From Planctomycetota bacterium (lineage in GTDB: Bacteria; Planctomycetota; UBA1135; GCA-002686595), in assembly GCA_016872715.1 (NCBI GenBank), contig VGZD01000006.1:1-60564 (forward strand): DNA of 60,564 nt. The letters run 5' to 3'. Shown here piece by piece: positions 1 to 60,564 of this stretch (its first letter is position 1; every line of letters begins with the position of its first letter). Position numbers and translations under genes: made by a program. The notes beneath the pieces are model-generated. The model worked only from the letters and a program-made list of their open reading frames with translations, did not search any database and was not told the origin of the DNA.

Positions 1-2218
1 AGAGCGTCTCCGGCTTCATGCCCTTGAAGAGCGAGGCGCGCTTGGGCTTTTCGGCCTTCGGTTCCTCCGGTGCCGCCGCGGCTTCGGCGCCCTGCTTCTT
101 CGAGACGCGCTTCTTCGGCTTGGGCTTTTCCTCGTCGACCGGCGGATCGTCGCCGAGCTGCACGAAGAAGCCGAAGCGTCCGTTGCGCACGTACACGGGC
201 TTGCCGTCCGCCGAGAAGCCGAGCGGTGCCGCGGCTTTCTGCGAGGTCTCGACGAGCTCGATCGCGCGCGCGAGCGTCAACTCGTCGGGCGCGAGTCCCG
301 TCGGCACCGTGGCGCGACGATCCTTGTGCTGCACATAGGGGCCGTAGCGTCCCACGCGCAGCACGAGCGGCTCGCCGTCGAGCTCGCCGAGCACCTGAGC
401 GCCGACTTCGCGCGGATTGATTTCCGCGGCGCGGTCGCCGAGCGCGCGGCCGAGGCCGGGCTTCGTGCCGGTCCAGAAGTCCCTGAGGAATGCGACGTAG
501 TCGAGCTCGCCCTCCGCGATGCGGTCGAGCTCCTCTTCCATGCCGGCCGTGAAGGCGTAGTCGACGATCACCGGCTCGAGCAGCTCGAGCAAGTGCACCA
601 TCGCAAAGCCGCGCCAAGTGGGAATCAGCGTCTTGTCGCGCACGGCCGCGTATTCGCGGTCCGTGATCGTGTCGATGATGCTCGTGTAGGTCGACGGACG
701 ACCGATGCCGAGCTCCTCGAGCCGCTTGACGAGCGATGCTTCCGTGAAGCGCGCGGGCGCGGTCGTGCGGTGTCCCGAGGGCTTGGCCTCGTACACCGAC
801 GCGCGCTCGCCGCGGTCGAGCGGCGGCAGCACGCTCTCGCGCTCATCGAGGGCCTTCTCCACATCATCGGAGCCCTCGACATAGGCGCGGCGATAGCCGG
901 CGAACTCCGTCGTGCGACCCTTCGCCTGCGCGAGCACCTTGCCGTGTCCGGCGACATCGCTCGCGAGGGTCGCGGTGACGACCGTGAAGCGCTCGTCGAC
1001 CATCTGGCAGGCGACCGTGCGCTTCCAGATCAGGTCGTACACGCGCGCCTCGATGTCCGACACTTCGCGCGCCACTTCCTCGGGCAGCCGGAAACGCGAA
1101 CCCGCTGGGCGGATCGCCTCGTGGGCCTCCTGCGCGCCCTTCGACTTCTGGTTGCCGTAAAAGCGCGGCTTCGGCGGCAGGTTGTCCTCGCCATAGCGCT
1201 CGGCGACGAGCGTGCGGGCAGCGTGGATCGCCTCGCCCGAGAGCGCCGTCGAGTCCGTACGCATGTAGGTGATGTAGCCGCCTTCGTACAGCTGCTGCGC
1301 AACGTGCATGGCTTCCTGCGCGCGCAGGCCGAGCTTGCGGCCCGCGTCCTGCTGGAACGTAGAGGTCGTGAACGGCCCGCGCGGCGAGCTCGTCTTGGCC
1401 TCGCGCCGCACGTCCTCGACCGTGAAGTTGGCCGGAGCGAGCGCGCTCGAGAGCTTCGTCGCCGCCGCCTCGTCGAGCACCAGCGCATCCTTCGCCTTGA
1501 GCTCGCCCTTCTCCGTGAACTCGCCGCCGCGCGCGAGCTTGCGCCCGCCGATCGAGACGAGCGTCGCGTCGAACGCCTCGCCTTGCTTGGCGAGCTTCAT
1601 GTCGACGTCCCACCAGCTCGCCGAGACGAACGCCATGCGCTCCTTCTCGCGCTCGACGAGCAGCTTGACCGAGACCGACTGCACGCGGCCGGTCGACATG
1701 CCCTTCGCGATCTTGCGCCACAAGAGCGGCGTGACTTCGAAGCCGTAGAGCCGGTCGAGAATGCGCCGCGCTTCCTGCGCTCGCACGAGCTTCAGGTCGA
1801 CCTCGCGCGCGTTGCTGACCGCCTTCAGGATCGCGTCCTTGGTGATCTCGTTGAACACCATGCGCGACACGGGCACCTTCGGCTTCAGCACCTCGAGCAG
1901 GTGCCACGCGATGGCCTCGCCCTCGCGGTCTTCGTCGGTCGCCAGATAGACGTGGTCGACGTCCTCGCACAGCTTGCGCAGCTTGGCGACGTGGGCCTTC
2001 TTTTCGGGCGGCACCACGTAGTAGGCGGTGAAGTCGTTCTCGATGTCGATCGCCAGCCGCGCCCAAGGTTGCTTGCGGATCTTCTCGGGCATTTCGCTGG
2101 CGCGGTTGGGCAAGTCGCGGATGTGGCCGATGCTCGCCTCGACGATGTAGTCGCGGCCGAGGTAGTCCTTGAGCTTCTTCGCCTTGGTCGGCGACTCGAC
2201 GATGACGAGATGCTTCAT
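1..2218 (-). CDS. topA: DNA topoisomerase I, 3' end cut off by window edge
   Basis: Type IA topoisomerase that relaxes negative supercoils in the cytoplasm. About 739 codons are visible, reading from the ATG at 2218 to the window edge, so the C-terminus is missing. The N-terminus MKHLVIVESPTKAK opens the Toprim domain, which contains the acidic DREGEAIAWH motif. The catalytic tyrosine is Tyr318 in YITYMRTDS. The end of the visible part has repeated Toprim-C-terminal-type units (GRFGFFVQLGDD, GRYGPYVQHKD), followed by a Lys/Pro-rich tail. No zinc-finger cysteines are seen in the visible part. It is transcribed divergently from leucine dehydrogenase. Identity is certain; only the tail is unseen. 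Confidence 0.97.
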   Translation of the reverse strand, partial: MKHLVIVESPTKAKKLKDYLGRDYIVEASIGHIRDLPNRASEMPEKIRKQPWARLAIDIENDFTAYYVVPPEKKAHVAKLRKLCEDVDHVYLATDEDREGEAIAWHLLEVLKPKVPVSRMVFNEITKDAILKAVSNAREVDLKLVRAQEARRILDRLYGFEVTPLLWRKIAKGMSTGRVQSVSVKLLVEREKERMAFVSASWWDVDMKLAKQGEAFDATLVSIGGRKLARGGEFTEKGELKAKDALVLDEAAATKLSSALAPANFTVEDVRREAKTSSPRGPFTTSTFQQDAGRKLGLRAQEAMHVAQQLYEGGYITYMRTDSTALSGEAIHAARTLVAERYGEDNLPPKPRFYGNQKSKGAQEAHEAIRPAGSRFRLPEEVAREVSDIEARVYDLIWKRTVACQMVDERFTVVTATLASDVAGHGKVLAQAKGRTTEFAGYRRAYVEGSDDVEKALDERESVLPPLDRGERASVYEAKPSGHRTTAPARFTEASLVKRLEELGIGRPSTYTSIIDTITDREYAAVRDKTLIPTWRGFAMVHLLELLEPVIVDYAFTAGMEEELDRIAEGELDYVAFLRDFWTGTKPGLGRALGDRAAEINPREVGAQVLGELDGEPLVLRVGRYGPYVQHKDRRATVPTGLAPDELTLARAIELVETSQKAAAPLGFSADGKPVYVRNGRFGFFVQLGDDPPVDEEKPKPKKRVSKKQGAEAAAAPEEPKAEKPKRASLFKGMKPETL

Positions 2219-2486
2219 GCGTGGGCAGGGGAGTACCAGCCCATGTGGTCGCGCCGCAAGGGTGGTCCTAGGGAATCCCGTTTCGGACCGATCGGGGAGC
2301 GACTTGTGTCGCTGCAAGCGCCGCTCGGTCCGCGGATGGCTCGCGCGGCTCGAAAACCGCTCGCAGGGGGCCGTCCGTGGGGGGTGGGTGGCCTGTCGCG
2401 AGCGTGCGCCGTATCCTCTTTGCCCCCGCGGGACTTCCTGACCCGCCTCGCCCCCAAACCGAGTCCGCTCCGCCTCCCGCTCACCC
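2219..2486. other. Divergent intergenic region between topA and ldh
   Basis: These 268 bases separate two divergent genes and must carry both promoters. I see no convincing -35/-10 pair, riboswitch or strong hairpin, and no small coding frame that looks real. Confidence 0.5.
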
Positions 2487-3548
2487 ATGCAGATCTCCGA
2501 GATCCGTGTCGATGGCTACGAAAGGGTCGTCCGCTGCACGGACCCGACCTCGCGCCTCCACGCCCTCATTTCGGTTCACGACACCACCCTCGGCCCCTCG
2601 CTCGGCGGCATGCGCATGCTGCCCTACAAGAACGAGGAAGAGGCCCTGTTCGACGTGCTGCGCCTGTCCAAGGGCATGACCTACAAGTCGGCGGTGGCGG
2701 ACACCGGCCTCGGCGGCGGCAAGTCCGTCGTGATCGGCGATCCCAAGCTCAAGAGCGAGGCGCTCTTCGAGGCCATGGGCCGCTTCGTCGAGTCGCTCGG
2801 CGGCAAGTACATCACCGCCGAGGACATGAACATCGGCGTCGCGGACCTCGTCACCGTGCGCCGCACGACCAAGTGGGTCACGGGTCTCTCGCGCGACATG
2901 GGCGGCTCGGGCAACCCCAGCCCCTACACCGCCCGCGGCGCCTTCCACGGCATGCGCGCCGTGCTCGAGGAGGCCTTCGGCAGCCCGAGCTTCAAGGGCC
3001 GTCGCGTGCTGATCCAAGGCGTCGGCGCCGTCGGCGGACGCCTCGCGGAACTGCTCCACGAGGCCGGTGCGCACGTGATCATCTGCGACATCAACGAGCG
3101 GCGCGTGCAGGAGCTGTGCGAGCGCTTTCGCTTCGAGGGCGTGTCCGACGCCGAGCACCTCGACGTTCCCTGCGACGTGTACTCGCCCTGTGCACGCGGC
3201 GCGACGCTCAACGACGCGACGATTCCGCAGCTCAAGTGCAAGGCGATCGCGGGTGTGGCCAACAACCAACTGCTCGAGCCGCGCCACGGCGACGTGCTGC
3301 GCCAGAAGGGCATCCTGTACGCGCCCGACTACGTGATCAACGCGGGTGGCATCATCAACGTGTCGTTCGAGCTGCTCCCGGGCGGCTACGACGAGGCTAA
3401 GGCCGTGGCGAAGATCGATCGCGTCTACGACAACCTGCGTCAGGTGTTCGCCATCGCGCGCGAGCAGCGGCTCTCGACCCACGTGGCCGCCGACCGTCTC
3501 GCCGAGCAGCGCATCGCCGCTGGCCGCAAGGCACCGGTCAACGCCTGA
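2487..3548 (+). CDS. ldh: Leucine (branched-chain amino acid) dehydrogenase
   Basis: NAD-dependent oxidative deamination of leucine and other branched-chain amino acids to 2-oxo acids and ammonia, at the entry to branched-chain catabolism. The 353 aa length is normal for Glu/Leu/Phe/Val dehydrogenases. The N-terminal catalytic domain has the two lysines of the family, Lys67 in MTYKSA and Lys79 in GLGGGKS. The Rossmann domain has GVGAVGG at residues 178-184 with DIN at its second strand. The motif PCARGATLNDATI matches the leucine dehydrogenase PCALGAVINDxTI region, which favours Leu over Phe as substrate. ATG start at 2487. A perfect 8 bp hairpin follows the stop. Valine or phenylalanine specificity cannot be excluded. 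Confidence 0.92.
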   Translation: MQISEIRVDGYERVVRCTDPTSRLHALISVHDTTLGPSLGGMRMLPYKNEEEALFDVLRLSKGMTYKSAVADTGLGGGKSVVIGDPKLKSEALFEAMGRFVESLGGKYITAEDMNIGVADLVTVRRTTKWVTGLSRDMGGSGNPSPYTARGAFHGMRAVLEEAFGSPSFKGRRVLIQGVGAVGGRLAELLHEAGAHVIICDINERRVQELCERFRFEGVSDAEHLDVPCDVYSPCARGATLNDATIPQLKCKAIAGVANNQLLEPRHGDVLRQKGILYAPDYVINAGGIINVSFELLPGGYDEAKAVAKIDRVYDNLRQVFAIAREQRLSTHVAADRLAEQRIAAGRKAPVNA

Positions 3549-3571
3549 AAACGGGCGCTTTCGCAAGCATC

Positions 3572-3606
3572 GGAGCGCGCCGGGCCCCGCGGGCTCGACG
3601 CGCTCC
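3572..3606 (+). terminator. Hairpin after leucine dehydrogenase
   Basis: GGAGCGCG (3572-3579) and CGCGCTCC (3599-3606) form a perfect 8 bp stem, and the 19-base interior contains a further GC-rich palindrome. It starts 23 bases past the ldh stop. There is only a weak TT after it, so this is a terminator candidate without a real U-tract. Confidence 0.45.
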
Positions 3607-3667
3607 TTGATTTCGATCGGATGCAACCCGCTGCGCGTGTTGAGAACGCCCCGCTGGCGTCGCGAAC

Positions 3668-3763
3668 GCGCCGCGGATCAGTCGCGGCGCAGTCGTGTTC
3701 AACGCGCCGCGGATCAATCGCGGCGCAATCGTGTTCAACGCGCCGCGGATCAGTCGCGGCGCA
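3668..3763. repeat. Three tandem 36 bp repeats, each a hairpin, spanning the kinase stop codon
   Basis: Units start at 3668, 3704 and 3740, exactly 36 bases apart; the third is cut after 24 bases. Each unit has the perfect inverted repeat GCGCCGCG - 7 base loop - CGCGGCGC. In the third unit the loop (3748-3754) contains the stop codon of the protein kinase read on the minus strand, and the right arm encodes its last residues. It looks like a terminator hairpin duplicated together with the gene end, now giving three terminators in a row. Confidence 0.8.
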
Positions 3764-4676
3764 GGAAATCGACCAGATCCGCCTCGAGCTCGGCGAGGCC
3801 GTAGTCCATCACCGTCAGGCAGCGGTAGATGAGCTTGGCGAGCGGCTCGGGTGTGTTGGGGTTGAGGTCGCGCGGCGGGGGATAGGAGAGGAAGTAGGAG
3901 AGCGACAGGCGCTCGACCTCGCCGCCCTGCTCGCGCCCGGCGTATTGCCACGGCACTTCGTCGAAGGGCAGCACGCCCGTGAGGATCTCGTACAGCATCA
4001 CGCCGATGCCCATCACGTCCGCCTTCTGGTCGCGCAGGAGCAGCGGGTTGTAGTGCGGCGTGGTGGTGATCACGTTGCGCTCGTCGCCGCGCATGGCCGG
4101 GTCGATCATCACGACCGCGCCGGAGGGCTTGACGAGGATGTTCTCGGGCTTGAGATCGCCGTGGTACGCGAGCTCGCCAGCCTTGGCCGTCTTCTGGAGC
4201 GCGCGCACGATCGTCAGGAACCAGTTGAGTCGGATGCCCTCGAGCGCGCGGATCTTCTCGCGCAGCGTCTTGCCGCGCACGTAGTCGAGCGCGAGCACGT
4301 TGCGGCCCTCGTGCTGGAACACTTCGCGCACGCCGATCAGGTTCTGGTGGCGCGAGCGGCGCAGCAAGTCGCCCTCGGTCTTCACCATGGCGTCGATCTC
4401 CTGCGCGTCGAGGAAGTCGATGCGCGCCCCGTCCTTGCGGAAGAAGATCGCCTCGGCCGGAGTCTCGTCGGGCGAAATGCCGTCGGGACGACGCTCGCTC
4501 GTCACGTCCATGAAGCGCGTCACGTAGCGGCCACCGCCGGCGATGTCGCCGAGCTTGAGCGCCACGAGCTCGCCCTTGGGGTCGGTCGCGAGGTACACGA
4601 GCCCGAAACCTCCGCGCGCGAGGAACTCGCGCACCTGATAGTTGCCAATCTGTTCACCAGCAGCCAGCTTGATCAT
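3750..4676 (-). CDS. Atypical Ser/Thr protein kinase
   Basis: Hanks-type kinase of 308 aa consisting of little more than the kinase domain. Glycine-rich loop RGGFGLV (21-27), ATP-anchoring Lys41 in ALK, and catalytic loop HGDLKPENIL with Asp174. The usual HRD is HGD and the metal-binding DFG is DPA (192-194), with the aspartate kept. An insertion of about 50 residues lies between beta3 and the C-helix region. No transmembrane segment or sensor domain is present, so it is probably cytosolic. The key Lys and both Asp remain, so activity is plausible; the missing HRD arginine means it is not controlled by an RD-type activation loop. The last codons lie inside a tandem hairpin repeat. Confidence 0.85.
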   Translation of the reverse strand: MIKLAAGEQIGNYQVREFLARGGFGLVYLATDPKGELVALKLGDIAGGGRYVTRFMDVTSERRPDGISPDETPAEAIFFRKDGARIDFLDAQEIDAMVKTEGDLLRRSRHQNLIGVREVFQHEGRNVLALDYVRGKTLREKIRALEGIRLNWFLTIVRALQKTAKAGELAYHGDLKPENILVKPSGAVVMIDPAMRGDERNVITTTPHYNPLLLRDQKADVMGIGVMLYEILTGVLPFDEVPWQYAGREQGGEVERLSLSYFLSYPPPRDLNPNTPEPLAKLIYRCLTVMDYGLAELEADLVDFLRRD

Positions 4677-4870
4677 GGTTGGGAGAGCGCAGCGGAGGAT
4701 GTGAGACGTGTGGGGGGATGGGGGTCCTGACGGCTTGTTTTCGCCCTGACCCCGGGCTTCCCTTAGCCGAGTGCGCAGATCCGAGCGGTGGAGCGCCGGA
4801 TGCGGGAAAGGCGTGGGCGGAGCGCCGCAAGGAATGCCCGCCTGCGCGCAGCCCGCCCCCTCGCGCACGG

Positions 4871-5290
4871 TCAAGGCGCGGCGGCGAGCTCGATCAGCTC
4901 GATCGGCGCGTCGCTCGCGAGGATCGCGGCCGCGCCTTCGGCCAGAGTGCCGCTTCCCACCCACGCGGGTTCGTTCGCAAACAGCTCGTGGCGCCACGCG
5001 CGACCGAGGCCGTCGATGCGGCCGAGCTCCTGACCGAGCGTGTTGCGCACGGAAAAACAGCGTGCGGCCGGTTGACCATCGCGTGCGTCCGCCGCGAGCT
5101 CGAGCACGTGCCCGAGCGGTTCGTTCGCGCGCCGGATCTCCCACGTGCGACGCCGGTTGAGCACGAGCGGGCGGGCCGCGAGCAGGCCGGCGGGCGCCTC
5201 CTCGCTCACCACGCGGCAACCGCCTGCGATTTCGCCCAACAAGAGCAGCGCGACGGACGGGACGATCCCAGAGTGCAGCACGCCCTCCAC
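4871..5290 (-). CDS. Small hypothetical protein, divergent from MetAP
   Basis: I do not recognise this 139 aa protein. No ATG lies in frame near the 5' end. GTG at 5290 is the best start because codons upstream would run into the promoter region of the divergent aminopeptidase; GTG at 5281 is the alternative. The sequence is alternating hydrophobic and charged and probably beta-rich, with phrases such as RTWEIRRAN and VRNTLGQELGRIDG that recall scramblase/LURP-like beta-barrel proteins, but this is a guess. Hydrophobic residues near the N-terminus (VALLLLGEIAGG) are too short and polar for a clear signal peptide. Confidence 0.5.
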   Translation of the reverse strand: MEGVLHSGIVPSVALLLLGEIAGGCRVVSEEAPAGLLAARPLVLNRRRTWEIRRANEPLGHVLELAADARDGQPAARCFSVRNTLGQELGRIDGLGRAWRHELFANEPAWVGSGTLAEGAAAILASDAPIELIELAAAP

Positions 5291-5398
5291 CTTCGGCCGT
5301 TGCGTCCGCCAACCTGAGCGAGCGGTGGAAAGTCCTTCCCATCGCCGTGCCCGCGCGGATTGCCGCCCATTGGAGCCCCCCGTATCCTCGCTCGCCGC

Positions 5399-6310
5399 AT
5401 GATCGATCCGAAGGACAAGGTGGCGCTCGAGAGCTTCCGCAAGGCCGGCCGCATCGCCGCCGAGTGCCGGCGGTGGGCCTCCCAGAACATCAAGCCCGGG
5501 GTCGAGATTCGCCACATCCTCGAGTCGGTCGAGGACCTCATCCGCCAGCGCGGTGCGCAGCCTGGTTTTCCGGCGCAGTCTTCGCGCAATTCGATCGCGG
5601 CGCACTACTGCACCGGCTGGGACGACCCGACGCGCTACGAGCACGGCGACTGCGTCAAGGTCGACATCGGCGTGCACGTCGACGGCTACGTCGCGGACAC
5701 TGCGATCAGCGTCGACCTGAGCGATGACGGTCGTTGGCAGAAGCTGATCAAGGCGAGCTCCGACGCGCTCGCTGCCGCGATCTCCACGGTCGCGGAGGGC
5801 GTGGCCGTGGGCGAGATCGGCGCCGCCATCGAGCGCACGATCGTCGCCGCCGGCTACCAGCCTGTGCGCAACCTCACCGGCCACGGGCTCGGGCGCTGGA
5901 AGGTCCACACGCCGCCGCAAATTCCCAATCAGAGTGAAACCGGCGGCGGGCGCCTGAAGCAAGGCATGGTGTTCGCGATCGAGCCCTTCGCCTGCACGGG
6001 CAAGGGTTACATCGTCGAGCGCGGCAAGGCCGAAGTGTTCATGATGGTCCGACCGCCGATGAAGGCCAAGGGCCTCGACCGAGACGTCTTGCGCGACATC
6101 GAGGCGTGGCGCGGCCTGCCGATCGCGCGGCGCTACTTCCGCCATCGCGATCCCGAGGTCGTCGAGGACACGCTCTCCAAGCTCGCGCGGCAGGGCTCGC
6201 TCATGCGCTACCCGCCGCTCGTCGAGGCCGAGGGCGTGATGGTCGCGCAGACCGAGCATTCGCTCTATCTCGGGCCGGACGGCGTCGAGATCCTGACCGC
6301 GGGCGCGTGA
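5399..6310 (+). CDS. map: Methionine aminopeptidase, type II (archaeal/eukaryotic type)
   Basis: Removes the initiator methionine from nascent proteins. The 303 aa protein has the five metal ligands of the pita-bread fold: Asp89 (KVDIGV), Asp100 (VADTAIS), His162 (TGHGLG), Glu195 (AIEPF) and Glu286 (QTEHS), plus active-site His69 (AAHY). The region between His162 and Glu195 and the roughly 60-residue helical insertion near 220-275 are features of MetAP2, found in archaea and eukaryotes, rather than of the roughly 260 aa bacterial MetAP1. Phrases such as NLTGH and VFAIEPFACTG are archaeal in style. ATG at 5399 is used; the next gene overlaps its stop as GTGA. Confidence 0.92.
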   Translation: MIDPKDKVALESFRKAGRIAAECRRWASQNIKPGVEIRHILESVEDLIRQRGAQPGFPAQSSRNSIAAHYCTGWDDPTRYEHGDCVKVDIGVHVDGYVADTAISVDLSDDGRWQKLIKASSDALAAAISTVAEGVAVGEIGAAIERTIVAAGYQPVRNLTGHGLGRWKVHTPPQIPNQSETGGGRLKQGMVFAIEPFACTGKGYIVERGKAEVFMMVRPPMKAKGLDRDVLRDIEAWRGLPIARRYFRHRDPEVVEDTLSKLARQGSLMRYPPLVEAEGVMVAQTEHSLYLGPDGVEILTAGA

Positions 6311-6993
6311 AACTCGCGCTGGTCACGGTGCCCTGGGACGCGCAGGGGGAGCACGCGCAGGGGGTGCGCTCGCTCGTTTTGGAGCTGCGGGAGCGCGCGG
6401 AAATCTCGGTGTTCGTCGAGCGCTCTCGGGCTGGCCTCGACTGGCTCGGCGCGCCGACGCGGTCGGCGAGCGCGCTGGTGCCGAGGGACTTCGATCAAGT
6501 GCTGTACTGCGTCGACGACGCGCTCGAGCACGCCTTCATGGCTCCGCTGGTGCGCAACCTCGGCGGCTGCGTCGCGCTGCACGACTGGCGCCTGCGCACG
6601 TTCGCTCACGCGCTCGCGCCCGCGATCGCGCGCGGCGGCTGGCGCGGCCTGCGCGCGGGTTTCGAGGAGGGTGGGTTCGAGGGTGCGCGCGAGGGTTGGG
6701 CCGGTGCGCGGGACGGCGCCTCGCCCCTCAACCGCTCGATCGTGCGCTTCGGCGACGCTTTCCTCGTGCGCGACGAGGCGCTGCGCGACGCGATCCTCAC
6801 CGACCGCAACGCTCCGACTCCGATCGCCGTGGTCCCGTGGCCCACGCACGTCGACGGCGACTGGTCCGCCGTCGCCCAAGCCCTGCTCCGCGCCTTCGAG
6901 CGCTTCCCCGCCCCCCGCGCCGCCCGCAAGGGCCTCGTCAGCTTCCAAATCCGCGAACGCCTGCGCGAGCGCACCGAGCGCCCCCCGCCCTAA
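6307..6993 (+). CDS. Glycosyltransferase-like protein (N-terminal GT-B half only)
   Basis: Protein of 228 aa starting with GTG at 6307 and overlapping the MetAP stop as GTGA, so probably translationally coupled. The start MKLALVTVPWD, the HDWRLR segment and NRSIVRFGDAFLVRDEAL resemble the N-terminal half of GT4 glycosyltransferases, where a family His-Asp precedes an NR...A..V..EAL helix. The nucleotide-sugar binding C-terminal half is absent and the protein ends in a basic Arg/Pro tail. It may be a truncated transferase, a partner of another subunit, or an unrelated Rossmann protein. Function is not assigned. Confidence 0.6.
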   Translation: MKLALVTVPWDAQGEHAQGVRSLVLELRERAEISVFVERSRAGLDWLGAPTRSASALVPRDFDQVLYCVDDALEHAFMAPLVRNLGGCVALHDWRLRTFAHALAPAIARGGWRGLRAGFEEGGFEGAREGWAGARDGASPLNRSIVRFGDAFLVRDEALRDAILTDRNAPTPIAVVPWPTHVDGDWSAVAQALLRAFERFPAPRAARKGLVSFQIRERLRERTERPPP

Positions 6994-7138
6994 CGCGCCC
7001 GCCTCCTTCGGTCGCTGACTTGTTTCTCTGGCGCCCATGCGACAGTCCACGACCCGCCCTGCGGGCGTGCCCGGCTGAGCCCATCCCGGCGCCACGCCCC
7101 GCGATGGGACCCCTCAGCCGACGAGGCGACAACTACCC
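6994..7138. other. Short intergenic stretch before IS remnant
   Basis: A 145-base non-coding stretch between the glycosyltransferase-like gene and the left end of the transposon remnant. I see no feature in it. Confidence 0.4.
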
Positions 7139-7149
7139 TGACACTGGGG

Positions 7150-7713
7150 GGCAGAGCCTCCCGGACCTTGACGGTCGTGGATGACTACCTGAAACGTTGC
7201 CCGGTCCTCGAGGTCGACACGTCGATCTCGGGTCAGCGGGTGACGCGTGCTCTGGACCGCGCGATCGACCGCTACGGCAAGCCGGGCAGGCTCGTGATGG
7301 ACAACGGTCCCCAATTCACGTCGCGGGCCATCGTCGAGTGGGCGGGGCGCCGTGGGATCGAGCTCGTGTGGATCGAACCGCGCAAGCCGATCCAGAACGC
7401 GCACGCGGAGCGCTTCAACGCCCGCTTCCGCGACGAGTGTGTGAACCAGCGCCACTTCACGACCCTCGACGACGCCCGGACGCTGATCGAAGACTGGCGT
7501 CAGGACTACAACCTCGTCCGTTCCCACACCTCGCTGGGAGGTCACGGCCCCGAGCGCTTCTTCGAACTCTGCTCGGAGGCCGTGGCCTCCGAGCAGAGTC
7601 TGGGCCGTCAACGCCAGCTAGCCGTTCCCCTCGAATTTCAACCCTCCCCGGATCCGACATCACGACTGGCCTCGACTTGGGGGCAGGCTCGAGTACGCCT
7701 GCTGGCGAAGTAG
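7150..7713 (+). pseudogene. IS3-family transposase (integrase core), 5'-truncated
   Basis: The frame carries the second half of an rve/DDE transposase. RTLTVVDDYLKRC contains the second half of the catalytic core entry, MDNGPQFTS has the second Asp, and HAERFNARFRDEC has the catalytic Glu. The first catalytic Asp region (typically DFVxD) is missing upstream. The open frame begins without a plausible native start (TTG at 7168 is the first). After RSHTSLGGHGPERF the reading frame continues over a 16 bp inverted repeat into unrelated sequence and stops at 7713. Inactive remnant. Confidence 0.75.
7566..7599. repeat. Perfect 16 bp inverted repeat inside IS remnant
   Basis: ACTCTGCTCGGAGGCC at 7566-7581 and its exact reverse complement at 7584-7599 are separated by only two bases. 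It sits just after the conserved end of the transposase domain. It may be a transcription terminator of the element or a junction left by rearrangement. Confidence 0.7.
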
Positions 7714-7731
7714 TCTGCCCCCCGGCGGTCA

Positions 7732-7962
7732 CGCGGCCGCGTCAAGGGCCTCGCGGAGTGGGGAGCGCCGAACGGCCACCTCCTTTTCATCCTTCGGCCC
7801 GCGCTCTTGCGGCGCCGGACCGCGCGTCCTTTTCGGTGACTTTTCAGCGTTTTCGCCGCGACCAGCGCGCTGGCCGAGCGACGGGGGGGCGAGCGGAGGG
7901 ACGTGGCGTGCCACGGAGGCGCGCGGCGGTTCCACTTCGCCGGAGAAGAAGCGAGGAGATCC
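7732..7962. other. Intergenic region upstream of lamin-tail gene
   Basis: Non-coding, 231 bases. It ends with a purine-rich ribosome binding site (GCGAGGAG, about 5 bases before the ATG at 7963). No promoter motif stands out. Confidence 0.4.
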
Positions 7963-8928
7963 ATGCAAGCTGGCTGGTTGGCAGTGTTGGCGGCGATCGG
8001 TGGTTCGTTCGGTGCGAGCGAGGTCCGCTCGCCGGTGCACGCCGAGCTCGAGGATGCGGCCTTCGAGGACCGGCTCGAGCCGCTGGCGCACGAGCTGGCG
8101 CACACGCGCGAGCCGGAGTTCGAGCTGGCCTTTGGCGCCAGCCCCGTGCAGCGGGGTTTCGCGCTCGAACTGCGCGGCGGTGAGGCCTTCGGTTGGGCGC
8201 TTGTGTCGTTCGAGAGCGAGCACGCTCGGCCGACGCGCGAGCTCGTGCGCCTCGATGGTCGCGGCAACGCGCGCGTCATCGAGCGCAACTGGCGCGCTCC
8301 TTCGCCCGTGCGCGCCACCTGCCAGATGCGTCGATCGTCGCTCGCTCGCGCACGGCTCGCCCTGACGATTCCGTCCGCCGCGTCGTTTCCGCAGGCGCCC
8401 GGGTTCGTGCTCACTTCCGGCGCGCTCGTGATCACCGAGATCATGAAGGACCCGACGACCGTCTCGGATGCCATGGGCGAGTGGTTCGAGGTGCGCAACG
8501 TCTCGTCGCAGGCCATCGATCTCACGGGCTGGCTGTTGACGGACGGCACGGGCAACAACCATCTGATCCAGTCGGCGAGCGGGCCGGTGATCGTGCCTTC
8601 CCGCTCGTACTTCGTGCTCGGGAACAACGCCAACATCGCGACCAACGGCGGAGTGCCCGTCGACTACAAGTACTCGTCGTTTCAGCTCGCCAACGCAGCC
8701 GATTCGATTCAGATCCTCGATTCGCAGGGGCTGTTCGTCGACGTCGTGCTGTACGACGACGGCATCTACTGGCCCGACACGCCTGGCAAGTCGCTGTCGC
8801 TCGACCGCGCGCTCGTCGACGTGGTGTCCAACGACGACGGCGACAACTGGTGCGTTGGCATCATGAACATCAGTCCGTCGAACGCCGATTGCGCGACGCC
8901 GCGGCGCGCCAACACGGTTTGCCCCTGA
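7963..8928 (+). CDS. Exported lamin-tail-domain protein
   Basis: Protein of 321 aa. The ATG at 7963 is preceded by a good GAGGAG ribosome binding site and starts a signal peptide (MQAGWLAVLAAIGGSFGAS), so the earlier in-frame ATG at 7903 is unlikely. Residues about 150-315 form a lamin tail domain: LVITEIMKDP, GEWFEVRNVSSQAIDLTGW, then SYFVLGNN and the closing WCVG region. Bacterial LTDs are extracellular Ig-like beta-sandwiches, often on nucleases or adhesins. The first ~125 residues are rich in Glu and Arg and not recognised. It is probably secreted or surface attached, with no enzyme domain seen. Confidence 0.8.
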   Translation: MQAGWLAVLAAIGGSFGASEVRSPVHAELEDAAFEDRLEPLAHELAHTREPEFELAFGASPVQRGFALELRGGEAFGWALVSFESEHARPTRELVRLDGRGNARVIERNWRAPSPVRATCQMRRSSLARARLALTIPSAASFPQAPGFVLTSGALVITEIMKDPTTVSDAMGEWFEVRNVSSQAIDLTGWLLTDGTGNNHLIQSASGPVIVPSRSYFVLGNNANIATNGGVPVDYKYSSFQLANAADSIQILDSQGLFVDVVLYDDGIYWPDTPGKSLSLDRALVDVVSNDDGDNWCVGIMNISPSNADCATPRRANTVCP

Positions 8929-8946
8929 TAGGCGTGCGACGGAGAA

Positions 8947-8984
8947 CGCGCCCCGCACTCCGGTGCTCTGTGGTGTGGGGCGCG
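8947..8984. terminator. Bidirectional hairpin between convergent genes
   Basis: CGCGCCCCGCAC (8947-8958) pairs with GTGTGGGGCGCG (8973-8984), a 12 bp stem with one G-T pair and a 14-base loop. It lies between the convergent lamin-tail gene and radical SAM gene and can serve both. Confidence 0.55.
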
Positions 8985-8988
8985 CGGC

Positions 8989-10305
8989 TCAGGGCCGCGC
9001 CGCTCGGTGCGAGCTTTGGTGCGCGTGACGAGCGCGGCGCTCCGCGAGCTCGCGGGCGATCGACTCCTGTCTGCGCCACTGGCCAAACAGGGTGCCGGAG
9101 CCTTCGAACGACTCGAGGCGCTTGCGCGTTGGTTCCGCGACCGAGCCAGCGTCCTCGCGGCGAAACGGCGTGCCCGGCAACGGCATGAACGTGTGCGCGT
9201 GGGCCTTGGCGCCGAGCGCGACGAGACGTTCGACGAGCGCGAGCGTGGCGGCGACGTCATCGGGCTCCTCGCTCGGCAAGCCGAGCAGGAAGTCGACGTT
9301 CGCCTTCCAGCCGTGTTCGGCGCAGGTGCGCACGGCGCGCACGATGGCCTCGACGTCGTGGCCGCGGTGGCTCGCGCGCAGCACGCGCTCACTGCCCGAT
9401 TGCCCTCCGATCACGAGGTTGTCGTTGTCGACGTAGCGTCGCAGCAGGGCGAGCGCCTCGCTCGTCACGTGCTCCGGCCGGACTTCGCTCGGGAAGGTGC
9501 CGAAGTACATGCGTCCGTCGCGGCCGATGGCCTCGCGCACGCGCGCGAGCAAATCTTCGATCGCCGCGAGGTTCACGTTCTCGTCCGGCGAGCCGTAGGA
9601 GAGCGAAGTGGGGGACACGAAGCGCACGTCGCGCAGTCCCGCATGAGCGATCTCGCCCGACCAGTGGGCGATGTTCGCGGGCGAGCGATGGCGGAAGCGC
9701 GCCTTGGCGAGGAAGGGCGTCTGGCAGAACTTGCAGGCGTAGATGCAGCCGCGCGTGATCTCGATCGGACCGAACAGGCGGCGTGCGGGATCGAAGGGCG
9801 CGAAGGTGTCGAGCTCGGCGACGCTCTCGGCGCGTCCGGCGCTCGCGACGCCGCCGTGGGAGGCGTGCGACAGTCCTCGCAGGGTGCGCAGCGACGCCGC
9901 GAGCAGGTCGAGATCACCGGCCGATCGCAGCGCGCGCGCGAGGGCCACGATCACGTGCTCGCCCTCGCCGACGGCCACGAAGTCGAAGCCGGCCGCGAGG
10001 GTCTCTTCGGGCTCGGCCGTGGCGTGCACGCCGCCCGCGAGCGAGAGCCAGCCCCGAGGCACGCGCGAGCGCAGACCTGCGAGCTCCGCGGCGCACTCGG
10101 GGAAGCTCGGCGAATAGAAGCTCCACGCGACGAGCGTCGGTTCGCCCCTCGCGACCGGAACGGCGACCGCGCGCTCGAGCTCGGCGGGAGTGCGCGCGAG
10201 GACGAGCTCGAAGCCGCCTTGCGCGAGCTCGTCCGCGAGCGCGCCCGCGAGCACGTTGAACGCGTAGCGACCAGGATTGCGGTAGCTGAAGACCAGCCGC
10301 GCCAT
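8989..10305 (-). CDS. B12-binding radical SAM protein (TIGR04013-like)
   Basis: Protein of 438 aa with an N-terminal cobalamin-binding-type Rossmann domain (about 1-125, including LAGGVHATAEPEE and FVAVGEGE) and a radical SAM domain. The latter has the CX3CX2C cluster Cys187-Cys191-Cys194 (RGCIYACKFCQ), which binds a 4Fe-4S cluster and SAM. The architecture and length match the B12-binding/radical SAM family typified by archaeal MJ1487, whose substrate is unknown. The B12 DxHxxG motif is not evident, so cobalamin binding is unproven. It lies 5 bases after mutS on the same strand and is probably co-transcribed with it. Confidence 0.85.
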   Translation of the reverse strand: MARLVFSYRNPGRYAFNVLAGALADELAQGGFELVLARTPAELERAVAVPVARGEPTLVAWSFYSPSFPECAAELAGLRSRVPRGWLSLAGGVHATAEPEETLAAGFDFVAVGEGEHVIVALARALRSAGDLDLLAASLRTLRGLSHASHGGVASAGRAESVAELDTFAPFDPARRLFGPIEITRGCIYACKFCQTPFLAKARFRHRSPANIAHWSGEIAHAGLRDVRFVSPTSLSYGSPDENVNLAAIEDLLARVREAIGRDGRMYFGTFPSEVRPEHVTSEALALLRRYVDNDNLVIGGQSGSERVLRASHRGHDVEAIVRAVRTCAEHGWKANVDFLLGLPSEEPDDVAATLALVERLVALGAKAHAHTFMPLPGTPFRREDAGSVAEPTRKRLESFEGSGTLFGQWRRQESIARELAERRARHAHQSSHRAARP

Positions 10306-10310
10306 GCGCG

Positions 10311-12950
10311 TCACTCGTCGCCGAGCAGAGCGCGCAGACGCTGTAGCTCGTTGAGCGCCTGCAGCGGCGTCAATTGGTCGGGGTCGAGACGCGCGAGCGC
10401 GGCCTCGACCTTCGAGGGCGACGCGCCGAACAGCGACAGCTGGCCCGTGGGCGCCCTGGCGCCGGCGGTGTGCGACGAGATGCGCGGCACGAGGTCCTCG
10501 TTGTCGGCCTCGAGGTCGCGCAGGATCGAGCGCGCGCGCTCGAGCAGGTCCGCGGGCACGCCGGCGAGGCGCGCGACGTGGATGCCGTAGGAGCGATCGG
10601 TGCCGCCGTCGACGATCTTGTGCAGGAACACGATCTCGTCTTGGTATTCGCGCACGGCGACCGACTTGTTGCACACGCCCGGGAGGCGCGTCGCGAGCTC
10701 GACCAGCTGGTGGTAATGCGTCGCGAACAGCGTGCGGCAGCCGATGCGGTCGTGGATGTGCTCGACGATCGACCACGCCAGCGCGAGTCCGTCGAAGGTG
10801 CTCGTGCCGCGTCCGACTTCGTCGAGCACGACGAGCGAGCGCGCGCTCGCATTGTTCAGGATGTTCGCGACCTCGACCATCTCGACCATGAAGGTCGAGG
10901 CGTTGCGGCTGATGTCGTCGGCCGCGCCCACGCGCGTGAAGATGCGGTCGACGACGCCGATTTTGGCCTTGCGCGAGGGGACGAACGAGCCGACCTGCGC
11001 GAGCAGCACGATCAGCGCCGTCTGGCGGATGTAGGTCGATTTGCCGGCCATGTTGGGGCCGGTCAGGATCGTCACGCGCCGCGCGTCGCGGTCGAGCACG
11101 CTGTCGTTGGGCACGAAGCTCGAGCCGCCGCTCATGCGTTCGATCACGGGGTGGCGCCCGTCCTCGATCGAGAGCAGGTCGCCGTTGTCGAGCTGCGGCG
11201 CGACGTAGCGGTGCTCGACCGCGCGCTGGGCGAGGCCCGCGAGCACATCGACGTTCGCGAGCGCGTCGGCGGTGTCGAGGATGCGGCCGACATGGCGCGC
11301 GACCTCGTCGCGCAGCTCGCTGAAGATCTGGTACTCGAGGTCGCGCGAGCGCTCCTCGGCCTTCAACACCTTGTCCTCGAACTGCTTGAGTTCGGCCGTG
11401 ATGTAGCGCTCGGCGTTCTTGACGGTCTGCTTGCGGATGTAGCTCTCCGGCACGCGATCGACCTGACCGCGCGGCACCTCGAGGTAATAGCCGAAGACCG
11501 AGTTGAAGCCGACCTTGAGGCCCGCCATGCCCGTGCGCGCGATTTCGTCGGCCTGAAAACGCGCCATCCACGTCTTGCCGTCGCCGGCGATCTGCACGAG
11601 CAGGTCGAGCTCGGTCGAGAAGCCCTGTCGCACCATGCCGCCGTCTTTCAGCGAGAGCGGCGGCGCGTCGACCAGCGTGCGCTGGATGCGCGCGCTGATG
11701 TCCTCGAGCGGATCGAGCCGCGCGAGCAATTGTCCGAGCATCTTCGAGTAGACGTTCTCGAGCTTGGCGCGCAGTTGCGGTACGAGCGCGAGCGAGTTGG
11801 CGAGCCCGACTAGGTCGCGCGCGTTGGCGCGGCCGGTCGAGACTTTGGCGACGAGGCGTTCGATGTCGAGCACGCCGCGCAGGAGTTCGCGCACGTCCTC
11901 GCGCAGAAACGGGCCGTCGACGAGCTCCGCGACGCCGCGTTGGCGGTGCAGGATGGCCTCGGGCTGGCGCAGCGGCGCGAGCAGCCACGCGCGCAGGAGC
12001 CGTCCGCCCATCGGCGTGAGCGTGGCGTCGAGCGCTTCGAGCAGCGTGCCCTCCGTGCGGCCTTCACGCTGGGTGACGACCAGTTCGAGGCACGAGCGAG
12101 TCGCGCGATCGAGCACGAGGAATTCCGACGTCTCGACCTTCTCGATGCGCCGCACGTGCTCGCAGGCCGAACGCTGCGTTTCCTCGAGGTACTCGATCAG
12201 CGCGCCCGCGGCCGGCACCGCGTGCGAGTCCTCCTCGAGACCGAAGCCCTCGACGGTCTGCACCTTGAAGTGCCGCGCGAGCGCGCGCAGCGCCGTCGTG
12301 CGCTCGAAACGCCACTCCTCGCGCTCGCTGCGGCACAGGCCCTGCATGCGCTCGAGCGCTCGTGCGATCTCCGGCGCGCGCTCGCCGAGTGTCGCCGCGC
12401 ACAGCACTTCCGCCGGTCCAATGCGCGCGAGCTCGGCTTCGACTTCACGCGCGGGCACCTCGCTCACGAGGAAACGCCCCGTCGACACGTCGACCCACGC
12501 GAGCCCGGCCTTGGCTCCCTGCACGTGCAGGGCGGCGAGGAAATTGTTGGCGCGCGCGTCGAGCGCTTCTTCCTCGGTGATCGTCCCGGCCGTGACCACC
12601 CGCACGATGGCGCGGTCGACGAGGCCCTTGGCCGTGCGCGGGTCCTCCATCTGCTCGCAGATCGCGACCTTGAAGCCCTTGCGGACGAGCCGCATCAAAT
12701 AGGCTTCGTGGGCCTTGACGGGCACTCCGGCCATGGGGAGCGCCTGCGTGCCCTTGTCGCGCGACGTGAGCGTGATGCCGAGCTCGCGGCTGGCGGTGAC
12801 CGCGTCCTCGCCGAAGAGCTCGTAGAAGTCGCCCATGCGGAAGAAGAGCAGCGCGTGGGGCTGTTCCTTCTTGGCCCGCAGGTACTGCGCCATCATCGGC
12901 GTGGTCGCAGCGCTCTTGGGGCCCTCGTCGATCAGGCTCGGCTGGTGCAT
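10311..12950 (-). CDS. mutS: DNA mismatch repair protein MutS
   Basis: Recognises mismatches and small loops and starts repair together with MutL. The 879 aa length fits MutS1. The mismatch-reading motif is Phe42-Tyr-Glu44 in GDFYELF. The connector, lever and clamp domains fill the middle. The ATPase has Walker A GPNMAGKST near residue 630, the Walker B/signature DEVGRGTSTFDG and the ATHYHQL segment. The C-terminal helix-turn-helix tail (dimerisation and MutL contact) is short but present. ATG at 12950. Identity is certain. Confidence 0.98.
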   Translation of the reverse strand: MHQPSLIDEGPKSAATTPMMAQYLRAKKEQPHALLFFRMGDFYELFGEDAVTASRELGITLTSRDKGTQALPMAGVPVKAHEAYLMRLVRKGFKVAICEQMEDPRTAKGLVDRAIVRVVTAGTITEEEALDARANNFLAALHVQGAKAGLAWVDVSTGRFLVSEVPAREVEAELARIGPAEVLCAATLGERAPEIARALERMQGLCRSEREEWRFERTTALRALARHFKVQTVEGFGLEEDSHAVPAAGALIEYLEETQRSACEHVRRIEKVETSEFLVLDRATRSCLELVVTQREGRTEGTLLEALDATLTPMGGRLLRAWLLAPLRQPEAILHRQRGVAELVDGPFLREDVRELLRGVLDIERLVAKVSTGRANARDLVGLANSLALVPQLRAKLENVYSKMLGQLLARLDPLEDISARIQRTLVDAPPLSLKDGGMVRQGFSTELDLLVQIAGDGKTWMARFQADEIARTGMAGLKVGFNSVFGYYLEVPRGQVDRVPESYIRKQTVKNAERYITAELKQFEDKVLKAEERSRDLEYQIFSELRDEVARHVGRILDTADALANVDVLAGLAQRAVEHRYVAPQLDNGDLLSIEDGRHPVIERMSGGSSFVPNDSVLDRDARRVTILTGPNMAGKSTYIRQTALIVLLAQVGSFVPSRKAKIGVVDRIFTRVGAADDISRNASTFMVEMVEVANILNNASARSLVVLDEVGRGTSTFDGLALAWSIVEHIHDRIGCRTLFATHYHQLVELATRLPGVCNKSVAVREYQDEIVFLHKIVDGGTDRSYGIHVARLAGVPADLLERARSILRDLEADNEDLVPRISSHTAGARAPTGQLSLFGASPSKVEAALARLDPDQLTPLQALNELQRLRALLGDE

Positions 12951-13192
12951 GGCGGGGCGGGGCGGGCGGACCGCACGCCGTGCGCGCAGCCTGCGTCGAG
13001 CGGACCGTGGAGAACGGCGCGCGGAGTGTGCAGTCTATAGAGGACACGCGTCCCCGCCGAGGGGCGCGCGGGGCCTCCCGCGCGCGTCCGAACCTCGCTG
13101 GAGGGCTGGCATCCAAGTTGCGCTGCCCGAGGCCGTCTCGTCCCTGTCCGCACGAGCGGCCGCGCGTCCCCACCGCTCCCGCTCCGCACTCC
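12951..13192. promoter_or_regulatory. Divergent intergenic region with palindromic -10-like box
   Basis: The region separates divergent mutS and the COG3014 lipoprotein operon. TCTATAGA at 13034-13041 is a perfect palindrome and the most AT-rich spot here. It can be read as a TATAGA -10 box in either direction. No clear -35 was found, so the promoter call is weak. Confidence 0.25.
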
Positions 13193-14563
13193 ATGACCCG
13201 TCCGACCCCCGCCCCGCGGCGCCCTCGCCTGCCCGTCCTCGCGCTTGGCTTGGCCGCCCTCGCCCCCTGCTGCGCCTCGACCACGGCGCGCCACTTGGCC
13301 GCCGTGGGGCAGTTCGAATCCGGGCGCTTCGCCGCTGCGCGCGCGGGGTTCGAGGACGAGCGCGCGATCGGCTCGCCGTTCCTGCGCGGGGCCGAGGTCG
13401 GCATGGTCGAACTCGCGCGCGGCAACTGGGACGAGGCCCAGCGCGCGTTCGACCTCGCAGTCGACGCCGTGCGCGAGCTCGAGGAGCGCGCGCTGATCGG
13501 ACCCGCGAGCCTCGGCGAGGCGGTCGGCTCGCTCGTGATCAACGAGGGCGTCAAGGACTACCAAGGCGAGGGTTACGAGCGCGTGCAGGTGCACAACGCG
13601 CTCGCTCTCACCTACCTCGCGCGCGGCGACCTCGACGGCGTGTACGTCGAAACGCGGCGCGCCAACGAGCTGCTCGAGACCGAAGAAGGGCTCTATCAGA
13701 AGCAGTACGCCGCCGGAGGTTTCGGGCACTTGCTCTCCGCGGTCAGCTATGAGCTGCAGGGCCGCTACGACGAGGCCTACATCGACTACCGGCGCATGGC
13801 GGAGAAGGAACTGGGCCTCGAGCTCGCCGGCCGCGCGCTGGTGCGCATCGCGGCGCGCCTGCGCTACGACGACGAGCTGCCGCGGCTCGTCGAGCGCTTC
13901 GGCCAGCCAGCGAAGCTCCCGCCTGACGCCGCGTCGATCGTGGTGCTCGGCGGTCTCGGTCTGGGGCCCTACAAGGTCGAGGACACGCTCGCGCTGATGA
14001 CGCCGTCGGGACTCGCGCAATTCAGCGTCCCGCGCTTCGTGCCCCGCCCGCAATTCGTCAGCACGCTCGAGCTCGTGGTCGATGGTGGCACACCGCTGCG
14101 CACCTCGCAGGTCGAGAGCGTGAACGACGTCGCCGCGCGCAACCTCGAGGACCGCATGGGCTGGCTCGCCGCGCGCTCGGCCTTGCGCGGCGCGCTGAAG
14201 CTGATCGCGACCAACGCTGCCGCCGAGAGCGTTCGACGCGAGCACGGCGACGCGGCCGGAGTCGCCGCGCTGCTCCTCGGCACGCTGCTCACCGCCGCCA
14301 CCGAGCGCGCCGACACGCGCTGCTGGTTCACGCTGCCCGCCGAGTGGCACGCCGCGCGCATGTGGATCGCGCCCGGCGAGCACGCGCTTGGCCTGCGCGC
14401 CGTCGGCGGCGACAGCGTCTCGCTCGGCACGCTTCGCCTCGCACCGGGCGAGACGCTCGTGATCCTCGCGCGCAGCCTCGGCTCGCGCCTCTACGCCCAC
14501 TCCGTCGGTGGCGAACTCGTCGTCGCCGCCCCGACTCCACTTCAACCCACGGTCACGCCATGA
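13193..14563 (+). CDS. COG3014-like TPR lipoprotein, first gene of LpoB operon
   Basis: Protein of 456 aa. The N-terminus LALGLAALAPCCAS is a signal sequence with a Cys-Cys that may be lipidated, although Pro before Cys is unusual for a lipobox. Residues about 40-230 are helical TPR-like (GQFESGRFAAARAGF, LALTYLARGDLDGVYVE). The C-terminal half is beta-rich (YKVEDTLALMTPSG, WIAPGEHALGLRAVGG). This is the layout of COG3014 proteins, which in many bacteria lie next to ycfL and lpoB, as here. It is probably periplasmic or attached to the outer membrane. The stop overlaps the next start as ATGA. The molecular role is unknown. Confidence 0.75.
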   Translation: MTRPTPAPRRPRLPVLALGLAALAPCCASTTARHLAAVGQFESGRFAAARAGFEDERAIGSPFLRGAEVGMVELARGNWDEAQRAFDLAVDAVRELEERALIGPASLGEAVGSLVINEGVKDYQGEGYERVQVHNALALTYLARGDLDGVYVETRRANELLETEEGLYQKQYAAGGFGHLLSAVSYELQGRYDEAYIDYRRMAEKELGLELAGRALVRIAARLRYDDELPRLVERFGQPAKLPPDAASIVVLGGLGLGPYKVEDTLALMTPSGLAQFSVPRFVPRPQFVSTLELVVDGGTPLRTSQVESVNDVAARNLEDRMGWLAARSALRGALKLIATNAAAESVRREHGDAAGVAALLLGTLLTAATERADTRCWFTLPAEWHAARMWIAPGEHALGLRAVGGDSVSLGTLRLAPGETLVILARSLGSRLYAHSVGGELVVAAPTPLQPTVTP

Positions 14564-14958
14564 AGAACCTCCTCCTCCCGTTCTCGCTCTCGCTCCTGCC
14601 GCTCGTCGCCTGCACCACCGCGCCCTCGGGTTCCGTCGTTCGCTACGACGGCAAGGGCACGGAAATCGGCAACTCGCTGCTCAACGCCGCGCTCGAAATG
14701 CGCAACATCGTGCGCGCCGAGAAGCACGGCCTGATGGTCGTGCAGGTCGACCTCAAGAACCGCCGCACGACCCCGCTCGCGTTCCAGTGGAGCGTCGAGT
14801 GGTACGACCGCGCCGGCCTCAAGATCAGCTACGTCCCGCAGCACTGGGAGCCCGAGCGCCTCGCCGGTTCCGCATCCAAGACGATTCAAATGGTCGCGCC
14901 GAGCCCCGAGGCCGTCAGTTGGCAATTGCAGGTCGGCTCGCGCGACGAAATCCAATGA
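14560..14958 (+). CDS. YcfL-family lipoprotein (DUF1425)
   Basis: Protein of 132 aa with signal peptide and lipobox LVAC (LLPLVACTT). The mature part resembles the YcfL beta-sandwich: VVQVDLKNRRTTPLAFQWSV and WYDRAGLKI, followed by a closing ETI-like strand. It sits between a COG3014 protein and an LpoB homologue and overlaps the former by ATGA. In E. coli, ycfL also precedes lpoB. The family has no established biochemical function; the context points to peptidoglycan synthesis control. Confidence 0.8.
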   Translation: MKNLLLPFSLSLLPLVACTTAPSGSVVRYDGKGTEIGNSLLNAALEMRNIVRAEKHGLMVVQVDLKNRRTTPLAFQWSVEWYDRAGLKISYVPQHWEPERLAGSASKTIQMVAPSPEAVSWQLQVGSRDEIQ

Positions 14959-14999
14959 ACCCCGATCCACACGACTCCCTCCAAGCTCCAATCCAACCC

Positions 15000-15629
15000 A
15001 TGAACAAGCTCCTCGCTCCCCTCGCACTCCTCGCGCTCGTCCTCGCCTCCTGCTCGTCGATCCAATACGACGATCCGAACAAGGTCGAGACCGTCAACAT
15101 GAAGTTCGGCTCGACCGACCTGCAGTCGATGGCCGACGGCATGGTCCAGTCGCTGCTCATCAGCCCGAACCTGCAGTACATCGATCACTCGGGCAAGGCT
15201 GACGACAAGCGCGTCGTGCTGCTGACGGGCAGCGTGCAGAACCGCACCAGCGAGCACATCGACACCTCGAGCATCACCGACTCGATCCGCACCGCGCTGC
15301 AGAAGTCGGGGCGCTTCCGCCTCGCCGCGTCGAACCAAGGGCAGGACGAGCTCGGCACGCAGGTCCGCTTCCAGATGGAATCGGGGCGCGTCGATCCGAA
15401 CCTGATCCGCCAGTTCGGCAAGCAGATCGGCGCCGATGCGGTCATGTACGGCAACCTGCGCTCGATCGAGAAGTCGAAGGACCGCAATCTGGAGGACGCC
15501 GGTCGCAAGACCGACGACGTCTACTACAAGCTCACCCTCGAGGTCGTGAACATCGAATCGGGCGAGGTCGTCTGGATCGATGAGAAGGAAGTCCGCAAGT
15601 CGAAGAAGACGGGTCTCTTCGGCGGCTGA
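15000..15629 (+). CDS. lpoB: LpoB-like penicillin-binding protein activator
   Basis: Outer-membrane lipoprotein of 209 aa. In Enterobacteria LpoB reaches through the periplasm to activate the synthase PBP1b. The signal peptide ends in lipobox LASC. The body shows the family landmarks NMKFGSTDLQSMADGMVQSL, RTSEHIDTSSITDSIRTAL and GADAVMYGNLRS, ending with KTGLFGG. ATG at 15000 gives a standard signal peptide. An in-frame ATG at 14955 overlaps the ycfL stop as ATGA and would add 15 residues; coupling might favour it, but the signal peptide favours 15000. PBP1b activation outside Gammaproteobacteria is inference. Confidence 0.85.
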   Translation: MNKLLAPLALLALVLASCSSIQYDDPNKVETVNMKFGSTDLQSMADGMVQSLLISPNLQYIDHSGKADDKRVVLLTGSVQNRTSEHIDTSSITDSIRTALQKSGRFRLAASNQGQDELGTQVRFQMESGRVDPNLIRQFGKQIGADAVMYGNLRSIEKSKDRNLEDAGRKTDDVYYKLTLEVVNIESGEVVWIDEKEVRKSKKTGLFGG

Positions 15630-15725
15630 AGCCCCTCGGCAACCCCGCGAACGCGCAAGTCGCGATTCTTTCGCGTCCCAGTGGCGAAACTGGCGCGCCC
15701 AGGCGGGGTTTCCTAGACCGCTCCC

Positions 15726-17978
15726 ATGTTCGTCCTCGTCGCGTTCCTCGGCAGTCTCGCGCAGCAGCCCGCCCCTGCTCCGTTCGCCCCCAAGCCCCGA
15801 GTCACTTCTCGGGCCGCTTCTCAGGCCACTCCGCAGCGCTTCCTCGAGCTGCCGCCGCGGGAGGCCAGCGCGCCTTCGAAGGCGGCCATGGAAGCGGCGG
15901 CGGACTACAGCGAGAGCTTCTCGGGGCGCGCGCTGCTCGTGATGCATGCGGGGCAGGTCGTGTTCGAGCGCTACGCCCATGGCTGGAGCGCGGAGCGGCC
16001 GCACGCGCTCGCGAGCGGCACGAAGAGCTTTTGCGGAATTGTTGCGGCCGCGGCCGTGACGGATGGGCTCGTGAAGCTCGACGAACTGGTCGTCGACACG
16101 CTCGTCGAATGGAAGGACGAGCCGCGCGCCGCGCGCATGACCGTGCGATCGCTGCTCGATCTGTCTTCGGGCCTCGAGCCGGAGAGCGAGCTTCTCGGTC
16201 GCGCGGGCTACGGCATCCGCGACCTCGGGCCGCTCAACGATCTCGCCGGGCGCCTGCGCGGCGGGTCGCGCGAGCGCGCACCCGAGGACTGGTATGGCGC
16301 GGTGCTCGGCGTGCCGACCACGCGCGAAAGCGGCCGTCTATTCCGCTACGGTCCGGCGCATTTCTATGCGTGGGGCGCGCTGCTCACGCGCAAGCTCGCA
16401 TCGTCCGAGCGCGCGGAGAAGACCTACTGGGACTACATGCGCGCGCGCGTGTTCGAGCCCGCGGGCCTCGCGTTGCCGCGCGAGCGCTTCGTTCTCGACG
16501 CCAAGGGCCAGCCCAACCTGCCCGGCGGCGCGCACCTCACCGCTCGCGAATGGGCGCGCTTTGGCGAATTCGTGCGGCTGGGCTGCGCGGTCGAGCGCAC
16601 GCAGGACGACGGCAGCGTCGAGCGCATGGCCGTGATCGAGCGCGACGCGCTCGAGGCCTGTTTCACGCCGAGCGCCGCCAATGGCCAGTACGGCCTCACG
16701 TGGTGGCTGGCGAATGACGTGCCGGGCGCGGGCGTGTCGGCGGCCGATGGTGCGTTCGTTCCCGCCGACGCACGCGAGTTTCGCGGGCTGCGGGCCTCCG
16801 ACGGGACGCCGCTGCGCATCGCGCAGGCCGCGGGTGCGGGCAAGCAGCGCCTGTATCTCGTGCCGCAACGCGCGCTCGTGATCGTGCGCTTCGCCGAGCT
16901 CGACCTCGGCGGTCGCGGCTTCGAGGACGAACCGTTCCTGCGCCCGCTGCTCGACCTCGGTCCCGAGCGTGTCCCCGAGCTCGCCCCCGAACTCGCCCCC
17001 GAGCTCGCCCCCGAACTCGCCCCCGAACTCGCCCCCGAGCGTGTCCCCGGGCGTGTCCCCGAGCTTGTCCCCGAGCGCGCGTCGCGCCCTGCCGCCAGCG
17101 AGAGGAACGCCGCGACGCAGGTTGCCTATCCCAGCTGGATCCCCGCTGATCTGCTCGATAACTACGGGAGTGGAACTGTTCGCAAGGGGTACCAGCGCGG
17201 GAACCCCAAACTCAAGAGCGCTCATCGGACCGTTGAGTTTTGCTGGCGCGCGGGATCCGAGGCCAATCTCGACCCCGCGCTGTTGAGCGTTCCCACGTCG
17301 GTGTTCGATCGCGGCGGATTGACCGAGGAGACGCAGAGCTTCACGACGCCGTACTTTCCGCTGACCAGCGCCGTGCTCGACGCGAGCCGCGTGTTGATCG
17401 CGGGTGTCGATGCGGATGGTCTGAGCGTGATCGAGCTCTGGAACCTGGGCTGGCCCGCGAGCATGCCGACACCGGCCATTGGCGAAGGCGGAAACGGGCC
17501 TCAATCCCTTGACGTCGTGCTGCCGCAGCGCTCGGTCGCTCGAGTCTACTACGCGGCTGCTCCGGGCCTGGATTTCGTCGCCAACATGACGGCCGTGCGT
17601 CGAACTGCCCTCGACCCTACCCAGGCGCTCGTGCAGTTTCGTCCCTCGCTCGACGTTCACGTGCTCGACATCCCCTCTGGCACCTTGACGCTTCTTGCCT
17701 CAGGCACGAGCGGTGGCGGTCAGCTCGGTCTAGTCCCCGAACTGCAGCAACACTACTTCAACCACTTCTACTCGAAACAGCACGTGTCGAGCGGCTTCGT
17801 GTACTTCTTGGTGGATCAACGCCGCCGCGCCGATGCTGTCCAGCGCCCGCCCGCCCTGCTCTTCTTGGATACCGACATGAACGGAACGCTCGATTCGCAC
17901 GCCACCGTTCAGGCCGCTGACTTCTACGGGCAGGGCTTGTGGTCCGACTCGGCGCAGTACATCGACTGGTGGAAATGA
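15726..17978 (+). CDS. Exported beta-lactamase-like serine hydrolase fused to an unknown C-terminal domain
   Basis: Protein of 750 aa. A signal-like start (MFVLVAFLGSLA) is followed by a class C beta-lactamase / AmpH-type domain (about 50-405). The nucleophile motif SxxK is Ser97-Gly-Thr-Lys100, and RYGPAHFYAWG stands at the YxN position, where the usual Asn is not evident. A 40-residue linker of four-residue Pro-Glu repeats (PELA/PERV, about 412-452) is encoded by ten 12 bp DNA repeats. The last ~290 residues are an unrecognised beta-rich region. Compared with the first half, its codons look less GC-biased, suggesting a different origin. Substrate may be peptides or esters; beta-lactam hydrolysis is not implied. 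Confidence 0.7.
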   Translation: MFVLVAFLGSLAQQPAPAPFAPKPRVTSRAASQATPQRFLELPPREASAPSKAAMEAAADYSESFSGRALLVMHAGQVVFERYAHGWSAERPHALASGTKSFCGIVAAAAVTDGLVKLDELVVDTLVEWKDEPRAARMTVRSLLDLSSGLEPESELLGRAGYGIRDLGPLNDLAGRLRGGSRERAPEDWYGAVLGVPTTRESGRLFRYGPAHFYAWGALLTRKLASSERAEKTYWDYMRARVFEPAGLALPRERFVLDAKGQPNLPGGAHLTAREWARFGEFVRLGCAVERTQDDGSVERMAVIERDALEACFTPSAANGQYGLTWWLANDVPGAGVSAADGAFVPADAREFRGLRASDGTPLRIAQAAGAGKQRLYLVPQRALVIVRFAELDLGGRGFEDEPFLRPLLDLGPERVPELAPELAPELAPELAPELAPERVPGRVPELVPERASRPAASERNAATQVAYPSWIPADLLDNYGSGTVRKGYQRGNPKLKSAHRTVEFCWRAGSEANLDPALLSVPTSVFDRGGLTEETQSFTTPYFPLTSAVLDASRVLIAGVDADGLSVIELWNLGWPASMPTPAIGEGGNGPQSLDVVLPQRSVARVYYAAAPGLDFVANMTAVRRTALDPTQALVQFRPSLDVHVLDIPSGTLTLLASGTSGGGQLGLVPELQQHYFNHFYSKQHVSSGFVYFLVDQRRRADAVQRPPALLFLDTDMNGTLDSHATVQAADFYGQGLWSDSAQYIDWWK
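16962..17081 (+). repeat. Ten 12 bp tandem repeats encoding Pro-Glu linker
   Basis: Ten consecutive 12-base units beginning CCCGAG/CCCGAA (for example CCCGAGCTCGCC) encode PERV, PELA and PELV blocks. The repeat stays in frame and joins the hydrolase domain to the C-terminal domain. The middle five copies differ only at a Glu codon position (GAG/GAA), indicating recent expansion. Confidence 0.85.
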
Positions 17979-18267
17979 ACTTGTGGTGGCGCGCTGTGAC
18001 GTAGTCTCGCCCGCCCCACGGTTTCTGTGGACACTCCACCGGAACGAGTTTGGGTTCCACAGGCGGCGTGCCGGTCAGGGGAGAGCCATGCGCGGGTCGT
18101 CGGCGTCGGCGAGGTGCCCGCGCGTCGAGCGCACGCACGCCGCGACGCAGGTCCAGCGCCACGGCCGCGCTCCGTGCGAGCTGCTCGGGGGTCAGCAAGG
18201 CCCAGAATTCGCCGAGGGAAGCGGCCTTGCGTTGGGTCGCTGGCGTTGGGTTGGGGGCCGGAGAACG
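17979..18267. other. Intergenic region downstream of tRNA-Arg, possible element debris
   Basis: Non-coding space between the hydrolase fusion and the 3' end of tRNA-Arg. It contains CTGTGGA (18027-18033) and TCCACAG (18056-18062) as an inverted pair, flanking a more AT-rich core. On the minus strand an open stretch including LLTPEQLARSAAVAL has no start codon. The region may be debris of an element inserted at the tRNA, but no integrase or attachment duplication was found. Confidence 0.3.
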
Positions 18268-18344
18268 TGGTACGCCCGGCGAGATTCGAACTCACGACCT
18301 TCTGCTCCGGAGGCAGACGCTCTATCCAGCTGAGCTACGGGCGC
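18268..18344 (-). tRNA. tRNA-Arg (anticodon CCG)
   Basis: On the minus strand the sequence folds into a full cloverleaf. Acceptor GCGCCCG pairs with CGGGCGT, the D arm contains AGCTCAGCTGGATAGAGC, and anticodon stem TCTGC/GCAGA encloses loop CTCCGGA with anticodon CCG (reads CGG, arginine). The T loop is GTTCGAATC, followed by discriminator A and an encoded CCA (18268-18270). All invariant positions checked are normal. Confidence 0.97.
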
Positions 18345-18489
18345 CCCTTGGGGCGTGGGAGTATAGCGAGAGCGGTGGGGAGGCGGGGCGCGGGAGGGGG
18401 CTGGCGCTGTGTGGGTTTGGCGGTAAGGTGGAGCTGGGCGGAAAGGAAACTCCTAACCTGCTCCCTTGCGCCAACCTCAGGACTACACC

Positions 18490-19455
18490 GTGAAGATTCG
18501 AACCTCGATCGAGTGCCGTGGTGGACAGGCGCGGCGTGGCCGCGCGGGACGGGTCGCCGTGCTGGCGCTGTTGGCGCTGGCTGCGGCGGGTGGCTCGGGT
18601 TGGTGGGCGGGTGGCGAGGGGGGCGCTAGCGTGGCGGCGGTCGTGCCGCCACCTACGAACGACATGGACGGCGACGGGCTCGTCGATGAGCTCGAATCCG
18701 TGTTGGGCACGTGGTCCTGCCACGCGGACACCGACGGCGATAGCTTCAGCGATCTGGAAGAGGTCGCGCGCAAGTCGAATCCGCTCGACAGCTCGAGTCT
18801 CCCGCTCACTTCGGAACCCTCGCTGGCCATGGTCGGCTTTCAGGTGGGTCGCCGCGTGCACGTCGCGACGCTCGTGTTCGTCCCCGATGGGAACCTGCAC
18901 GCCAAGCGCTTGCGGTTTGGTGTGCGCGTGGGCGATCAGATGCTCGCCGTATCGCTATCGGCCATGCGTGGCGGTGCTCCGATTCAAGTCCGCAGCGGCC
19001 GCGAGCTCGGCTCGAAGATCGTGGTTGTCGATCCGGTCATCCAAGCGCAGGCCGTCCTCGCTCGGCGGGGCATGTCGGTCTTCGCGACGCTCGCGCAGCA
19101 GGGCACCTATCTCGACGCGGAGGCCTGCGACTTCGCGGCGTTGCAGGGCTCGCTGTTCCAACTCATCCGCACCTCTGGCTCCGGGACGACCATGCCCACG
19201 CAGGGCGGCACGGGCATCGGGCTCGGCCATGCCTACCGGCCGATCGATCCGTCGAGCCAGTCCCCCTCGAGCGTGATGGGCGAGGTCTGCGCGCAGACCA
19301 CGACCGTGGTGCGCGTCGTGGGTGCGGTGGTGACGCAGGAGGTCATCGCGGCCGACTGCGTGCCCGGGTGGGACACCTACTGCTCGCCCGGCTGTGTCAA
19401 CACGGTCGGCAACACGGTTCGGTCCGTCGATCCGGCCGCCCTGATCGGCGGCTAG
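18490..19455 (+). CDS. Exported protein with calcium-binding thrombospondin-type repeats
   Basis: Protein of 321 aa. The start is GTG at 18490; TTG at 18466 would add eight residues. A basic N-terminus is followed by a hydrophobic segment (RVAVLALLALAAAGGSG), a signal peptide or anchor. Right after it come two Asp-rich calcium loops, DMDGDGLVDELE and DTDGDSFSDLEE, of the thrombospondin type 3 / EF-hand-like kind common in planctomycete surface proteins. The rest (about 90-321) is not recognised; six cysteines, several near the C-terminus (CVPGWDTYCSPGC), may form disulfides. It is probably secreted and followed by a strong hairpin. Function unknown. Confidence 0.65.
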   Translation: MKIRTSIECRGGQARRGRAGRVAVLALLALAAAGGSGWWAGGEGGASVAAVVPPPTNDMDGDGLVDELESVLGTWSCHADTDGDSFSDLEEVARKSNPLDSSSLPLTSEPSLAMVGFQVGRRVHVATLVFVPDGNLHAKRLRFGVRVGDQMLAVSLSAMRGGAPIQVRSGRELGSKIVVVDPVIQAQAVLARRGMSVFATLAQQGTYLDAEACDFAALQGSLFQLIRTSGSGTTMPTQGGTGIGLGHAYRPIDPSSQSPSSVMGEVCAQTTTVVRVVGAVVTQEVIAADCVPGWDTYCSPGCVNTVGNTVRSVDPAALIGG

Positions 19456-19475
19456 GGGGGCGAACCCCTGCCGTG

Positions 19476-19502
19476 GCGGCCCCCCGGGGGGTGGGGGGCC
19501 GC
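19476..19502 (+). terminator. Strong GC hairpin
   Basis: GCGGCCCCCC (19476-19485) pairs with GGGGGGCCGC (19493-19502), a perfect 10 bp stem with loop GGGGGGT, 20 bases after the stop of the calcium-repeat protein. No U-tract follows. It isolates that gene from the sigma factor operon. Confidence 0.55.
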
Positions 19503-19582
19503 GGAAGCAGGGAACCGGACGCCCGCGGTGCTCGTCGAATCTTCGCCTGAGGTACTCCCCCTGACGCACTCCGATACTCCCC

Positions 19583-20191
19583 ATGAGTCCTGATCCCGAT
19601 ACGGAACTGATTCAAGCCTGCCAGCGCTCGCCGCTGGCCGGGCTCGACGGCCCGTTCCGGGAGCTGTACGAGCTCTACAAGGACCGCGTCTACAACGTCT
19701 GCTACCGGATCACGGGCAATCCCTCGGATGCGCTCGATGCCGCTCAGGAGACGTTCGGAATTCTCTTCCGCAAGCTCCGCGAGTTCCGCTTCGAGAGCAA
19801 GTTCTCCAGCTGGGTGTATCGCATCTCCGTCAACGCCTCGATCGATCTCAAGCGGCGCTCGCGGGCGCGGAGCCTCGCGTCGCTCGATGCGTTGCAGGAA
19901 TTCGGCGAGGGCGAGTCCGCCCGCTTCGATCCCAGCGATGAGAAGCTCGAGATGCCGATTCACGCCGCGTCGCGCCACGAGCTCGAACGCGAGGTGCAGC
20001 GCGCGATCTCCAGCCTGAGCCCGAAGTTGCGCACGATCACCGTGCTGCGCTACATCGAGAGCCAGTCCTACGAGGAGATCGCGGACACGCTGCAGATCTC
20101 CTTGGGCACCGTGAAGTCGCGCCTTTCTCGCGCGCACGACATGCTCGATCAGCACCTGACCCCGATCCTCGACCGGTACTACCTCGGATGA
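19583..20191 (+). CDS. ECF RNA polymerase sigma factor (SigE/RpoE-like)
   Basis: Sigma-70 family factor of 202 aa with only regions 2 and 4. Region 2: LYELYKDRVYNVCYRITGN and DAAQETFGILFRKL, followed by SSWVYRISVN. Region 4: LSPKLRTITVLRYIESQSYEEIADTL with recognition helix LGTVKSRLSRA. It is first in an operon with a zinc-finger anti-sigma and an RseB-like lipoprotein, the layout of envelope stress systems. Its stop overlaps the anti-sigma start as ATGA. In such systems the factor is held at the membrane until the anti-sigma is cleaved; this is inferred from context. Confidence 0.9.
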   Translation: MSPDPDTELIQACQRSPLAGLDGPFRELYELYKDRVYNVCYRITGNPSDALDAAQETFGILFRKLREFRFESKFSSWVYRISVNASIDLKRRSRARSLASLDALQEFGEGESARFDPSDEKLEMPIHAASRHELEREVQRAISSLSPKLRTITVLRYIESQSYEEIADTLQISLGTVKSRLSRAHDMLDQHLTPILDRYYLG

Positions 20192-20862
20192 AGCCGCAAG
20201 CGCACCCCGACTGCAACGCGTTCCGCGTCGCCGCGCTCGACCGCGCCGCGCTGAGCGAGCATGCGTGCGCCGAGTGCGAGCGCTGGGTCGCGCGCCTCGC
20301 GCTGCGCGAGGGGCTGTTGCGTACGTTGCCGCGGATGGTCGCGCCCAGGGAGCTCGATGACTTGAGCGAGCACGAGCTCGAGAGCGAGGGTCGACGCGCA
20401 CGCGCGGTCCGCGCGCTCGAGAGTCTGGCGCAAGTCGAGGCCGACGAGGAGCTCGACCGCGCGGTCGAAGCACTGGCGTCGGACGCCGGCCCGCAGTTCT
20501 CGGCGTGCGCGCCGAGCGTGCTCGACCGCCTCGTGGCCGAGGAGCTCGCGAACCCGGTGAAGGCCCGCGTCGCGCGTCAGGTCGAGAGCTTGGCGCGCCT
20601 CGAAGCGCCCACGGTGCTCGAACAGCGAGTCGCTCGCGAGCTCGCCCAGCCGCGCGTCGAGCGCAGGCTCACCACGCGCGCGTGGCTCTCCATCGCGGCC
20701 GCGGCGATCGCGCTGCTGTCGCTCGCCCCGCTGGCGTTCGAACGCCGCGGCGCGCGCCCGTTCCGCGTCGAGCGTTTGGAGTCGACGCGCGACCTCTCGC
20801 CTTCGGCTCGCGCGTGGTTCGAAACCGTCTCCAGCGGCCTGCTCGCTCAGAACAACATCTAG
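20188..20862 (+). CDS. Membrane anti-sigma factor with zinc-finger-like N-terminus
   Basis: Protein of 224 aa overlapping the sigma gene by ATGA. The N-terminus has a His/Cys set (HPDC at 7-10, then HACAEC), resembling a ZAS anti-sigma zinc domain. The middle is a long charged helix, with three imperfect repeats of an LARLEAPxVLxxRVAxEL type. One transmembrane segment follows (about 174-192, WLSIAAAAIALLSLAPLAF) and then about 30 periplasmic residues. Topology (cytoplasmic sigma-binding part, one TM helix, short periplasmic tail) fits an RseA-like regulator. The long helical repeat region is unusual for RseA. Confidence 0.75.
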   Translation: MKPQAHPDCNAFRVAALDRAALSEHACAECERWVARLALREGLLRTLPRMVAPRELDDLSEHELESEGRRARAVRALESLAQVEADEELDRAVEALASDAGPQFSACAPSVLDRLVAEELANPVKARVARQVESLARLEAPTVLEQRVARELAQPRVERRLTTRAWLSIAAAAIALLSLAPLAFERRGARPFRVERLESTRDLSPSARAWFETVSSGLLAQNNI

Positions 20863-20873
20863 GATTCACTTCC

Positions 20874-21902
20874 GTGCGCCGTTCCTCGCTCTTCCTCACC
20901 GCCGTCGCCGGCCTCGCCTTCGGGCTGGCCGGATGCGGCGACGTGTCGAGCGTGAGCGCGCCGCCGACGACCCCGCCGCCGGTCCTGCACTCTGGCCTAC
21001 CGAGCGAGACGCTCGTGCAGAGGATGCGCGTGGCGCCGACCGCGGTCGCCTACAGCGGCGTGCGGCGGATCGAGCAGTCCTGGCAGGTCGGAGTGACGGT
21101 CTACTCGACCAGCTACCGCGAGGAGGTCGCCAGCGACGGGCAGGGCCGTGTCGCCCTCCAAGCGCTCGAGCTGATCGCTCCGACGCTCCCGCCGCGGAGC
21201 GAGGAGTTGTGGCACATGCTGCAGGAATCGCGCGACGGGTTCCTGTTCCGCTACCGGGACTTCCGCATTCACGACGTGGTCCAGATGGCCGTGAATTACA
21301 GCCCGATCGCGACCGGCGTCCGCACCGAAGTGGCCGGCCGCGACTGCGACGAGCTGGTCTTCGCCCTGCGCCACGGCGCAGCGTTCACCTACAACCTCGC
21401 GGTCGACCGCGAGACCGGTCTGGTGATGCGCTGCGAGCAATTCGCGACCGATGGACGCGTGATGGGGAAGGTCGAGTTCGAGAGCTTCGAGCTCAATCCG
21501 CAGTTCGCCCCGGACTTCTCGTGGGACGAGAGCTCCAATCAGGAGCAGCCGCTCCCCGAGTCGCGGACCTCGCGCTTCGCGGCGGTCGGCTTCCGCCCGC
21601 GCCAGCCCGAGGGTGACGGCGGCCGCTTCCAGCTCCTCGAGTCGACCATCGTGCGTTCGCCCCAGCCCGATGGCGCAGGCGAGATCACGTGGGTGAAGTC
21701 GACGCTCACCGACGGCATCGAGGTCGTCTTCGTGCTCCACGGCGGCAGCGATCCCTCGCTCGTGAGCGAGGACGTGATGCGCGTGGCCCCGTCGGTCGGC
21801 CCGTGGAATCACGTCGAGGGCACGCTGGACGGCGAGCGCTTCATGGCGCTCGGACGCGCCTCGGCCGACGAGTTGCTCGATCTCATCGCATCGACCCTCT
21901 GA
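20874..21902 (+). CDS. RseB/MucB-like or LolA-fold lipoprotein
   Basis: Protein of 342 aa with GTG start at 20874, 11 bases after the anti-sigma stop. Signal peptide and lipobox LAGC at residue 21 (GLAFGLAGCGD). The body (about 50-230) resembles the half-barrel of RseB/MucB and outer-membrane lipoprotein-sorting proteins: YSGVRRIEQSW, RDGFLFRYRDFRIHD and LAVDRETGLVMRCEQFA. The second part repeats a smaller beta domain, as in RseB. RseB shields the anti-sigma from protease and senses mislocalised lipoproteins or LPS. The operon position strongly supports this role; sequence match is moderate. Confidence 0.65.
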   Translation: MRRSSLFLTAVAGLAFGLAGCGDVSSVSAPPTTPPPVLHSGLPSETLVQRMRVAPTAVAYSGVRRIEQSWQVGVTVYSTSYREEVASDGQGRVALQALELIAPTLPPRSEELWHMLQESRDGFLFRYRDFRIHDVVQMAVNYSPIATGVRTEVAGRDCDELVFALRHGAAFTYNLAVDRETGLVMRCEQFATDGRVMGKVEFESFELNPQFAPDFSWDESSNQEQPLPESRTSRFAAVGFRPRQPEGDGGRFQLLESTIVRSPQPDGAGEITWVKSTLTDGIEVVFVLHGGSDPSLVSEDVMRVAPSVGPWNHVEGTLDGERFMALGRASADELLDLIASTL

Positions 21903-21935
21903 TCGCGTCGACCCACTGATGGCATCGACACGCGA
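21885..21935 (+). repeat. 17 bp tandem repeat across the RseB-like stop codon
   Basis: Three consecutive 17-base units: ATCGCATCGACCCTCTG (21885-21901), ATCGCGTCGACCCACTG (21902-21918) and a diverged third to 21935. The gene's TGA stop lies at the unit junction (21900-21902), so each further copy would add another stop. Confidence 0.65.
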
Positions 21936-22059
21936 GTCGCCGCCGGAAATTTGTTCCACCAGCGTGTGTGGAAGTCACTTCGCGGTTGTGCCGACCTCCC
22001 GCTCGAGGGTGGGGTAGCCTTCGGTGCCGACGTTCCCATGGAGCGCGGCGACACACGCG

Positions 22060-22518
22060 ATGCAAGAGCCTTTCGAAAGCGGCGATTCCCCGTCCGAGCC
22101 CGGTCTCGAGTCCGCGGAGTACCGCGAGCGGCTGCGCAACAAGCTCAACTGCTTGATCGCCGTGCTCGAGGTCGCGACGGCCAAGGTGAAGCAGTCGCTC
22201 GCCGGCCCCTCGCCGGACCTCGACCGGCTCATGCGCATCCAGCGCAACTTGCAGGAGACGCTCGAGGTGTGCGTGCGCGCTCGGACGGCGCTCGATCGCC
22301 GCGGCCCGCTGCCCGAGGGCATCGCGCGCGATCTCGCTTCGGCGGTCAGCCCCTCCGCGCTCGGCCTGCCCCTGCCCCCGCCAAACCGCGCGGCGACCAA
22401 GCCCGTGGGGGAGGCTTCCGACGAGGAGCGGGAGCGCTTTGCGCGCCTTGGACGCATCGAGCGCTCGATGATCGGCGGCATCGACTTCGACGACCTCGCG
22501 CGTCATCTGCAATCCTGA
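22060..22518 (+). CDS. Hypothetical helical protein
   Basis: I cannot assign this 152 aa protein. The ATG at 22060 is preferred to GTG at 22024, which only adds poorly conserved-looking residues. Residues about 20-85 form one or two long amphipathic helices (LRNKLNCLIAVLEVATAKVKQSL, split by charged turns), suggesting a coiled coil or four-helix partner protein. A Pro-rich linker (LGLPLPPPNR) and a short acidic tail follow. No signal peptide or TM segment. It stands alone after the stress operon and before an acetyltransferase. Confidence 0.55.
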   Translation: MQEPFESGDSPSEPGLESAEYRERLRNKLNCLIAVLEVATAKVKQSLAGPSPDLDRLMRIQRNLQETLEVCVRARTALDRRGPLPEGIARDLASAVSPSALGLPLPPPNRAATKPVGEASDEERERFARLGRIERSMIGGIDFDDLARHLQS

Positions 22519-22579
22519 CCGTAGGACTTCCCGCGGACCCGGCTTGAGCAACGCGGGCGCCGCGGTACAAGTGCGGGCG

Positions 22580-23167
22580 ATGGAACGCTCGCGCAGGGAG
22601 TCGCTCGAGGCGCGCATCGTCGCGCGCGGCCCGCAGGTCGTGCTCGCGAGGCCGCACGCCGACGACGAGGACGAGGTGCTCGCGCTGCGTCGCGCGAGCT
22701 GGGACTTCCTCGCGCCGTGGGAGCTGCACCTGCCCGGAGTCGATCCGCTCGGGCCCTCGTGGTTCGCGCGCTACCTCCGCATCGGGCCCGAGCACCGGCG
22801 CGTGCGTTGGCTCGTGAGGCTCGCGTCGGATGGAGCGGTCTGCGGCTCGATCACGGTGGGGGAGATCGACGAGCGCAAGGGGCGCGCCAACCTCGGCTAC
22901 TGGATCGGCGCCACCCATGCGCGGCGCGGCCTGATGAGCGAGGCACTCCCTCTCGCGATCGAGCTGGCGTTTCGCGAGCTGGGCCTGCGCGATTTGCACG
23001 CGTACGTGCTCCCGCAGAACCAGCCCTCTCGCGCGCTGCTCGCGCGCGTGGGTTTCCGGCTCGGCGGCCTCGCGCGCGGCTACCGCGTGGTGCGCGGAGT
23101 GGCGCGCGACCACGAGCGCTGGGAGCTCAGCGGCCCCAGTCGCGCAGGTAGCGGAAATCCTGATTGA
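22580..23167 (+). CDS. GNAT N-acetyltransferase (RimJ/RimL-like)
   Basis: Acetyl-CoA dependent N-acetyltransferase of 195 aa. GNAT features: acceptor-side strand VCGSITVGEI, the ANLGYWIGATHARRGLMSEALPLAI segment carrying the RGLMSEAL pyrophosphate loop (split here for length), and the QNQPSRALLARVGFRLGG motif typical of RimJ/RimL proteins. Possible targets are ribosomal protein N-termini or small amines. The ATG at 22580 is used. The 3' end overlaps the convergent nadE by 41 bases, so there is no room for a terminator. Confidence 0.85.
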   Translation: MERSRRESLEARIVARGPQVVLARPHADDEDEVLALRRASWDFLAPWELHLPGVDPLGPSWFARYLRIGPEHRRVRWLVRLASDGAVCGSITVGEIDERKGRANLGYWIGATHARRGLMSEALPLAIELAFRELGLRDLHAYVLPQNQPSRALLARVGFRLGGLARGYRVVRGVARDHERWELSGPSRAGSGNPD

Positions 23168-23948
23168 CCGTGCGCTGCGAGAGCTTCGCGATCAAAGGCA
23201 TCACGCGCTTGAACTGCGTGGCCGCGATGCGGGCCGCGATGCGGCGCGCGAAATCGACGTCGAAGCCCGCGTCGACGAGCTCGCGCTCGCTCATGCGAAG
23301 GTCGACCATGTGGTGGAGCAGTCGATCGGCGTCCGCGTAGCTGAAGCCGAGTTCGCCCTCGTCGGTCTGACCCTCGAACAGGTCCGCGCTCGGCGCCTTG
23401 TCTAGGATCGCCGAGGGCACGCCCATGTGGCGCGAGAGCTGGTAGATCTGGTGCTTGTAGAGATCGCCGATCGGGTTGAGCGCGCTCGCGGAGTCGCCCC
23501 ACTGCGTGGAGTAGCCGAGCAGGACCTCGGTCTTGTTGCTCGTGCCGACCACGAGGCCCTTCCATTCGACCGACAGGTCGTAGAGCACGATCATGCGGCA
23601 GCGCGCCATCACGTTGCCGCGCCGCATGCGATCGTCGATGCCGTGGGCGCCGAGATAGCCATCGGCCATGCCGCTGATCTCGACCTTGCGGGTCGCGATT
23701 CCGAGCGAGCTCGCGAGCAGGCGCGCGTGGCCCTCGCTGTCGGGATTCGACGTGCGGTAAGGCATCATCACGCCGAGCACGTTGTCCGGGCCGAGCGCGC
23801 GCGCGCACAGCGCGGCGACGAGCGCGGAGTCGACGCCGCCGGAGATGCCGAGCACGGCGCGCGAGAAGCCGGCGCTGGCGAGCTCCTCGCGCAGGAACTG
23901 CACCAGCAGCTGCTCGACGAGCGGCGGGTGGATGTCGAGCGGGCTCAC
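23127..23948 (-). CDS. nadE: NAD+ synthetase, ammonia-lyase half (synthetase domain)
   Basis: Makes NAD+ from deamido-NAD+, ATP and ammonia. 273 aa, domain-only length. The PP-loop is SGGVDS near residue 36. GTSNKTE and the QWGDSASALNPIGDLYK segment build the deamido-NAD site. Start is GTG at 23948 and overlaps the stop of the upstream amidase gene by GTGA, so the two are translationally coupled. In most bacteria with a glutamine-dependent enzyme the amidase and synthetase are fused; here they are separate proteins that probably form one complex with ammonia transfer. Confidence 0.93.
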   Translation of the reverse strand: MSPLDIHPPLVEQLLVQFLREELASAGFSRAVLGISGGVDSALVAALCARALGPDNVLGVMMPYRTSNPDSEGHARLLASSLGIATRKVEISGMADGYLGAHGIDDRMRRGNVMARCRMIVLYDLSVEWKGLVVGTSNKTEVLLGYSTQWGDSASALNPIGDLYKHQIYQLSRHMGVPSAILDKAPSADLFEGQTDEGELGFSYADADRLLHHMVDLRMSERELVDAGFDVDFARRIAARIAATQFKRVMPLIAKLSQRTVNQDFRYLRDWGR

Positions 23949-24799
23949 GCGTTTCTCCCGTCGCACTGGCGGTCGAGCGCGCGCGCGAGCAGATCCGGGC
24001 GCGAGTCGCGACGCAGCGGAGTCGCCACGCGCGCGCGGCGCAGGGCGTCGGACGTGAGCCGCACGTCGAGGCGTCCGGGTTCGAGGCCAGCCAGACGCGC
24101 GCACTGTGCGCCGAAGGGATCGATCACGCGCGAGCCTCCCCAGAAGAACACGCCGTCCTCCCAGCCGACGCGGTTGGAGTAGACGACCCACGTCTGGAAC
24201 AGGAGCCCATAGGCCTCGAGCAGCGTGCGCCACGTGCGCTCGCTGGCGAGTTCGCGCGCTCCGCCGTCGACGCCGCGGCCGGGACTGCAGCTCGTGATGA
24301 TCAGCGCGTCGGCGCCGGCGAGGAAGTGCTGGTAGCCGCTGGAGACGTGCCAGGCGTCCTCGCACACGAGCAGGCCGAAGCGCCCGTGGCGCGAGCGGAA
24401 CGTCGCGAAGCAATCGCCCGCGGCGAACTCTCGCATCTCGTCGAACATGCCGTAGGTGACGAGGTGCACCTTGCGATGCACGTGCGCCACCGCGCCGTCC
24501 TCGAGAAACGCGACGGAGTTGTAGATGCGACCGTCGTCGGAGCGCTCGACGAAGCCGACCGCGATCGAGATGTCGCGCGAGAGTTCCGCGAGTCGCGCGA
24601 ACTCGCGCGACTCGATCGAGAGCGCGACTTCGGCGGTCTGATCCTTGAGGAAGTATCCGGTGAGCGAGAGCTCTGGGAACACGATCACCTGCGAGCCGCC
24701 ACGGCGCGCGGCTTCGATCTGCGCGACGTGCTCCTCGAGGTTGCGGCCCACGTTCCCCAGCGCCGGGTTCGTCTGCGCCACCGTCAGCCGACAGTCCAT
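23945..24799 (-). CDS. Carbon-nitrogen hydrolase, probable glutaminase partner of NadE
   Basis: Nitrilase superfamily amidase of 284 aa. The catalytic triad is visible: Glu in VFPELSLTGY, Lys in HRKVHL and Cys in LLVCEDAWH. YGMFDEMREFAAGD resembles the amidase domain of glutamine-dependent NAD synthetases (TYGVFDExRYF), which supports glutaminase activity rather than a general nitrilase. The ATG at 24799 starts MDCRLTVAQTNP. The stop overlaps nadE as GTGA. It would hydrolyse glutamine and pass ammonia to NadE. Confidence 0.85.
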   Translation of the reverse strand: MDCRLTVAQTNPALGNVGRNLEEHVAQIEAARRGGSQVIVFPELSLTGYFLKDQTAEVALSIESREFARLAELSRDISIAVGFVERSDDGRIYNSVAFLEDGAVAHVHRKVHLVTYGMFDEMREFAAGDCFATFRSRHGRFGLLVCEDAWHVSSGYQHFLAGADALIITSCSPGRGVDGGARELASERTWRTLLEAYGLLFQTWVVYSNRVGWEDGVFFWGGSRVIDPFGAQCARLAGLEPGRLDVRLTSDALRRARVATPLRRDSRPDLLARALDRQCDGRNA

Positions 24800-24828
24800 G
24801 CTCGGAATCGTAGCAGCCCGCGCGGGCT

Positions 24829-25842
24829 CTATGCTCGCACGGCCGCCTTCGAGCGCGCGTGCGCGAGGGCGGAGCGGGCCAGAGTGGCCGTGTCGGCCCC
24901 GGAAGCCTCGCCCTCGTAGCCGAGCAGCAGGCGGTGCCGCAGCACGCTCACGCACAGCGCGTCGAGGTCCTCGCCCGTGACGTGCAGACGGCCGCGCAGC
25001 AGAGCGCGGGCGCGGGCCGCTGCGAGCAGCGCCTGTCCGGCGCGCGGGCTCGCGCCGTGGCGCACGCAGCGGCGCACATCGGCGGGCGCATCCGCATCGG
25101 GGTGCGTGGCGAGCACCGTGCGCGCGACGAGTTCGACCAACTCGCGCGCGAGCGGCACTTGGCGCGCGAAGCGGCGCAGCGCGCGCACGTCGGCCGCGTT
25201 CATCACGGGCGCGATCTGCGCGGGAGCCGGGCTCGAGCTCTCGTCGAGCACGCGCACGAGTTCCGTGAGCGACGGACGCCCGAGCACGATCTTCTGCGCA
25301 AAGCGATCGAGCTGCGCCTCGGGCAGCGGGAAGGTGCCTTCCATTTCGATCGGGTTTTCGGTGGCGACGACGAAGAACGGATCCTCGAGTGGATGCGTCT
25401 CGCCGAACAGGGTCACGCGCTGCTCGGCCATGGCCTCGAGCAGGGCCGACTGCGTGCGCGGACTGGCGCGGTTGATCTCGTCGGCGAGCAGGACATGCGT
25501 GAACACCGGCCCGCGCTCGAAGCGCAGCAGTTGCCGACCGTCGGGGGCGCTCTCGAGGAGTCGCAGGCCGAGGATGTCGCCGGGCATCAGGTCGGGAGTG
25601 AACTGCACGCGCCGGAAGCGCAGGTCGAGTCCGGCGGCGAGCGCCTTGGCGAGCGTGGTCTTGCCCAAGCCCGGCACGCCTTCGAGCAGCACGTGACCGC
25701 CGGAGAACAGCGCGCACAAGAGCTGTTCCACGACGTCGTCGTGGCCGAGGAACACGCGCCGCACGGCACCCTCGAGCTCGCGGGCGCGCGTGAGCAGCGC
25801 CTCGAGTTCGAGGGCCGTCGCCTTCGGGTCCGCCTGCGTCAT
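24829..25842 (-). CDS. MoxR-family AAA+ ATPase
   Basis: AAA+ chaperone-like ATPase of 337 aa. Walker A is GVPGLGKTT (near 55), Walker B LLADEINRASPR, sensor 1 VVATENPIEMEGTFPLPEAQLDRF region, and the C-terminal lid ends with a helical bundle. MoxR ATPases mature metalloenzymes or activate proteins with von Willebrand A domains, but no VWA gene lies next to it here. It lies 29 bases upstream of the NAD amidase gene on the same strand and could be co-transcribed. ATG at 25842. Confidence 0.92.
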   Translation of the reverse strand: MTQADPKATALELEALLTRARELEGAVRRVFLGHDDVVEQLLCALFSGGHVLLEGVPGLGKTTLAKALAAGLDLRFRRVQFTPDLMPGDILGLRLLESAPDGRQLLRFERGPVFTHVLLADEINRASPRTQSALLEAMAEQRVTLFGETHPLEDPFFVVATENPIEMEGTFPLPEAQLDRFAQKIVLGRPSLTELVRVLDESSSPAPAQIAPVMNAADVRALRRFARQVPLARELVELVARTVLATHPDADAPADVRRCVRHGASPRAGQALLAAARARALLRGRLHVTGEDLDALCVSVLRHRLLLGYEGEASGADTATLARSALAHARSKAAVRA

Positions 25843-25914
25843 GGCTGCATCATGCCAAGGCCCGCGCTTCGTCGCACGGCCGCGCGCGCGCGGCGCTATC
25901 CTGCGCGCCGCCCC

Positions 25915-26895
25915 ATGCTCCAGCGCCTCCTCGTGCTCGCGGCCATCGCGCTCGTCGCCTGCGCGTCCGACGATCTCGGCGTGCGACGCATGGCCGAGCC
26001 CCGCAAGGCCTCGCCGACTCTCGCGCGGGCCGCGGGCGAGCGCGGCGACTGGAGCGCATCCGCGAGCGTGTGGTACGAGCTCGGCGAGCGCGGCGGCGAA
26101 GGCGCGGCCGCTGCCTACGTGGAGTGCGCCATGGCCCTGTGCGAGGCGGGGTCGCCCGCCAACGCGCAGCGCCTGCTCGAGCGCGCGCTCGAAACGGCGC
26201 CGGACCAGATCGAGCTGCGCGAGGGACTCGCGGAGGTGATGCTGCGCTCGGGCTTTCGCCGCGCTGCCGAGCCGCACCTCGAGCGCGTGCTCGAGCTCGA
26301 TCCCAATCGAGTCGCCACCTTGCTGGCTCTGGCGCGCTTGCGCTTCGAGCTGGGACTCGAGCTCGGCGCTGCGCCGCTGCTCGAGCGTCGCATCGCGCTC
26401 GGCGGCGGCGACGCACAGACGTGGGTGTTGCTCGCGCGCGCGCGGCGCGACGCGGGCGACTGCGCCGGCGCGGTCACGGCCTACGAGCACGCGCTCGCGC
26501 TCGGCGAGAGCGATGCGGCTCGCCTGCTGCATGCGGCGACGATGTACTTCGAGTTTCCAGCGGCCGAGCGCGGTGCGCTCGACGCCCCGCTGGCCGAGCG
26601 CTGGATCGCGCGCGCGCTCGCGCTCGATCCGACCTCCGTGGACGGCCACTTCCTGCTCGGATTGCTGCACGAAGGCGAGCAGCGTCTCGATGAGGCCGGC
26701 GCGGAGTACCGCCGCGCGCTCGAGCTCGATCTGAACGCCACCAAGGTGCTGCGGCGCATCGCCGAGTTCTACCGTCGGCGCGGCGACCGCGAGCTCGCCC
26801 TCGCGGCGGGCGGGCGCTACGTCGAAGTGCTCCGGCGCAGCGGCGACGACGTCGAGGCCGCCGAGCGTTGGCTCGCGGACCTCGCGCGCGAGTGA
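25915..26895 (+). CDS. TPR-repeat lipoprotein
   Basis: Protein of 326 aa with signal peptide and lipobox LVAC (LVLAAIALVACAS). Residues about 35-320 are tetratricopeptide repeats: AQRLLERALETAPDQ, AAEPHLERVLELDPN, AVTAYEHALALGES and AGAEYRRALELDLN each give the Pro-after-helix signature. It is probably an outer-membrane-attached scaffold for protein interactions. It is divergent from moxR and its stop lies 4 bases from the stop of the convergent small gene. No enzymatic domain. Confidence 0.85.
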   Translation: MLQRLLVLAAIALVACASDDLGVRRMAEPRKASPTLARAAGERGDWSASASVWYELGERGGEGAAAAYVECAMALCEAGSPANAQRLLERALETAPDQIELREGLAEVMLRSGFRRAAEPHLERVLELDPNRVATLLALARLRFELGLELGAAPLLERRIALGGGDAQTWVLLARARRDAGDCAGAVTAYEHALALGESDAARLLHAATMYFEFPAAERGALDAPLAERWIARALALDPTSVDGHFLLGLLHEGEQRLDEAGAEYRRALELDLNATKVLRRIAEFYRRRGDRELALAAGGRYVEVLRRSGDDVEAAERWLADLARE

Positions 26896-26899
26896 GCCG

Positions 26900-27136
26900 C
26901 TACTTGCACAGGCTCGCGACGAGCGCCTCGACCTGCTCGACCAGCTCGCGCGCGAACTCCTCGCCGAAATCGAGCTCGAGCACGTCGATTTCCGGGAACT
27001 GGTAGCGGCCCGACGCGCGGTTGAACGGGATCCCGTACTCCCACTTGTTGCCGTCGGAAGCGTGAATCGTCACGGCGATCTGGTCGTCGCCGTCGACCGG
27101 CTCGACGGTGTACTTCACGACGTCGTAGTTGGGCAT
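26900..27136 (-). CDS. Small acidic protein, paralogue of the protein at 51277
   Basis: A 78 aa cytosolic protein of unknown function. A beta-hairpin-like first half (YTVEPVDGDDQIAVTIHAS) leads to SGRYQFPEIDVLELDFG and a C-terminal helix (ELVEQVEALVASL). The same order and many of the same residues occur in the 77 aa protein at 51277-51510: SGRY[QE]F, then [VI]LE-DFG-E and a helix. I know no name for this family. It lies 32 bases downstream of the mltA-like gene on the same strand, so it may be co-expressed with a cell-wall enzyme. Confidence 0.7.
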   Translation of the reverse strand: MPNYDVVKYTVEPVDGDDQIAVTIHASDGNKWEYGIPFNRASGRYQFPEIDVLELDFGEEFARELVEQVEALVASLCK

Positions 27137-27168
27137 GGCAGCTCGTCCGTGGAGGTTGGTCGGTCGAT

Positions 27169-28395
27169 CTAGCGGCGTGACTGGAGCGCCTCGTCCTTCA
27201 CGAAGAGGTAGTACATCTGGCCCGGGCTCTTCGTGCGGCCCGCGGTCCACTCTGCTTGGGGGCCGATGCCCATGTAGATGTCGGCGCGCCCGGCCGTGCG
27301 GATCGCGCCGCCGGTGTCCTGATCGAACATGAAGCGGTCGTAGACGGCCGAGCCGTGGGCCCGCTCGTCCTTGGTGAACAGGCGCTGGAACCAGTTGAGC
27401 GGCGAGCTGCGGTCGGGCACGTCGACGTCGACGAACACGATGCCGCCGCGCGGGAAGAGCGACTTGTCGGTGGCCAGCGTGCGACCGCCGGTGACGTCGA
27501 CGTTGAGGCTGCCCTTGGGATCGCCGTAGATCTCCGTGAAGAACACGAAGCTGTCGTCCTTGTCGATGTACTCGAGCAAGCGCTCGGGATGCTCGGCGCC
27601 CCAGGCGCGAATCGTCGCCAGCGACACGTCGCTGGCCTTGATGTGGCCGTCTTTCACGAGCAGCTTGCCGAGCGAGACGTATTCGCGGCCGTTCTTGGCC
27701 GCATAGCCGAAGCGCCGCTCGCTGCCGTCCTCGAGCTCGATCACCGCCGAGCCGTTGACGTGCGCCACGAAGGCGTCGAGCGGGTCCTTCAAGTACACGA
27801 GCTCGAGGTTGCGGCCCTTGAGCATCGCGCTCGCTTCGATCGCCGCGCGCGTCGGGTAGGGCGCGAGCGAGCCGTCGGCCTGCTTCTGGCCGAGGATCTC
27901 GCCATCCTTGCCTTTCACGAGGTCGTCGGGCATTGCGAACAGTGGCCAGCGATAGGTCGCATCGGCGGTCATCGAGCCCGGCAGGATCGGAGTGCAGTAG
28001 CCGGTGAAGAGCACGCCGCCGCCCTTGGCGTTCCAGCCGGCGCTCTTGTAGATCTCGAAGTCGAGCGCGACGCTCGCGTCGAAATCGCGCTCGTCCCTGC
28101 AGCTCGAGAGCAGCTTGCGGAAGTGCGCGAGGCTCGCGAGCGCGCGCGCGTGCGTGACGCCTTCGATCGGGAAGTGCTCCTTCGACGAGGGACGCCCGTA
28201 CCACTCGATCGAGCGTTCGAGCGCCACGAGCAGCTCGTCGCGGTCGGCCCAACTGGCCTTGAAATCGGGGCGGCGCTCGCCCTTGCCGAGCTTGAGCAGG
28301 GCCGGCGCGCCTTCGGGCAGCGCGCGGCCGTAGTCGGGGGTCTGGCAGGCGGCGGCGAGGAGCAGGGCGAGAGCGGGGACGAGGTGGCGTTTCAT
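27169..28395 (-). CDS. mltA: MltA-type lytic murein transglycosylase
   Basis: Lipoprotein of 408 aa (lipobox AAAC, LLLAAACQT) that cleaves peptidoglycan glycan strands to form 1,6-anhydromuramic ends. The MltA barrel is marked by GVLFTGYCTPIL (the family has GYYxP) and NLELVYLKDPLDAFVAHVNGS (broken here: KDPLDAF, HVNGSAVI). The C-terminal 3D domain has FDQDTGGAIRTAGRADIYMG with the conserved aspartates. Length fits family members. It probably acts at the outer membrane. The small acidic gene follows on the same strand. Confidence 0.88.
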   Translation of the reverse strand: MKRHLVPALALLLAAACQTPDYGRALPEGAPALLKLGKGERRPDFKASWADRDELLVALERSIEWYGRPSSKEHFPIEGVTHARALASLAHFRKLLSSCRDERDFDASVALDFEIYKSAGWNAKGGGVLFTGYCTPILPGSMTADATYRWPLFAMPDDLVKGKDGEILGQKQADGSLAPYPTRAAIEASAMLKGRNLELVYLKDPLDAFVAHVNGSAVIELEDGSERRFGYAAKNGREYVSLGKLLVKDGHIKASDVSLATIRAWGAEHPERLLEYIDKDDSFVFFTEIYGDPKGSLNVDVTGGRTLATDKSLFPRGGIVFVDVDVPDRSSPLNWFQRLFTKDERAHGSAVYDRFMFDQDTGGAIRTAGRADIYMGIGPQAEWTAGRTKSPGQMYYLFVKDEALQSRR

Positions 28396-28474
28396 GGCAG
28401 CGGCGAGAGTAGCCCGCGCGCCACGCTCGTTCCATGCACCGTGCGCGCGCACTCGCGTAGGATCGCGGCCTCCG

Positions 28475-29713
28475 ATGCAGGTCTCGTTTCGCGCCGCGCT
28501 GGTCTACTGGCTGCAACTGGGCTTCACCAGCTTCGGCGGGCCCGCGGGCCAGATCGCGGCGCTGCACCGCGAGGTGGTCGAGCGCCGCCGTTGGATCGAC
28601 GAGGAGCGCTTCGCGCACGCGCTCAACTTCTGCATGTTGCTGCCCGGCCCGGAGGCGCAGCAGCTTGCGACCTACATCGGCTGGTTGTTGCACGGGCGCC
28701 TCGGCGGCGTCGTGGCCGGCGCGCTGTTCGTGCTGCCTTCGGCGCTCTTGCTGTGGGGGCTGTCGTGGCTGTACGTCGCGCACGGCGAGGTGCCGATGGT
28801 GGCCGCGGCGTTCGCGGGGCTGCAGGCGGCGGTGCTGGCGCTGATCGCGGGTGCGATCCCGCGGCTCGCTCGGCGCTCGTGCCGCCGTTGGCAGGGGATC
28901 GCGCTGGCCCTGTTCGCGCTCGCGTCGAGCGCGCTGCACTGGCTGCCCTTTCCCGCGCTCGTGCTGGTGGGCGCGGCCTTCGGCGCCTTCGCCCTGCGGC
29001 CCGCCGCAGCGCTGACGAGCGCTCCGAGCGCGCCCGTGTCGCTCGCCTCGACCCTGCGCGTGGCGCTCGCGTGCCTGCTCCTGTGGTGGCTGCCGGTGGG
29101 ACTCGCGGGAATCCTGCAGGGCTGGGACGGCGTGCTCGTGCAGCAGGGGCTGTTCTTCAGCGAGACGGCCTGCGTGACCTTCGGCGGCGCCTACGCGGTG
29201 CTGCCGCACGTGGCCGAGAGGGCGGTCGAGCGCTTCGGCTGGCTCTCGGCGCCGGAGATGCTGGACGGGCTCGGTCTGGCGGAGACGACGCCCGGTCCGC
29301 TGATCATGGTCGTGCAGTTCGTCGCATTCCTCGGCGGCTGGCGAGCCGGCGGAGCGCTCTCCCCGCTCGCGAGCGCGACCCTCTGTGCCGCGCTGGTCAC
29401 GTGGGTGACGTTCCTGCCCTGCTTCCTGTGGATCTTCGTCGGAGCGCCCTACATCGAACGCCTGCGGAGCTCGGTGCGGCTCGCCGGGGCGCTCGCGGGC
29501 ATCACCGCGACGGTGGTCGGCGTGGTGGGGATGGTGGCCCTGTGGTTTGGGGCCAAGGTGCTCGTCGATTCGCGGGGCGAGTTGGACGCCTTCGCGCTCG
29601 GGCTCGCGCTGGCCGCGTTCGGCGCTCTGGCGTGGAAGAAAGTTCCCAGCGCGTGGGTCGTGGTGGCATGCGCGGGAATCGGCGTCTTGCGCGGGCTTGC
29701 GCTCGGAAAGTGA
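28475..29713 (+). CDS. chrA: Chromate transporter, ChrA (two-domain)
   Basis: Integral membrane protein of 412 aa with two homologous CHR domains and about ten hydrophobic segments. The N-terminal domain has GFTSFGGPAGQIA and LLPGPEAQQLATYIGW; the C-terminal domain repeats them as CVTFGGAYAVLPHV and LAETTPGPLIMVVQFVAFLGGW. Long-chain ChrA proteins export chromate using proton or sulfate gradients. No chrB or other resistance gene is nearby, so the natural substrate may be another oxyanion. ATG at 28475. A small hairpin follows. Confidence 0.92.
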   Translation: MQVSFRAALVYWLQLGFTSFGGPAGQIAALHREVVERRRWIDEERFAHALNFCMLLPGPEAQQLATYIGWLLHGRLGGVVAGALFVLPSALLLWGLSWLYVAHGEVPMVAAAFAGLQAAVLALIAGAIPRLARRSCRRWQGIALALFALASSALHWLPFPALVLVGAAFGAFALRPAAALTSAPSAPVSLASTLRVALACLLLWWLPVGLAGILQGWDGVLVQQGLFFSETACVTFGGAYAVLPHVAERAVERFGWLSAPEMLDGLGLAETTPGPLIMVVQFVAFLGGWRAGGALSPLASATLCAALVTWVTFLPCFLWIFVGAPYIERLRSSVRLAGALAGITATVVGVVGMVALWFGAKVLVDSRGELDAFALGLALAAFGALAWKKVPSAWVVVACAGIGVLRGLALGK

Positions 29714-29724
29714 GCCGCGCTTGC

Positions 29725-29743
29725 AGGTCGATTTCAGCGACCT
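29725..29743 (+). terminator. Small hairpin after chrA
   Basis: AGGTCG (29725-29730) and CGACCT (29738-29743) form a perfect 6 bp stem with loop ATTTCAG, 12 bases past the chrA stop. It is short and lacks a U-tract, so only a weak terminator candidate. Confidence 0.3.
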
Positions 29744-29774
29744 AGCATCCCAGCGCTGACCGTTTCACGAATCG

Positions 29775-31127
29775 ATGTCCTCGTTCACCCGCAGCACCCC
29801 CGTCGCGCTCGCGTTGCTCGCCTCCTGCGGCGGGGGCGGTGGAGTTCCGCCGCCGCCCGAGCCCGCCAACGTGATGGTGGTCGTGCTCGACGACGTCGGA
29901 GTCGACATGCTCGGCAGCTACGGCGTGCACCCGAGCTTCCCGCCGACGCCGAACATCGACGCGCTGATCGCGGACGGCGTGCTGTTCGAGCGCTGCTACA
30001 CGTCGCCGAGCTGCTCGCCGACGCGCGCGGCGGTGCTCACGGGCCGCAAGTCGTTCCGAACCGGCATCGGCCAGTCGATCGATGAGCTCTTGCCGGAGCC
30101 CGCGCTCGAGCTCAGCGAGCGCACGCTGCCCGAAGTGCTCGCGGCCGGCAGTCCGCGTCCCATCGCGAGCTCCGCGATCGGCAAGTGGCACCTCGGTTCC
30201 GCGAGCGTCGGCGGCGAGGATCATCCGAACTTGCAGGGCTTCGAGTGGTTCGAGGGAACACTCGGCAACCTGTTCAACAACCAGACCTACTTCAGCTACG
30301 CGAAGGTCCGCAACGGCGTGCGCTACACGAGCGACGTGTACGCGACGACCGATCAGGTGAACGACGCGCTCGGCCGCATCGCCGCCATGCCGGAGCCGTG
30401 GTTTCTGTGGTTGGGTTTCAACGCGGCGCACACGCCGCTGCACGCTCCGCCGGCGCACCTGCACACGTACACCCTCACGGGCGATCCGGGGGCCACGCCC
30501 TACGAGCACTACGGCGCGATGGTGCAGGCGCTCGACACCGAGCTCGGACGCCTGCTCGCGGGGATCGACCCCGCCGTGCGCGCGCGCACCACCGTGATCC
30601 TGCTCGGCGACAACGGCTCGCCCCAGCAGGTCGTGGTCCCGCCGTCGATTCCGAGCCAGTCGAAGGGCTCGCTGTTCGAGGGCGGCGTGCGCGTGCCGCT
30701 GGTGATCTCCGGCCATCAGGTGGCGGCGCGCGGCCAGCGCTGCGCGTCGCTCGTGCAGACCGTCGATCTGTTCCCGACCATCGTGGGCCTGTTCGACGCG
30801 GACCTTGCGCAGGGCGTCGGCGACAATCGCGCGATCGACGGCGTCGACCTTGCGCCGTACCTCGAGAACGTCGCGACACCGACGCTGCGGTCCCACGTGG
30901 TGGTCGAAAAGTTCGAGCCCAACGGCTTTGGGCCGTACACGCAGCAGGGCGCGATGATCCGCGACGGGCGCTGGAAGCTGATCCGGCGCTCGGGCCAGCC
31001 GGACGCGTTTTTCGACCTCGAGGGCCTCGACCGAGAGGGTGTCGATCTCAACTCGGGGACCCTCGACGGCGAGCAGCAGCAGGCGCTCGCACGATTGCGG
31101 GATTGGCTCGATCTCTCCGTGCCCTGA
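29775..31127 (+). CDS. Sulfatase (type I, formylglycine-dependent) lipoprotein
   Basis: Exported sulfatase of 450 aa. Signal peptide with lipobox LASC at residue 18 followed by glycines. The active-site motif CxPxR is Cys80-Ser-Pro-Thr-Arg84, followed by AAVLTGR, so Cys80 should be converted to formylglycine by an FGE encoded elsewhere. Metal ligands: Asp39-Asp40 (VLDDVGVDMLGSYG) and Asp-Asn in LLGDNGS. GKWHLG carries the substrate-site Lys and His. Probably removes sulfate from polysaccharides, a trait typical of marine Planctomycetota. The natural substrate cannot be read from sequence. Confidence 0.93.
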   Translation: MSSFTRSTPVALALLASCGGGGGVPPPPEPANVMVVVLDDVGVDMLGSYGVHPSFPPTPNIDALIADGVLFERCYTSPSCSPTRAAVLTGRKSFRTGIGQSIDELLPEPALELSERTLPEVLAAGSPRPIASSAIGKWHLGSASVGGEDHPNLQGFEWFEGTLGNLFNNQTYFSYAKVRNGVRYTSDVYATTDQVNDALGRIAAMPEPWFLWLGFNAAHTPLHAPPAHLHTYTLTGDPGATPYEHYGAMVQALDTELGRLLAGIDPAVRARTTVILLGDNGSPQQVVVPPSIPSQSKGSLFEGGVRVPLVISGHQVAARGQRCASLVQTVDLFPTIVGLFDADLAQGVGDNRAIDGVDLAPYLENVATPTLRSHVVVEKFEPNGFGPYTQQGAMIRDGRWKLIRRSGQPDAFFDLEGLDREGVDLNSGTLDGEQQQALARLRDWLDLSVP

Positions 31128-31173
31128 GACGGGCGCTTGACCTCGCGAGCGCGGAGCGGACACTAGCCCCACG

Positions 31174-31443
31174 ATGGGCTGTCTTCTCGGTTGTCTCGGA
31201 CTTGCGTTCCCGCGGCTCGTGCTCGTGGTGCTGTGGCTCGCCGACTATCTCGACACGGCCTACGAGAGCGTGGCGTGGCCGTTGCTCGGCTTCGTGTTCC
31301 TGCCGCTCACGACCATCACCTACGCGTGGATCATCAACAGCCACGGCGAAGTGTCGGGGCTGTACACGGTCGGCGTCACGCTCGCCGTGCTCGCGGACCT
31401 CGGTGTGCTCGGCGGCTCGCGCGGCAGCGTCAGCCGCGCCTGA
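31174..31443 (+). CDS. Small membrane protein, three hydrophobic segments
   Basis: An 89 aa protein with hydrophobic segments at about 8-23 (LAFPRLVLVVLWLAD), 35-52 and 63-80. FPRLVLVVLWL and PLLGFVFLPLTTITYAWI are typical of a small family of bacterial inner-membrane proteins without known function. It ends 2 bases from the convergent DUF4920 gene. ATG at 31174. Confidence 0.7.
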   Translation: MGCLLGCLGLAFPRLVLVVLWLADYLDTAYESVAWPLLGFVFLPLTTITYAWIINSHGEVSGLYTVGVTLAVLADLGVLGGSRGSVSRA

Positions 31444-31445
31444 GC

Positions 31446-31808
31446 TCACAACAGTTGCACGCCGGTGGCGACGAACGTGCGCTTGCCATCGGGGCGCAAC
31501 GTGAACACACCTTCGACCTTCGCCCGGCGGCCGCCGCAGTCGAGCGGGAGCGTGAAGGCGCGGTCCTTGAACGTGACGAGCAGCGCGTCGTCGCCCGAAC
31601 CGAAGCGCACCCAGCAGCCGGCTCGCTGGCACACCGTGTCGATCGTGCCGGTGAAGAGCACGGGCTTGCCGTCGTAGAGGGCAGGATTCGAGATCAGCGC
31701 GGTGGCCTCGACGCGCGGCGTGCCATGGACGCCGAAACCGTAGCTGTCCTTGGGTGTCGAAGCGCAGGCGGCGAGCAGCGCCACGGCGAGGATGAGCGTG
31801 CGTCCCAT
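31446..31808 (-). CDS. DUF4920-like lipoprotein
   Basis: A 120 aa lipoprotein (lipobox LAAC, ALLAACAST). The mature part resembles DUF4920, an OB-like barrel: GKPVLFTGTIDTVCQRAGCW carries the conserved C-x3-CW pair, then VTFKDRAFTLPLDCGGRRAKVEGVF (CGGRRAKVEGVF is the closing part). Two conserved cysteines suggest a disulfide or metal site in the periplasm. Function unknown. It is divergent from the SnoaL-like gene. Confidence 0.7.
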   Translation of the reverse strand: MGRTLILAVALLAACASTPKDSYGFGVHGTPRVEATALISNPALYDGKPVLFTGTIDTVCQRAGCWVRFGSGDDALLVTFKDRAFTLPLDCGGRRAKVEGVFTLRPDGKRTFVATGVQLL

Positions 31809-31897
31809 GGAGCAGAGTGTGCTGCGTGGCGCGCGCGGTGGCAACGGGCCGCGCCGCGGGTCGACGCCGAACGGCCGGGCGACTAGGCTCTGGCGCC

Positions 31898-32281
31898 GTG
31901 AGCTCCGACCTCGACTCCGTGCGCGGCACGATCGCCGCCATCAACCGGCGCGACCCGCTCGGCGTGGCCGCCACGCTCGCTCCCGAGGTTGCCTTCGTCG
32001 ACGCCCACGGGCGCCGCTTCGAGGGCCGGGACGCGCTCATGGAGGGCTGGCGCGGCTACTTCGCCACCTTCCCCGACTACCGGATCGAGATCGAGAAGGA
32101 GCAGCCCGGCGCCGGCGGAGTGCTGCTCTTGGGGCACGCGTCCGGTTCGTTCCGCGGCCGCCGGGATCGCGCGTGGCGCATTCCGATCGCGATTCGCGCC
32201 GAGGTGCGCGGGGGCCTCGTGTGCCTGTGGCAGGTGTTCGCCGACACCCACCTGCCCTTCGAGAGCATGCGCGAGGGCTGA
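31898..32281 (+). CDS. SnoaL/NTF2-like protein
   Basis: A 127 aa cone-fold protein, GTG start at 31898. Features: INRRDPLGVAATLAPEVAFVD, RFEGRDALMEGWRGYFATFPDY and a final strand VCLWQVFADTHLPF. Members include polyketide cyclases, isomerases and small ligand-binding proteins; the catalytic identity is not clear here. No signal peptide. Confidence 0.75.
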   Translation: MSSDLDSVRGTIAAINRRDPLGVAATLAPEVAFVDAHGRRFEGRDALMEGWRGYFATFPDYRIEIEKEQPGAGGVLLLGHASGSFRGRRDRAWRIPIAIRAEVRGGLVCLWQVFADTHLPFESMREG

Positions 32282-32419
32282 GCCCGCGGGCAGGATCGCT
32301 CGCCGTCGCGACGAACGCGGCCTCGACGTGGCAGGACACCGCAGCACGCTGGGCCTTCGCCCGATGGCAGCGCGTCCTGTGGCGCGTCGAGTTGCGCGCG
32401 CCGCCGCTCGATGTCGCTC

Positions 32420-33850
32420 TCAGAACGAGAGCATCGTCTGCAGGTACACGTAGTTGGTGTCGCCGTTGCCGGTGGCGTTCGGCGCGCGGTCGAGGAACTC
32501 GCCAGCGAACAGGTGAGCGACGCCGAAGTCGAGGCTGAAGCTGCCCGGCAGCACGTTCCAGCGCGCGCGCAGCTCGACGAGCTGGCCGACCTCGTCGCCG
32601 GAGTTGCCCGAGGGGTCGCGCACGTTGCCCGGTGTGTAGGTGTCCGTGCTGGACTCGAGGTACGCGATGCGGTGCGCGAACATCAAGTCGAGCGCGTCGC
32701 TGGGATTCGCGGTCACGCGCCAGCCGGGCGAGACGAGGTTGGCGCGGGCGAGGGCGCCGAAGATGCCGGTGGGGCCGAACTCCCAGCGGCGTGCGCCGAA
32801 GAGCGTGTCGAAGCGGTTGTTCTCGCCGTCGCTCGCGCTGTCGTCGCTCGCGCTGTCGTCGCCGGTGGCGAGGTCGTATTGGAACGCCAGGCGCGGCTTC
32901 CAGCTCGCGTCGAACGTGTAGCCGGCCTCGAGGTGGTGGAAGCGCGCGCGGTGGTCGAGCTCGGTGGCCGAGGTCGTGTTCGCGTGGGAGTTGCCGAACT
33001 GCCACGCGCTCTCGAGCTCGAAGTCGAACTCGCCCTTGGCTGGCTTGCGCTGGGCGCGCAGGCCGAGCGTGGTCAGATCGCGGTCGGCGGTCGCGAGACT
33101 CTCCGAGTCCTGCTCGTCGAGCTCGAGCCAGTAGAGCTCGGCCTGAACCTTGGGGAACAGCTCCGCGAGCGTGCCGTACAGGCCCCAGAACTGAACGTGG
33201 CGATTGCTCTCGTCGAGCTCGACGTCGTTGTCGAGCAGGCTCGCCTCGTCCGTCGGCAGGCGGCGCACCGGCAGCGTGTAGAACGCGCGCAGCGAGCTCT
33301 TCGAGGCGCTCTCCCACAGCAGGTTGATGCCGTCGAAGTTGTTGGTCGTGTTGCGGAAGTCGTTGCGCGCCACGAGGCGGCGGTTGCCGAGATCCATCGT
33401 GTGGCGCCCGACGATGGCCGTCGTCGTGTCGCCTTCGCGCACGATGCCCTTCCCTGCGTAGCCGGCGAAGACCTGCACGAACTCGGCCGCATTCACGGTC
33501 GTGGTGTCGAGCGCCGAGCCCGCGTCCGCCTCGTACTGGCGCGAGTCCATCAGCTCGGCGGTGGCGACGAAGCTCTCGAGCCGCACGTCGGCGCGCAGGG
33601 TGGTGCGCAGCGCGAAGAGGTGGTCGCTGTCGTCGTAGGTCTTCGGGGGATTGCTGCTGTTGGCGCGGAACTGCCCGTCGAGGTACTCGAAGCGCGTGCG
33701 CTGGGTGCCCGAGAGCGAGAGCCACTCCGGGAGGCCGAGTGCGGACTCGAGGCGCCAGGGCTCGGCCTTGGCGGGCGCGGCGCTCGACTGAGCCGCAACG
33801 AGCGGAGAGAGCGCGATGGGTGCGAGCGACAGCAGGCGGTGAAGACTCAT
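32420..33850 (-). CDS. Outer-membrane porin, alginate-export-like
   Basis: Beta-barrel protein of 476 aa with a signal peptide cleaved near ALSPLVAAQ. The body alternates hydrophobic residues across many strands and has landmarks of alginate export/porin families: WLSLSGTQRTRFEYLDG, IVGRHTMDLGNRRLVARNDFR and FDGINLLW. The C-terminus ends in TNYVYLQTMLSF, a typical barrel-closing strand with terminal Phe for the BAM machinery. A short duplicated acidic run (DDSASDDSASDGE) sits in a predicted loop. A second porin with similar C-terminal strands begins at the other end of the window. Confidence 0.8.
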   Translation of the reverse strand: MSLHRLLSLAPIALSPLVAAQSSAAPAKAEPWRLESALGLPEWLSLSGTQRTRFEYLDGQFRANSSNPPKTYDDSDHLFALRTTLRADVRLESFVATAELMDSRQYEADAGSALDTTTVNAAEFVQVFAGYAGKGIVREGDTTTAIVGRHTMDLGNRRLVARNDFRNTTNNFDGINLLWESASKSSLRAFYTLPVRRLPTDEASLLDNDVELDESNRHVQFWGLYGTLAELFPKVQAELYWLELDEQDSESLATADRDLTTLGLRAQRKPAKGEFDFELESAWQFGNSHANTTSATELDHRARFHHLEAGYTFDASWKPRLAFQYDLATGDDSASDDSASDGENNRFDTLFGARRWEFGPTGIFGALARANLVSPGWRVTANPSDALDLMFAHRIAYLESSTDTYTPGNVRDPSGNSGDEVGQLVELRARWNVLPGSFSLDFGVAHLFAGEFLDRAPNATGNGDTNYVYLQTMLSF

Positions 33851-34542
33851 GGTCGGTCGAGCGTCGGGGGGGGCGAGCGTGGGGCGGCGGGGCGAACCTA
33901 GCAGGTTGCGCGTGCTGCACAGCAAGCGCCGTTCCGAGCGCTGCGCGCGCCGCCGCGCGGTGGTTGCGAGTCGCACGCCGTTACGCGTTCGTAGCTCACG
34001 GAACGGAGAGACTGACTCGGCGCATCCGCGCTGCTCCGCACTTGTTCGCGTGGCCGCGCTCGACGCGCAGGCGAGCGCGCGCGACACGTCGCAGAGTTGA
34101 GTAGTGCTGAGCAGCGGCGCGCAGCGCCGATTTTGGGCCCGCGCGCCAAGCCGCTGCCGCGGCGTTCGCGGGAAGAGCGGGCCACCGCGGACGACCACCC
34201 GTGGTTCAAGTCTGACGTGATCTGGACGTTTCTCGGGCAGTGCCGGTGCGCACAAAATCGCCCATGAAATCGGCTATGGACGCCACGCGTGCCATCGCTA
34301 CGCCAACACAAGCCGCCAGCAGACGCTTTTTGTGCCGATTTATCCCATGTCGCCCACCTACGCGCACAGCCCGCGGCAGGTACGCACGTCTTCGAAGCTC
34401 CGATTTGTCTCAAGCCTGAAACACAGGGCTCCGAAAGGCGCACGGTGCGATCGAGCGCGTGTCCCCGCTGGCCGGGGAACGCGGCCGCTCGCTCTCCCCA
34501 CTACTCCCCATCGCTCAGCGCCCCAAGCAACCCCACTCGACC
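33851..34542. other. 692-base region without a recognisable gene
   Basis: Lies between the porin (minus) and the chemoreceptor (plus) and presumably holds both promoters. Open frames here show no protein-like pattern. Direct repeats AAAATCGCCCATG and AAATCGGCTATG (about 34253-34278) are followed by GCCGATTT at 34334-34341, which recalls a sigma-28 -10 box but lacks its -35. The stretch 34200-34420 is less GC-rich than its surroundings. No riboswitch or RNA gene was recognised. Confidence 0.4.
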
Positions 34543-36318
34543 ATGCCGAACCCGATCGACGTCGCACCTTCCCTCGCTACCACGGCCCGTCAGGAAACCG
34601 CCGCAGCCGACAACGCGCGCATGCGCGCGATGATCGAGAACGCGCCGGTCAACATCATGTGCGCCGACCGCGACTTCAAGATCACCTACGTGAATCCCAA
34701 GTCGCTCGAGACGCTGCGCTCGATCCGCCATCTGCTTCCGATCGCGCCCGAGGACGTCCTCGGCCAGTCGATCGACATCTTCCACAAGAACCCCTCGCAC
34801 CAGCGCAAGCTGCTCTCCAACCCCGCCAATCTCCCACACCGCGCGACGATCCAGCTCGGTGCGGAGTCGCTCGCCCTGCTCGTGACGGCGATGCGCGACG
34901 ACTCCGGCACACTCGTCGGCACGATGGTCACGTGGGAAGTGATCACGGAGAAGCTCCGCAAGGAGGCGGACATCGCGCGCACGACTTCGATGATCGAGAA
35001 CATGCCGATCAACGTCATGTGCGCCGACCTCGACTTCAAGATCACGTACGCCAACCCCAAGTCGTTCGAGACGCTGAAGTCCATCGAGCACCTCTTGCCG
35101 ATCAAGGCGCGCGATCTCGTCGGGCAGTCGATCGACATCTTCCACAAGAATCCCAGTCATCAGCGGCGCCTGCTCGGCGACAAGCGCAACCTGCCGCACT
35201 CCGCCCAGATCCAACTCGGCACCGAGACGCTCGCGCTCAACGTCTCCGCGATGCTCGGCGGCAAGGGTGAGTACATCGGCGCGATGGTGACCTGGGAAGT
35301 GATCACGGAGAAGCTCGCCAACGAGCGCAAGGTGCGTGAAGCGACGGAGCGCGAGCGGGCGCAGGCCGAGGAGTTGCGCAACAAGGTCGACGCGATGCTC
35401 AAGACCGTCAACGCCGCCGCCTCGGGCGACCTGACCCAGAAGGTCACGGTCACGGGCGACGATGCGATCGGCCAGATGGGCAGCGGTCTCGCGCGTCTGG
35501 TGTCGGAGCTGCGCGGTTCGATCTCGCAGATCGCCGACGTGTCGAACGCGCTCTCGAGCGCGGCCGAGGAGCTCACATCGGTGTCGAGCCAGATGGGCGC
35601 CAACGCCGAGGAAACGGCGGTGCAGTCGAAGGTCGTCACCGAGGCGTCGACGCGCGTGAGCCACAACACGCAGGTCGTCGCCGCGGGCACCGAGGAGATG
35701 ACGGCCAGCATCAAGGAAATCGCGACGTCCGCCGAACGCGCCTCGCGCGTGGCGAGCGAAGCCGTCGATGTCGCCCAGACGACGAACACGACGGTCTCGA
35801 AGCTCGGCACGTCGTCCGCGGAGATCGGTCAGGTCATCAAGGTGATCACCGGCATCGCACAGCAGACGAACTTGCTCGCGCTCAACGCGACGATCGAGGC
35901 GGCGCGCGCAGGCGAGGCCGGTCGCGGATTCGCGGTGGTCGCGCACGAGGTCAAGGAGCTCGCCAAGGAGACCGCGAAGGCGACCGAGGACATCGGCCGC
36001 CGCATCGAGGCGATTCAGGGCGACACGCGCAACGCCGTGGACGCGATCGGTCGCATCGACAAGATCATCCACGACATCCACCAGACGCAGACGACCATCG
36101 CCGGCGCCGTGCAGGAACAGAGCGCGACGACGCAGGAAATGGCGCGCAACGTGGCGGAGACCGCGCGCGGCGCCAATGAGATCGTGACCAACATCGGCGC
36201 GGTCTCGACCGCGGCGGCGAGCACCGCGACGGGCGCGAGCGATGCTCAGCGCGCGGCCACCGAGCTCGCCCGCATGGCGGCTGGCCTCCACGAGCTGGTC
36301 GGCAAGTTCAAGATCTGA
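34543..36318 (+). CDS. Soluble methyl-accepting chemotaxis protein with duplicated PAS domain
   Basis: Cytosolic chemoreceptor of 591 aa without any transmembrane segment. Two PAS domains lie at about 28-140 and 148-260 and are near copies ([20 protein letters not shown] and [20 protein letters not shown]). A HAMP-like segment follows ([19 protein letters not shown]), then a long coiled-coil signalling domain with the hairpin tip [20 protein letters not shown] and adaptation-helix Glu/Gln residues. It should signal through CheA/CheW, encoded elsewhere. PAS ligand is unknown; heme or flavin is possible. ATG at 34543, since upstream codons are unlike protein. A perfect 11 bp hairpin follows the stop. 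Confidence 0.93.
34603..35322 (+). repeat. 360 bp tandem duplication encoding two PAS domains
   Basis: Matching anchors lie exactly 360 bases apart: the ATGATCGAGAAC segment at 34630 and 34990, and GTGATCACGGAGAAGCT near 34940 and 35300. No net insertion or deletion occurs between copies, so the protein gained exactly 120 residues. Boundaries of the unit are approximate. Confidence 0.85.
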
Positions 36319-36353
36319 GGCCGGTGGGGCGCGAGAGCGCCGGCTTCAGCACC

Positions 36354-36379
36354 GCCGCGCGGACGCGAGTCCGCGCGGC
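36354..36379 (+). terminator. Hairpin after chemoreceptor gene
   Basis: GCCGCGCGGAC (36354-36364) pairs perfectly with GTCCGCGCGGC (36369-36379), with a GCGA tetraloop of the stable GNRA class. It starts 35 bases after the stop. Some T/C-rich sequence (CCCTCTCTC) follows. Good terminator candidate. Confidence 0.6.
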
Positions 36380-36542
36380 GCCCTCTCTCACCGCGGCGAG
36401 CGGCGCACCTGCGAGCGCCGACCGTCAGGACCGTCCCGCGCGAGATCTCGGCCTTCGACCCCAGCCGAAGCGCCGAGCCTCGCGCGGGACTCTCCAGCGG
36501 CCCTTCGCATCCCAAGTCCGCCGTCGCACATCGGAGCCCACC

Positions 36543-36926
36543 ATGCGCGCCCTGCACCTGCTGCTCGGAAGCGTCGCGCTCGTCCTCGCCGTCCTCGGCG
36601 TCCTGCTGCCGCTCGTGCCCGCCACGCCGTTCGCGTTGCTCGCGAGCTGGAGCTTTGCACGCAGCTCGCCGCGGCTGGGAGCCTCGATCCAACGTCTGCC
36701 GTGCATCGGCCCCGTGCTCGCGGACTGGAACCTCCACCACGGCATTCGCCGTCGCACTCGACGCGTGGCGTGGTTGGGACTCGCGCTGGGCGTGACCATC
36801 AGCCTCGTCTGCGGGGACTTCGCGCCCATGCAGGTCGTGGCGGTTTGTGGCGGGGCGGCGCTCGGTGCGCTCATCGTCGCGCGGCTGCCGCTGCTCGAGG
36901 CGGCGCACGGTTCACCGGCCTGCTAG
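36543..36926 (+). CDS. DUF454 (YbaN-like) membrane protein
   Basis: A 127 aa inner-membrane protein. The family signature is clear: GSVALVLAVLGVLLPLVPATPF, LLASWSFARSSPRL and ADWNLHHGIRRRTR. Two to three hydrophobic helices (about 5-32, 75-92 and 97-113). Function of YbaN proteins is unknown. ATG at 36543, 224 bases after the chemoreceptor and behind its terminator. Confidence 0.88.
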   Translation: MRALHLLLGSVALVLAVLGVLLPLVPATPFALLASWSFARSSPRLGASIQRLPCIGPVLADWNLHHGIRRRTRRVAWLGLALGVTISLVCGDFAPMQVVAVCGGAALGALIVARLPLLEAAHGSPAC

Positions 36927-37013
36927 AGCGGGCGGCAGGCCGCTCGAACCCGCCGCGGGCTCTCTCGAGCCTCGCGCGAGCGACTGCGCGCCGCGCGCTC
37001 GAACCGCGCCGCC

Positions 37014-38690
<1,677 letters not shown>

Positions 38691-38793
38691 GCGTGGACTC
38701 CTCCGCGCGCAGCATGGCACAGCGAGCGCCCGCGCGGAATTCGCGGAACTCAAGGACGGAAACGCGGTTCGAGCGCAGTACAACACCAGCGCC

Positions 38794-41103
38794 ATGACGA
38801 TCCTCGCCGTCACACTCGCGGTCCTCGTCCAAGCCCCGCCTCCGCCGCCGCTCGCGCAAGACGATCGCGCGAGCGAGAAGCGCGGCGTCCTGCGCCAGAG
38901 CGACGCGATGTCGCCGGGTTACACGCTCTTCGCGCCGCTGCGCTCGAAGTCGACCTACCTCGTCGACGCGAGTGGAACCGCCGTGCGCGAGTGGAAGAGC
39001 GACGCGCCTCCGGGCCAGTCGGTGTACCTGCTTCCCAACGGTCACCTGCTGCGCTGCGAGCGCGTCGACAGCGAGGTGTTCTCCGGCGGCGGGCAGGGTG
39101 GCCGCGTGCGTGAGTACGACTGGGACGGCGCGCTCGTGTGGGAGTACGTCTGCGCGGACGCCATGAAGCTGCACCACCACGACATCGAGCCGCTGCCCAA
39201 CGGCAACCTGCTCGTGATCGCGTGGGAGCTCAAGACGCAGGCCGAGTGTCTCGCCGCGGGGCGCAGCGCGCAGCTCTTGCACGCCAAGGAACTGTGGCCC
39301 GACATGGTGCTCGAGATCGAGCCCGTGCGTCCGAGCGGTGGCAAGGTCGTGTGGGAGTGGCACGCGTGGGATCACCTCGTGCAAGACCGCGACGAGAAGC
39401 TGCCCTGCTTCGGCGGCGTGGCCGCGAGTCCGCGGCGCATCGACGTCAACATCTCGACGCTCGCGCCAGAGCCGACGCAGGAGGAGCGCGAGGAACAGGA
39501 GAAACTGCGCTCGCTCGGCTACGTTGGCGATGACGCGCCGCGCGGCGACGATCGCGGCGGCCCTCCGGGGCGCGGCGCGGACTGGCTGCACTGCAACTCG
39601 ATCGACTACTCGCCGGAGCTCGACATGATCGTGCTCAGCTCGCGCGAGCTCTCGGAGTTGTGGTTCATCGACCACTCGACGACCACGGAGCAAGCGCGCG
39701 GTTCGAGCGGCGGACGCTGGGGCCGCGGCGGCGACCTGCTCTTCCGCTGGGGCAATCCGCGTTGGAGCAAGGCGCAGGGCGAGCGCTCGCTCTTCGGCCA
39801 GCACGACGCGCAGTGGATTCCCGCGGGATTGCCTGGCGCGGGGAACATCCTCGTGTTCAACAACGGCGAGCGCGACGAGCGCGAGTGGTCGAGCGCCGAC
39901 GAGCTCTCGATGTCGTTCACGGCCGACACGCTGAACGACGCGTTCGCCGCGGAGGGTGGCGTGAAGGTCGAGCTCGTCTCGACGCGCCGCTCGCCGGACT
40001 TCTGCGGCCACATCTCCGGCGCGCAGCGTCTGCCCAACGGCAACACGCTGCTCTGTGCGGGCGAGACGGCGCGCGTGATCGAATTCACGCCGCAGGGCGA
40101 AGTCGCTTGGGAGTTCCTGAGCCCCTACGTCGGCACGGAAGCACCCGGTGGTCCGGGTGGCCGTCGCGGTCCTCCGGGCGGGCTGCCGCCGGATGGAGAC
40201 CGTCGCGGGCCGCCGGGCGGAGATCGCCGCGGCCCTCCGGGTGGCGGACGAAGTGGCCCTCCGGGTGGTGGACGAAGCGGCCCTCCGGGCGGGGGAGGGG
40301 GCCCGGGCGGCGGCGGTCCCGGCGACGCCCGCGCGATTTTCCGCGCGACGCGCATCGCGCCCGACTTCCCCGGCGTCGCCGCGCTCGCGAAGCCCGCGGA
40401 CGTGAGCGAGCCCGCGAAGCAAGTCGAGACGGCTCCGCCGCCTGCGCCCAAGCAGCTTCCGAGCAGCGGGCGCGTGCTCTTCGACGGCGAGAAGCCCGCG
40501 CCGAAGCCGCTCGCGATCGACGCCGCGAAGTCCGACGGCTGCGGCAGCGTCGACACGCAGGACCAGAGCCTGCTCGTGGGCGCGAACGGCGGCATCGCGA
40601 ACGTGGTGGTCACGGTGGAGCTCGCGGGTGCGGCCGTGAAGGCGTTCCCCAAGCCTGTGGTGCTCGATCAGAAGACCTGTCGCTTCGAGCCGCACGTCGC
40701 GATCGTCCCCGTGGGCACGACGGTCGAGTACCGCAACTCCGACGCGATCTCGCACAACGTCCACAGCTATCCCTCGAAGAACGAGGGGCTCAACAAGATG
40801 GTCGGCGCGGGCGGGTTCGAGTCGCAGACGCTCGACAAGGAAGATCGCATCGAGATCAAGTGCGACATCCACCCGTGGATGAACTCGTGGCTGATCGTCG
40901 CCAACACGAATCACTTCGCTCTGACGGATGCCGAGGGGGCCTTCACGCTCTCAGGCTTGCCGCCCGGCGCGCACACGGCGCGCCTGTGGCACGAGAAGCT
41001 CGGCAAGGCCGAGGCGACGATCGTGGTCGACGAGGCGGGCAACGTCACTCCCGTCGAAGTGAAGCTCGGCGCCGAGAAGAAGGGCGGCCGCGGCAAGCGC
41101 TGA
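38794..41103 (+). CDS. Arylsulfotransferase-like beta-propeller fused to a cupredoxin-type domain
   Basis: Exported protein of 769 aa. After a signal peptide, residues about 40-450 resemble ASST-type arylsulfotransferase propellers: SPGYTLFAPLRSKSTYLVD, SVYLLPNGHLL, LHHHDIEPLPNGNLLVI, LHCNSIDYSPELD and GQHDAQWIP, with repeated His for sulfate transfer. A low-complexity Gly/Pro/Arg segment (about 450-510, RRGPPGG units) follows. The C-terminal ~220 residues contain a cupredoxin-like domain with candidate type-1 copper ligands His (SHNVHS), Cys and His (KCDIHPWM) and Met, then an Ig-like carboxypeptidase-regulatory domain (AEGAFTLSGLPPGAHTARLW). This joins transferase and redox modules in one periplasmic or surface protein. 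ATG at 38794. Confidence 0.75.
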   Translation: MTILAVTLAVLVQAPPPPPLAQDDRASEKRGVLRQSDAMSPGYTLFAPLRSKSTYLVDASGTAVREWKSDAPPGQSVYLLPNGHLLRCERVDSEVFSGGGQGGRVREYDWDGALVWEYVCADAMKLHHHDIEPLPNGNLLVIAWELKTQAECLAAGRSAQLLHAKELWPDMVLEIEPVRPSGGKVVWEWHAWDHLVQDRDEKLPCFGGVAASPRRIDVNISTLAPEPTQEEREEQEKLRSLGYVGDDAPRGDDRGGPPGRGADWLHCNSIDYSPELDMIVLSSRELSELWFIDHSTTTEQARGSSGGRWGRGGDLLFRWGNPRWSKAQGERSLFGQHDAQWIPAGLPGAGNILVFNNGERDEREWSSADELSMSFTADTLNDAFAAEGGVKVELVSTRRSPDFCGHISGAQRLPNGNTLLCAGETARVIEFTPQGEVAWEFLSPYVGTEAPGGPGGRRGPPGGLPPDGDRRGPPGGDRRGPPGGGRSGPPGGGRSGPPGGGGGPGGGGPGDARAIFRATRIAPDFPGVAALAKPADVSEPAKQVETAPPPAPKQLPSSGRVLFDGEKPAPKPLAIDAAKSDGCGSVDTQDQSLLVGANGGIANVVVTVELAGAAVKAFPKPVVLDQKTCRFEPHVAIVPVGTTVEYRNSDAISHNVHSYPSKNEGLNKMVGAGGFESQTLDKEDRIEIKCDIHPWMNSWLIVANTNHFALTDAEGAFTLSGLPPGAHTARLWHEKLGKAEATIVVDEAGNVTPVEVKLGAEKKGGRGKR
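40144..40320 (+). repeat. Gly/Pro-rich tandem repeat inside the sulfotransferase-like gene
   Basis: Imperfect in-frame repeats encode GGPGG and RGPPGG blocks. The cleanest are 24-base units of the GGACGAAGTGGCCCTCCGGG type, two in a row around 40246-40293. They form a flexible linker between the propeller and cupredoxin parts. Confidence 0.75.
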
Positions 41104-41168
41104 TCCGCCGCTGGATCTCGTGCACGAGGCGCGTGCGCTCCGATGCGAGCGCTCGCGCCGCGTGTGCA

Positions 41169-42569
41169 TCAGACGAGCGAGGGAGCGTTGGCGGGCGTCG
41201 AGCGCAGCGTCGCGGCGAGAGCGGAGAGGCCGCGCTCGAGTTCCGCGCGCGTGCGCGGCGTCGAGAGACACACGCGCACCGCAGGCGGCACGTTGCCGCG
41301 GCCGACGACGAACGCTTCCGCGCTCGAGACCGCCGCGCCCGCGAGCTGTGCGCGCGCGACGAACTCGTTGGCGCTCCACGGCTCGGGCAGCTCCAGCCAC
41401 AGGTGGCAGCCGTCGCGTCCCGACGGCGTGCGAATGTCGCCGAGGATGCGCTGCGCGAGCTCCTGTCGTGCGCGCGCTTCGCCGCGCTTCTCTGCCGCGA
41501 CGCGGCGCGCGACACCGGACTCGATCCAGCGCGTCGCGAGCTCGGTGACGAGCGGCGCCGCGGTCCAACCGATGGCCGTCACGGCGCCGATCGCGCGCTC
41601 GAGCACGTCATCGGAGCCCACCGGCGGCAGCAGGTAGCCGACGCGCAGGCCCGACGAGACGCTCTTCGACAGGCTGGTGAAGTGGTAGGTGCGCTCGGGC
41701 GCGAGGCTCGCGAGCGTCGGCGTGCCCGAGTCATCGACGAACCCGTACGTGTCGTCCTCGACGAGCGCGACGTCGTGGCGCCGCGCGATGGCGACGAGCT
41801 CCTCGCGGCGCGCGCGCGACAGCGTGACCGCGGTCGGGTTCTGCGACGTCGGCTGCACGTACAGCGCGCGCACTTCCTTGCCGACGCACGCGGCCTCGAA
41901 CGCGGCGGGCACGATGCCTTGATGGTCGAGCTCGACCGGCTGCAGGCGCTGACCCAAGAGTCGCGCGAGCGGCTTGAGTCCGGTGTACGTGAGCGCTTCG
42001 GCGAGGATCACGTCGCCGGGCTGGCCGCAGGTGGCGAGCGCGACGGCGAGCGCGTGCTGGGCGCCGCCCGTGATGAGGATGCGCTCCCTCGCGCAATCGA
42101 CACCGCGCTCGGCGAGCCAGCGCGCACCGGCCGCGCGGTGGGCGGGCAGACCCTGCAGGTGGTAGCCGGTGAACAGGCCGTCGAGGTCGGCGCGCGCCGC
42201 GAGCTCGGCCAAGGCCTCGGAGCGCTCGGCGCTGCTCGGACCGCCCGCGGGCAGGTTGAAGGCGAGGTCGACGAGCCCCTCGGGGATCGACTCGGGCGGC
42301 GGAGTCGTCAGGCGACCGCGCGCGGCGGGGTGGCGCACGAAACTGCCGCGGCCGACCTCGCCATCGATCAAGCCGCGGCGCGCCGCCTCGGCGTAGGCCC
42401 GCGTGATCGTGCCGACGTTGCACGCGAGCCGTCGGGCGAGGGCGCGGTGGGTGGGTAGACGGGTCCCGGGAGCGAGCCGACCCTCCTGAATGTCACGGTA
42501 GAGCGCCGACGCGATGGTGACGTAGATGGGCTCGTCGCCCTGTTCGATGTGCGGATGCCAGCTTGTCAT
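41169..42569 (-). CDS. MocR/PdxR-type GntR regulator with aminotransferase domain
   Basis: Protein of 466 aa with a GntR winged helix (about 1-80: PIYVTIASALYRDIQEGRLAPGTRLPTHRALA, with ARRLACNVGTITRAYAEAARRGL) and a fold-type I PLP aminotransferase domain. The PLP lysine is in SLSKSVSSGLRVGY, and VEDDTYGFV and SQNPT are cofactor contacts. MocR regulators sense PLP or amino compounds through this domain and rarely catalyse transamination. The ATG at 42569 (MTSWHPHIEQGDEP) is used. Nested inverted repeats directly upstream may be its own operator. Target genes are unknown; the flanking S9 peptidase runs in the same direction upstream. Confidence 0.9.
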   Translation of the reverse strand: MTSWHPHIEQGDEPIYVTIASALYRDIQEGRLAPGTRLPTHRALARRLACNVGTITRAYAEAARRGLIDGEVGRGSFVRHPAARGRLTTPPPESIPEGLVDLAFNLPAGGPSSAERSEALAELAARADLDGLFTGYHLQGLPAHRAAGARWLAERGVDCARERILITGGAQHALAVALATCGQPGDVILAEALTYTGLKPLARLLGQRLQPVELDHQGIVPAAFEAACVGKEVRALYVQPTSQNPTAVTLSRARREELVAIARRHDVALVEDDTYGFVDDSGTPTLASLAPERTYHFTSLSKSVSSGLRVGYLLPPVGSDDVLERAIGAVTAIGWTAAPLVTELATRWIESGVARRVAAEKRGEARARQELAQRILGDIRTPSGRDGCHLWLELPEPWSANEFVARAQLAGAAVSSAEAFVVGRGNVPPAVRVCLSTPRTRAELERGLSALAATLRSTPANAPSLV

Positions 42570-42574
42570 TGGAA

Positions 42575-42619
42575 TGTCTCGCTTTTGGATCGTGACATCC
42601 GGCACGATAGAACGAGACA
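42575..42619. promoter_or_regulatory. Nested inverted repeats upstream of MocR gene
   Basis: TGTCTCG (42575-42581) and CGAGACA (42613-42619) enclose ATCGTG (42589-42594) and CACGAT (42603-42608). Both pairs are perfect. The block starts 6 bases upstream of the MocR start codon, a good place for autoregulation. Operator function is inferred. Confidence 0.45.
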
Positions 42620-42664
42620 ATCCGCGCCGTCCATACGACATTGGCCGAAAATCGGCCGCCTCGC

Positions 42665-44755
42665 TCAGGGCGTGCGGCGCAGCACGAGGTGCTCGATGAA
42701 AAACTCCATCATGCGCTCGGGGTTCATGGCCGCGTGGCCGACGTCCGGCCCGACCTGCAGGTCAAAGCTCCTCCCCGCGCGCTGCAGCGCCGCCACGAGC
42801 TGCATGGTGTTGTTGGGGTGCACGTTGTTGTCGGCGGTGCCGTAGAAGAGCATCAGCCGCCCCTTCAGGTTCGCCGCGAGCTTGACCGCGCTGCCCGCGT
42901 CGTAGCCCTCGGCGTTCACCTCCGGCGTGCGCATGTAGCGCTCGGTGTAGATCGTGTCGTAGTGGCGCCAGTCGGTGACCGCCGAGCACGCGACCGCGGC
43001 CGCGAAGGTGTCGGGATGGCGCATCACCGCGAGCGCGGAGACGTAGCCGCCGTAGGACGTGCCGAAGATGCCGACCCTCGAGCCGTCGACGTAGGCGCGC
43101 TTCGCGAGCTCCTTCACGCCCGCCGCCTGATCGTCGATCTCGACCGTGCCGAGCTTGCGATAGATCGCGTCGAGGAAGCGCTTGCCGCGGCCCGCCGCGC
43201 TGCGCGAGTCGAGCGTGGCGTAGAGGAACCCGTACTCCGTGAGCCCGCTCGGCGTCGTGAACGCTTCCTTCGCGCCGTTGGTCGCCGGGCCCGCGTAGAC
43301 GCTGACGAGCAGCGGGTACTTGCGCGAGGGATCGAAGTCGGAGGGGAAGTGCAGCAGGCCGTGCAGGTCGGTCGTGCCGTCGGCGGCCTTGTAGGTGAAG
43401 AGCTCGACGCGGCGAAAGCCCTGCTTCTCGAACTCGCCGAGGTCGCTCGCCGCGAGCTCGCGCACGACCTTGCCCTCCGCATCGACGATCCGCGTCGCGG
43501 GCGGCGTCGCGTGCGCCTGCGCCACGTCGACGAAGTGCGCGCCATCGCTCGCGAGCGTCACCGCGTGATTCAGCGTCGGATCCGTGAGCCGCCGCTCGCC
43601 GCTACCGTCGAGGCCGACGCGGTGCAGTTGCAACTTCATGTGGTTGTCGCCGCTGCGCGCCATGTAGAACAGCGTGTTCGAGCCCTCGTCGACCCGCACG
43701 ACGCTCGCCACCTCGAACGGGTGCGCGGTGACGGTCGCGAGCAGCTTGCCGGAGAGCTCGTACAAGTAGAAGTTGCGGAAGCCCGTGCGTTCGGAGACCC
43801 ACAGGAAACGCACGCCGTCCGCCAGCCACGTGATCGACGGCGAGTTCTCGGTCCAGCTCTCCGGCCACTCCTCGCGCACGATCACGCGGCACGCACCGCT
43901 CGAGGGATCGGCCGCCACGAGCTCCATCACGTTCTGCCAGCGATTCGTGCGGTGGAACAGTAGCTCGCGCGAGTCCTGCGTCCACGCCACGTCGTACACG
44001 TAGTGGCCGACGACCTCGTCGGTGAACGGCGCCCCCCCGCGCGCGTCGACCTTGGTGATCGCGCCGCTCGCGAGGTCGAGCACGTGAAGCTCGGCGACCG
44101 GATTGGGACTGCCCGCCTTCGGATAGGCCTCGATGTCCATGGTGCTCTGCACCTTGGTCTGGTCGAGCTGCAGGTAGAAGTCGCGCACGCCGCTCTCGTC
44201 GAAGCGATAGAAGGCGAGCTTCGCACTGTCGGGCGACCACCACATGGCCGTGTTCTGATCGAGCTCTTCGCCGTACACCCAGCTGCCGATGGCGTACTTC
44301 GTGCGCTTGGAGGCGTCGCCGTCGGTCGTGACCTCGCGTTCGTTCGCGCCGTCCGCCTCGCGCAGCCACAGGTTGCGATCCTTGTGGAATGCCTCCAGCT
44401 TCCCGTTCGGCGCGAGCGCGCTCGCGAACTGCCGCCCGCGCTCCGGCGCCGGTCCGCGCCGCGCCCCCGCCTCGCCGCGCTGCTCCTCGCGCGCCTCCTT
44501 CGGCACCTCGACCGCCTCCGCCGCCCCGAGCTCGTAGCGCAGCGTCTTGCCATCGCGACGGTACGACAGCGCCTTGCCGCTCGCGTCCCATTCGACGCTG
44601 AGCGCACCCGACTTCCACGCGCTCCCCGCCTTCCTCCCCGCCGCTTGGTACCGCTCGTACCCCGGCATCGACTTGAGTCGATCCTGCGCGCGAGCGATCG
44701 ACGAAACCCAGAGCAGTGCCGCGAGGACCAGCGTGCCGGAGCGAAGCGTCTTCAT
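42665..44755 (-). CDS. Dipeptidyl peptidase IV-like S9 peptidase
   Basis: Exported prolyl-oligopeptidase family serine peptidase of 696 aa with a signal peptide (LVLAALLWVSSIARA). The propeller holds the double-Glu motif of DPP IV (GSWVYGEELDQNTAMWWSPD) that binds the substrate N-terminus. The hydrolase domain has Ser567 (GTSYGGY), Asp in YGTADNNVHP and His in VGHAAMNPE. It should cut Xaa-Pro dipeptides from peptide N-termini in the periplasm. Length and all catalytic residues are normal. ATG at 44755. Confidence 0.93.
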   Translation of the reverse strand: MKTLRSGTLVLAALLWVSSIARAQDRLKSMPGYERYQAAGRKAGSAWKSGALSVEWDASGKALSYRRDGKTLRYELGAAEAVEVPKEAREEQRGEAGARRGPAPERGRQFASALAPNGKLEAFHKDRNLWLREADGANEREVTTDGDASKRTKYAIGSWVYGEELDQNTAMWWSPDSAKLAFYRFDESGVRDFYLQLDQTKVQSTMDIEAYPKAGSPNPVAELHVLDLASGAITKVDARGGAPFTDEVVGHYVYDVAWTQDSRELLFHRTNRWQNVMELVAADPSSGACRVIVREEWPESWTENSPSITWLADGVRFLWVSERTGFRNFYLYELSGKLLATVTAHPFEVASVVRVDEGSNTLFYMARSGDNHMKLQLHRVGLDGSGERRLTDPTLNHAVTLASDGAHFVDVAQAHATPPATRIVDAEGKVVRELAASDLGEFEKQGFRRVELFTYKAADGTTDLHGLLHFPSDFDPSRKYPLLVSVYAGPATNGAKEAFTTPSGLTEYGFLYATLDSRSAAGRGKRFLDAIYRKLGTVEIDDQAAGVKELAKRAYVDGSRVGIFGTSYGGYVSALAVMRHPDTFAAAVACSAVTDWRHYDTIYTERYMRTPEVNAEGYDAGSAVKLAANLKGRLMLFYGTADNNVHPNNTMQLVAALQRAGRSFDLQVGPDVGHAAMNPERMMEFFIEHLVLRRTP

Positions 44756-44865
44756 TGCGGCAGTCTAGCCGCCCGCACAGGCCCGGGCGCGCAGGGCCGC
44801 ACGGCGCCGAGTTGCGCCCTCGCAGTGCCGCGCCCAGCAGCGGCGGAGGTTCGTCACGGACGTCG

Positions 44866-45201
44866 TCACTCGCCCGCTGGCGTGCTGTCGCGCGCGAGCC
44901 CCTCGGCGCTCCGCGGCTCGCTCGCGCCGCCGCCCTCGAGCCAGAAGAACTCAAGCCCGCCCTCGAGCAGCCGCTCGACGCCCGCCTCGAGCGCGCGCAG
45001 CCTCCGCAACTCGTCCTCATGTGCGGGATGCAACTCGCACAATCGCTCGAACTGCGCCGCGAATTCGTCCTTCGCAAGCTCCGCTCCGCAATCCGCGAAC
45101 TCCAGGTAGAGGCGCTGCGCGGGGCTGGTCGCGCTCGAAGTCTAGCTCGCGCGAGTCGAGCTCTCGTTCGGTTCCCTGTCCGGGGGCGTCGTTGGCTTCA
45201 T
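44866..45201 (-). pseudogene. Gene remnant with internal amber stop, kinase-N-terminus-like
   Basis: From ATG at 45201 the frame reads MKPTTPPDREPNESSTRAS, meets TAG at 45144-45142 (codon 20), then continues in the same frame for 91 residues to TGA at 44866. The second part (LYLEFADCGAELAKDEF, FERLCELHPAHEDELRRL) resembles the charged helical region that opens many planctomycetal Ser/Thr kinases, where cargo text such as LCAxHPELAxELRxL is usual. It lies 47 bases after an ECF sigma gene, where such kinases often sit. No kinase domain follows. Either a decayed kinase gene or a short protein with a nonsense mutation; a sequencing error is also possible. Family assignment is tentative. Confidence 0.5.
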
Positions 45202-45248
45202 GATGCGTAGTGGGGCGTGTGGGAACGCCAGCGTGTGGATCGGTGGTT

Positions 45249-45872
45249 CTAGCCCTTGCCGAGGTCGAAGCCGCGCCGCTGCAGCTCCTCGCCGAGCTTC
45301 AACAACGCACGGCGCAGGATCTGCCGACACGACGTCTCGGTGCGCCCCGTTTGCGCCGCGATTTCCGCATGCGTCAGACCGACCATGCGGGCAAGGAGCA
45401 GCACTTCACGTTGCGCTTCCGGAAGTGCGTCGAGCGCCGCCTCGATTTGCCGCACGCGCTCCCGCCCGATCACTTCCATGCTCGGCGTGAGCTCCGAAGC
45501 GAACGCGACGAAGGACGCGTCTTCCTCTCCCTGCTGCTCGCCGAGCGGTCGATCGCGCGCCATGTCGCGCTTCTCGGCCGTCAGCCAGCGCTTGTTGTCC
45601 ACGAGCTTGCGCATCGCGGTCGTGTAGAGCCAGCCACGGAACGCCGCGGTGTTGGCGAAGCTCGCGCACGGCGCGTGCTCGAGCACTTCGACGCACACGG
45701 CCTGCACGAGGTCCGAGTTTCGCAGCCGCGCACGCACTCCCGGACCCGCGCGGGCCCTCAGGAATGCCCGCAATCCCGGCAAGTGCCTCTGCAATTCGCG
45801 CGGCACGTCGAACGGACCGCGCTCGTCATCAGGCGTTCCATCCGCGGGCGGTCGGGGCTCGTTCGACGTCAT
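45249..45872 (-). CDS. ECF RNA polymerase sigma factor (planctomycetal type)
   Basis: Sigma-70 family factor of 207 aa. Region 2 has LRNSDLVQAVCVEVLEHA and AFRGWLYTTAMRKLVDNKR, a form seen in sigma factors linked to Ser/Thr kinases in Planctomycetota. Region 4 is LDALPEAQREVLLLARMVGLTHAEIA with helix TGRTETSCRQILRRAL. No anti-sigma gene is adjacent; instead an amber-broken frame follows 47 bases downstream. ATG at 45872. The 333-base upstream region is AT-richer than average and probably holds its promoter. Confidence 0.88.
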   Translation of the reverse strand: MTSNEPRPPADGTPDDERGPFDVPRELQRHLPGLRAFLRARAGPGVRARLRNSDLVQAVCVEVLEHAPCASFANTAAFRGWLYTTAMRKLVDNKRWLTAEKRDMARDRPLGEQQGEEDASFVAFASELTPSMEVIGRERVRQIEAALDALPEAQREVLLLARMVGLTHAEIAAQTGRTETSCRQILRRALLKLGEELQRRGFDLGKG

Positions 45873-46205
45873 GGGGCGAAATTCTCACCGAGCACAGTGC
45901 TCGCTCCTATCGGACTTGGATCGTAGGACGCAGAGCGCACCTCGACCAGTGCTTTGCACGATCGGGCAACCAACGACGATGAGCCAATCGTTGTCGGGGC
46001 CGTGGATTTTCTCCCGCATTGGACGCGGCGAAATCGCGCGTGACAGAAATTCCGGTTTTTCTTTGGGCGGTTTGGAAACGGTGCTCGTCCGCTCGCCTTG
46101 GCATCACGCCGCGGCGCTTTTGGGCGGAGGGATGGGACACGGCGCGGGCCGCGCGTGCGTGGGAGCACGGCGGCCCGCGAGTGAAGTGACGGTGGGGCGT
46201 GGACG
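45873..46205. other. Intergenic region between transketolase and sigma factor genes
   Basis: A 333-base gap with both flanking genes on the minus strand. It has a relatively AT-rich core near 46040-46075 (GAAATTCCGGTTTTTCTTT) and an inverted pair CAACGA / TCGTTG around 45970-45995. The inverted pair may end transketolase transcription or serve as an operator for the sigma gene. No gene seen. Confidence 0.35.
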
Positions 46206-48536
46206 CTACTCGAGGCCCATGCGGGAGAGGCGCTTGGGGCGGTCGGCGGCGAAGCGGGCGATGCCGGACCACAGCGAGTCGGGGTCGATGCGCGCTTCCT
46301 TCTTGAGCTCCTCGACGTTGCCGCCGGTGCGCCAGCGGTTGTCCCAGTCGCTGGAAAGGACGTATTCCTCGGCGAGCTTGTGCGGCAGCCAATCGTGCAT
46401 CAGGCGACGGGCGCCGTTGGTGATGCAGGTGGAGTCCATCCAGTCGGACCACGGGAGCACGCTGTCGCGGTAGGACTGGGGTTGGAGCTGGAAAAGCTCC
46501 CACGAGACGGCCTGCACGAGCTTCACGTTCGGACCCTCGCCCTTGGCGAAGCGCGGGAGCAGCGCGTAGAGCGATTCGGTCGAGCTGGTGCCTTGGATGA
46601 TGAGCGTGCCTTCCTTGGGGCGCTGGGGATCGAAGTCGCGGATCACGTAGGCGCCCTTGGCGGCGTCGAGGTGCGACGGGATGCCGAGCGCGGCGCGGTC
46701 GGGGACCTTGACGTTGGGGCGCGTCAGGTGGATCGCCACGATCGGCTGCTTGCAGCGCAGGGCGGCGGCGAGCGCGGGCGCGACCTCGTTGTGCTCCCAC
46801 GGATGGATGTTGATCACGTGGCCGTCGGGGAAGAGCTGCGTCACGCCCGGTGAGAAGATGCCGAAGTGCGTGCGGCTGTCCTCGGCGGTCTCGGGGCCCG
46901 AGTGGCCGACGACCCAGATCGTCTTGCCGACCTTGAGCGGGCAGTCCTGCGCGAGCTGGCTGAAGAGGCGGAACATCCCGTACTTCAGGTACGAGAACGA
47001 GCCGTAGGTCGAGCACGCGCCCCAGTAGCCGAGGAATTCCTTTTCCGGCTCGGAGCTCATGTTGACCGTCGCGAGGCCGACCGTGAGACCTGAATTGGTG
47101 AATTCCGTGATTTGCTGCGGGAGCAGCGAGCCGTGCGGGTTCTTCGTGCGCTCGTACCAGCCGAAATTCTTGGCGGCGCCGAAATCCTTGGCGAAGCCGA
47201 AGATGCCGGTCGATTCGGCGAGGTCCGCGGAGCACGCGAGGACGAGCGGACGGCCCATCTTCTCGCGCGCGTAGGCGTTGAACCACGAGCCGAAGGTCTG
47301 GAACGCGTTCTTGTTGGCGATCGCCGTGCCCGGCGCGGCGAAGAGCTCCGCGGGCAGCTTGTGCGGGTCGAGCCAGCTCGTGTCCTCGGCGAGGTTGACC
47401 TTGCTCTGGAGGCGGAAGCCCTCGGAGCTCGCCGGCACGCTCTCGCCGATCTCGACCAGCGTGTCGGCGAGGTACTCCATCAGATCGGGGTCGTTCGCGA
47501 GCACGCTGAAGACGGTGCGGAACCACGACTCGCTCTGCTCGCGGCACTTCGACTCGCCGGGGTCGGTCGTGTCGCCCGCGCCCTCGAAGGTCACGCCGTA
47601 CTTGCGCGCGAAGTCCTCGCGGCACTTCCAGAAGAGCTCGCTGTTGCGCTTGTGGGCGGCGCCGTGGGAGTGGAAGTCGAACTTGTGGTAGCCGCGGCCC
47701 TTGCGCGTCTTGACCCACACGCAGCCCGGGCGGCCGCCGGTCGAGTCGGCGCACACGATCTCGAGCAGCGCCTTGGTGATCGCCTCGTAGTTTTCGCCCT
47801 CCGTGGTGCCGGCGACGCGCCAGCCGTAGGGCTCGAACCACTCCACCGGAGTGCCGTGCACGACTTCGCTGTTCGCGAAATGGTCGATGCCGTGGTCGTT
47901 CCAGTCGAAGAGGTAGATCAGGTTGTCGAGACCGAGGCCGAACGCGGAGTTCTTGACCTCGTGGTGGGCGCCGGCGCTGTGGCCGCCCTCGCCCTCGATC
48001 GCAAACACCTTCACGTCGCCCGCGCCCGCGTGCTTGAGCGCCATGGCCTCGCCGAGCGCGGCGGGAGCTCCGTGGCCCGAGGGGCCGGTGTTGAACTTGA
48101 AGAACAGCGTCTTGCCCTCCATTTCCGCGTGGCCCGGCAGGTGGCCGTTGTGGCGCAGCCACAGCAGGTCTTCCCACGTGAGTTGGCGCTCCTTGGCGTG
48201 CGGCACGAGGTATCTGGGATCGCCGGTCTGTGCGTGGCGCAGGCGCAGCGCCTCGTTGTAGACCGCGAGCATCGCGTAGATCACGGGGTTGCAGTGGCCG
48301 GCGACGAGCACCGAGCGGTCGCCGAAGGCGAGCTCGGGGCGGCGCACGTCCCAGCGCATCACGCCCAAGGTCGCCGCGACCATCAGCGGCGTCTTCGAGC
48401 GCGAGCCGCCGGGGTGGCCGCTCTGGCGCAGGTTGAGCATCAGGTCGATGCACTGGTCGATCAGGTCACCGACCTTCTCCCAGTGCTGGAAGTGCGGGCG
48501 GAGGCTCTCGAGGCTGGGCTTGGCAAGGGTCTGCAT
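46206..48536 (-). CDS. Atypical transketolase-family enzyme
   Basis: TPP-dependent enzyme of 776 aa, over 100 longer than standard transketolase. N-terminal part: SGHPGGSRSKTP, the TPP motif starting GEGGHSAGAHHEVKN (usual GDG is GEG) and ending LIYLFDWNDHGID, and THR-like HKFDFHSHGAAH. Middle part: ACSADLAESTGIFGFAKDF and SSEPEKEFLGYWGACSTYGS (usually FRGGxIxxGIREH). C-terminal part: HLTRPNVKVPD and GTSSTESLYALLPRFA. These deviations are shared by a divergent transketolase-like clade; two-carbon transfer between sugar phosphates is expected but substrate choice may differ. ATG at 48536 (MQTLAKPS). Confidence 0.82.
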   Translation of the reverse strand: MQTLAKPSLESLRPHFQHWEKVGDLIDQCIDLMLNLRQSGHPGGSRSKTPLMVAATLGVMRWDVRRPELAFGDRSVLVAGHCNPVIYAMLAVYNEALRLRHAQTGDPRYLVPHAKERQLTWEDLLWLRHNGHLPGHAEMEGKTLFFKFNTGPSGHGAPAALGEAMALKHAGAGDVKVFAIEGEGGHSAGAHHEVKNSAFGLGLDNLIYLFDWNDHGIDHFANSEVVHGTPVEWFEPYGWRVAGTTEGENYEAITKALLEIVCADSTGGRPGCVWVKTRKGRGYHKFDFHSHGAAHKRNSELFWKCREDFARKYGVTFEGAGDTTDPGESKCREQSESWFRTVFSVLANDPDLMEYLADTLVEIGESVPASSEGFRLQSKVNLAEDTSWLDPHKLPAELFAAPGTAIANKNAFQTFGSWFNAYAREKMGRPLVLACSADLAESTGIFGFAKDFGAAKNFGWYERTKNPHGSLLPQQITEFTNSGLTVGLATVNMSSEPEKEFLGYWGACSTYGSFSYLKYGMFRLFSQLAQDCPLKVGKTIWVVGHSGPETAEDSRTHFGIFSPGVTQLFPDGHVINIHPWEHNEVAPALAAALRCKQPIVAIHLTRPNVKVPDRAALGIPSHLDAAKGAYVIRDFDPQRPKEGTLIIQGTSSTESLYALLPRFAKGEGPNVKLVQAVSWELFQLQPQSYRDSVLPWSDWMDSTCITNGARRLMHDWLPHKLAEEYVLSSDWDNRWRTGGNVEELKKEARIDPDSLWSGIARFAADRPKRLSRMGLE

Positions 48537-48678
48537 CGCGGTCCTGTTCTGCGAGCGCTGGTCGAGGTTCCGACCGCGCTGGGCGTTCGCGATAGACTCT
48601 ACCAAGCCGCCCCCGTCGCCGTCGCTTTCCGCAGCGTGCGTCTCGACATGCGCGGGAGCAGAGTGTTCCCTAGCACCG

Positions 48679-49944
48679 ATGAACCTGCTGGACGAGGAGC
48701 CGGGGCTCGCGACGGGGAGCGTGCTGCTGCGCAGGCCGCTCTACCTTGGCTACACGATCCTCGGACTCGTGGCGCTCACGTTCGGCACGGATCTGCTCGT
48801 CGACACGCACTCCTCGATCGGGGTGGTGTACTCGGTGCCGGTGCTCTTGACGCTGTGGCTGGGTCGCCGCGAGCTGACGATCGCGGCGGCGCTGGTGTGC
48901 GCTGCGCTGGTGCTGGCCGCCATTCCAGCGCACCACGTGCTCGAAGATGACCTGCACGAAATCGTGCTCGGACGCTGCTCGAACCTGTTCGCCATTTCGA
49001 TCGCCGCTGCGCTCTCGGTGATGCGTCTGCGGAGCGAGCGCGACCTGCAGCGCGTGCGCAGCTGGGCCGTGACGACCTTGCGAGGGCTGTCGGAGGCCGT
49101 GATTTCCGTCGATACGAGCGGGCATGTCGTTTTCGTGAACAACGCCGCCGAGCGCATGCTCGCACGCCCGCGCGAGCAGCTCCTGCGACGCCCGCTCGGC
49201 GACGTGTTCATCGTGCGCGACGTCGACGCTCCGGTCCGGCCGCCCGTGGTCGAGCTCGCGGAATTGGGAATCGGCGACGCGCGCGAAGGCAAGCTGTTCG
49301 TGTTCGGTGGACGACGCATCGACATCGAGTACTCGCGCTCGGCGATCCTCTCCGCGAGCGAGGAGCGCTTCGGCGAAGTGATCGTGTTCCGCGACATTCG
49401 CTCGCGCAAGGAGGACGAGGAGGCGATCCGCAAGCTCGCCTATCGCGACGACCTCACCGGCCTTCCCAATCGCGTCTCGCTGCTCGATCGCTTCCAGCTC
49501 GAGCTCGCGCACGCGCGGCGCGGCAAGCAGGTGCTCGGCGTGATGTACTTCGATCTCGACGGCTTCAAGCGCGTCAACGACACGTACGGCCACGAGGCCG
49601 GCGATTACGTGCTCCAGACGACGGCGCGGCGACTCGCATCGACGCTGCGCGCGGGCGACACCGTCGCGCGTCTGGGCGGCGACGAGTTCGTGCTGCTGCT
49701 CCCGGCTGTCGCTGGGCCCGACGAAGCGCGCAAGGTGGGGGAGAAGCTCGTCGCCGCGGTCGGGCAGCCGATCGAGTGGCAGGGCGCCGCGTTGCAGGTG
49801 TCCGCGAGCATCGGACTCGCGCTGTACCCCGACGATGGCGACGAACCGGAGACGCTCCTGCGGCGCGCGGACAAGGCCATGTACCGCGCCAAGACGGACG
49901 GCAGGGCGAAGGTCGAGGCCGTGCGTCGCAGCGAGCGCGACTGA
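48679..49944 (+). CDS. Membrane diguanylate cyclase with PAS domain
   Basis: Protein of 421 aa. Residues about 20-115 are hydrophobic helices forming a membrane sensor module (YLGYTILGLVALTFG, VPVLLTLWLG, LTIAAALVCAALVLAA). A PAS domain follows (about 130-250, LSEAVISVDTSGHVVFVNNAAERML), then a GGDEF domain. The active site RLGGDEF is intact, and RAGD five residues upstream matches the RxxD product-inhibition site, so it should make c-di-GMP with feedback control. DDLTGLPNR marks the domain start. ATG at 48679. Ends 9 bases from a convergent gene. Confidence 0.92.
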   Translation: MNLLDEEPGLATGSVLLRRPLYLGYTILGLVALTFGTDLLVDTHSSIGVVYSVPVLLTLWLGRRELTIAAALVCAALVLAAIPAHHVLEDDLHEIVLGRCSNLFAISIAAALSVMRLRSERDLQRVRSWAVTTLRGLSEAVISVDTSGHVVFVNNAAERMLARPREQLLRRPLGDVFIVRDVDAPVRPPVVELAELGIGDAREGKLFVFGGRRIDIEYSRSAILSASEERFGEVIVFRDIRSRKEDEEAIRKLAYRDDLTGLPNRVSLLDRFQLELAHARRGKQVLGVMYFDLDGFKRVNDTYGHEAGDYVLQTTARRLASTLRAGDTVARLGGDEFVLLLPAVAGPDEARKVGEKLVAAVGQPIEWQGAALQVSASIGLALYPDDGDEPETLLRRADKAMYRAKTDGRAKVEAVRRSERD

Positions 49945-49953
49945 GCGCGTCGC

Positions 49954-51120
49954 TCACTCCTCCCACAGACGCGAGAGCAGGTCGAGCGCGTCGCGGGAGC
50001 GCGTTCCGCGCGAGTCCCAACGCCGCATCGAGTCGTACAGCGCGCCGAGCGCCTCCTGCTCGCGCGGATCGGTGAGCTGGCCTTCGCGCAGGGCCGGGAG
50101 CGCGACGTTGCCGACGCGGTTCCAACGCGTGCGCCCCAGCCGCGTCTCGCCGCTCGCGAGCAAGACGTTCAGCGCGAGCGTCACGCGCACCTGCGGATCG
50201 AGCTCGCGCTCGAGCGCGTCGAGCATGCGGTCGACGACCTCGGGGCTGCGCAGCTTCCACAGGCCCTTGGCGAGCGCCATGCGCGCACCCGGATCCTCGA
50301 AGCCGAGGCGATCGAGCCAGCGGCGCTCCGTCTCGCGATCGAGCGTGCGCTCGAGCCGCGCGCGCGCGGCCGCGATCGGGCCGCGTTCGCGCGCCTCGCG
50401 CTCGAAGCGTTCGTACCACGCGCGCCAACCCTCGTCGGGATGCTCGCGCGCGAGATCGAACACGATCGCCCAGCCGAGGAAGTGCGCCACGAGGTTGTCG
50501 CGCGAGTCGTAGTCGTCGTTCGCCTCGAGCTTCATCCAGCGCTCGAGCTCGGCGTCGCTCGCCTCGAGATCGCGCAGCTCGCGCAGGGGCCAGCAGGCCA
50601 GTCCGTCCCCGTGCCAGCGCCCGCCGTGCGCCACGCCGTCGCCCCAGTACGACGCGAGGCCTTCCTCGAACCACAGCGGCAGGCGCAGCCCGAGGTCGGC
50701 GATGCGCGCGTGGACGAGCTCGTGCACGGCGGTCGCGGCGTCGCTCGTGGCGAGGAACACGCCCGAGGGCTCGAGGCTGAAGATGCCGCTGCGCACGTGG
50801 TAGGCGCGCACGCGGGCCGGACCGATGTCGGGCACCATTTGCAGCTCGCCCGTGGCGGGTCCATCCCTCGGCGCACAGTCGCGCGACTGCGGGTCGAGCG
50901 CGTGCACGCGCACCGGTCGAGAGAAGGCGCCCATGCGCTCTTCGACGGCCGCGATGGCGGGTTCGAGCGCCTCGCCGAAGCGCGCGATGTCGACGCTCTC
51001 GCCGTCCCTGACGAACAGCGTCCACGAATCGTCTCGCAACACCGGCGTCCAGCCCGCGCATCCGCACAGCAGCGGCGCGAGGCAAAGCGCGAGCACGAAC
51101 AGCGAACGCATCGAGAGCAT
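49954..51120 (-). CDS. Lipoprotein with gluzincin-like HExxH metalloprotease motif
   Basis: Exported lipoprotein of 388 aa (LLCGC, Cys near residue 21). HELVH at 133-137 with a downstream Glu in WFEEGLASYW (152 or 153) gives the zinc ligands of a gluzincin peptidase, as in DUF1570-type planctomycete proteins. The C-terminal ~150 residues look helical and HEAT-like (VVDRMLDALERELDPQVRVTLALN). Peptidase activity is plausible but not proven. ATG at 51120 or the in-frame ATG at 51111, which gives a more compact signal peptide. Confidence 0.7.
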   Translation of the reverse strand: MLSMRSLFVLALCLAPLLCGCAGWTPVLRDDSWTLFVRDGESVDIARFGEALEPAIAAVEERMGAFSRPVRVHALDPQSRDCAPRDGPATGELQMVPDIGPARVRAYHVRSGIFSLEPSGVFLATSDAATAVHELVHARIADLGLRLPLWFEEGLASYWGDGVAHGGRWHGDGLACWPLRELRDLEASDAELERWMKLEANDDYDSRDNLVAHFLGWAIVFDLAREHPDEGWRAWYERFEREARERGPIAAARARLERTLDRETERRWLDRLGFEDPGARMALAKGLWKLRSPEVVDRMLDALERELDPQVRVTLALNVLLASGETRLGRTRWNRVGNVALPALREGQLTDPREQEALGALYDSMRRWDSRGTRSRDALDLLSRLWEE

Positions 51121-51276
51121 CGTGCTCCAGCTCGCCGCGCCTGTCCAGCCACACCGGCCGCCGCGCGCGCGCAGGCCTTCCGCGCGAGCCCCTCCAAGGC
51201 CCTCTGTTGCCGCACCGAGCGCCTACGCTACCTTGGTTTCCCTGCTTTCGGTGACTTCGACCCCCGCCCACCTCCC

Positions 51277-51510
51277 ATGGCCACGTTTCGCTGCGAACTC
51301 GACGCCCCCAACAACATCGTTTTGGTGATGGTCACCGAGGACGACGGCAGCGAGCACGACTACCAGTTCGACTTCGACCCGCGCTCGGGCCGCTACGAAT
51401 TCTCCGAGCGCGAGATCTTAGAGCGCGACTTCGGCGCGGAGTGGGTCGAGGAGATGGAGAACGCGGTCAAGAACTTGATCGAGCAGGCCGTGCGCGCGCG
51501 GCGCGGCTGA
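51277..51510 (+). CDS. Small acidic protein, paralogue of the protein at 26900
   Basis: A 77 aa protein of unknown function. It shares with the 78 aa protein at 26900-27136 a beta-hairpin half ending DDGSEHDYQFDF, the motif SGRYEFSEREILERDFGAE and a C-terminal helix. No signal peptide; strongly acidic. It lies 28 bases upstream of deoB on the same strand, so it may belong to the nucleoside operon. ATG at 51277. Confidence 0.7.
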   Translation: MATFRCELDAPNNIVLVMVTEDDGSEHDYQFDFDPRSGRYEFSEREILERDFGAEWVEEMENAVKNLIEQAVRARRG

Positions 51511-51538
51511 GGCGCGAGCGCACCACAGATCGCTCACC

Positions 51539-52711
<1,173 letters not shown>

Positions 52712-52713
52712 CC

Positions 52714-54015
52714 ATGGACGCACGCGGGATCCTCGCGACCAAGCGCGACGGGCGCCGGCTCTCCGATGCGCAGATCCGTGAGTTCATCACGGGCTACGTG
52801 GCGGGCGAGATCACGGACTACCATGCGTCGGCGCTCCTGATGGCGATCTTCATCCACGGGATGGAAGAGGCGGAGCTCGCGGTGTGGGCGCGCGCGATGC
52901 TCGAGAGCGGGCGCGTGATGAAGTTCCCCGGCATCTCGCGGCCGAAGGTCGACAAGCACTCGACCGGAGGCATCGGCGACAAGGTTTCGATCCCGCTCGC
53001 GCCGGCGGTGGCGGCCTGCGGGCTCGCGGTGCCGATGATCTCGGGGCGCGGGCTCGGGCACACCGGCGGCACGCTCGACAAGCTCGAAGCGATCCCGGGT
53101 TTTTGCACGCAGCTCTGCGAGGCGGACTTCGCGCGTTGCCTCGAGCGCACGGGCGTGGCGCTCGGCGGGCAGACGCCGGACATCGTGCCCGCGGATCGCA
53201 AGCTCTACGCGCTGCGCGACGTGACGGGCCTGATCGAGTCGATCCCGCTGATCGCGAGCTCGATCATGTCGAAGAAGCTCGCGGAAGGCCTCGACGCGCT
53301 CGTGCTCGACGTCAAGTTCGGATCGGGCGCGTTCATGGTGGAGCCCTCGCGCGGCGAGGCGCTCGCCAAGGCGATGCTCGCTCTCGCGCGCGACTTCGGC
53401 GTGCGAGCGACGGCGCTGCACACGAACATGGCGCGTCCGCTCGGACGCATGGCGGGACACGCGTTGGAGATCGCGGAGAGCTTCGACTGCCTCGAGGGTC
53501 GCGGTCCGGCGGACTTGCGCGAGCTCGTGTGCCTGCAAGGCGGCGAGATGCTGCGGCTCGGCGGGCTGGCGAAGACGCTCGACGAGGGAAGGGCGCGCGT
53601 CGCGCGTTCGCTCGACGACGGCAGCGCTCGCGCGACCTTCGCGCGGGTGATCGAGGAGCAGGGCGGCGACCCGCGCTGCATGGACGACCGCGCGCGACTG
53701 CCGAAGGCGTCGCGGGTCGAGCTGGTGCGCGCGCGGCGCGACGGCGTGCTCGCGTGGCGCGATCTGCGCGCGCTCGGAGGCGCGATCTGCGAGCTCGGCG
53801 GCGGGCGCGTGAAACTCGGCGATGCGATCGACTTCGGTGTCGGCCTCGAGTTCGAGGCGCTCGAGGGCGCGGCCGTGCGTGCGGGCGACGTGCTGGCGCG
53901 CGTGCACCACGAGGGTCGCGGGCTCGCGCGAGCGCTCGCGCAGGTCGAGCGTTCGTTCGAGCTCGTCGACGCTCACGCTCCGCAGCCGCTCGTGCTTGCC
54001 ACGTGGACCGCGTGA
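52714..54015 (+). CDS. deoA: Thymidine / pyrimidine-nucleoside phosphorylase
   Basis: Phosphorolysis of thymidine, deoxyuridine or uridine to base and (deoxy)ribose-1-P, the substrate of deoB. 433 aa. The NP-II helical domain contains YHASALLMAIFIHGM. The signature KHSTGGIGDKVSIPLAP is split by the phosphate site, and SGRGLGHTGGTLDKLEAIPG follows. VKFGSGAFM and the C-terminal barrel-sandwich domain are present. Whether it is a thymidine-specific or broad pyrimidine enzyme cannot be decided from what I can see. Confidence 0.93.
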   Translation: MDARGILATKRDGRRLSDAQIREFITGYVAGEITDYHASALLMAIFIHGMEEAELAVWARAMLESGRVMKFPGISRPKVDKHSTGGIGDKVSIPLAPAVAACGLAVPMISGRGLGHTGGTLDKLEAIPGFCTQLCEADFARCLERTGVALGGQTPDIVPADRKLYALRDVTGLIESIPLIASSIMSKKLAEGLDALVLDVKFGSGAFMVEPSRGEALAKAMLALARDFGVRATALHTNMARPLGRMAGHALEIAESFDCLEGRGPADLRELVCLQGGEMLRLGGLAKTLDEGRARVARSLDDGSARATFARVIEEQGGDPRCMDDRARLPKASRVELVRARRDGVLAWRDLRALGGAICELGGGRVKLGDAIDFGVGLEFEALEGAAVRAGDVLARVHHEGRGLARALAQVERSFELVDAHAPQPLVLATWTA

Positions 54016-54033
54016 CGGTGTAGTGGCCAGCGC

Positions 54034-55299
54034 ATGCACTACCTGCGCTGCTTGATCGGAGTCGCGATCTTCATCGCTCTGGCATGGGCGGTTTCGTGGG
54101 ATCGACGTCGGTTCCAGTGGCGTGTCGTGCTCGGCGGCCTTGCGCTGCAAGTGGCGCTCGTGCTGCTCGTCGCCAGAACCGAGCTCGGGCGCGCCTTCTT
54201 CGAAGGCGCCGCGCGCTTCATCGACCGGCTCGTCTCGAAGACCGTGCCGGGCGCGCAGGCCGTGTTCGGGCACCTCTCGACCGATGGCGGCGCGGACTTC
54301 ATCTTCGCGTTCGCGGGCACGGGCCTGCTCGTGATCATCTTCATGTCCGCGCTGATGTCGATCCTCTATCACGTGGGCGTGATGCAGGTGCTCGTGTGGG
54401 CGATCGCGAAGGTGATGAGCACGACGATGGGGCTCTCCGGCGGCGAGTCGCTGGCGGCGGCGGCCAATATCTTCATGGGGCAGACCGAGGCGCCGCTCGT
54501 GATTCGGCCGTACTTGCCGAAGATGACGCGCTCGGAGCTCAACTCGCTGATGACCGGCGGTTTCGCGACCATCGCGGGTTCGGTCATGGCGATCTACCTG
54601 AAGATCCTCGGGCCCGAGCTCGCGCCGCACCTGATCACGGCCTCGGTGATGAGCGCGCCGGCGTCGTTCGTCATCTCGAAGCTCATCCTGCCCGAGCGCG
54701 AGGCGCCGCAGACCTCGCGCGGCGTCGAGCTCAGGATCGAGCGCAACGCCGTCAACGTGATCGAGGCGGCGGCCAACGGCACGAGCGACGGCTTGAAGCT
54801 GTGGCTCAACGTCGTCGCGATGCTGATCGCGTTCATCGCGCTCGTCGCGCTCGTCGATTGGCCGTTGGGCGCGCTCGGCGAGTGGCTCGGCTCGCTCGGC
54901 GTGCTCGACTCTCCGCTCTCGCTCGGCCGCATTTTCGGCTGGATCTTCGCGCCCATCGCGTGGGCGATCGGCGTCGAGGGCTGGCACGACTGCCAGATGG
55001 TCGGCTCGCTGCTCGGGACGCAGGTTTCGGTCAACGAGTTCGTCGGCTACAGCCAGCTCGGGCAGATGCTGCAAGCGACGGAGCCCGCCCTGCGCTTCGA
55101 GCACTCGCGCTCGGCGATCCTCGCGAGCTACGCGTTGTGTGGCTTCGCCAACTTCGCCTCGATCGGCATTCAGATCGGCGGCCTCTCGGCGCTCGCGCCG
55201 GAGCGCAAGGCCGACGTCTCGAAGCTCGCGCTGCGCGCGATGCTCGGCGGGGCCTTCGCGTGCTGGATGACGGCGACCGTCGCGGGAGCCTTCGTATGA
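54034..55299 (+). CDS. nupC: Concentrative nucleoside transporter (NupC/CNT)
   Basis: Ion-coupled nucleoside importer of the inner membrane, 421 aa. The family core is present: LSGGESLAAAANIFMGQTEA followed by PLVIRPYLPKMT, and FATIAGSVMAIYLK. The C-terminal half has VNEFVGYSQLG and YALCGFANFASIGIQIGGL. It has the usual set of roughly eight to ten hydrophobic helices. It feeds the phosphorylases on either side. Its stop overlaps the next gene as ATGA. Confidence 0.95.
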   Translation: MHYLRCLIGVAIFIALAWAVSWDRRRFQWRVVLGGLALQVALVLLVARTELGRAFFEGAARFIDRLVSKTVPGAQAVFGHLSTDGGADFIFAFAGTGLLVIIFMSALMSILYHVGVMQVLVWAIAKVMSTTMGLSGGESLAAAANIFMGQTEAPLVIRPYLPKMTRSELNSLMTGGFATIAGSVMAIYLKILGPELAPHLITASVMSAPASFVISKLILPEREAPQTSRGVELRIERNAVNVIEAAANGTSDGLKLWLNVVAMLIAFIALVALVDWPLGALGEWLGSLGVLDSPLSLGRIFGWIFAPIAWAIGVEGWHDCQMVGSLLGTQVSVNEFVGYSQLGQMLQATEPALRFEHSRSAILASYALCGFANFASIGIQIGGLSALAPERKADVSKLALRAMLGGAFACWMTATVAGAFV

Positions 55300-56096
55300 G
55301 CAGCACGCAGCAGGTCGAGCAGCTAGAGCGGGCCCTGCGCCACCACGGCGTGGGCGCGGTCGACGTCGCGTTCGTGCTCGGCTCGGGGCTCGGAGCGTTC
55401 GCGGAACGCATCGAGCGCGCACGCGTGATCCCCTACGCCGAGATCGACGGCATGCCGACGAGCGCGGTGAAGGGCCACGCGGGGAGGCTCGTGGTCGGCG
55501 AGCTCGGCGGCGTGCGCGTGCTCGCACAGCAGGGACGCGTACACCTCTACGAGGGTTGGAGCGTGAGCGAGGTCACGCGCGCGGTGCGCGCGATCGCGCG
55601 GCTTGGCTGCCGACGCTTCGTGCTCACCAACGCCGCGGGCGGCATCCGCCACCAGTGGCGTCCTGGCTTGCTGATGACGATTCGCGATCACATCAACCTG
55701 CAGGGTCGCTCGCCGCTCACGCGCGCCGAGTCGGGCTACGCGCGGCCCTACGACGAGGGGCTCTCGCAAACGTTGCACGCCATCGCGCGCGAGCGGGGCA
55801 TCGCGCTCGAGAGCGGCGTGTACGCGGGACTGCTCGGACCCAACTACGAGACGCCGGCGGAAATTCGCATGCTCGCCAAGCTGGGCGCGGATGCCGTTGG
55901 GATGAGCACGGTCGCGGAAGCGCTCGCGGCGCGCGCGAGCGGCGCGCGCGTGGCGGGGATCTCGCTGATCACCAATCAGGCCGCGGGCATCACGGGCGAG
56001 CCGCTGTCGCACGCGGAGGTCATGGCGGCAGGCCGCGAGGCCGCGGGTCGCTTCTCCGACCTGCTGCAGCACGCCGCGGCGCGGCTCGCGGGCTGA
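55296..56096 (+). CDS. punA: Purine nucleoside phosphorylase (trimeric type)
   Basis: Phosphorolysis of inosine and guanosine (and deoxy forms) to base and (deoxy)ribose-1-P. 266 aa. Motifs: LGSGLGAFAE, GRVHLYEGWS, RFVLTNAAGGI, GLLGPNYETPAEIRML (Glu that binds the base) and ITNQAAGI (Asn for 6-oxopurines). These fit the trimeric PNP family II. ATG at 55296 overlaps the transporter stop. Confidence 0.94.
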   Translation: MSSTQQVEQLERALRHHGVGAVDVAFVLGSGLGAFAERIERARVIPYAEIDGMPTSAVKGHAGRLVVGELGGVRVLAQQGRVHLYEGWSVSEVTRAVRAIARLGCRRFVLTNAAGGIRHQWRPGLLMTIRDHINLQGRSPLTRAESGYARPYDEGLSQTLHAIARERGIALESGVYAGLLGPNYETPAEIRMLAKLGADAVGMSTVAEALAARASGARVAGISLITNQAAGITGEPLSHAEVMAAGREAAGRFSDLLQHAAARLAG

Positions 56097-56130
56097 AAAA
56101 AACACCGCCGCGGGCGCTACAATCGCACCA

Positions 56131-56937
56131 ATGGCCCTCGACGTCCGGGAAATCGCTCGCCGCGCGGCCGCCCGCGTGCTCGCCGAGCGCATGACGCGGC
56201 CGACGGCGGTTCCCGCGGGTCGCGCCGCTCCGCTGGAAGTGCCGCGCGCGAGCGAGACGAGCGCGCCGACGAAGCCTCCGGCGCTCGCGCTGCGCGCGGC
56301 GCCGCAGGACGACAGCCGCAAGCTCGTGCTGGGCACGTGCCTCGCCGACACGCCCGATGGCGGCGTGCTGCGCGTGCCGATGGGAGCGATCGTGACGCCG
56401 CTCGCCGCGGAAGAAGCGCACCGTCGCCACATCCGCATCGAGCGCGGTGAGCGCGACAGCGCTCGCCGCATCGCGGTGGGCTGCGACCACGGCGGCTTCA
56501 CGCTCAAGCAGGAAGTGCTCGGCTGGCTGCGCGCGCTCGGGCACCAGCCGGTCGACTTCGGCACGCGCGACGAGAATCCGGTCGACTATCCCGACTTCGC
56601 GCGCGCCGTGGCCGAGGCCGTGGCGAGCGGACAGTGCGAGCTCGGCATCGTGATCGACGGAGCGGGCATCGGCTCGGCGATCGCTGCCAACAAGGTGCCC
56701 CGCGTGCGCGCGGCGACGTGCTGCGACGTCGCCATGGCGAAGAACGCGCGCGAGCACAACTACGCCAACGTGCTCTCGCTCGGCGCCAAGACGATCCAGC
56801 GCTCGGTGGCGGAGGAGATCGTGCGCACGTTCTTGTCGACGGCGCACGGTGAGGCGCGGCACGGCAAGCGCGTCGCGAAGATCACCGAGATCGAGCGGCG
56901 CTACATGAAGGGTCCCGGGAGCGGAGTGTGCGTGTGA
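56131..56937 (+). CDS. RpiB/LacAB-like sugar-phosphate isomerase with long N-terminal extension
   Basis: Protein of 268 aa; typical RpiB is about 150 aa. Residues about 113-260 are RpiB-like: [11 protein letters not shown] with Asp119-His120, [16 protein letters not shown] and [17 protein letters not shown]. The catalytic Cys of E. coli RpiB (in CGTGIG) is Asp176 here (DGAGIG). The first ~110 residues are extra: an amphipathic helix ([17 protein letters not shown]), a Pro-rich linker, then [19 protein letters not shown] and [17 protein letters not shown], a segment style seen in microcompartment-associated enzymes. It may isomerise a pentose phosphate; altered chemistry is possible. Confidence 0.8.
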
Positions 56938-57809
56938 GACTGTCGCGGGAGATGGGAGCGGGGGAGCTCGAGGCGCTGCTCGTCGAGCTCGGGCGTCGCA
57001 TCGTCGAACACGGGCCGGAGTCGGTCTTTCCGCACGGCAGCAGTGGCGTCGAGGTCGAGTTCTGCCCCGATCGCGCGCGCGAGGTGATCGCGGCTGGGGC
57101 GTGCCGACTCGGCTACTGCGGCTGCAAGGCGCCGGAGCTCAACACGCTCGCGTCCTACATCGATCACACGCTGCTCAAGCCCGAAGCGACGCTCCCGGAG
57201 CTCGACCAGCTCTGCGACGAGGCGCTGAAGACCAAGTTCGCGAGCGTGTGCGTCAACGGCGCGCACGTGCGACGCTGCGCCGAGATCCTCGCTGGCTCGG
57301 GCGTGCTCGTCTGCTCGGTGATCGGTTTTCCGCTCGGCGCCAGCGCGACCGAGGTGAAGTGCTACGAGGCGCGGCGCGCGATCGAGGACGGGGCCTGCGA
57401 GATCGACATGGTCATGAACGTCGGCTGGCTGAAGTCCGGTGCGGACGCGGCGGTCGAGCGCGACATCGCGGCGGTCGCGGACACGTGCCACAAGCTCGGT
57501 GCGCGGCTGAAGGTGATCCTCGAGACGTGCCTGCTCACCGATGCGGAGAAGGTGCGCGCGTGCGAGGCCTCCAAGCGCGCGGGCGCGGACTTCGTGAAGA
57601 CCTCGACCGGCTTCAACAAGGGCGGCGCCACGGCCGCGGACATCGCGCTGATGCGCCGCACGGTCGGCGAGCGCATGGGCGTCAAGGCCTCCGGCGGCGT
57701 GCGCGACCAGAAGACCGCGCAGGAGATGATCGCGGCCGGTGCCACGCGCATCGGCGCCAGCGCCTCGGTGGCGATCGTCAAGGGCGGCGAGTCGAAGTCG
57801 AGCTACTGA
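56934..57809 (+). CDS. deoC: Deoxyribose-phosphate aldolase with N-terminal extension
   Basis: Cleaves 2-deoxyribose-5-P to glyceraldehyde-3-P and acetaldehyde, the last step of the operon. 291 aa against about 220 usual. The TIM barrel begins at about residue 72 ([15 protein letters not shown]). The Schiff-base lysine is Lys222 in DFVKTSTGF, with Asp158 (EIDMVMN) and the lysine in [10 protein letters not shown]. The ~70-residue N-terminal extension carries a cysteine cluster (CRLGYCGC, residues 57-64). GTG at 56934 overlaps the previous stop as GTGA and is preferred to GTG 56928. No acetaldehyde dehydrogenase follows. Confidence 0.92.
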
Positions 57810-57821
57810 CGGCGCGGCGGC

Positions 57822-59345
57822 CTAGGCGCCGAAGCAGCGTGCGCGGAGCGTGCGGGAGGCGTCCGCGATCGACGCGAGCTTGCGGCTCGCGATCGCGGAG
57901 GAGGCGAGCGGGTTGTCGGCGAAGGTGGCGAAGCCGCAGTCGGGATTGAGCAGCACGCGCTCGGGGCCGAGCAGCTCGACGAGCGGCGCGATGCGCGCGC
58001 AGATTTCGTCCGCGCTCTCGACCTCGGCGCGCTTTTGGTTCACGACGCCGATGCCGATGCGCTTGCCGCGCGGGAGCTCCGCGAGCAGGCGCGCATCTCC
58101 CGCGCGCGGCGTGCAGAGCTCGAGCAACAGCGTGCCCACGCTCACGCGAGCGAGCAGCGGCAACAGCGGTCCGTAGTCGCCGTGGAGCGCGACGCTCTCG
58201 TCCGGCGACCAGTTGCCGCGGCAGACATGCAGCGCGAGCCGCTCGCGCGGGAAGCCGTCCGTGAGCTCCGCGAGCAAGCGCTCGGCGAAGGCGAGCTCCG
58301 CGGGCGTGTCGAGCTTCTCTCCGAGCGCGCCGCACATGAACGTGCGCCGCTCGCGCGCGTGGCCGAAGACCACTTCGCTCAGCACGGGCTCGTCGAATTG
58401 CACCAGCGAGACGCCCTCGGCGAGCAGTTCCGCGAGTTCCTCGCGCAGCACTCGCACGATGTCGCGCGCGAGCTCCTCGCGGTTGGCGTAGGCCCGATCG
58501 GAGATGCACTCCATCCACATCGTGCGCGTCAGCAGGTACGGCCCTGGCAGAGCGATCTTGCGCGGCTTGTCGGAGAGTTCGCGCAGGAAGCGCGCCTCGT
58601 GCAGCGCGATGGGGCGCGAGCGGCCGAGCGGCCCGAACACGGCCGGGTGGCGCACCTTGCCCGCGGGCACGTCGAGCGCGCGCAACTCGCGCTCGAACTG
58701 CTCGGGGTGCTCGACGTAGGGCAGCAGGTCGGTGATCGGAATCAGTTGGCAGTTGTCGAGGATGCCGCCGACGAAGCTCGCGTAGTTGTCGCGGCGCTGC
58801 TCGCCGTCGGTGAGCACGTCGACGCCCGCGCGCAGTTGCGCATCGACGCACAGGCGCACCGCGTCGTCGGCCGCCGCCTCGAACTGCGCGTCGTCGAGCC
58901 GCCCCTCGAGGTGGCGGTGCAGCGCGTCGAGCAGCCACGCCGGGCGCGGCCAGCTGCCGACGCCCATCACCGACAGAGGTGCGATCGCCGGAGCGGGCGC
59001 GGGCGCGGGCAGCGCGCCCTTGATCCGCACCGCGACGACGCGCTCGCGCAGCGGCATCGCGCGCGCCGCGCTCGCGGGCTTGGCGCGCGCGGGATCGAAC
59101 TTGCCCTTGGAGACGAGGAAGCTGTGCTCGCGGCCCGCTGTCACGTGGTGGACGAGCTCGTTGCCCGTCAGGCGGCACCAGGCGGGCAGATCCTCGGGCA
59201 CCGAGATCTCCGTCGAGCGGATTTCGATCAGCTCGCCCGTCTCGAGCGGGTCGATGTGCTGGCGGATGAGCAGCAAGAGCCCGTTGCCGCAGTCGAGGTC
59301 GCCGCCGTCGAAGCTCGTCTTGGGCGCGTACGGGTGCCTGCCCAC
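57822..59345 (-). CDS. Fusion of TusA-like domain and MetE-type methyltransferase core
   Basis: Protein of 507 aa, GTG start at 59345. Residues about 15-75 are TusA-like (DLDCGNGLLLLIR, EDLPAWCRLTGNELV) with Cys19 and Cys57; the canonical Cys-Pro of TusA is replaced by Cys-Gly. An Ala/Pro linker (111-122) follows. Residues 125-505 resemble the C-terminal catalytic domain of cobalamin-independent methionine synthase: GSWPRP, GEQRRDNYASFVGG, and the zinc ligands His373, Cys375 (LHVCRGNW), Glu409 (LLLEL) and Cys470 (NPDCGFAT). The folate-binding N-terminal half of MetE is missing. It follows TusA-like and DsrE-like genes by 10 bases. Methyl transfer to a thiol is likely; donor and acceptor are unknown. 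Confidence 0.8.
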   Translation of the reverse strand: MGRHPYAPKTSFDGGDLDCGNGLLLLIRQHIDPLETGELIEIRSTEISVPEDLPAWCRLTGNELVHHVTAGREHSFLVSKGKFDPARAKPASAARAMPLRERVVAVRIKGALPAPAPAPAIAPLSVMGVGSWPRPAWLLDALHRHLEGRLDDAQFEAAADDAVRLCVDAQLRAGVDVLTDGEQRRDNYASFVGGILDNCQLIPITDLLPYVEHPEQFERELRALDVPAGKVRHPAVFGPLGRSRPIALHEARFLRELSDKPRKIALPGPYLLTRTMWMECISDRAYANREELARDIVRVLREELAELLAEGVSLVQFDEPVLSEVVFGHARERRTFMCGALGEKLDTPAELAFAERLLAELTDGFPRERLALHVCRGNWSPDESVALHGDYGPLLPLLARVSVGTLLLELCTPRAGDARLLAELPRGKRIGIGVVNQKRAEVESADEICARIAPLVELLGPERVLLNPDCGFATFADNPLASSAIASRKLASIADASRTLRARCFGA

Positions 59346-59355
59346 GCCGACGAGC

Positions 59356-59715
59356 TCAGTACGAGACGCACGGCGAGCCGCCGGCGAGGAACTCGACCAG
59401 CTTGGCGCCGCCGACGATCGTCGCGCCCGCGACGAGCTTGGTTTCGTCGAGGCCGCGCTTCTTGAAGCACGGCGAGCAGACGTAGACCTTGCCGCCCGCC
59501 GCCGTGAACTTCGCCATCAGCTCCGCGAGCGGCGCGAAGCCCTCCTCGCGAATGTCGTCGGCATAACCCGGCACCGCGAGGCGCACCGCCTCGGTCGAGA
59601 GGAACACCATCGTCTCCTGCTCGGAACCGGCGGCGGCGTTGGCGACCACGAACGCGACCGTGGCCTTGTCGCGGTTGTCCTTGGCGGAAGTGAGCGAGAC
59701 GCAGAAACGGCCCAT
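59356..59715 (-). CDS. DsrE-family sulfur carrier-like protein
   Basis: A 119 aa cytosolic protein of the DsrE/DsrF/TusD fold: KATVAFVVANAAAGSEQETMV and FLSTEAVRLAVPG for the first half, then a cysteine pair Cys80 and Cys83 in VYVCSPCFKKRGL, at the position of the persulfide cysteine of DsrE/TusD. A third Cys116 is near the C-terminus. It starts 1 base after the stop of the TusA-like gene and precedes the TusA-MetE fusion. It probably passes persulfide sulfur between the two TusA-like proteins. Confidence 0.82.
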   Translation of the reverse strand: MGRFCVSLTSAKDNRDKATVAFVVANAAAGSEQETMVFLSTEAVRLAVPGYADDIREEGFAPLAELMAKFTAAGGKVYVCSPCFKKRGLDETKLVAGATIVGGAKLVEFLAGGSPCVSY

Positions 59716-59716
59716 G

Positions 59717-59956
59717 TCAGTTCTCCTTGCGACGGATGTGGTAGACGGGATGGGCGGCGAGGACGAGCGCGTGGCCTGTCAGGCCGCACCAAGCGGGAAT
59801 GTCCTCGCGCGCGCCGGGATCGAGCGCCACGAGCCGCAGCACCCGCCGCGGCGCGAGCGCGCGCAGACGCGCGCGAAGCTCGATCACGAGCTCCCCACAG
59901 CCCATCTCGCCGGCGTCCCAGTGGTCGTCGGCTCGGGGCTCCATGGGGCGTTGCAT
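59717..59956 (-). CDS. TusA-like sulfurtransferase
   Basis: A 79 aa protein with the TusA two-layer fold pattern: DAGEMGCGELVIELRARL, RRVLRLVALDPGAREDIPAW and CGLTGHALV. Cys20 and Cys57 match the two cysteines of the TusA-like domain in the downstream fusion. The canonical Cys-Pro-x-Pro is replaced by Cys-Gly-Glu. Start is ATG at 59956; ATG at 59944 is the alternative and keeps the domain. An earlier start would run into an intergenic 15 bp repeat. Confidence 0.75.
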   Translation of the reverse strand: MQRPMEPRADDHWDAGEMGCGELVIELRARLRALAPRRVLRLVALDPGAREDIPAWCGLTGHALVLAAHPVYHIRRKEN

Positions 59957-60050
59957 GGGAGAGGAGCTTAGCAGCGCGCGTGCGGGCTCACCGCGTTGGC
60001 TCGCTGCCCCACAGCGATGACCGGACATGGAAGCGCGCCCCGAGTCCGAG

Positions 60051-60165
60051 ATCACCCGCCTTGGGATCACCTGCCTTGGGATCACCCGCCTTGGGATCAC
60101 CCGCCTTGGGATCACCCGACTCGGGATCATCCGACTCGGGATCACCCGACTCGGGATCATCCACC
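60051..60165. repeat. 15 bp tandem repeat array
   Basis: Seven full 15-base units starting ATCACCCGCCTTGGG at 60051, 60066, 60081, 60096, 60111, 60126 and 60141, plus a partial eighth. Units fall in two versions (CCGCCTTGGG and CCGACTCGGG), showing stepwise expansion. It lies between the porin stop and the TusA-like gene, in no real coding frame. Confidence 0.9.
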
Positions 60166-60191
60166 TCCGCTCGCGCGTCGTGTCTGTGCGC

Positions 60192-60564
60192 TCAGAACGT
60201 GAAGATCATCCCGAGGAACAGGAAGTCCATGTCGTCGTCCGCGCCGGTTTCCGCGACGGCGCCGCCGGTGAAGACGTGGCTGTAGCCGCCGTAGAGATCG
60301 AGGTGGCGGTAGAGGCGGTGTTGCACGAGCAGGTCGAGTTCCTCGCCGATGTGCGTGGAGTCAAACCCGCCGGCGGGAACGTCGCGCGAGACGCTGCCGT
60401 TCAGCTGGTAGATCGCGTCTTGGTCGCTCATCAGGTTGAGCGTGTGCAGCGTGAGCGAGATGGTGGTCGCGGGGCCGGGCTTGATGCTCGTGCCGAGGTG
60501 CGCGGCCGCGACGTTCTGGCGCGAGACCGTGTCGGCAAAGCCGAGGTAGAGGTGGCCGAGCGGA
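60192..60564 (-). CDS. Outer-membrane porin, C-terminal part only (window edge)
   Basis: The frame is open to the window end, so the 5' part is missing; about 123 residues are visible. It starts PLGHLYLGFADTVSRQN and shows alternating beta strands (ATTISLTLHTLNL, LYRHLDLYGGYSHVFTGG), ending LFLGMIFTF with terminal Phe. The last strands align with those of the porin at 32420 (GQLVELRARW versus GEELDLLVQHR). Alginate-export-like family is the best guess. Confidence 0.7.
   Translation of the reverse strand, partial: PLGHLYLGFADTVSRQNVAAAHLGTSIKPGPATTISLTLHTLNLMSDQDAIYQLNGSVSRDVPAGGFDSTHIGEELDLLVQHRLYRHLDLYGGYSHVFTGGAVAETGADDDMDFLFLGMIFTF

Follow-up and report, generated by a model that had tools for sequence, protein, structure and literature searches.

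What would a TusA-like carrier domain do on the catalytic core of a methionine synthase? The question is raised by a window of 60,564 nucleotides (the whole stretch of DNA analysed, from contig VGZD01000006.1 of the Planctomycetota assembly GCA_016872715.1), in which three genes on the minus strand encode a TusA-like protein, a DsrE-family protein and a fusion of a TusA-like domain to a MetE core. A sequence-only reading of this operon had proposed a sulfur relay, with sulfur on the TusA domain being delivered to, or methylated by, the MetE centre. The analysis presented here partly supports that interpretation. The features of the operon are as follows.

59717-59956, minus strand: TusA1, a stand-alone TusA-like protein of 79 aa (PF01206, 33.6 bits)
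59356-59715, minus strand: DsrE-family protein of 119 aa with a VCSPC motif (PF02635, 54 bits)
57822-59345, minus strand: TusA2::MetE-core fusion of 507 aa with a GTG start (PF01717 and TusA matches)
59106-59318, minus strand: TusA2 domain of the fusion, residues about 10-80, with C19 and C57 (Pfam stretch 23-79)
57837-58979, minus strand: MetE catalytic core of the fusion, residues about 123-503

Domain anatomy of the operon

The open reading frame coordinates agree with the gene order, strand and spacing described earlier, with one base between TusA1 and DsrE and 10 bases between DsrE and the fusion. DsrE and the fusion are supported as real genes by their codon-position GC (GC3 0.93-0.94). 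Pfam searches bore out the domain assignments of the sequence-only reading: TusA1 and DsrE scored above the thresholds of their families, the fusion matched PF01717 at 89.5 bits (cut-off 21) and the TusA family at 28.2 bits, marginally below the cut-off of 28.6, and a profile built from the family matched the TusA chains 3lvj and 1dcj (E 2e-4). The folate half of MetE is indeed absent from the fusion, PF08267 giving only a 19.2-bit cross-match (cut-off 27) that falls within the catalytic barrel (residues 271-322).

In the MetE core, the zinc ligands are H373, C375, E409 and C470, as had been correctly placed before, and the homocysteine residues are S131, E182 and D318 (roles after Price et al. 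2021, PMC7857596). The AlphaFold model of the fusion has a mean pLDDT of 83.9, and the best PDB match of its barrel is 3rpd (Z 37.8), followed by full MetE. The MesD-type 3rpd, a methionine synthase that does not depend on B12 and whose structure was determined with selenomethionine, shares 26% identity with the fusion over the aligned structure.

The CPxP motif of the TusA sulfurtransferase is found neither in TusA1 nor in the fusion domain. In TusA1, Cys-Gly replaces Cys-Pro at the first Cys and the second Cys lies within DIPAWC, while the residue after C19 of the fusion is Gly in 108 of 108 sequences. Judged by sequence, the Cys-Gly units are a diverged TusA-like subgroup, as had been suggested.

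Conservation of the three-gene module

Among 61 planctomycete relatives, 28 carry the module on a count that takes in weak matches to other MetE-like genes, and about 23 of these are clear members. The module spans about a dozen phyla or classes. The best 80 places in a scan of genome contigs fell in Planctomycetota, Binatota, Burkholderiales, Gallionellaceae, Alphaproteobacteria and Anaeromyxobacter, and also in Rokubacteria, Acidobacteria, Chloroflexi-type MAGs, Obscuribacterales and one Actinomycetota MAG; the nearest named homologues are in Planctomycetota MAGs. Recurrence in relatives and in many phyla shows that the arrangement is not due to chance, and the fusion and its gene order, whose uniqueness to a single genome would have spoken against a shared function, are not unique.

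Of 102 loci, 96 have a DsrE gene and almost all have TusA1 ahead of the fusion, the misses being mostly at contig ends. Since the flanking genes differ among loci, the conserved unit is the three genes, and their synteny in about 100 loci upholds the earlier view that they work together. At the residue level, the zinc ligands, the homocysteine residues and the TusA cysteines C19 and C57 are essentially invariant (118-119 homologues), with His-Cys-Glu-Cys at the four zinc positions in 118 of 118 aligned homologues. The invariance of the homocysteine and zinc site suggests that methyl chemistry has been retained. No TGA codon replaced a catalytic Cys of the module in about 100 loci searched for selenocysteine.

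Several relatives have a split form, with TusA2 joined to an OsmC domain and the MetE core encoded on its own.

Locus L045, 4716-5444: TusA-OsmC fusion beside a separate MetE core (rearranged module)
Locus L046, 8962-9687: TusA-OsmC fusion beside a separate MetE core (rearranged module)

At some loci (L043 5101-5784, L051 12341-12961 and L065 5413-6204), TusA1 is extended at its N-terminus by about 100 residues that include two CxxC-like pairs. In Burkholderiales, a second, diverged DsrE-like protein (cluster 6) is encoded close to the module (L062 7499-7873 and nine further loci). In four Binatia loci, among them L061 (2820-4034), a gene close to the fusion and opposite to it in direction encodes a protein that by its sequence appearance resembles MetX (homoserine O-acetyltransferase).

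Association of the module with selenium genes

On two Paracoccus plasmids, selA and trxB lie downstream of the fusion and are co-directional with it. These neighbours prompted a test of co-occurrence, in which SelD and SelA were the markers and the counts are raw, with kinship ignored. The 44 fusion genomes belong to many phyla; 39 have SelD, 34 have SelA, and 43 have one or the other, the sole exception being a MAG. The five SelD-negative genomes are all MAGs, and four of them have SelA.

In Xanthobacteraceae, SelD is present in all 19 fusion genomes as compared to 102 of 278 others (Fisher P 1.6e-8, kinship ignored), a value that overstates independence because the fusion genomes are related; 13 of their fusion proteins are mutually 71-96% identical. 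In Alphaproteobacteria, SelD occurs in seven of eight fusion genomes (the eighth has SelA), compared with 33 of the 190 genomes that give the baseline for the class. Since SelD is common in Burkholderiales (5/6 fusion genomes versus 140/194, P 0.47; baseline 145/200) and in the planctomycete relatives (a SelD match in 61/61, 59 of them over the cut-off), these two groups are uninformative for the association. Many genomes with SelD lack the module, as do 33 of the 61 relatives, so the module is not required for selenium use.

Physical linkage was also seen. At the Xanthobacteraceae locus L144, the start of selD lies about 0.13 kb beyond the fusion and in the same orientation, selB and selA are close by and formate dehydrogenase-like genes lie upstream; selD is 2.4 kb from the fusion in L138, and selB is near it in L122. 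Such genes adjoin the module in a handful of about 118 loci, a linkage noticed after the fact. The genome from which the window comes encodes SelA and a SelD (297.6 bits) with an in-frame TGA, a probable selenocysteine codon; this host decodes selenocysteine.

G000:C82:7000-13000 (locus L142, same genome as the window): SelA, a MATE-like transporter and SelD with an in-frame TGA, grouped

Co-occurrence and the neighbouring selD, selA and selB thus point to selenium, where the sequence-only reading had named sulfur as the element carried, and we conclude that the module most likely handles selenium. The same chemistry performed with sulfur is unlikely but deserves consideration. This version, which stays near the sequence-only reading, would be a relay of sulfane sulfur, with the MetE core adding a methyl group to, or removing one from, a TusA persulfide or methyl-disulfide, for example in the assimilation of methanethiol or another organosulfur compound. 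Such a relay would suit TusA and DsrE, which are classic sulfur carriers, the fusion of TusA2 in the split relatives to OsmC, of the thiol peroxidase family, and the SufS/CsdA-type desulfurase that adjoins the Paracoccus operon, but it leaves the SelD/SelA association and the neighbouring selD, selA and trxB unexplained.

The module and methionine synthesis

Whether the host has a full metE or metH had been raised as a check on the role of the fusion. A match to the MetH activation domain was found in the genome, together with MetF, and PF01717 matched at a single locus. Nearly all relatives likewise have MetH and MetF matches, whether they carry the module or not. We therefore rejected the simple reading of the fusion as sole methionine synthase, and with MetH and MetF in the host the fusion is unlikely to be simply the host's enzyme for this step.

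A subtler form of this idea is that the module represents a fifth family of folate-independent core methionine synthases, in which homocysteine would be methylated by some further donor and the TusA and DsrE parts would provide that donor or control the redox state, in the manner of MesX with MesD. MesA, MesB, MesC and MesD resemble the module in having a MetE barrel without the folate half and the same zinc and homocysteine residues, whereas the module adds an N-terminal TusA domain, the conserved TusA1 and DsrE partners and the association with SelD. In favour of such a role, the fusion family is invariant at every zinc and homocysteine position described for MesA-D, its nearest solved structure is the MesD-type 3rpd with bound selenomethionine, and there are metX-like neighbours in Binatia, which fit ordinary methionine metabolism and in that respect speak against selenium. 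MesX (DUF1852) was not recognised among the genes around the module. The presence of MetH and MetF regardless of the module gives no sign of replacement, and the selenium association is left unaccounted for, which makes a fifth family rather improbable in our view.

Operon companions and candidate importers

Operons of proteobacteria often include, between DsrE and the fusion, genes for a PhnD/PhnE/PhnC-type substrate-binding protein, permease and ATPase, and/or for a small membrane protein and a secreted, membrane-anchored protein. The secreted, C-terminally anchored protein and the small membrane protein have no Pfam match (L085 4378-5895, L085 3826-4365 and L133 6853-8937), and the predicted model of the former (cluster 7) is poor, with a mean pLDDT of 55. 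An assignment of clusters 7 and 9 to a tripartite tricarboxylate transporter was dropped, as neither has a Pfam match. A 363-residue protein of no Pfam family is encoded near the Paracoccus operon (L133 1408-2499) and has a 33% identical relative beside the fusion in L078.

The substrate-binding protein is nearest to HtxB (E 1e-82), and its match to the 'putative selenate' binding protein TIGR04553 is below the cut-off. Its pocket is of mixed HtxB/PtxB character (W, STS, H), for it retains W52 of HtxB and shares with PtxB the STS and His at positions that are Asn and Phe in HtxB. In this it resembles the 'hybrid' class of Bisson et al. (PMC5700983), which has no assigned ligand. Given the HtxB-type W52 and a Ser/His pocket like that of the hybrid class, the predicted ligand is likely a small oxyanion.

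These features could also serve selenium handling without demethylation, in which selenite would be imported, reduced and carried by TusA and DsrE, and detoxified or stored as homocysteine selenenylsulfide or selenomethionine at a MetE-like site that holds homocysteine; the phosphite-type STS...H contacts of the HtxB/PtxB-like protein, given the presumed likeness of selenite to phosphite, and trxB in the Paracoccus operon agree with this, but it offers no reason for the invariance of a complete methyl-transfer zinc and amino-acid site, and we consider it very unlikely.

In the window, the module is preceded by a truncated gene that runs in the same direction.

60192-60563, minus strand: C-terminal part of an Alginate_exp outer-membrane porin-like gene, cut by the contig end (PF13372, 50 bits)

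A full-length homologue lies directly upstream of the module in a sister genome (L033), and the region upstream of the module in planctomycetes repeatedly contains porin-like genes and a transglutaminase-like gene. The porin-like gene is a possible companion of the module.

Comparison with known selenium systems

YedF, a protein of TusA and DsrE domains, is linked to SelD and selenium metabolism, its function being unproven (PMC5322559). Like the module, YedF (TIGR03527), which occurs with YedE, combines TusA (SirA-like) and DsrE domains with a link to SelD. It differs in being a single chain with a CPxP TusA, a CGxC DsrE and no MetE core, whereas the module has separate genes, two Cys-Gly TusA units, a CSPC DsrE and a MetE core, and is thus distinct from the YedF family. 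The transporters differ as well, being of HtxB/PhnD type with the module and YedE with YedF.

Methyltransferases of the UroD/MetE superfamily in type 1 mlp clusters have been linked to methyl-selenide demethylation; 87% of the species that encode type 1 mlp/Sdm proteins make selenocysteine, use of dimethylselenide requires an Sdm gene, and ClMlp2 methylates selenide (PMC10418091). In selenium-starved Methanococcus maripaludis, TusAD transcripts rise by about 4.5 log2 and the SdmABC operon by 5.6-7.8 log2 (PMC11097638). Type 1 mlp and SdmABC share with the module zinc methyltransferases of the same superfamily and a strong co-occurrence with selenium genes. The mlp systems comprise a UroD-type Mlp with a His-Cys-Cys zinc site and a corrinoid protein, and belong to anaerobes; the module, in contrast, has a MetE fold match, a His-Cys-Glu-Cys site and a homocysteine acceptor site, which place it outside the mlp group, and many of its hosts are, to go by the named genera, aerobes. 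No corrinoid protein was recognised among the recurrent neighbours of the module. The module joins TusA/DsrE and Sdm-type methyltransferase functions in one operon and one protein. In the literature on TusA with MetE, and on TusA/DsrE with SelD and methionine synthase, we found no description of a TusA::MetE fusion.

A proposed route for selenium

We tentatively propose that the three genes form an accessory module for selenium acquisition or salvage. In this scheme selenium would be the cargo and homocysteine the methyl acceptor. An oxidised or methylated selenium compound would enter through an outer-membrane porin and/or the HtxB/PhnD-type ABC importer, and the Cys-Gly TusA domains and DsrE would hold selenium bound to the protein, in the form of a selenenylsulfide or perselenide. 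The zinc MetE core, having bound homocysteine as a zinc thiolate, would remove the methyl group of the methyl-selenium that the fused TusA domain holds, yielding methionine and a TusA perselenide, and DsrE and TusA1 would then pass the selenium towards SelD for conversion to selenophosphate. We prefer demethylation of TusA-bound methyl-selenium followed by DsrE/TusA delivery to SelD because this reading employs every conserved part. We know of no precedent for a methyl group passing from a selenenylsulfide to a zinc thiolate.

Described methyl-selenium systems use corrinoids. That the module provides corrinoid-free demethylation of methyl-selenium in aerobic or facultative bacteria, with TusA-tethered selenium, MetE-catalysed methyl transfer to homocysteine, delivery to SelD and a dedicated HtxB-like importer as candidate transporter specific for selenium, is a possibility that we advance with greater reserve. 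If true, it would take the chemistry of MetE beyond methionine synthesis and into selenium salvage. In culturable genera such as Duganella, Massilia, Paraburkholderia and Paracoccus, the module provides named candidates that can be tested as carrier, demethylase and importer.

Other features of the window

Convergent with the module, genes at 52714-57809 (plus strand) have the look of nucleoside/deoxyribose catabolism; judged from their sequences, they encode a pyrimidine phosphorylase, a nucleoside transporter, and RpiB-like and DeoC-like proteins. They are not conserved next to the module in distant relatives. An Rfam search of the window for a riboswitch gave no match other than one tRNA. 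Between the porin fragment and TusA1, a 15-base tandem repeat occupies 60050-60159, with 7.3 copies at 93% match.
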